From: Pezizomycotina sp. ARF18
Lineage: Eukaryota; Ascomycota
Direction: 5' to 3'
Length of the DNA stretch: 30,015 nucleotides
NCBI GenBank assembly: GCA_002224055.1
Contig: AZLU01000025.1
Location: 270,087-300,101 of the forward strand
Shown here: in pieces, positions 1 through 30,015 of the stretch
Numbering within the stretch: the stretch's first letter is position 1
Layout: the number at the start of each line of letters is the position of its first letter
Made by a program: the position numbers and the translations under genes
Notes under the pieces: generated by a model
Databases searched by the model: none
Told to the model about the DNA's origin: nothing
What the model saw: the letters and a program-made list of their open reading frames with translations, nothing else

Positions 1-910
1 GGGAACTTACATTTACTTTACCTTGAGGCCGCATCACAGTTATACCCGCATTTTGTGTGAGTTTATGGAATTCGGTCGAATTCCGAATTCAAAGTCGAGA
101 AGAAAAGGGTTCACGTAAATCAGGTGTTGAGAATGTTGATCTGTTGATATGTTGGGTTGAAATATATAGTGGTGATAACTTGAACTTGCGCGATCTCGCA
201 CGAGGCGTTTCAAGGTATGCGGAATGATACGATAAAGTAGTAAAAGGTGATGATAATAGTCCACTTTCTCTTATCTTTTATACAGCGTGCATTCGAGAAA
301 TATCGGTGAGCTAATGGTAGCTAACCAACTGTGTTTTTCTAGTCTTTGCCTTTTTGGTTTCTCTCTAGCGCACACCCACTGCAATACGATAAATTTTTGT
401 ATAGATATTCTGTTATACTGTTAGAAATGATAACTTGACAGGGTATGAGATTCAAATAAAAGCTAGTAAAAGCCATAGGAGACCCCTGCAGTCGGATCAA
501 CCCCTAGGCCGGAATGATGGGAGTGAGCGGAACGGAAGGACGACACGAAACGGGCCTTAAGGAAAGATTTGGGGGGAGGGGGAGGGGGATGGGAATTCGT
601 GAAGTTTATATATTGATGATAGTGGTAAACATATCGCCTCTCTTGCGAGAAACGCGCCTTGAAACCGAGAAAAATCAAGTAGGACTGAGTAACTTACTTG
701 GAAGAAACGAGATGCGAAATTTCCCCGGCTTTTTCGCGATAATAAGTTCCTTTTTCTTTTTTCTTTTTTGTTTTGGTACTTGAGCTGCCTGTAGTACAGA
801 ATAGATAGTTGCAGTGTAGTACAAAAAAGCTTGAGGAAATTAAGGTTAGAAATATATTTGATCGTAAGGAAAGAGATCGTGGTATCTGAAGGTCATTAAA
901 GTGTTTTAGA
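1..910. other. Gene-poor AT-rich spacer
   Basis: I recognise no protein family, tRNA or rRNA here. The open frames are short, rich in low-complexity residues and have no intron or domain signals. A purine-rich stretch around 570-600 and an interrupted pyrimidine run around 750-775 are the only compositional features. An inverted GAATTC-rich stretch near 67-92 is probably incidental. Confidence 0.5.
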
Positions 911-912
911 AA

Positions 913-946
<34 letters not shown>

Positions 947-957
947 GAGAGAGAGAA
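911..957. repeat. GA-rich microsatellite with a 10-bp period
   Basis: The unit GATAGAGAGA is repeated about three times and then runs into plain GA dinucleotides. It lies in non-coding DNA. A (AAAAT)n-like stretch follows at about 1021-1047. Confidence 0.85.
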
Positions 958-1158
958 ATCTAAGAAGAGCCTCGAAACAGCCCTCAAGTTCGTCGTCGAT
1001 AAAATATTATGTATCGCAAAAGATAAAATAAAATAAATAAAATAAAACGAGAGGGAGAGAGAAGCAAAAAGGATAGGAATATACTTAATTAAAAAAAAAA
1101 AATAAAAAAAGAAAAAGAAAAAATTCTGCAACGGAGATGAAATTCCCTATTATTATTC

Positions 1159-1183
1159 TTTTTTTTTTTTTTTTTTTTTTTTT
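1159..1183. repeat. Poly-T run of 25
   Basis: This is an uninterrupted T homopolymer in spacer DNA. It is one of at least seven runs in the window with lengths of 22-25, listed together in the findings. Confidence 0.9.
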
Positions 1184-1189
1184 ACTCCG

Positions 1190-4100
1190 TAATTTGTAAA
1201 TGGCAACTATTGTATACACTTAGTATCCTTGATAATGGGGGGGATAATAAATTATTTCAGTGGCGGTTGGAGGTTGGCAGGCACTGCCAGGCAGCAGGCA
1301 GGTTATACTTAAGGTACTTAAGTGTTATTATTATTTTTACAAAGCAAAAGCAAAATGCAAAATAAGCAAGGCTCGGCTGCCTTTCTAATTTTTTTCGATA
1401 TTTTTTTTTCTTGATCTTCTCTCTTTCTCTATAATTCCCTATTCGTCAAAACGGTACCAGTTGGATAGAAAAAAAAAATGATCATTGGCCGATCGTCATA
1501 CACCTCCCCCCCCCAAAAAAAAAGTCCCGTAAACCTGTTTTTTCTTTCTTTTTCGTTCTTTGTGGCGCCTATTTAGGGATTCGCTGTTATGGCGGAGGGC
1601 AGACGGTGCAGACAGCCGTCCTCCATCAAGCGATAAACCCGGTACCGGTAAGACTTAGGTGAGATGGGGTTACGAATATTTTTTATTTTCTTTCCTTCTT
1701 TATTTATCTTTCTTTTTCCTTTCGATAATTGTAGCAATGTATGGAACTTTTACTCTATCTACTTAGAAGTGTTTCTCTCGTGTTCTCTCGCAAGCACGGG
1801 CCAAGGCTCGCTCGCTCTGGTGGGTTCCAGCCTTGTACTGTGCGTCTCGAGGCTCTGGAACCCCCACTGAAAACCGCTACATCTCTCTCGTCATTTGTGC
1901 TAACTTCCCCCATGCAAAATCACTAGCTTGGGTTTCTCTCTGTCTGCCCTGTCGCTTTCCGTTTGAATAACCTCCCAACGCAAAAGACAATTTAGTCAGT
2001 TAGGTAGTTGGAACCAGATTTCTAACGCCGAAAGGCCATCATCATCGTCAGTATCGTACCAATCAAAGTCGTTGCGCCAATGTGGCCAGCACGAAACTTT
2101 CTGTCATCCGTTAGGTCGAATTTTACGGTAGATATCGGTCTCCCGGGTCTCTTAAGAAAAATCGCCGGCTCGGCATTAGGATACCTCTATTATTCAGAGA
2201 ATGAATAGTATTATTTTTGTCCTTCAGCATGGTTACAAAGCGAAATTTCTGGAATCCCAGCACGGCACGACGTCCAATGATATATTGGCCACCATAAATT
2301 TGAAAAAAAAAAAGCGTCCTACACGTTTGGGGAAAAAACTTTTTTTTTTCTTCTTAATATTCGCATGGTCATGATGGTCAACTCCATCCTGATGCAAATC
2401 CCTTTCCCATTCAAACGAGTTTACTTCCAGAAACGGGTGCTTCTGGGTTGATCTTGATGCGGCAAGGTATCATAATATCAAATAATATAGTCGGGATCGC
2501 TTTCTTTCCCCTCCCCTATAGGCTATGAGATATCACTTAATATTCCATTCTCGGATAAAATCATCTGCACGTGAGTCAGGGCTGTATAATATTCTTGGCG
2601 AACAAGCGTTTTTAATATCAGGGTTCGGCCGGGAAATGCGCAGTAGCGTCTGCATTTGACTTGTACTTTGCTCTGTAAGTGTGAACGGCACGAACGGAAC
2701 AATCTATCGGAATTTTCACAAACCGCTCTTTCTCTATTTGCCTTAAGGTATTCGATTCCATCTTCCCCTCTTCCGTTCGATTTCAGGGGTACGAACCGAC
2801 GTTTTATTTCATTTATATGTTCAACCTCGAGATTCTTAACAATTCTGTAACATATAAATATTTATCACCCGCAAGCTATGACGGTGAAGTTACCCAACAT
2901 TTCTTTTTAAGTCGTGAGCAGACAAAAATGATAGACATCTAGTAACACAATGAATGCATGTTCCCCTCTCTACTTTATTCCTTTGTTGAAGTTATGATCA
3001 TCATTATATTCAAAAAGAAGGGGACAACTTTAGCTACTTATTTTTGTTTTATTTATTTAATTATATTCTATTTTTTATTTTTTATTTTTTAATATTATTA
3101 TATTTTATTTCTTGAAAAAAAGAACGAAAGAGCAAAAGCGCTACAGCTGCATTATGATCAATCAACAAACGTTTCGACAGGGCCGGGGAGATCAATATAT
3201 TGCGAATGCTCAGAATACGTGCAACATCGAGCATGTCCAAGTGGTTTTCTGAGATATGAGATGTATCTCTTTTCGACAGCGCAGAAGTTTTTCTTACGCT
3301 AACTAAAGTGCTGCAATTATATGAATTATTCAATTGACTAATAATAGTCATATGCTCTTCAACTATCAAGGAGTTGAGGAGATTAGCATAGTATTCAAAA
3401 GAAGTAGATCGTCTCCCGAAAACTCGCTTTTCCTATGCCGGTCCGGATAGCTTTAGAAATGAACCACTAACTTTTCATTCTTCTCCTTCAAGCGAAAATA
3501 TGGGGGAACTCCACTTGGTTCACAAAGCTTTGCTAAAAAGAGCCAAGTTCTTTGTACGCACGAAGGACATCCGAAGGGCCTCACTGTTGAGATTAAATTC
3601 TATTAGCACAAGAAGCAATTGAGGGATGGTTACTGCTATGATCTTCTCGCCATTCATGCAATTTCGTCTTTACAAAGATCCTCTTACGAGAGCGACCCAG
3701 TGTTTCGATCGGCTGCAGACTTCAAACGACCTCTCGCCTTGATACTTTAGCTCCCAGTGGCAAATGCAGGTTGGATATTGCTTTTCATTTCACTCTTTCT
3801 GTCAGCTGACAACTTATGTAAGACGCTATTTTGCTTTTCTCTCTTAAATCTTCAAGGTACACCCGTTCACCACCTCACAAATAACCTGTCTCACTATCCT
3901 CGCCTCGGCCCCGTAGGTGAGAGCCAGACACGTTGTTCGGATACTCTGAAAAAGCCCAGAAGAAACCCTTCACTTCCGTTCCGTCATGTAACAGAACGTG
4001 TTTTTAACTCCTATATCGTTCGTGCAATGGGAATTTGTGTGCCATGATCGACTTCTTTCTTTCGCAGAGCGCCTGTGCATAGCTCGAAGTGAGATTGATA

Positions 4101-5350
4101 GGATACCGACGAAAGAAATATTTCGGTACCCCTTGCACGCTGTATGCGCGTGAACCCGTGCGCTCGTACACAATTGATATACAGCGTCGCATAAACTGCA
4201 AATGCAAATGCGTCTTGACACGAGGCTCGGTGCTCCTTATATTGTATATCTAATTTACTGGTCATCGGATGAAGGACCTGCGGTCCGTCTTCCTAAAGTG
4301 CCTCAAAGATCAACGGTTACAATAACTAATTAAAAAGAAATGAAAGTTTTTACCTAGTGATATTCAAGCAATCAATGCCGCTCATAGGGCTGGAGGGGCT
4401 TTTTCGGACAGAATCCATTCTCCGATCCCGAGCAGAAGACTGTTCATCCAATAACCTCCCGCTGTCTTTTTCCGGGAGAAGGTTCTTTCGAAATAAAGTC
4501 TAGTAGTCACGAGGACTCTTCTGCAAGAATAATATCATTTTTTTTTTTTTACTCTTGTTTTCCAATGTTTATCGTCCACTGCTCAGCATTGTTTTTTAAT
4601 TGTCTTCTTTCATGACTTCGCTTATACCTTTTTAACGGCCCATCCATGCAGCAGGGGAACTCCTCCGCGAGACTCGATATCCATTTCGTCTGCCGTGATG
4701 AAAGTTCTCCCTCCCTACGCGAGCACCGCAGATTTTAAATAGATGTGTTTTTTTTTTTTTTTTTTTTTTTTCAGGAGTCCGAACGAGCGTTCGGATATTT
4801 CGGGGTACTTCTTTCGTGCGCTGCAAAAGTTCCCTCGAGGAGGAGGAGGCTACAGGATGCTCAGAACCAGCTTCCACGATGTTCTACTTCATCATCCTTC
4901 TGGACAGAACAGTAGGCTGCCGTTTGGCTTCTCGAAGAGTCCCTCCTGTAAATTACAGGATTTCACGGAGGCTTTCGGTCCTTCTTTTCCTTTGCTCTCC
5001 ACCGGCTTTTGAAAGTATATCAAATAATCCTTTTTTACCTTTACCTTCGCGCGAGATGGATTATGTGAATCGTGAAAGAAACATTTTTTATTCTCATACC
5101 CGTTGCTGCATGTTTTTTCTTTGCTGCGAATAACCTGCATTTCGGGCAATGCCTGTCAACTTCTGGTCCTTTTTTTCGTGCGATGATAAACCGTAACCCC
5201 CGACCGCCGAGAGACAATTTTTAGCAAGCCTCGGTAGAACTAGGAGCTTGGGGGTGGCGTTTTTTTCGTTCTGCTGCGCCATTTAGCTCTTCCAGGGTAG
5301 CCGAACTCGATAACCGAGGAAAACGACACGCCACGGCGATAGATCGTTAC
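1190..5350. other. Long spacer with no recognisable gene
   Basis: About 4.1 kb without a supportable gene. Frames of 60-105 codons exist on both strands (for example near 3757-4047 and 4743-5133), but none shows a family motif, and several begin inside homopolymers. A T24 run lies at 4748-4771, and pyrimidine tracts are frequent. No tRNA T-arm, rRNA segment or transposase motif was seen. Undetected non-coding RNAs, long UTRs or a fast-evolving gene cannot be excluded. Confidence 0.45.
1820..1867. repeat. Imperfect inverted repeat (possible hairpin)
   Basis: The left arm GTGGGTTCCAGCCT (1820-1833) is nearly the reverse complement of AGGCTCTGGAACCCCCAC (1850-1867). The right arm carries two 2-nt bulges. 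The loop is about 16 nt. Function is unknown, and chance is possible in 30 kb. Confidence 0.45.
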
Positions 5351-5356
5351 ACAAAG

Positions 5357-5395
5357 ATAATACACTAAAATAATACACTAAAATAATACACTGAA
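5357..5395. repeat. Tandem repeat, three 13-bp units
   Basis: The unit ATAATACACTAAA occurs three times head to tail. The third unit has one substitution (G at 5393). It lies in spacer DNA downstream of the membrane-protein gene that ends near 5924. Confidence 0.9.
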
Positions 5396-5923
5396 AAACG
5401 TTAGCCTTGCGAATACTTGCGAGGTGAGAGACATGGTTTTTCTATTTGGAAGCATGGGGATGGAACATTATGAGAATTCGAGTGCTGAAGTTCAGTTTCG
5501 ACGGTAATCATGCGGCGATGTTCGTTGTTCTTATTCTAGATAATTATATTACGCTGCTAATTAGTCTGGCCAGACTAGCTGCTATAATAATAAGAATTGA
5601 TGAAATCGCTTAGGCATGGATCCGGAATGGTCAATTAAATCAGAGAGCTTTTCAAAACTGTGCAGAAGACTAATAAAGTATAAACGACTTGCAAATTCAT
5701 GCATCAAATACTAATCATTGATGATGTTGCTAGTGTGATACATCCACCATCTAATACAAGCTCCATTTAATCCGTTCCTCAAAAGGAAATGCCTAAGTGT
5801 TCTAAAAGACCCCCAAGAAAAATACAAATATGAAATGATCATCACATCGTTCCTAGGGTTGATACAATTCGGGAGTCCAAAAAAAGATAGAACTTTCGTA
5901 CGTCTAAAACAACCAATAGGGTT

Positions 5924-6863
5924 TCAAGGAAGACAATAGAAGCCTCCGCAAACGAACTTGCCTATAGATCCGCCGTTAGCATAACGCGCCATTACCTTGA
6001 ATAAAAGAGATATGGTAATACTCACCTTGATAAATTCAGATAACAGCGAATAATTGCAAACACCCTGTGACGCAATATCTGCCCATTTCCCTTCAAAACC
6101 CCCCAAAGAAGAAAAGGATACCAAAAGGAAGATGACCTCCAATAGTCTAAAAACCAAATATGTAATCGTCCCCCCTTCACCCACTCCCCTGCTCCACCTC
6201 AGAACACGACCGCGCTCTTCCCCTTCCCCTTCGTAATCTTCGTTCTCCTTATCGCTGCTCTCGGGCTCTTCTTCGTGATCTACATTGCACCGTTACTTTC
6301 GCCCGTCAACTCCTCTCCCAATTCGACACCTCGACGGGGTCAACGGGCAAATTACGTCCGTACGCCTCCGACAGCATCCTATCATCCCTGTACTATCCGT
6401 ATCCATATCCACCCCAAATAAACGCCCACGGATACCACCACGGACTCGAAGAACACCCAGGCGCGAATATCAGCAGCAGCGAGAGGAACGGCGCCGACAG
6501 CGCGGCCCAGACGAACAGCGACATGCTCCTGACGTCCTGCTGCACCTGCTGGTAAAGCGGCGGCGGTGTGCGCGCGCGCGGAAGAGAGTAGGTGTGTCTT
6601 CTGCTTGTGACGCGGAGACGTGGCTGGAGTAAGGAGGACACAGCGGCATGTCGAACCGGGGATCGGAAGGGATCCATTTCGGGAAATACGGGGTGTTCAG
6701 TAGTGGATATTGGCTGGGAGGAGCGGAAAGGGTTGTTGTTGTTATTGTTGTTTTCGCTTCTTGCGGCTCTGGCTCTGTCTTTGGCCTTCTGGCGGCGGCG
6801 AGGGGATGGGGGGGTTGCTGTCGTGGATTCGATTTCCACGGAGGGATGGAAGGATGGGGCCAT
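5924..6863 (-). CDS. Unrecognised membrane protein, two hydrophobic helices
   Basis: I do not recognise the family. From an ATG at 6863 the first frame is open for about 157 codons: a basic Ser/Pro/Arg-rich cytosolic-type region, an Asn run encoded by a GTT/ATT microsatellite (about 6735-6760), then a hydrophobic helix (MSLFVWAALSAPFLSLLLIF) and an aromatic WWYPWAFIWGGYGYG stretch near 6393-6440. The reading continues in a second frame (MLSEAYGRNLPVDPVEVSNW). After one apparent missing base near 6280 it continues as an acidic segment (EEEPESSDKENEDYEGEGEE) and a second helix (YLVFRLLEVIFLLVSF). Three segments of consistent character joined by single-base slips suggest one gene of roughly 300 codons. 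The 3' end is unsure: a GTGAGT donor-like site after SLLSEFIK (about 6025) may start an intron instead of reading through to 5924. Confidence 0.45.
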
Positions 6864-7019
6864 TGCGAAAAAGGTCTGGTCTCTTGCTCCTTTGGGAGGT
6901 GGAGATGGCGTGTGATGTTTTGAGACGAGGATTTGAGCTGATGTTAGAAGATAATTGTAAGCTGCGTTGAATGAAGGTGCGGAACCCTGCGGTGTTGCTT
7001 TTCTGGCAGATCGCAAAAT

Positions 7020-8280
7020 GCTTTGTCGAAGACTGTAGGGCAGTAGTATAGTAGGTTACTCTTTGCTGGGCGGCGTTGTAGAAATGAACCTCCTTTATAT
7101 AAACTGCCTGTGCTAAAATAAAGATGTTATTTGAAGAAGGAATATCGACTATGAAACTAAAGAGCATTTTGATGCGATCTTTCAACTTGTAGGGTCGATT
7201 TTAATTACAAAGGAGTAGGTGTTGACAAGTACCTAATAATATTAAACATATAAATAAACGCATGGGATTGTTCTCCAATCCAATTACTCTGCTGCCTTTT
7301 TCTATTGGAGGAGAATATAAATGACTTGGTAGACTCTAGATTGATTTAATAGAAACAAGTAGTCACGAAGGAAGTTTAGTAGCTTTCCGAAAAGATCTTG
7401 AGAAAAACAAATAAGCGTTCATCAAGTTATATACAATACGGTAGTCGGAAGCCATTAGTATAAAAGCGTACACATGTTTAAATTGTCCCTTTCTTCTCCA
7501 TCATGATCTGTCATGGCGTACCTTTGAAAGGGTCGAGTGGTAGGATATTGATGCTCGGGTCTTTTATATACCTAAATTCTAAATAGCTACAAGGACTGGC
7601 AAATACAGAAAAGAAAGAAGGAATACATATACATCAAACTAGAATCTATTTTGAAGCATTGTTTACCATTTGCCGTCGTGATATATACCCAAAGAAATAT
7701 TGCGTGATATTAGTTATAAGAAGCTGCCAGAAGCTTGAAAAATAACAACTGTATGAGAACTTATCACGTTTGAAATTACAGCATCGCAGACAATCGATAT
7801 AGCAAAGAAAGAAGGGGGAGACCTTATAAGTATACATTAATAATGTAAGGGAGATGCTCAGAGAAGTTGAAAAAGCGAACCAAGATGTAAGAAGAATTAT
7901 AAAATAATGATATTGCACATGTTATAGCAAAAGCTTGGCCCAAACGACGAAAGATAGAAAGAAAGAGTAAACTTGAACAAGGTCTTACAAAGACAGGTTA
8001 CAGAAGATGAAACGAAAAAATAAGATGAAAGCGATGTGAAAATCCTTATCTATCAGAACTATTCCCTAAAGTACAGAAGAGATTTTTTGTGATGTTGTAT
8101 ACAAAAGTGAAGAATCAACAAGACAATAGTAAAGAAAAAGCCGACCTTTAATAAAGAAAAAAAAGATGAAAACCTTTCCATCAAGTTAAATTGTAATCAG
8201 GTTAAAAAAAAAAAAGATCGTGAAAACAATAATAAGAAGAATTAAAAAGAAAACCATGATGTAATATCCCGATGAACATG
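7020..8280. other. AT-rich spacer
   Basis: About 1.3 kb of A-rich DNA with no family match on either strand. The longest frame (7646-7918, minus) is hydrophobic and low in complexity, and is probably fortuitous. Confidence 0.5.
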
Positions 8281-8284
8281 ATCC

Positions 8285-8320
<36 letters not shown>
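8285..8320. repeat. T11-A25 palindromic homopolymer
   Basis: Eleven T are followed directly by twenty-five A, so the DNA or an RNA from either strand could fold back. It sits about 60 nt beyond the stop codon of the minus-strand secreted-protein gene (8378), inside its likely 3' UTR. Confidence 0.8.
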
Positions 8321-8321
<1 letters not shown>

Positions 8322-8377
8322 AAACTTAATAATAAAATGAATGAAGTCCTGGAGCTGGAGGAAATAAAAAAATTATC

Positions 8378-9368
8378 CTAGAAATTAAAGGGAAGCCATG
8401 ATGAACCAGCAAGACCCATGACGAAGGCGGCATAGGAGTTACCGACTTTGGAGCTGCCACTGGTGTAGCCAGCTGGGCAGTGGAACACCGGAGCCGTGAT
8501 GTTGATAGCCGGATAACCCTGAGCAGCCGGGCAGACCAGCAGGCTGCTGAGAAGGCAGCAGCAGACAGAGCCAGTAGCGGCAGCAATGTCACGTTGCCGA
8601 GCTCCGGGTAGTAATTGCACCGGAAGCCGGGTTGGACGGACGGCCGGAGCCGAGGCAGGTGAACACTGTTGGCAGCGGGGGCAGGGTAGCCGGCCTTGCT
8701 CAAAGTGGGCTGAGGGATGCTCAACGTGATGGTGACCTGGACAGTCTAGTGCTGGTGGTATCACTGGAAGCAGGAATGCTTTCCGCAGCGGCAGGGGACA
8801 CCTTTGGAGCAGAAGAGACTGCTTGAAAATTTTGAGCAAAGGTTAGCAAACATGCTTGAGAAGATATTGACAAAAAAAAATTTTTTTTTTTCTTTTTTGA
8901 AGATCTGAAAATAAGTAGATAGAAAAAGATCCCCAATATAGATGACGAAAGTAAAAATAATTGAAAAAGATTTCCAGAATAATCAAATAATGAAAAAAGT
9001 TTTTTTTTTTATAAAAAAAAAAAAGATCAGAAAAAGCAGTAAAGGGCACTTACGAGGATATTCAGCAGCTGGAGAATCTCAACTGGAATCGGGCCATAGT
9101 TGTTGGAGCGTTTCAGGCGCAACACCAGGCTGGGAGCAGGCTAAGAAGAGTAAAGAAACATAGCTTAGGATATTGAAGAAAAAAAAAAAAAAAAAAAAAA
9201 CAACGCAAACAAAAGAGGTGAAGAACTTACGCTGTGGAGCACTCGCTGAGAGGGCGGACTGAGCAGGAACAGCCTGAATGCTGCAATGGCACTCTCAGAG
9301 GGATTTGAGTGTAGCCTTGGGCAACGGTGGCCAGAGATGGCAGTGAAAACTGGGACTGAAACCTTCAT
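8378..9368 (-). CDS. Secreted, probably GPI-type cell-wall protein, possibly CFEM-like
   Basis: The gene is read from ATG 9368 (MKVSVPVFTA then, after a frame slip, SLATVAQGYTQIP), which resembles a signal peptide followed by the Ile-Pro that often precedes the first Cys of fungal CFEM proteins. Exon 1 (9368-9231) ends at GTAAGT. Exon 2 (9140-9054) has a TTCTTAG acceptor and a GTAAGT donor, and in one frame reads like the end of a small Cys-rich domain (APETLQQLWPDS). Exon 3 starts near 8821 and encodes an Ala/Ser/Thr/Pro-rich tail with VTITLSIPQPTLSKAGYPAP, and a weakly hydrophobic C-terminus ending at 8378. At least four frame slips are needed, so the Cys pattern cannot be read safely. CFEM and GPI attachment are inferences. 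The introns hold long A/T homopolymers. Confidence 0.4.
9054..9230 (-). other. Exon 2 and first intron of the secreted-protein gene
   Basis: On the minus strand the first intron runs 9230-9141, from GTAAGT to TTAG, and contains a 22-nt A/T homopolymer (9179-9200). Exon 2 runs 9140-9054 and is followed by GTAAGT. The next acceptor is CAAG or CAGCAG near 8819-8823, with GCTAAC as a possible branch point just upstream. Confidence 0.5.
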
Positions 9369-9421
9369 TTGAATAGAGTTGGAACTTGTGATTAAGAGAA
9401 AAGGTCTTTAAAGTAACTGGC

Positions 9422-9445
9422 TTTTTTTTTTTTTTTTTTTTTTTT
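9422..9445. repeat. Poly-T run of 24
   Basis: Homopolymer 54 nt upstream of the start codon of the minus-strand secreted-protein gene, so in its promoter or 5' UTR. A second run, A23, lies at 9594-9616. Confidence 0.9.
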
Positions 9446-9929
9446 GAAGTAGAGGTAAGTGATGAAAAATTTTTTTTGTTAGAAGTGTTGTTGTTTGAAA
9501 ATTGATTGATGTGGTGGAGAGGAGGTAGCAGAGAAGTGGAAAATTTTTGCTGAAAGGGTTTATTTTATAGTGGTCACTAAACTCACAGTTAGGAAAAAAA
9601 AAAAAAAAAAAAAAAAGAATTACTACTAATAAATATAAGTACTTAGTAGCTAGCAAATTAATTAAATATTATTATTTAATTACTCAGGGCTTTGACCCGC
9701 TACTACTATTTGAAGGTATCATCGAACCTGATGTAAGAAAAAAATAATTTGATCGTGGAAATTCGAGAATGCAGCAGTACCTATCCTCTCTTGCCGTGTG
9801 TTGTGACTACTCAACCTTGAACGCATACTGGTCGGGCTCATGATTGTTGCCTTCGAAATAATCATATAGCTTGTTAATTGTAGGACAAATTCATACATAC
9901 CTACATCTATATATATATACCAGTCAGGC

Positions 9930-10201
9930 ATGAGCAAGAATAGTTCAAGTAGTAGAAAAATTCGACTTCGCAGGCGATGCTTGCAAGTAGATTTTTTTAA
10001 ATACCTAATATGGACATATTTCACAGTGTTATGCCTCATTCATTACTCGTATAGAGCATCTATTAAGCGGAAATTATACAAGAAAGCTAGAAGGAGAGAG
10101 AAAGCAACGGGGAAGTTATGATGCAAGAAGTTCAACTCCAGCGAAAAAGGAACGAAAAAGCACTATCAAAAGTGGAGCTCAAACTGCAACGGGAGGTCTA
10201 A
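9930..10201 (+). CDS. Possible small basic membrane protein
   Basis: The ATG at 9930 opens 63 codons: a Ser/Arg-rich basic start, one hydrophobic helix (YLIWTYFTVLCLIHYSY) and a basic region (RKLYKKARRREKATG). The frame stops at 10119-10121. One added G in the GGGG run at 10109-10112 would continue it as a charged, coiled-coil-like tail (MMQEVQLQRKRNEKALSKVE) to a TAA at 10199-10201, about 91 residues in all. Missing G is the common error type in this window, so the correction is plausible but not proven. I recognise no family. It converges on the metallophosphoesterase gene, which ends 47 nt downstream on the other strand. A-rich DNA can imitate Lys/Glu-rich coding, so confidence is low. Confidence 0.3.
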
Positions 10202-10247
10202 ATCGACAACAATTGGTTTGTTTTTCGCGCTCTTCGTGACGAATATG

Positions 10248-11210
10248 CTAGCATTCACCATCAAGTTCGTCTTCGCTGAGCCCTTGCGCCAAATTGTCCG
10301 TCCCTGAGCTAACATCACACAGACCCGTTCTTGCTAGCAAGTCCAGGATCGACCACTGCAGAGGGTCGTCGCACGAATCCCTGGGTTTTCACGATAGCCG
10401 AGCTGCTTTACTGTTGTCCCACTTACTCTCTCAACGGCCGCGGGACTGGTGCACGTGGCCGAAGACGTGCATTTGGACGCACCTTCCCAAAGCCAGCCTG
10501 AGTCCTCGCATCCGTATTACCGGTTCCCAGCTTCGAGCCGGGTACGGCGGTGTCCAGGTGGTACTTTGGGGCCCATGTTGACGAGGATATCCGTGTCGGC
10601 GGGATCTTAGCCCATATATCTTGTCCTCTTCTGCCCTCTTGTACGTGAATGCCCACACGCCGCACGTGCCGGCACCCTCGGGGAGCCATAAGATTTGAAG
10701 GGGTCTGAGGACCGGTTGGATCCCGCAGAGTGATCTCCGCAGATTCTTCACATAGGTAAAGCACTTTGGAATTGGAATTCATAAGCTCTTGCACTCTTGC
10801 TCGACGCGGGTATTGTTGTGGTAATAGCTCCAATACTCCTGGTAGAAATCCTCTCTAATGTTATGTCGTGGTTCCCTATTATACAAAAGAAATTAGATTC
10901 TGTTCAGGAATTGCAATTATTGTTTTGCAAAATGAAAAATAAAGGACGAGGTAATGGAAGTACGGCAATAACGATTTTGACTTCATGCTTCATCCGTCCG
11001 ATCCACTCCATGGTCCTCGACAGCTCATTAAGCGTGCCTTGGTTCGTTAGATCACCAGCATGAATAAGAACATCCCCGTCGGGCACTTGAATTGTCCATC
11101 GAAAGCGACGAATTGTGTGTATCCGAAAGCAGGACGAACCGTGTTTTCCTGGTCCCGAGTTTCTCCTTCTGTGCATCTGAAGTTGATGCCGATAATTCTT
11201 CTGTGTCCAT
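10248..11210 (-). CDS. Calcineurin-like metallophosphoesterase (MPPED/239FB type)
   Basis: A predicted metal-dependent phosphoesterase, cytosolic if the start is the ATG at 11210. Metallophos motifs appear in order: RFVLLSDTHN (D-x-H), DGDVLIHAGDLTNQGT (GD), KIVIA plus GNHD split by an intron (10963-10876), then HVFGHVH near the C-terminus. These four blocks hold the usual di-metal ligands. The segments FYQEYWSYYHNNTRVEQEL and SKVLYLCEESAEITL between them fit the family, as does the approximate length of 290 residues. At least five single-base slips occur, including a missing G exactly at the intron 3' border before GNHD. An in-frame upstream ATG at 11288 would add 26 residues beginning MLCCRISIRLFFCNLKKK. 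The exact substrate cannot be told. The next minus-strand gene, TMEM205-like, ends about 840 nt upstream of the 11210 start. Confidence 0.85.
10876..10963 (-). other. Intron of the metallophosphoesterase gene
   Basis: The donor GTACTT follows ATTGCC (KIVIA) and the acceptor TATAATAG precedes GGAACCAC. The splice joins VIA to the metal-binding GNHD motif. The expected GGG AAC CAC lacks one G here. Length is 88 nt. Confidence 0.7.
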
Positions 11211-11439
11211 TGTTACATCGACCTTCTGTTTGACCTTCTTCTTGAGGTTGCAGAAAAACAAACGAATCGATATCCGACAGCAAAGCATGGTGCTGGAGTA
11301 GATGTGACTAATAAGAGTGTGGTAGGCTATGTTTAAGGACGGGAAGGATGGCCGTGGGCGTGCGCTTGTCGTCGTGCTGCTCCAGAGCTGAGGTCGCGTG
11401 CAATCGGAATGCTCTTCTAGCAATCGGAAAACCTCCAAC

Positions 11440-12047
11440 TTGGATCAACATTTCGACGGCCTCCAGTGTTCAGTCCATAAAAAAATCCATCGAGAGGTCT
11501 GTACGGAATGTGTTAATATAGAATAGAGTATTGGTTAGAACCTCTCATCTCTATAATAATTTTTTTCTAAAGGTATTGCCGGTTAATGACTTTATTTATT
11601 ATTTATTTTTCTCCTGTTTTTTTTCGTCGTCGAGCTTCCCGGTGGAAACTGCTGGGTTGGGATAGTTTGGACGTTCGAACCCGAGCGAAGAAAAGCAGCC
11701 ATTCTAATACTAAGTACGAATACCTACTTAAGTATAAACTAATTTAATATTGATCTATGTACCGCTTTAAGAACGTAAAAAAACTATAAGAAGTTGAATA
11801 TAGAAATATACATTGTATGATGACATGACGTGGTGCCGCTTTTAAACTGATTAAAACTCATAGACTTTTTTTTTACACTCGTGAGACAGGATGCGTATAT
11901 AGGTGTATTAAGTAAGTGAGCCCACACTGTAAATCATGAAGCAAGATTGACGAAAGAAACGGAAGAGAAAAATCCCTAATCCTCACAACCGCACAAGGAA
12001 ACTTGGTCGGCTTTACGGTCGAATGCCTTCGCTTGTCGAGGTTACTC
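11440..12047. other. Spacer between two minus-strand genes
   Basis: AT-rich DNA with no gene recognised. It contains the 5' flank of the metallophosphoesterase and the 3' UTR of the TMEM205-like gene. Short T runs are frequent (for example near 11610-11625 and 11867-11874). Confidence 0.5.
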
Positions 12048-12744
12048 TTAAGCTTGATTGAATTTTTCCGAGAATTCGAGACCGTACACGACGGCTCCAT
12101 GATGCTGGTCAGGTTAAGCAAGGCAGATAAACCATGCCACTTCCCGAACCTCTTGTTCAAGCTCTTCATCGGTTCACTGATGAGGACTCGTGGGTTTCTT
12201 CTCTCCCCCTCTCTGCAGTCCTTCCGTAACGTTCTCAAGCTTCTTCCCGTCTGACCCACGGCCGTCGAGCATTTCCTGCCTGTTGCGAAACTCGATGATC
12301 TTGGCCGTGCGCGGGCCGACGAAGAGAGGTTCAGCGCTCCTGTCACTAGTGGCGCCAGCATGGAGTACAGGGCGACCTTGGATTCCCGCAACGACGACGG
12401 CATCAGGTAGATGCAAAGCAGCGAAGGTGAACCTGACATGCTGCGACGTAAATGAAGAATAGCTTCTGCTGAAGTCTGGAGAATTCCTTCTTCGGCAGAA
12501 CTTGGAACTCACTGTGTCGTCGCAAAAAAAAAAAAAAAAGAAGAAAGAAGTCATTAATTATTTGTAACATCGTCTCGTCATGTGTTTCAAAAATAGGCCC
12601 TAGTCTCCAGAAAATAGAGCTGTTACGACCGCAATTACGCACCAACTCCGCCCAGAAACGAGTGATAGACTTGTGAGCCTAGTAGCCATCCGTAGGGTAA
12701 GAAAATGGTAAGAGCTGAGGTCGACAAGTTGAAAGGACGGGCAT
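12048..12744 (-). CDS. TMEM205-like (DUF4149) membrane protein
   Basis: A small multi-helix membrane protein of the eukaryotic TMEM205 / DUF4149 family, whose biochemical role in fungi is not established. Visible blocks in family order: YGWLLGSQVYHSFLGGVGA (first helix), FQVLPKKEFSRLQQKLFFIY (conserved loop into helix 2), LYSMLAPLVTGALNL, a VGPRTAKIIEFRNRQEMLDG block (family: VGP-T-KV-RHQE-DGK), then EPMKSLNKRFGKWHGLSALL and the final helix with stop at 12050-12048. The proposed start is ATG 12744 (MPVLSTCRPQLLPF), which needs one indel to join the first helix. Intron 12638-12512 splits an Ala codon (GC|T). About four frame slips interrupt the rest. It is divergent from the BBP gene, with about 0.75 kb between them. 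Confidence 0.8.
12512..12638 (-). other. Intron of the TMEM205-like gene
   Basis: Donor GTAATT after GGTGC and acceptor GACACAG before TGAGTTCC. Splicing restores the Ala codon and the conserved AEFQVLPKKEF reading. The intron contains a 16-nt A/T run, interrupted by short purine blocks on one side. Confidence 0.75.
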
Positions 12745-13500
12745 AGCTAGCAGCTGCTCGAGACCGAATTGGCAATCGGATAAAGAAAAAAAAAAAAAAA
12801 AAAATTTAAAAACGGGTCGCACAACGCAGAGACCAGCTCCAAAGGATATCGTCTAAAACGCTTTATTTGAACTCTGTATAGATATACGAGCTTTTAAAAA
12901 AAAACTAAGTACAAAGAAACTGAGGAAATACCGGTGAGTGGAGATTGTTGCAATTGAACGCTTTTTTTTTTTTTCTTTTTACTGAGTCGTTATCGTGAAC
13001 GTCGTGTGCAGCAAAAACTGTTGTAGCAAAATTGAGTTACCTCAAAATGGGCTAGAAGATTCTATACTGTGTGGTGTGTGTGCTCTCAAGATTCTATTAT
13101 TTTAATTAGGTATGAGAATAACACAGACTAGGCGATTTATTTAGTCTACAGAATTTTTCTTTTTATTGTTGGATCACGTGCTGTTTGTGTCAAAAACTTT
13201 AGATGCTATGTACCTTTCCACCAAAATTAGAGCGGTCAGGAACCCTAGTAGCAAATTTGAGTGACTAATTTTTTTTTTTCTTAGAAATTGATTTCTTTTG
13301 TTTAGAATTCTTTATGTTAATCTCCCTTTTCAGTCCGCCACTATCCTAACCTTTTCCTTTCTTCCATATATTCGACCAGTTCTTCTTTCTAAATTCATCA
13401 AAATATCCATTTTCTAAATCATCGCTAGACCTTTCGAGTTCATCAGAGATTGCAACAAATATAACGCCTGAGTTTATTCGCATAGCTGCGTCGTTCCAGC
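12745..13500. promoter_or_regulatory. Divergent intergenic region (TMEM205-like / BBP)
   Basis: About 755 bp separate the two divergent starts, so it should hold both promoters. It is AT-rich with A/T runs at about 12785-12803 and 12961-12974. No convincing TATA box was assigned. A minus-strand frame overlapping the BBP start (13346-13618) is antisense to coding sequence and was not accepted as a gene. Confidence 0.4.
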
Positions 13501-15983
13501 ATGTCGTACAGGAAAATCCCTTGGGGATGACCGGAACGAACAACGTTCCTCTGGGAACACGTCGTCGTTTCGGTGGGTCCTCAGAGGCAAGCGCTCCCGC
13601 TGACGAGCCACCATCCAAGAGACCGCCCTCGTCGCACAGCTATGAGGACCCGGCAGCGTCCAAACGCGGCCGAAGCCCTGTCAGAGGTAAGCAATATCAT
13701 CCACAATTTAATTCTGCATAATCTACATTTGATTGCTTCTTACTTACCCTTGGGGCTTTTTTTTCTTCTACTTTCTAGCCGAACCCGCTGAAGATGGAGT
13801 TCGCAAGAGGAAGAAGAAGAATCGTTGGGGCGATGCTACGGACAACAAGGCGGCCGCCTTATGGGATTACCCACGAGAATCGAAGCCGCGATGACTTCGA
13901 ACAGCTGGAGGCGTACACTCTTCACCTTCGTATTGAAGAGATCAGCCAGAAACTTCGTATTAACGATGTGGTTCCTGCCGATGGAGACAGGTAAGTCGAC
14001 TGGTGATTTCTTTCTACTACTTTCCATGATGTGATCATTTCTCACAATCATTTTGTTAAACCTAGTCACCATCTCCGCCTCCTCAGTACGATAATATGGG
14101 TCGCCGTATCAACACCCGTGAATACCGCTACAGGAAGCGCTTGGAAGAGGAACGTCACAAGCTTATTGAGAAAGCCGTGAAGGCCATTCCCAACTACCAT
14201 CCTCCATCCGATTACCGACGCCCAACGAAGACCCAGGAAAAGATCTATGTTCCTGTTAACGATTACCCGGAGATAAACTTTAGTACTAACATCCCCATCC
14301 TTCTTGAATTTAACACTGGCAGCTTGATAGCTCTTCTCTTGAAGAGAGGAATTGTTTCACTTTGCTTTTCGTGCTTTGCTATGCAATTCACAGCAGTGGC
14401 TCCACATTTTCTTTTGTGGATCTGCCAATCTGAACGATTGCTCTTTTTCATATACCTTTGGAACACATATACTAACCTTGAACTCTTCCTCGCCTGAAAG
14501 TCGGTCTTCTAATTGGCCCTCGTGGCAATACTCTCAAAAACATGGAAACTCAGTCGGTGCCAAGATCGCAATCCGAGGCAAAGGCTCTGTCAAGGAAGGA
14601 AAAGGCCGCAGCGATGCAGCTCATGCTTCTAACCAAGAGGAGACCTCCATTGTTTAATCATGGCCGACAGTGAAGAAAGGTGCCAAAGCCAAGAAGCTTG
14701 TCAACGAAGTCATTGAAACAGTACGCGCAAACCCTCGCAGCTTTATTAACCCGAAAATGATTCGTTGGAACCGTGCTAACCATTATTTGAACAGGCCGCT
14801 TCGATTCCAGAAGGTCAAAACGCACTCAAGAGAAACCAGCTTCGAGAACTTGCTGCTCTCAACGGTACCCTTCGTGACGACGAAAACCAGGCTTGTCAAA
14901 ACTGTAAGTTATCCACTTTCTCATTCTCTTTGCTTCTTTTCTCTTATTGATCTGTACTAACACGTTCTAGGCGGTCAAATCGACATCGTAAATACGATTG
15001 CCCAGAACAACGCAACTTCACGGCAACATCATCTGTCGCGTTTGCGGTAATGCTGGACACATGGCACGCGATTGTCCCGACCGTCAACGCGTGGAAAACT
15101 GGCGTAACAACGACGATCGTGGCGGCGGCGGACGCTTCGGTGGAAATAACAATAAGCCGCCTTGGTCAAGGTGATGCGGTTGACCGTGAATACGAACAGC
15201 TCATGCAGGAAGTTTACGGCGGTAATGCGAGCAGCGATTCGACCGGACACAGCGTGCAATTGAAGCTGGACCTGGTGGCGATAATGCTGGAGGAGGAGGC
15301 GGTAACGACAACCGCACGGAAACTACAGGGGTGGCTATCACGGTCGCGATGATCGCGGCGGATACAATGATGGTGAACAGCGTAACTTGAAACCATGGCA
15401 GCGCGGACCGACCGGCGCCGCGGCTCCCTGGCAGAACCGCAGCCGCGAAGACCGCCCGCATCATCATTCTTACAATGGTCCGCTCACGGAGACGGGAACC
15501 AGGGTTCAGGTGGAGGACCACCTCCTTGGGCCTCTGGTGGTGCGGTGGTGGTGGCCGTGCGGGTTATCACGGTGGAAACCATCGCTATGAGAACAAGGAC
15601 CACAGTGCTCCCCACCACCACCCCTCCACAGCCACATGGACAAGGACCAAGTCAGTTCAACTCTTTCCCACCCCGCCGCCGCCTCCAGCGGGCGGGTTTG
15701 GCGGTTACAGTGCTCCGTACGGTGCTCCTGGTATAGGTGGTATGCCGCCAGCGATGGGAGGTCCACCGCCTGGCATGAATCCGTCTTACGTGGTTACAGT
15801 GGACAGTACGAAATATGTCCCTACATGCTCCCCCACCGCCGCCACCACCAGGTGGTGATAGCGCTGCTCCGCCTCCGCCGCCACCGCCGCACCGCCCCCT
15901 GCGGGAGATGCCCTCCACCACCGCCACCTCCGCATAGATTATCCCTCCCACAAATTGCGAGTCACATTTCCTGTCGGCACTGA
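13501..15983 (+). CDS. Branchpoint-bridging protein (BBP/SF1), splicing factor
   Basis: The yeast homologue is Msl5. BBP binds the intron branch-point sequence UACUAAC in early spliceosome assembly. Blocks in order: [11 protein letters not shown] near the N-terminus, [78 protein letters not shown], the KH domain ([37 protein letters not shown]), [20 protein letters not shown], two CCHC zinc knuckles (CQNC through CPEQR, then [17 protein letters not shown]), and a Gly/Pro-rich tail. Family length is about 550-650 residues, which fits. The start is ATG 13501 if one A is missing near 13514; the first ATG in the observed frame is 13527. Introns: 13687-13778, 13991-14065, 14283-14500, 14721-14794, 14904-14970. 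At least nine single-base slips occur, which is improbable in a functional essential gene and points to sequence error. The stop is uncertain (15937-15983) because the Pro-rich tail also slips. Confidence 0.92.
14283..14500 (+). other. BBP intron 3 with a TACTAAC at both ends
   Basis: The intron splits the Ile codon of PEINF-I-GLLIG in the KH domain. The donor is GTACTAAC, so the 5' splice site overlaps an exact TACTAAC (14284-14290). The expected branch point, TACTAAC at 14470-14476, lies 24 nt before the acceptor GAAAG. At 218 nt it is the longest BBP intron; the others are 67-92 nt. Confidence 0.8.
14904..14970 (+). other. BBP intron 5 in the first zinc knuckle
   Basis: Donor GTAAGT and acceptor TTCTAG, with canonical TACTAAC at 14955-14961. 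It splits the second Cys codon of the first CCHC knuckle (T|GC). Downstream the frame is lost by one missing G near 14982. Confidence 0.8.
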
Positions 15984-16611
15984 TGTCCGCAGCTCGTTAT
16001 TATCCAGCCTGAGACACTAACAACTGACAAGCTTTACCGAAGAGAACTCATTGACCAAAGCTTCCCTCGGGTTACTTGCAAATCTTTTGTATTTTTATGT
16101 TTTTCTTATATGTCTTTTTCTTTTTGCTATAAAATATCTACAGCAGGCCAGCATGTGACATGCAAACTCTAGCAAGCCGTGACTACTAATAACACGCTAC
16201 GATTTGCCTGTGGTAAACTCGATTGACTGCTAGCTCATTTAGATGTGTAATTTTTTTTTCTTTTCCTTTTCTATGATTTTCTATATTATGTTTCTCTCCG
16301 TCTCTTCTTTTTCTTTTCTTTTCTTTCTTTTTTTTTCTATGTCCATTCTCCATTTCTTTCAATCTCATTATCTTGTTCCAAAAATTGTTCGAAAGATGCT
16401 GCTTATTGTTGATGGCCATCTTCAAATCTCTAAGACATCAGACGCGTTTTATATGTACTAACGATCAAAGATAGCTTTTGTTACTTACTAAAAGTTCGTA
16501 CTAACGGTCATCTAACCAAGAACAAAGTGAGAAGTTGGCAGGGAGAATATAACTAACTTTTGTGAGCTACTAACTGGCACTAACTAAACCGTCTACCTGA
16601 TGTTATCATTG

Positions 16612-16630
16612 TTCCTATTATTCTTTCAGC
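16612..16630 (+). other. Strong 3' splice-site-like sequence
   Basis: A pyrimidine tract ends in CTTTCAG, about 45-60 nt after TACTAACTGGCACTAAC. This is ordinary branch-to-acceptor geometry, so part of the downstream cluster may belong to a 3' UTR intron or to a separate spliced RNA. No unique donor could be assigned. Confidence 0.35.
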
Positions 16631-16723
16631 ACTTTTTACTTACAAATATTCTCCCGATGTGATGACTGACCGACTGACCGCTGAAGGCCTGAAACTGACA
16701 TTGGTTGTTCTGAGACCTCTAAC

Positions 16724-16733
16724 TATATAAAAG
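16724..16733 (+). promoter_or_regulatory. TATA-box-like sequence
   Basis: TATATAAAAG. A second TATATAAG lies at 16866-16873, 32 nt before an ATG at 16905. Either could drive an unrecognised plus-strand transcript. Confidence 0.35.
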
Positions 16734-16904
16734 TGCCTAACAAACGCCGGGACTAACGTAGCGAACTAACATTAATTTGCTCATCTCGGACCTGTCAAAG
16801 ATAATCGATCTTTTTGTATACCCTGTTAAAACGAAGCGAACCCTACTGATCCCTGCGCAGCTGTTTATATAAGCTCAGCTACGCTTCTCCCCTTTATCCA
16901 CTTC

Positions 16905-16962
16905 ATGAGCTATAGTCCACTTAGAATCGCGACAGTTTTCACCTTCATTGTTGCTCATGGAA
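16905..16962 (+). CDS. Candidate first exon of a small secreted protein
   Basis: The ATG at 16905 opens 19 codons that look like a short signal peptide (SPLRIATVFTFIVAHG). It ends exactly at a GTAAGA donor (16963), and a TATA box lies 32 nt upstream. No downstream exon could be assigned with confidence: a GCCAG acceptor near 17561, preceded by AACTAATAAC, is in phase, but its product is not recognised. The call rests only on the order TATA, ATG, hydrophobic segment, donor. Confidence 0.25.
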
Positions 16963-16974
16963 GGTAAGATGTAC

Positions 16975-17655
16975 GAACAAGGTGGGTCAGATCTAGTATT
17001 CTAGTTCACATGCTTGCGACTCTATCATCACACTCTTTAAGGGTACGCTATACTTTGATACCCTAATCTTGTACAACGACTCGAAATCACTTTTGAAGAT
17101 TTGACACTCAATTATGTGGCTGTTCTTCTTTCCTTTCCTTTGCGCACCGTTTTTGACTGATGCAAGATTCTCAAGCTCCAACAGCTTATTTTGCGTCGTA
17201 TAATTTTCTTTCTCTTTCTTTCTTTACATTTCTGGGGGCTTTCTATTCATCCTATCAAGCCCCTCTCTCTCAGCGTGCGTGGTGCGACAATTTGAGCGAA
17301 ATAACAATGACCCATTAAAAATTACAATATTCTTTGAAAAAGATATCAAACGGATGTAATAATATGAAAAGTGATGTTTAGCAAAATATGTGATTGTTCT
17401 CAATTTAAGCACAAATATTGTCAACAACAGCGCAAACTGAAGACCTGCCATGAAATCTTCTCCTCAGCTTCTATCTAAATTACTATTGAAGTTAATGGTG
17501 GTGAACTGTCTGCCTGGGGTTCGTGATGTTCAACTAATAACTTCGTCCGAATCAACCGCCAGGATTCTCGGATGGTCAAAATCCTCGAAGCAGCGAAGAG
17601 CTCGAAGCAGGCGGCAATATTATTCACCAAATGGAGTAACCATCCTGTTAGGTCT

Positions 17656-17686
<31 letters not shown>

Positions 17687-18376
17687 CTTAATCCTTTCAT
17701 ATCAGACTATGATTATAAATCGAAGCCCAGCACTCATTGATCTTATGAATAGCTGTGTCACGTTGATAGTAATATTTTATGAAATATACAGTCAAGCTTT
17801 TTTTTTTTGTTGTAATGTTGCGGATGTGATATCGGGAGACTCAGGTTTACCCGCAGAATAGAATAGAAGCATCCTTTCGGCTGAGAACCCGAAATTTTGA
17901 CTTTTGAAGGCGTGATCACAATCTATTCTATATCGGAGTCTAAAGAATTGAATCACGAAAATCACGTCATGACAATCCATGGCATCACCTGCAGGTCACC
18001 GTTCAAAGTTACTTGGCTAGTTTGAGGCCTCCCCTTGTTAGTACTAGATGGAGTTAATAAAAGCTCCACGGCGTCCGTAATTTATCCGAATGGCTTCTTT
18101 GAGCTAAATAAGTCCAAAATTGTATAGTGGATCACTCGAGGAATTGAATTAATAATTCAAAATTCATAAAAAAAAAAAAAAAAAAAAAAAAGGTACTAAA
18201 AGTAAAGGTGGGCGGGGTCGTTGGCGGGGTTCTTGCATATTTTGCATGGTTTTTTAAAGTTGCGAGTCGTTAGTGTATACATTTAGAATTAATGTTCAAG
18301 CTTCCATGGCGGCACACTGTTTTCCGCGCCGTGGTTAAATCCAACTCCAAACTCCCACCGCTATTACTGCTACCAC
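16975..18376. other. Spacer upstream of the GST gene
   Basis: No family match. A 96-codon plus-strand frame starting at ATG 17450 (KSSPQLLSKLLLKLMVVN) runs into a long T tract (17655-17686) and is not supported as a gene by itself. An A24 run lies at 18168-18191. Confidence 0.45.
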
Positions 18377-18384
18377 TATAAAAG
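18377..18384 (+). promoter_or_regulatory. TATA box of the GST gene
   Basis: TATAAAAG lies 65 nt before the upstream ATG (18449) and 164 nt before the family-like ATG (18548). It is preceded by a pyrimidine-rich stretch. The spacing suits a transcript that includes both start codons. Confidence 0.5.
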
Positions 18385-18547
18385 CCAGCTCCAGCGACCA
18401 CTGCTACTCTTTCCTGCTTCTTCTTCATCCTACTGCAACAGGTCATTAATGACAACTAGAGTCCAACAATTAGCATCGCACTTTTCTAGTACTTCGGCTG
18501 CATCTGACAATATTGAAAATACTACCGGTTTTTTGAATATCTTGAAT

Positions 18548-19731
18548 ATGTCTTCCGACGGTCCTCACCCTATCACTCTTTACACGGCGCAGACGCCGAA
18601 CGGGTATGTTATTTAGGCTTGAAATTTTTGATTAGCCCAGGAAAGACCGTTAAAAAGTTATTATGGCAGAAGAGGTTGGTTTACTAATATTTGTTGTATT
18701 TTCATTACTGTAGTGTCAAGATTTCCATTGCCTTGGAGGAACTTGGAGTGAGTGTCGCTTCACTTTTCGAGAGACTGTTTAGCTTTAACTGGACAGCAAA
18801 GGATCAATTACTCTCGAAAGCAGGCTAAGATTATTTGGAAGATCGGAAAAGCTAACGTTTTGCAATTGCTTGTCGTTTCTGTAGCTGCCATACAATGTCC
18901 AGAAGGTTTCGCTCATGAAGAACGAGCAGAAGGAAGACTGGTTTATCAAGCTGAATCCTAACGGCAGGATACCGACCATCGTAAGCAAAAACAATTCCTC
19001 CTGATAAAAATCGTATATTCTTTCTACTCGAATAACAAGGGTAAATTCACTAAACATGTTTTTGCGATATCCAACAGGAAGACAAGAACGGCCCAGACGG
19101 AAAGCCCATCTCCGTATTCGAGAGCGGTGCGATCCTCCTGTACCTCGTCGACACGTACGACAAGGATACAAATGAGCTACCCCAAGAACTCCAGGGAGTA
19201 CTTTGAGATGCTGGAGTGGATCTTCTTCCAGAACGCCGGCGTCGGTCCGATGCAAGGGCAGGCGAACCACTTTTTTCCGCTATGCGCCGGAGAAGATCCA
19301 ATACGGTATCAACAGGTAGGGACCCTTTTTCTCTCCATCTACCGTATGCGTTAGTATTTGCTGATAGGTTGGGATTTATATCGTAGGTACCAGAACGAAA
19401 CCCGCCGCCTCTACGGCGTCCTGAACAAGAGGCTCGAGGAGCAATCCAGCGGCTGGCTCGTCGGCGACCACATCTCCATCGCCGACGTCACGACGGTCGG
19501 CTGGGTCAACAGCGCCCCCTGGGCCGGTATTGACCTCGACGAGTTCCCCAAGGTCAAGGATGGCTCGAGAGGATCAGGAACCGTCCGGCGGCCAGGAAGG
19601 GCTTCGACGTCCCGAGCCGAGCCAGCTCAGCAAGATCCAGGGAAACAAGGAGGAAGAGGATAAGCAGCCGCCGAAGCTGGCAAGTGGGTCCAGGAGGTAT
19701 GAAGCAGGACGCGCAGAAGCCGTCGAAGTAA
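18548..19731 (+). CDS. Glutathione S-transferase, Ure2/YfcG-like
   Basis: A cytosolic enzyme expected to conjugate or reduce with glutathione. The thioredoxin-like half reads [61 protein letters not shown] and [18 protein letters not shown]; the E-S pair in FESGAI is the family's glutathione gamma-Glu contact. The helical half reads [60 protein letters not shown] and [13 protein letters not shown]. Introns: 18604-18713, 18748-18884, 18981-19077 and about 19316-19386. Frame slips occur near 19170, in the T run 19271-19276 (one T too many), near 19560, near 19615, at 19664-19668 and near 19694. Corrected, the protein ends at TAA 19729-19731 and is about 260 residues, normal for the family. An in-frame ATG at 18449 adds 33 residues (see findings). 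Confidence 0.92.
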
Positions 19732-19739
19732 AAAGCTTG

Positions 19740-20235
19740 TGAAACGAGGATTTTCCTAAATTGTAATATTATTACGTAATGTAGCTGTAGCTATTAAGTG
19801 TAGTAGTGTTGTTTATTCTAGCTATACTTCACTTCTGCATGTTTTATCAACACAGATGTCACCAGAAAAAAAAAATAATTGAAATTTGGTAGCATAAACT
19901 CTCTTAACTTCAAGTATCATGAATAATAAAGCTGAGAAAAGGACGACTCGCATTTATAGCCATTGTATCAAGCATCGCGAAGCTCAAAGTCGCAAAATTG
20001 TAGAGACGTAGGTGCGCGCAAGAGCGTGTGTCGTCGAGCTTCCCTTGAACTCTCTCACCTTTTCCCAACGTTCCACGGTTGCATTTTCTGCCGCACTTCT
20101 TTCATTCCTTCAAAATTCCTCGAAAGTAGCTATCCTCGCAAAGAAAGCAATTGTATATTTAAACTACAAACCTCCTAGTATTCTTGACTCGGAATAGCTG
20201 AGAATAAGTATACTCCAGCAGCACAGTAGAGCCTC
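19740..20235. other. GST 3' flank and Sec39 5' flank
   Basis: About 500 bp with no gene recognised. AATAAA-like sequence occurs at 19922-19930 (GAATAATAAAGC) and could serve polyadenylation of the GST transcript. Confidence 0.4.
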
Positions 20236-22917
20236 ATGCGGAATCTTAACCCACGCGAGGGGCACGCTGCTAGCAGCTCACCTAGCCGCCGCAGCAGACG
20301 TCACATCCCTACGATCCCTCATCCGCCTGCAACCGTCATACTTCACCTCCTCCGTCGCCCTACGCATCCTCCTCCTCTTCATCCCCGAGACGACGGATCC
20401 CGCCGACTACACAGCCCTAGCACGGGACATATCTTCCGGCGCCGTACACTCCGACCTACTGCTCCCCGTTCTACTTCCACCACAACTACTGCTACAATAG
20501 ACGTATCCACAGTCGAGACATCACGAAGCGTCCGCGCGAAAAATACTAGAGAACATATCGCTGTTTCCAATACCAGAGGAGGAAGAAGAACTCGAGGGTT
20601 CGGATTTCCAGCTGTCGACGTGGTTAATGTCCGCGCACGCCGTATAGATGCCGAGACGGGCGTTTTAGCCTTGCGGATTCGCTGCTGGTACCGTTTATAG
20701 AACGGAGCCGAGCGTTTATCGTGGTATACGGGCGTGATACAGGTGCTGTCGAAACTCGTGTACGCGCATCCGGAGCTGGGTGCGGGCTACGGGCTCGCGA
20801 ATCGAAGCGTTGGACGAAAAGAGCGCCATATCTATCCTTTTAAAGCACACGAATGCAGAATCTGCAGCGAAGGACGTAGAGGAGCTCGTAGTGCCGTACG
20901 TGCGGTACAGGCGGAAAGCAGCAATAACGGAAGGTCGGGGATCCGTGGAGGTGGTTGTGGGGTTGGATGTGCGAGACCCGCTGCTTCGGATTCCGTATGG
21001 TTGTCGGTAGTGGAGGACTGGGACGGTCCGGATGATGAAGACTCGCGAGGGACGGGTATGCGAGGGCTGCGATGGGGCTTGCTATTTATGCACAGAGACG
21101 GGTTCGGATATTATAGAAGGCATGTATTCGATAATAGGACGGATAGCGGAGCTGCAGCGGCTTCCGATCGGAAACGGACCGTTCGATGAGGTTGTGAAAA
21201 CCGGTGGCGCAGGCACGAGAGTACGGAGGGACGATGTATTCACGCAGGGGGTACTTATGGATTCTTCGTGTAAGCTTACGGAAGCATCGAGTCTTCGCTG
21301 GGCTGCTGGATTCACTGGTGCGGTCGCGGAGGTGTGAGCCTTACCTTACGCTGTTACCGATGTCGGGTATTGCGAACGTCAGGCTGCAAGGTTCGAAGGA
21401 GAGCAGCTGAGTTTACTCGTGGGCCTTATTCGTCTGGCAATTGGACGTCGAGGAGCGATAACGAGTGGAAGAAGATCCGCGAGGGTGCTTTGTGGTTGTG
21501 TTCGGAGAGCAGGTGTTCGGAGAGCTTTTCAGTTGAGCAAGTGGAAACCGAGATACTTAAGGGGATGCTCTCGTCGACACGTAAGTATCGTCTTATCATT
21601 TGCCTTACTTTTGCGCAGAATTAACTAGCTCATGGTATCTACAACAGGATTCAAGCTCGTTTCGGAACTGTATGTCAGCAAAAGGAGAGCAACGCCGTTA
21701 CCGGACGATATCGTCGAAGCCGCGGTCTTACATTCCGTCATACATGAGTTCTACGATAATGCTTCTACGGAAACAAGACTCGCGGAAATGAAGAACGCTG
21801 CTAATGCGTAAATAGCCATCTCTCATATTGAAACACTTTCCTATTAACATATAGCTAACTCCTTTTTTCCAGGCTTGCAATCCTCTACCCGAACCACTCC
21901 TCCTCCCTACCCCTCGCAAAGGCCGCACGATTAATAAACGCCACACATGCCCTCTCGAATTACTCCTTGACACTTACGCCCGGCGTCCTCTGAAACCTCT
22001 ACAAATCCGAATCCACCCAGACCCTCCATCTCTAATCCCCGCGTTCTCCAATCAAACCGAAATCATACACGCAAGTGGATTCTCTACTATCTATCGCTCG
22101 CGATTTACAAGACGGTACTTCTCGCCCGATGCTCTTTCAAGGTATTCAGATATCCAGCTCGACGCACGGATAACAGGGATGTGCGTCGAGGCTGCGTTAG
22201 GCGAAGACGACTTCGAGACAGCGTACTCGCTCATCATGGCCAGATTGATAAAGTATCCGACCTACTTCATCCTCTGAAAATAGTAGTAGTAGTAGCAATA
22301 GTCACATTGGAGAGATAAGTAGCGAAAAGGACGTAGCGTGGCAGTCCTGCCTGCAGGCCGGTCGGTACCGTCCTCCGAACGCAGTCGTAGAAACCGAAAC
22401 TGGTTTCTTGGACTTGCGGCAGTTAGAAATGCGCATGGACTTACTCAGCCAGGCTTTACTGATTTGTCCGCCATTGCGATGGGGGAGATATTAAACCTCT
22501 GCGGAGGTGCGAGGACGAGCTCAACGACTACTGGAGAAGGAAGCGGCGGAGGAGGAGGCATGCGAATTTGGGTAGGGTTTCGAGTAATTCTATCTTCCGA
22601 CGGTTTACCTCTACTACTGTATGCAGAAGAATAGGAGGGTAAGTCAGCAGGAGGAAGGACCGATGTCGCTGTTCGAGATGGCGGCGGGGGCGACGAGGGT
22701 TGCGAGGGCGCTAGGTTCGAGCGCTTTCCCGTGAGGGGAGTAGGACAGCGGAGGAGCATCACGACGGTAGCGGTGCGTGCCGTGAAGGCGCGACGAGTCC
22801 GACGGGAGCGACGGCGGGGAGAGGGTTAGGAAGAGGGACGTGTTGGGTAATATGGTTACGAGCGGGCTGGCGAGCGGGTTGGCTGGGTCATCGGCCGCGA
22901 ATCAGAACGATAGGTAA
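20236..22917 (+). CDS. Sec39 domain protein (Dsl1 complex subunit)
   Basis: Sec39 is a helical-solenoid subunit of the Dsl1 complex, which tethers Golgi-derived COPI vesicles at the ER. Recognisable blocks: LLAAHLAAAADVTSLRSLIR and SVALRILLLFIPETTDPADY at the N-terminus; RIDAETGVLAL, VIQVLSKLVYAHPELGAGYG and EALDEKSAISILLKHTNAES in the middle; KLVSELYVSKRRATPLPDDI, ATHALSNYSLTLTPG, LQIRIHPDPPSLIP and ARITGMCVEAALGEDDFETA later; and DVAWQSCLQAGRYRPPN, LRQLEMRMDLLSQALLICPP, FEMAAGATRVARALGSSAF and GNMVTSGLASG at the C-terminus. Introns 21581-21647 and 21808-21872 have clean borders. A TAG trinucleotide run (22280-22296) encodes a Ser-rich linker. The span predicts about 850 residues, normal for the family. 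Ten or more frame slips are present. The start at ATG 20236 needs one indel and is uncertain. Confidence 0.85.
21581..21647 (+). other. Sec39 gene intron
   Basis: GTAAGT to ACAACAG, 67 nt, joining LSST to RFKLVSELYVS. A second intron, 21808-21872 (GTAAAT to TTCCAG, 65 nt), joins AANA to LAILYPNHSS. Confidence 0.8.
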
Positions 22918-24569
22918 AGAAGGCGTATTATTTTGGGTAATTGGAAGTGTATACTTTTGCTTCCCACCACTACATTACTTTTGTTATAAGTAGCTTAATA
23001 ATATCTGTATTTGAAATAACGGCGGTAAACCCTTTTAATAAGAAAAGGAGAAGGATCGAAAACATAAGGTTTCTATTATCATACCATCAAGAATAATTCA
23101 CCATGTCCTTCGGCGCTTCGCTGGTCCTTCTTCAATATCAAAACTCTAAATGGAGTGTGTTCAACACCCTTCGTTGCATATGTAGAATACCCGTCCCTTT
23201 ATAAGGCGGTGTATACTAATTGTCCTTTAAACATGCTATTAAATAATTACACACGCTTTCTCAGATTATATCCAAAATGAAAGATGTATTTGCATTTGCA
23301 CTCTCATCGGTTATATTGAGCAACGATCCTTAATCTAAGTATGGAATTTTGCCACTTCACCGTCCATGATCATATAACTGATCGTAGCTTGATTCCAAGA
23401 TACATTATATATTATATTGAAATTAGGAAAAGGTTAATACGCTTGAGTGTAGTGTAATATAGCCTAATTTGATGTTCGTAAATCTGCAGAAAACTATGCA
23501 GGGATGAGAGATGACTTTGGTAGTGGTGGTGCGAAAGACTGGAGAAATCATACTCGCGCCGGCGAAAATCATGATGTCTCTTACTTGTGGAGACGAATAT
23601 CGCTAGGGTAAAGTTGAGGCGTCCGTGAGCGGCTAAATATAAGGGGGCTTCAGGAGAGAGGTGGGATGTTCAACTGAAAGATCTCGATAGATGGTGGCGT
23701 CCAGGGCGCGTTGAACTACTGAAAGATCTCCAATAAATTGCCTTGTAAAATCTTGCACCCTGTAGTACATCGTCGTGGGGGTTACTACAAGACAAGCACA
23801 TTTCATGTTATTTTTTTACAATTTTTTTTATATTTGTTATGAAGATGCATTGTGTTTTGGTCCGTGAATTCAAGAGATATCGCACAAAAAAGCAGTCCAA
23901 GCAACGCAGTCGTTGGACGTACTATATACATACATATATCCCTTTTGGAGGTTTGGACCAGCCTGTCGATATACAATAAATATATGAGTAATAAAAGCAA
24001 TGAGAAAACCGTACATGTTCATCATATTCACAACAGAAAAGTAAGAACACATGCTAATGTAAACACCTTAAGTAACAGAATTAAATACTTTTTTTTCTAC
24101 TGTTTTTTCTTTGATATATGATGAAGTAGACGGGCTAGTATATGTTGATCGACAAAACGACAGGCTAAAAAGGAGGAGGAGATGCTGTACATGAGAGACC
24201 AGAAATCCAGAAAAGAAAAAGGTATCAAAAAGAGAATGTGCATGATTAAAAAGAAAAGAATGCTTTGTCGATGGCGGATATATGCGGATATAAGAAAAAC
24301 AGAACACCATGAGGAACAAGAGACTATAACAAAAGAATCAAGTTTCCCTCTTTTTTTTTTTTGGCTAAAGAAGCGGATTTATAACATCCAAAAACCCAAC
24401 TTGCAAATATTAAGTATGAGATACGTCGGCGGTGGCGGAGTATTAGAGATCTTTGTACAGGGCGGAGTTTTGAGAGGACAAGGAGGTGGGAAGGCTGAAG
24501 GAGTGGTAGTATTGACAGTTTCGCAGCAAGAACACAAAACAGAAAAGCAATAAACGAAAGTATTCAAAA
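22918..24569. other. AT-rich convergent spacer
   Basis: About 1.65 kb between the ends of two convergent genes (Sec39 plus, BIM1-like minus). No protein family was recognised. A 13-bp direct repeat (ACTGAAAGATCTC) occurs at 23673-23685 and 23718-23730. The short frames here are low in complexity. Confidence 0.5.
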
Positions 24570-25390
24570 CTACCACAGACTCCAGACCGTCGAGATTAAC
24601 GACAGTGCTAGGCCCAAGTAGAGGGCTAGTCTGGAGTTGTCAACGGTCTGGCTCCCAGCGCCTTGCTTCTTGTATTCGATAGCGAGCTCTGTGTAATTGA
24701 TGGACTTTCCGGGGTCTCCAAGGAACTTCGCACTCATTCCCGTGGAGTTGAAGCAGATCTTGTTCCACACGGCTGGCTGACCGAATCTGTTGGCCTCATC
24801 ATCGGAGAATGTAATATCCGCACACTATTGATTCATGTTAGCCCAAGATCTATTAAAATCTTCAGAGGTCATGTACCCCATGTTGACACTCACGTTGTAC
24901 AAGGCAGAACCGCTAGCAACAAGCTGGACGACTTGTATCGTCGCATTTACTCCAGCCTTGACGAAAGGAGCAATAGCCTTAGGGATCTTAACACGCGGCA
25001 GGCAGAAAGTTCCGTTTCCACCGGTCTGGTTGAACATGGGCATCATAATCTTCTGGAAGGCGTTGATGTCTGTCGTCTCAGCCAGTTCGTTGCCGAGGCC
25101 GATGTTAACGCTGTGAAGGCGAAGGCATGGAGGGGAGTTATCGAGATAGCGCCACCAGCCGTCGGCCATGGGTGTCTAACATTCGGATCCCGCCGCAGAC
25201 CACCACCTTTTTGACAAACAAATTAGTATTCGAAGGCGTGTATTTGTAAAGATATTGATGAAGATGTCAACATACATGGAAACTGGAACTGGGTGTTGTA
25301 GGAGTCTCCTCTTGACACTGGATAGTTCAACTGGAAATGGGCCGAGACGGACGAAACCGCGGCAAGGCAAAGTATTACGACTTTGAACAT
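24570..25390 (-). CDS. BIM1-like (LPMO X325) copper-binding GPI protein
   Basis: A secreted, probably plasma-membrane or cell-wall anchored protein of the BIM1/X325 family. Members have an LPMO-like fold, bind copper through the N-terminal His of the mature protein, and act in copper uptake or the cell wall rather than in polysaccharide cleavage. ATG 25390 starts a signal peptide (MFKVVILCLAAVSSVSA), and cleavage exposes HFQLNYPVSRGDS with His at position 1. Then come FPCGG (Cys split by intron 1), HPWPTAGGAISI, SVNIGLGNE, FNQTGGNGTFCLP, NATIQVVQL, GSALYN-CADITFSDDEA (intron 2 before Cys) and WNKICFNSTGM. The tail NSRLALYLGLALSLISTVW is a typical GPI signal with small residues before it. Exons: 25390-25276, 25206-24894, 24824-24570. 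Only one frame slip is seen, near 25110-25120. Several Asn-X-Thr/Ser sites suit a glycoprotein. Confidence 0.9.
24825..24893 (-). other. BIM1-like gene intron 2
   Basis: GTGAGT to AATAG, 69 nt, inserted directly before the conserved Cys of ALYN-CADI, with GCTAACATG as branch point. Intron 1 (25275-25207) is also 69 nt, has TACTAAT, and splits the Cys codon of FPCGG. Confidence 0.85.
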
Positions 25391-25443
25391 CTTGTTGTCG
25401 ATGAGTTTTGGCTGATGGAGGTTGAGGGTTCTTGAATGGGTTT

Positions 25444-25453
25444 TGTATAATTC
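25444..25453 (-). promoter_or_regulatory. TATA-like sequence before the BIM1-like gene
   Basis: On the minus strand TTATACAAAA lies about 55-60 nt before the start codon. The match is weak. No copper-response element could be assigned with confidence. Confidence 0.25.
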
Positions 25454-25459
25454 CTTCTC

Positions 25460-28400
25460 TTAAAAGCTGTAGACCTGGCTGTCGTTCAACAAAGCCAAGA
25501 GTAAATGTGTCGAGATTGAAGAATATCAAGGATATCTATATCCTGCTCCAAGCGAAGAGATACGAACGAAACGGGCCGTGAAAGACGTAAGAAGACGCGA
25601 CCTTGAAAGTCCTCTTATGGCAACGAAGTCATGAAATGATAACACGAAACAAGAGAATATAAAAAAGAACAAGAAAAACGTGAAAGTGGGTGATAGAAGA
25701 ATTATATTTCTGTTGCTCCTCCAGGGAAAGAAATGTCTGGGCACTATGGAGTTTTTAAGTATGAGCACGAGGAGTATATACCCTTTCCCTTCCTTTTTGA
25801 CCTTTTTCTTTCTTAATTTCTCCACCTCGCAGCCGCCGCTCTCCTCCGCTGGAATGAGAGAGTTTTCCATTGGCGATTTGCCAGGAGTGTGTGGGAACAA
25901 CGGAGGAGCAATAAGAAAGCACTCATTCTGGCCCAATAAACAGCGAGTGGTCCAAGTTGGGATAGACAGAAAAAGACGTGGAAAAAGAAATTATTGTGTT
26001 CACCGGGCGGTTGGCCAAATCGTAACGCCAGCATTTCGTGCCCTCCGACAAAAATTCTAAAGAGGCTGCAGTAATTATGGATCCGTATTATTATAGGCGA
26101 CTAAATGCCTATAAGGTGAAGAGTTCTTTGGCCTCTGGAATCGAGGGTGTGGATTGATATTGATTGTTGTTTTTGGTAGTTTCTGTTCCTAACTTTGGAA
26201 AAAAGTTGGCTGGGCGGTTCTACCCGCGAAACCATTGGCCGGAGCAAGGGTAGGCTGGCCCCACCAACCTTGACTAGGTTTGATGGAAATGGACGAATCA
26301 GATCGCTTCCCCCGCTGTCTTTGCCATTTCCCCCTTCCTTTTCTTCACACACCTTTGACGCTGCTAAATGCTCGCCTTGTCAGCACCGACCACTCACATC
26401 GCACCGTTCTAACAGTATGATATTTCTCTGCGACTGCTCCTCTCGAGAAGCAAAGAGGTGAGAAGATGGGTCGGGAATCGGCTTTGCTTCTGCTGAAATG
26501 GAGACTGAAAATTATCGCGTATAAAATGAATCTTGCCAAATTTGTAAATACTTAAGTAGAGAAATCAAATAGGTAATAATATCCTTCACAAAAATGTGGT
26601 TGTAGCATTGGGATGAACGAAGGCGGCGGTAGCAATCTGATTTTGACTGTAGATGCCCCGCACACCAACCTCAAGATCTCTCTGAGCTCTAGACTCTTGT
26701 ATTGGTGTCTTTTCATCTTCCGACCGGCCGATTGTCCCATTGCACGTGTAGCTACTGAGCAGCCAATCGTATCTAAGCAACAAAAGAGCGATTCTTCAAA
26801 TCCTCAATGTTAGCATTATAAATGTATCTCTCTTTTACTTTCTTTTTGTATCGAGTATCGAATGCGAGGGAGTAAACCTTCTGAAAACGAGTTTTATTAT
26901 ATTCCAATATCCCGGGACTGACATAGTTAGATCTTTATCCTGGTTTGCTTAGTTAGATAAGAATGCGCCAGTATATTTCAATTGGTGCGAGCCCTTGGTC
27001 AAAGCGAAAGAGCTAAAACCAGCTATATTTGGGCGCCTCTCCCCTTGTCCCTCGCAAATTGATCTACGTTGACCCAGGCTAAAAAGAAAAAAAAAAATAA
27101 AGAATAAAAATCATATCACCTACCTTCCCTGAAGAATAAATTGATTTCGGCAACCCTTCTCCGATGATGCATTTTGGCTGGCTAGAACTCGGTCGTGGTG
27201 GCCAAGGAACCAGTTCTTAAGTGCATGTACGAAAATGGACGTTGCACGGCGGTTAAGTGTCTTTCGGATGCAATTTTCGTCTAGATCTGAACACTCGTGC
27301 CTTCCCACCTTTCCCACCTTCCCAGGGGAAAAACAACTAAAGCCAAGAGTGGCATCTTAATCTCGATGACACAGAGCCGCTGAGGCGTGAGTTATCAGAT
27401 GTTTCCAAGTCAGCGCTAATAATTTTACAAATGCAACATGTCAGTATTGAATTTGTTTGAATTTGAGGTACGGAGTAGATTAATATTCATTCCTTTCCAG
27501 GTATTGGCTTCCAAATTATCTCGTCGGTATATGTTTCCCTGATATAAACGTAGGAAATCCAATATGCTTGTGTGGTCGATAGCTTCTGCAAAATGACATT
27601 GCAATACCCATCTAAAAAAAAAAAACCGCATCACTCACCTTAACTCGAGAGAGAGTATGATATAAGCGAGTGTGCTTTCAACTGCAGATTGTAAAAGCTG
27701 TCGCCATATCTTGCTTTTTGGAATAGGCTCTGATTCTGGATATCGAAGCACAAACTTCCGACAAGGTAACGAATCGGAACAATTCCTGAGCTTGGCGGCA
27801 ATTGCTTGTGCAACTCAACAGACCCTCCCGTTTTTGCGATGGAAACTGAACAGGCTGAGAGAACATAAACTGTTTCGAAAGAGTGTTCGAAGCACAATGA
27901 CAGGGACCGCTGCGATCGAGCAAGAGCCTTAAAGTGCTTTAGCGCTAGTGTTTTGGGATGGGAGGTTTCACTCCTTGCTTTTCAGGCTGGATAGCTGGGA
28001 CTAGATCTCAATCTTTGCGGTTGGTAAGTGACAATCTGAAATATTCGAGGTAAAAGCCCTTGTTGTCAATAGTCAAGTTTTAACATGCCTCAAGTGTATT
28101 TCCTTCCGGCAATAAGCTCAGCATCTGCATCGCTGCTGCGCTGCAGAGATCGAACGGCTGCCGCTTGGACAAGAAGCTTAGTATCGAAGTCAGATGGTGC
28201 CAGCACAGAGAGGGAAACTGTTTGTAATAGATATGAGAACACAGGAGGAAAAGGAGACAGGAAGTTATACGTACTGAAGTCATTAAGAATGAATAGAAGC
28301 TCGTGGCAAGATAGATGCTTAAGAAGTAGGCATACTTGAGAAGCTGTCTTTTGTTCTCTCGTGGCGGTTTGCTTTGATGGTAGCTTAGGGAGATTTGAGG

Positions 28401-28870
28401 CTCTCTGAAGTCTCTGTTTTGGCCGCGCAGTCCTTGCAGTCTTCTTGGTTTTTATGTGTGGAGGCGCAGAATTAGAAAGAGAAGGAGCCTACGCCAAGGC
28501 AAAAGCCAAAGGGGAAGACAGAAAAGTCGCCCCAACCCCTCCAACAAAAAAAAGTCAACACCGCCATCATCACCAACTTAACATCTAATCCTTCATCGTC
28601 ATCAAAATCATCGTCAATATCAATAAATATACATATACTTCTTTCGTCGTTAGTTAAGCTTTTCTAGTTTGCATTGATTGGCGTTCAGTTCTTGACGCGC
28701 CGATGCCTATCACGCGGTTTTAACCTCGACGGATAAGTTTACTTCGCGTAAATAACTGTGAGTGACGTAACTAAAAGGCCCACCCAATGCAACTACATGG
28801 CTAACAGATGGAGCACATTTTAACAAATACAGGCACTTGTTGATACGCGACCGCGATATCTCTCACTCCG
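25460..28870. other. Long spacer without a recognisable gene
   Basis: About 3.4 kb. Frames of 60-136 codons exist on both strands (25526-25936 minus, 25680-26060 plus, 27672-27932 plus, 28085-28339 plus), but none shows a recognisable domain or a consistent splice structure. The last few hundred bases should contain the promoter of the protease gene. Undetected fast-evolving genes are possible, since indels would break their frames. Confidence 0.45.
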
Positions 28871-28877
28871 CCTCACA

Positions 28878-30015
28878 ATGCCGTCCGAGGACAAACTGCT
28901 CCTCCTGCAGGTGGCGTTCTGCACTTCCGCCGTGGCCGTCACGCTACTATCCGTCATCATCTACCTACGATCGTATTTCCATCCTCTACACGCACTACGT
29001 TCCCCCAAAGCGCCTTCAGCGAACAACATCCAGTACAATTTCAACCTCAACATCAGCACACTGGGAAAACTTGGCAAGCTAACGACCCAGTATCACCTTA
29101 CAATTTCGCACCTAACGATGAAGTCCGCGAGTTCCTCCTGAAGGAGATCAAAACTATCACTAGAAGAATGGCTTGACTGGTTATACCAGGACGGAGATAA
29201 TCGCGATAGGAATACCAACGTTCTTTTCACTTACGACACTTCGGCTTCCAGAAGAAGAGCCTAAGGTTTCCGTCCTATTTCGAGAGTCTCAACATTATGT
29301 TGTTTGTTCACGGAACGGAAGATCTCAAGGGAGGTATGGTCAACTGTCATTTCGATTCCGTCAGCACAGCTCCCGGTGCTACGGACGATGCGTTGCCGTG
29401 GTCAGCGTTTTGGCGTTGATAGACTACTTCACGCAGAAGCGCATATCCAAAGCGAAGTTTGATATTCCTGCTCAACAATGTGAAGAGGATTACTTGAAGG
29501 TGCTGTTGCGTTCTCGAGGCATCAGCAATCAAAGGTGGCGAGGATGTTCTTGAATCTGGAGGTGCCGGCCGGCGGCCGTGCTACGCTTTTCAGGAGCAGG
29601 ACTCGCAGGTCACAATTCTACCAGCAGTCGTCCACCCTTCGGAAGCAGCCTTAGCGGCGATGGATTTAAGTTGGGCTTGGTTAAAAGTCAGACGGATTAT
29701 ATTGTATTCGATGGCGAAATAGGTCTTAGAGGGTTGGATGTGCGTTCTGGACGCTCGCTCGAGGTATCACTCTTACGACGATATCAGCCACACAAGTCTC
29801 GATTCCGTTTGCACATGCTGGGAAACTCCATCGAAACTTTGAAAGCCATGACTGAGGATACGTCGGATGATTTGCGAAAGACAATGTCGGCAGTGTCGGA
29901 GTCTGGTGGGACATGTTCGGACGTTCTTTGCGTCATGAGGCTACAGGATCTTTTCTCGATATCGATGGTACTTCTTACCATCACGCCTGTCATTATCTTT
30001 GTCACGGTCTATCTG
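28878..30015 (+). CDS. Vacuolar membrane M28 metalloprotease, 5' part (PFF1 type)
   Basis: The large fungal vacuolar membrane protease of peptidase family M28 has an N-terminal helix, a lumenal zinc peptidase domain and several C-terminal helices. ATG 28878 begins [14 protein letters not shown], with the helix [12 protein letters not shown]. Then [25 protein letters not shown] and [16 protein letters not shown]. Zinc-site blocks follow: [18 protein letters not shown] (His 29348, Asp in TDD 29381-29389), FLLNN-EEDYLK (Glu pair 29482-29487), FLNLE (Glu 29559) with GGRATLFRS, and SHTSLDSV (final His 29789). All expected ligands are visible. [19 protein letters not shown] and EIGLRGLDV also match. 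About eight frame slips occur. A new hydrophobic helix ([20 protein letters not shown]) starts just before the window ends; family length is about 950-1000 residues, so more than half the gene lies outside. Confidence 0.9.

Follow-up and report, generated by a model that had tools for sequence, protein, structure and literature searches.

TDP-43 binds the 3′ UTR of its own mRNA. Formation of the spliceosome on an intron in this UTR leads to nuclear retention of the RNA and to its degradation there (PMC3950720). TDP-43 is a splicing protein that binds RNA and reduces its own abundance, and it provides a mammalian model for the feedback that we propose here for an ascomycete branchpoint-bridging protein (BBP/SF1). 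The two cases differ in protein family and in motif; BBP is a core branch-site factor rather than an optional regulator, and its case is known from sequence alone. In Neurospora, a filamentous ascomycete, 3′-UTR introns can trigger decay (PMC7746235, citing Zhang and Sachs 2015), so that splicing of such an intron lowers the mRNA level; the BBP intron that would correspond to it is a predicted one. In filamentous fungi, the SR gene srp2 undergoes unproductive splicing, and its retained intron is unusually long (PMC4379411). It resembles BBP as a splicing-factor gene with a long retained intron, which BBP intron 3 could be, and differs in encoding an SR protein and, in the parts of that paper covered, in having no 3′ cluster. 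Among splicing regulators, feedback is well documented for examples such as SR proteins, TDP-43 and FUS (PMC4379411 and PMC3950720 among the sources).

A second line of comparison leads to the STAR proteins of animals, in that ACUAAC is enriched downstream of the stop codons of GLD-1 targets (PMC4316625, PMC13004596). A reading of this DNA made from the letters alone (the sequence-only reading) had likened BBP to GLD-1 and Quaking, and the likeness stands for the protein family (STAR, KH-Qua2) and for the nearly identical RNA word. It does not extend to architecture or targets: GLD-1 and Quaking are animal proteins with a Qua1 dimer domain that act on other genes, whereas SF1/BBP has no Qua1, and in the tree of PMC4316625, as far as that source was covered, SF1 sequences are the sole fungal STAR members and the SF1 subfamily stays monomeric. 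Among the matches listed in our literature search, with subscription literature mostly outside its range, there was no description of BBP/SF1 regulating itself by way of its 3′ UTR, nor of any branch-site-recognition protein that does so via its own branch word. In the parts covered, PMC12179342 does not mention SF1, PMC4380400 has the word 'autoregulation' solely within a reference on Npl3, and the autoregulation described in PMC4666396 is that of SFSWAP.

The genome comprises 46.4 Mb in 408 contigs, and the window, that is, the whole 30,015-nt stretch of DNA that we analysed, lies at C25:270087–300101. It contains the following gene and intron.

13501–15937, plus strand: gene for the branchpoint-bridging protein BBP/SF1, with six or more exons and a C-terminus rich in proline.
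14283–14500, plus strand: BBP intron 3, 218 nt, boundaries inferred from the conserved protein frame.

The assignment of the gene to BBP/SF1, proposed from the letters, was borne out by Pfam matches above cut-off to SF1-HH (3e-17) and zf-CCHC (3.5e-7). The KH piece alone scored 0.0038, under its Pfam cut-off, and a joined KH query found yeast BBP (4wal) and human SF1 (7vpx and 1k1g) as its nearest solved relatives. The protein therefore has the SF1 helix-hairpin, the KH-Qua2 region and the CCHC zinc knuckle of the BBP/SF1 family. A genome search with a 97-residue query revealed no second BBP locus, and scans for orthologues in prokaryotic and viral collections returned 114 and 15 pattern matches, respectively, none of them a relative. 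Translation would start at 13501 or 13527 and stop at 15937, or at 15983 or 16020 in other frames. Single bases break the BBP frame at many points, yet the encoded residues remain conserved; by eye, the GST gene (approximately 18449–19660) has similar one-base frame breaks. These breaks in BBP and GST likely reflect an error-prone assembly, which makes the position of the BBP stop codon uncertain. Errors of this kind could alter one or two of the sites described below, not create eight. Elsewhere in the window, a Pfam match to a BIM1-like copper acquisition factor lies at 24825–25169 on the minus strand (E 2.1e-10).

About 80–830 nt downstream of the BBP stop lies a cluster of the word that BBP is expected to bind, an expectation that we base on what is known of the protein family.

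16016–16021, plus strand: ACTAAC, site 1, 79 nt downstream of the stop at 15937.
16456–16462, plus strand: TACTAAC, site 2, within the 13-nt direct repeat GTACTAACGATCA.
16499–16505, plus strand: TACTAAC, site 3, within copy 2 of the 13-nt repeat.
16552–16557, plus strand: ACTAAC, site 4, from the word count.
16568–16574, plus strand: TACTAAC, site 5, from the word count.
16579–16584, plus strand: ACTAAC, site 6, its A being 46 nt upstream of a candidate 3′ splice site.
16752–16757, plus strand: ACTAAC, site 7, from the word count.
16765–16770, plus strand: ACTAAC, site 8, from the word count.
16023–16028, also 16665, 16673 and 16694, plus strand: ACTGAC words (n = 4), those at 16665 and 16673 inside the tandem GACTGACC.

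Exact word counts on both strands reproduced, to the base, all the motif numbers per strand given by the sequence-only reading. Eight ACTAAC words, three of them TACTAAC, occupy 16016–16770 on the plus strand, and the minus strand has none there. The plus strand of the whole window holds 12: these eight, three in BBP introns (14285, 14471 and 14956) and one elsewhere (3466, outside BBP). The minus strand holds four (18042, 18274, 19355 and 28654). Site 1 would contain the BBP stop codon if the true stop were 16018–16020. ACTGAC, which we take to be a second word accepted by SF1-type proteins, is also frequent in 15940–16800 (n = 4, by hexamer and word counts), and the broader pattern ACTNAY occurs there 17 times on the plus strand vs 0 on the minus strand. 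The ACTGAC copies, the absence of GCTAAC from the region and the 5′ splice site of intron 3, GTACTAAC, are additional to what the earlier reading had listed.

To assess the enrichment quantitatively, we used a background sample of 20 stretches, each 10 kb long and together drawn from 20 contigs (200 kb), which contained 65 ACTAAC words on both strands, or 0.163 per kb and strand; 0.12 would thus be expected in 757 nt. Among all hexamers of 15940–16800, ACTAAC ranked first (8 vs 0.13 expected, Poisson P 1.7e-12), and none of 5000 dinucleotide-preserving shuffles of this segment reached eight copies (mean 0.44, maximum 4); the enrichment held against these controls. The 17:0 strand skew of ACTNAY was the strongest among 4244 overlapping scan windows (230 kb), followed by a 12:1 skew in a tandem array in stretch L014. 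Enrichment over other 3′ flanks held equally. When we counted ACTAAC in the 861-nt flanks of 218 stop-to-stop frames of at least 120 codons, which are predicted frames rather than verified genes, 215 had 0–2 copies, and the three others were the L014 tandem array (9 copies) and a pair of overlapping frames that belong to the BBP locus (8 and 6 copies). The distribution over these flanks rules out a common 3′-flank composition as the cause. The observation is thus correct and far above chance: the cognate motif of BBP is enriched on the sense strand in the 3′ region of its own gene.

We also searched the entire genome with four patterns of three ACTAAC words at set distances, using the same patterns read backwards as controls. 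The searches gave 95, 23, 32 and 43 matches, against 25, 3, 5 and 9 for the respective controls, and the BBP locus was recovered by the first three of them and was absent from the 43-match search. The enrichment survived this comparison. Nearly all of the matches, sorted by eye, were tandem arrays, (TACTAAC)n and (ACTA)n among them. Those at C100 and C281 were one shared dispersed sequence and that at C3 was a short near-tandem; the non-tandem, single-copy loci were BBP on C25, C41:212.8k, C136:91.9k, C222:3.3k and C225:41.1k. In its best 757 nt, the BBP locus has eight ACTAAC words, the highest number of the five, vs 5, 5, 4 and 3. The C41 cluster is locally denser than that of BBP, with five words in 85 nt (L025 2939–3023, minus strand); a Ser/Thr-rich frame on that strand ends about 0.83 kb before it. 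The C136 cluster has five words in 391 nt on one strand (L026 2682–3072, minus); its neighbourhood has no clear gene, the nearest frame noted being small, secreted-protein-like, about 1 kb on and free of Pfam matches. The neighbours at C222 are kinase-like frames, as judged by reading them. An evident link to splicing was found in none of the neighbours of C41, C136 and C222. These results show that ACTAAC clusters occur elsewhere in the genome but rarely, and that the one richest in copies adjoins the gene of the cognate protein. A tight two-site pattern gave 0 matches in the genome and 2 in its backwards control.

Several other identities of the region were tried and rejected. The five tandem rows in 15900–16900 (T-rich, CCACCACCG and GACTGACC, the last at 16664–16684) contain no ACTAAC, and there are no head-to-tail ACTAAC copies, so the cluster is not a tandem microsatellite. 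A genome self-search, which skips simple repeats, returned the region itself and one 85-nt match at 78% in the T-rich part, leaving the motif core uncovered; a dispersed repeat or transposon was rejected because the core has no match elsewhere. A coding gene was dismissed by eye only, no RNA family matched the cluster at E up to 5, and no tRNA was found there.

The rival that survives best, unlikely as we consider it, is that a decayed repeat or duplication expanded locally and landed beside BBP by chance. Part of the cluster is indeed a local duplication: the 13-nt direct repeat, whose copies are 92% alike, holds the sites at 16457 and 16500, and two ACTGAC words sit in the GACTGACC tandem. 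The many (TACTAAC)n arrays of the genome and its four other non-tandem clusters point the same way. Such an origin would nevertheless leave the differing flanks of most sites (by eye), the lack of an ACTAAC array and of a genomic match for the motif core, and the fact that the adjacent gene encodes the cognate protein to be accounted for.

To relate the cluster to the splicing signals of this genome, we assembled 69 heuristic candidate introns, those of BBP included. Since they were chosen partly for CTRAY, only the base preceding CTRAY is informative. Of these introns, 10 contained GCTAAC and 5 contained ACTAAC, both small numbers. In the region downstream of BBP, CTAAC is preceded by A in 8 of 11 cases and by G in none. 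The cluster therefore follows the word preferred by the protein, not the commonest branch word of the introns. A discovery of branch words from k-mers beside 5′-splice-like words gave a weak signal (CTAAC 42 vs 24, rank 20). Two further features of the region bear on the processing of the BBP transcript.

16562–16629, plus strand: candidate weak 3′-UTR intron (prediction), GTGAGC...TTCTTTCAG, with an alternative 5′ site GTGAGA at 16527.
16080–16340, plus strand: T-rich tracts, which, to judge from the sequence, might support polyadenylation ahead of seven of the eight sites.

The candidate intron encloses sites 5 and 6, or sites 4–6 with the alternative 5′ site, and the two splice-site pairs that share its 3′ site are the only ones above the cut-offs in 15940–16900. 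By itself this intron is not unusual: an equal or better pair with CTRAY was present in 87 of 400 background windows, a count to which true introns of other genes contribute, and one with ACTAAC as the branch word in 11 of 400 with a looser 5′ cut-off. Alternatively, no feedback might be involved, and the motifs might be plain branch sites, either of one or more constitutive BBP 3′-UTR introns or of introns in a small non-coding RNA. ACTAAC is evidently usable as a branch word, as seen in the 5 of 69 candidates and in BBP introns 3 and 5, both of which have TACTAAC close to the 3′ end. We rate this possibility somewhat below that of a chance expansion; eight exact words in 757 nt far exceed what introns need, the commonest branch word is missing, and a single 3′ site serves all the splice-site pairs. 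Least likely of all is that the words are transcription-factor sites in a promoter downstream of BBP, as the TATA-like TATATAAAAG at 16724 and TTTATATAAG at 16864 might suggest, since all 8 ACTAAC and all 17 ACTNAY words lie on one strand, which is unusual for DNA elements, no notable coding frame precedes the GST gene (by eye), and that gene has its own TATA-like stretch at 18377.

Our preferred explanation, to which we assign a probability of roughly 0.55, is that the cluster consists of BBP binding sites, located towards the 3′ end of BBP's own transcript, that serve negative feedback on the level of BBP. It takes as its starting point what is directly established, namely the words and their position after the BBP stop, together with their one-strand bias and genomic rarity. 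A one-strand cluster of its own word behind the BBP gene suggests that BBP may control its own mRNA, and the ACTNAY bias of 17:0 fits an element that acts at the RNA level. In this one genome, the feedback interpretation is plausible and better supported by the sequence than it was before. The main doubt concerns where the mRNA ends. Seven of the eight sites start about 520 nt downstream of the stop at 15937, past the T-rich tracts, which could end the mRNA ahead of these seven; the median 3′ UTR of Podospora is 212–239 nt (PMC9801653). Nascent RNA could carry the sites even if the mRNA ends at these tracts. The predicted accessibility of the sites was only average, and we dropped it as supporting evidence.

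In the mechanism that we envisage for this feedback, the region would be transcribed as an extended 3′ UTR or by read-through, and BBP would bind its ACUAAC and ACUGAC words. Together with U1 and U2AF, BBP might then start spliceosome assembly on the weak candidate intron (16527/16562–16629). When BBP is plentiful, splicing could be completed, placing an exon junction after the stop codon and exposing the mRNA to decay; alternatively, assembly could stall and the RNA would be kept in the nucleus. Either decay or nuclear retention would lower BBP. Feedback of this kind would show how a general splicing factor stays at a set level and would connect SF1 with what its relatives in animals do at 3′ UTRs.

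Intron 3 of BBP may contribute a second brake. At 218 nt, it is the longest of the BBP introns; the remaining four measure 67–96 nt when intron 2 is taken to end at 14086, 14065 being the likelier end. The 5′ splice site of this long intron is GTACTAAC, which overlaps a TACTAAC at 14284 and under a rough model scored −0.8, vs 5.9–9.6 in the other four introns; its 3′ site, at 0.3, also scored lowest of the five. A second TACTAAC, at 14470, is likely the branch site. Bound BBP would mask the 5′ site from U1 and thereby favour retention of intron 3, which would end the frame early; with the intron retained, the frame stops at 14497, near the start of the KH domain. The two elements could form a two-part homeostat sensing the concentration of BBP, with high-affinity words as decoy branch sites in the 3′ UTR and an intron 3 5′ site made from BBP's own word, a combination that we consider rather unlikely. 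If it were true, STAR-type 3′ UTR control would exist in fungi, with a hint that the GLD-1/Quaking mode grew out of SF1 feedback.

Inspection by eye of the genome-wide matches also brought out a recurring layout, in which a (TACTAAC)n-like array is accompanied by repeated ACTAAC on the opposite strand about 40–130 nt away. It occurs at C1:327.2k, C19:254.8k, C34:207.0k, C75:108.1k and C96:100.7k, and likewise at C136:3.9k, C173:10.7k, C179:75.6k and C250:38.3k. If transcribed, these loci would be natural decoys for BBP.
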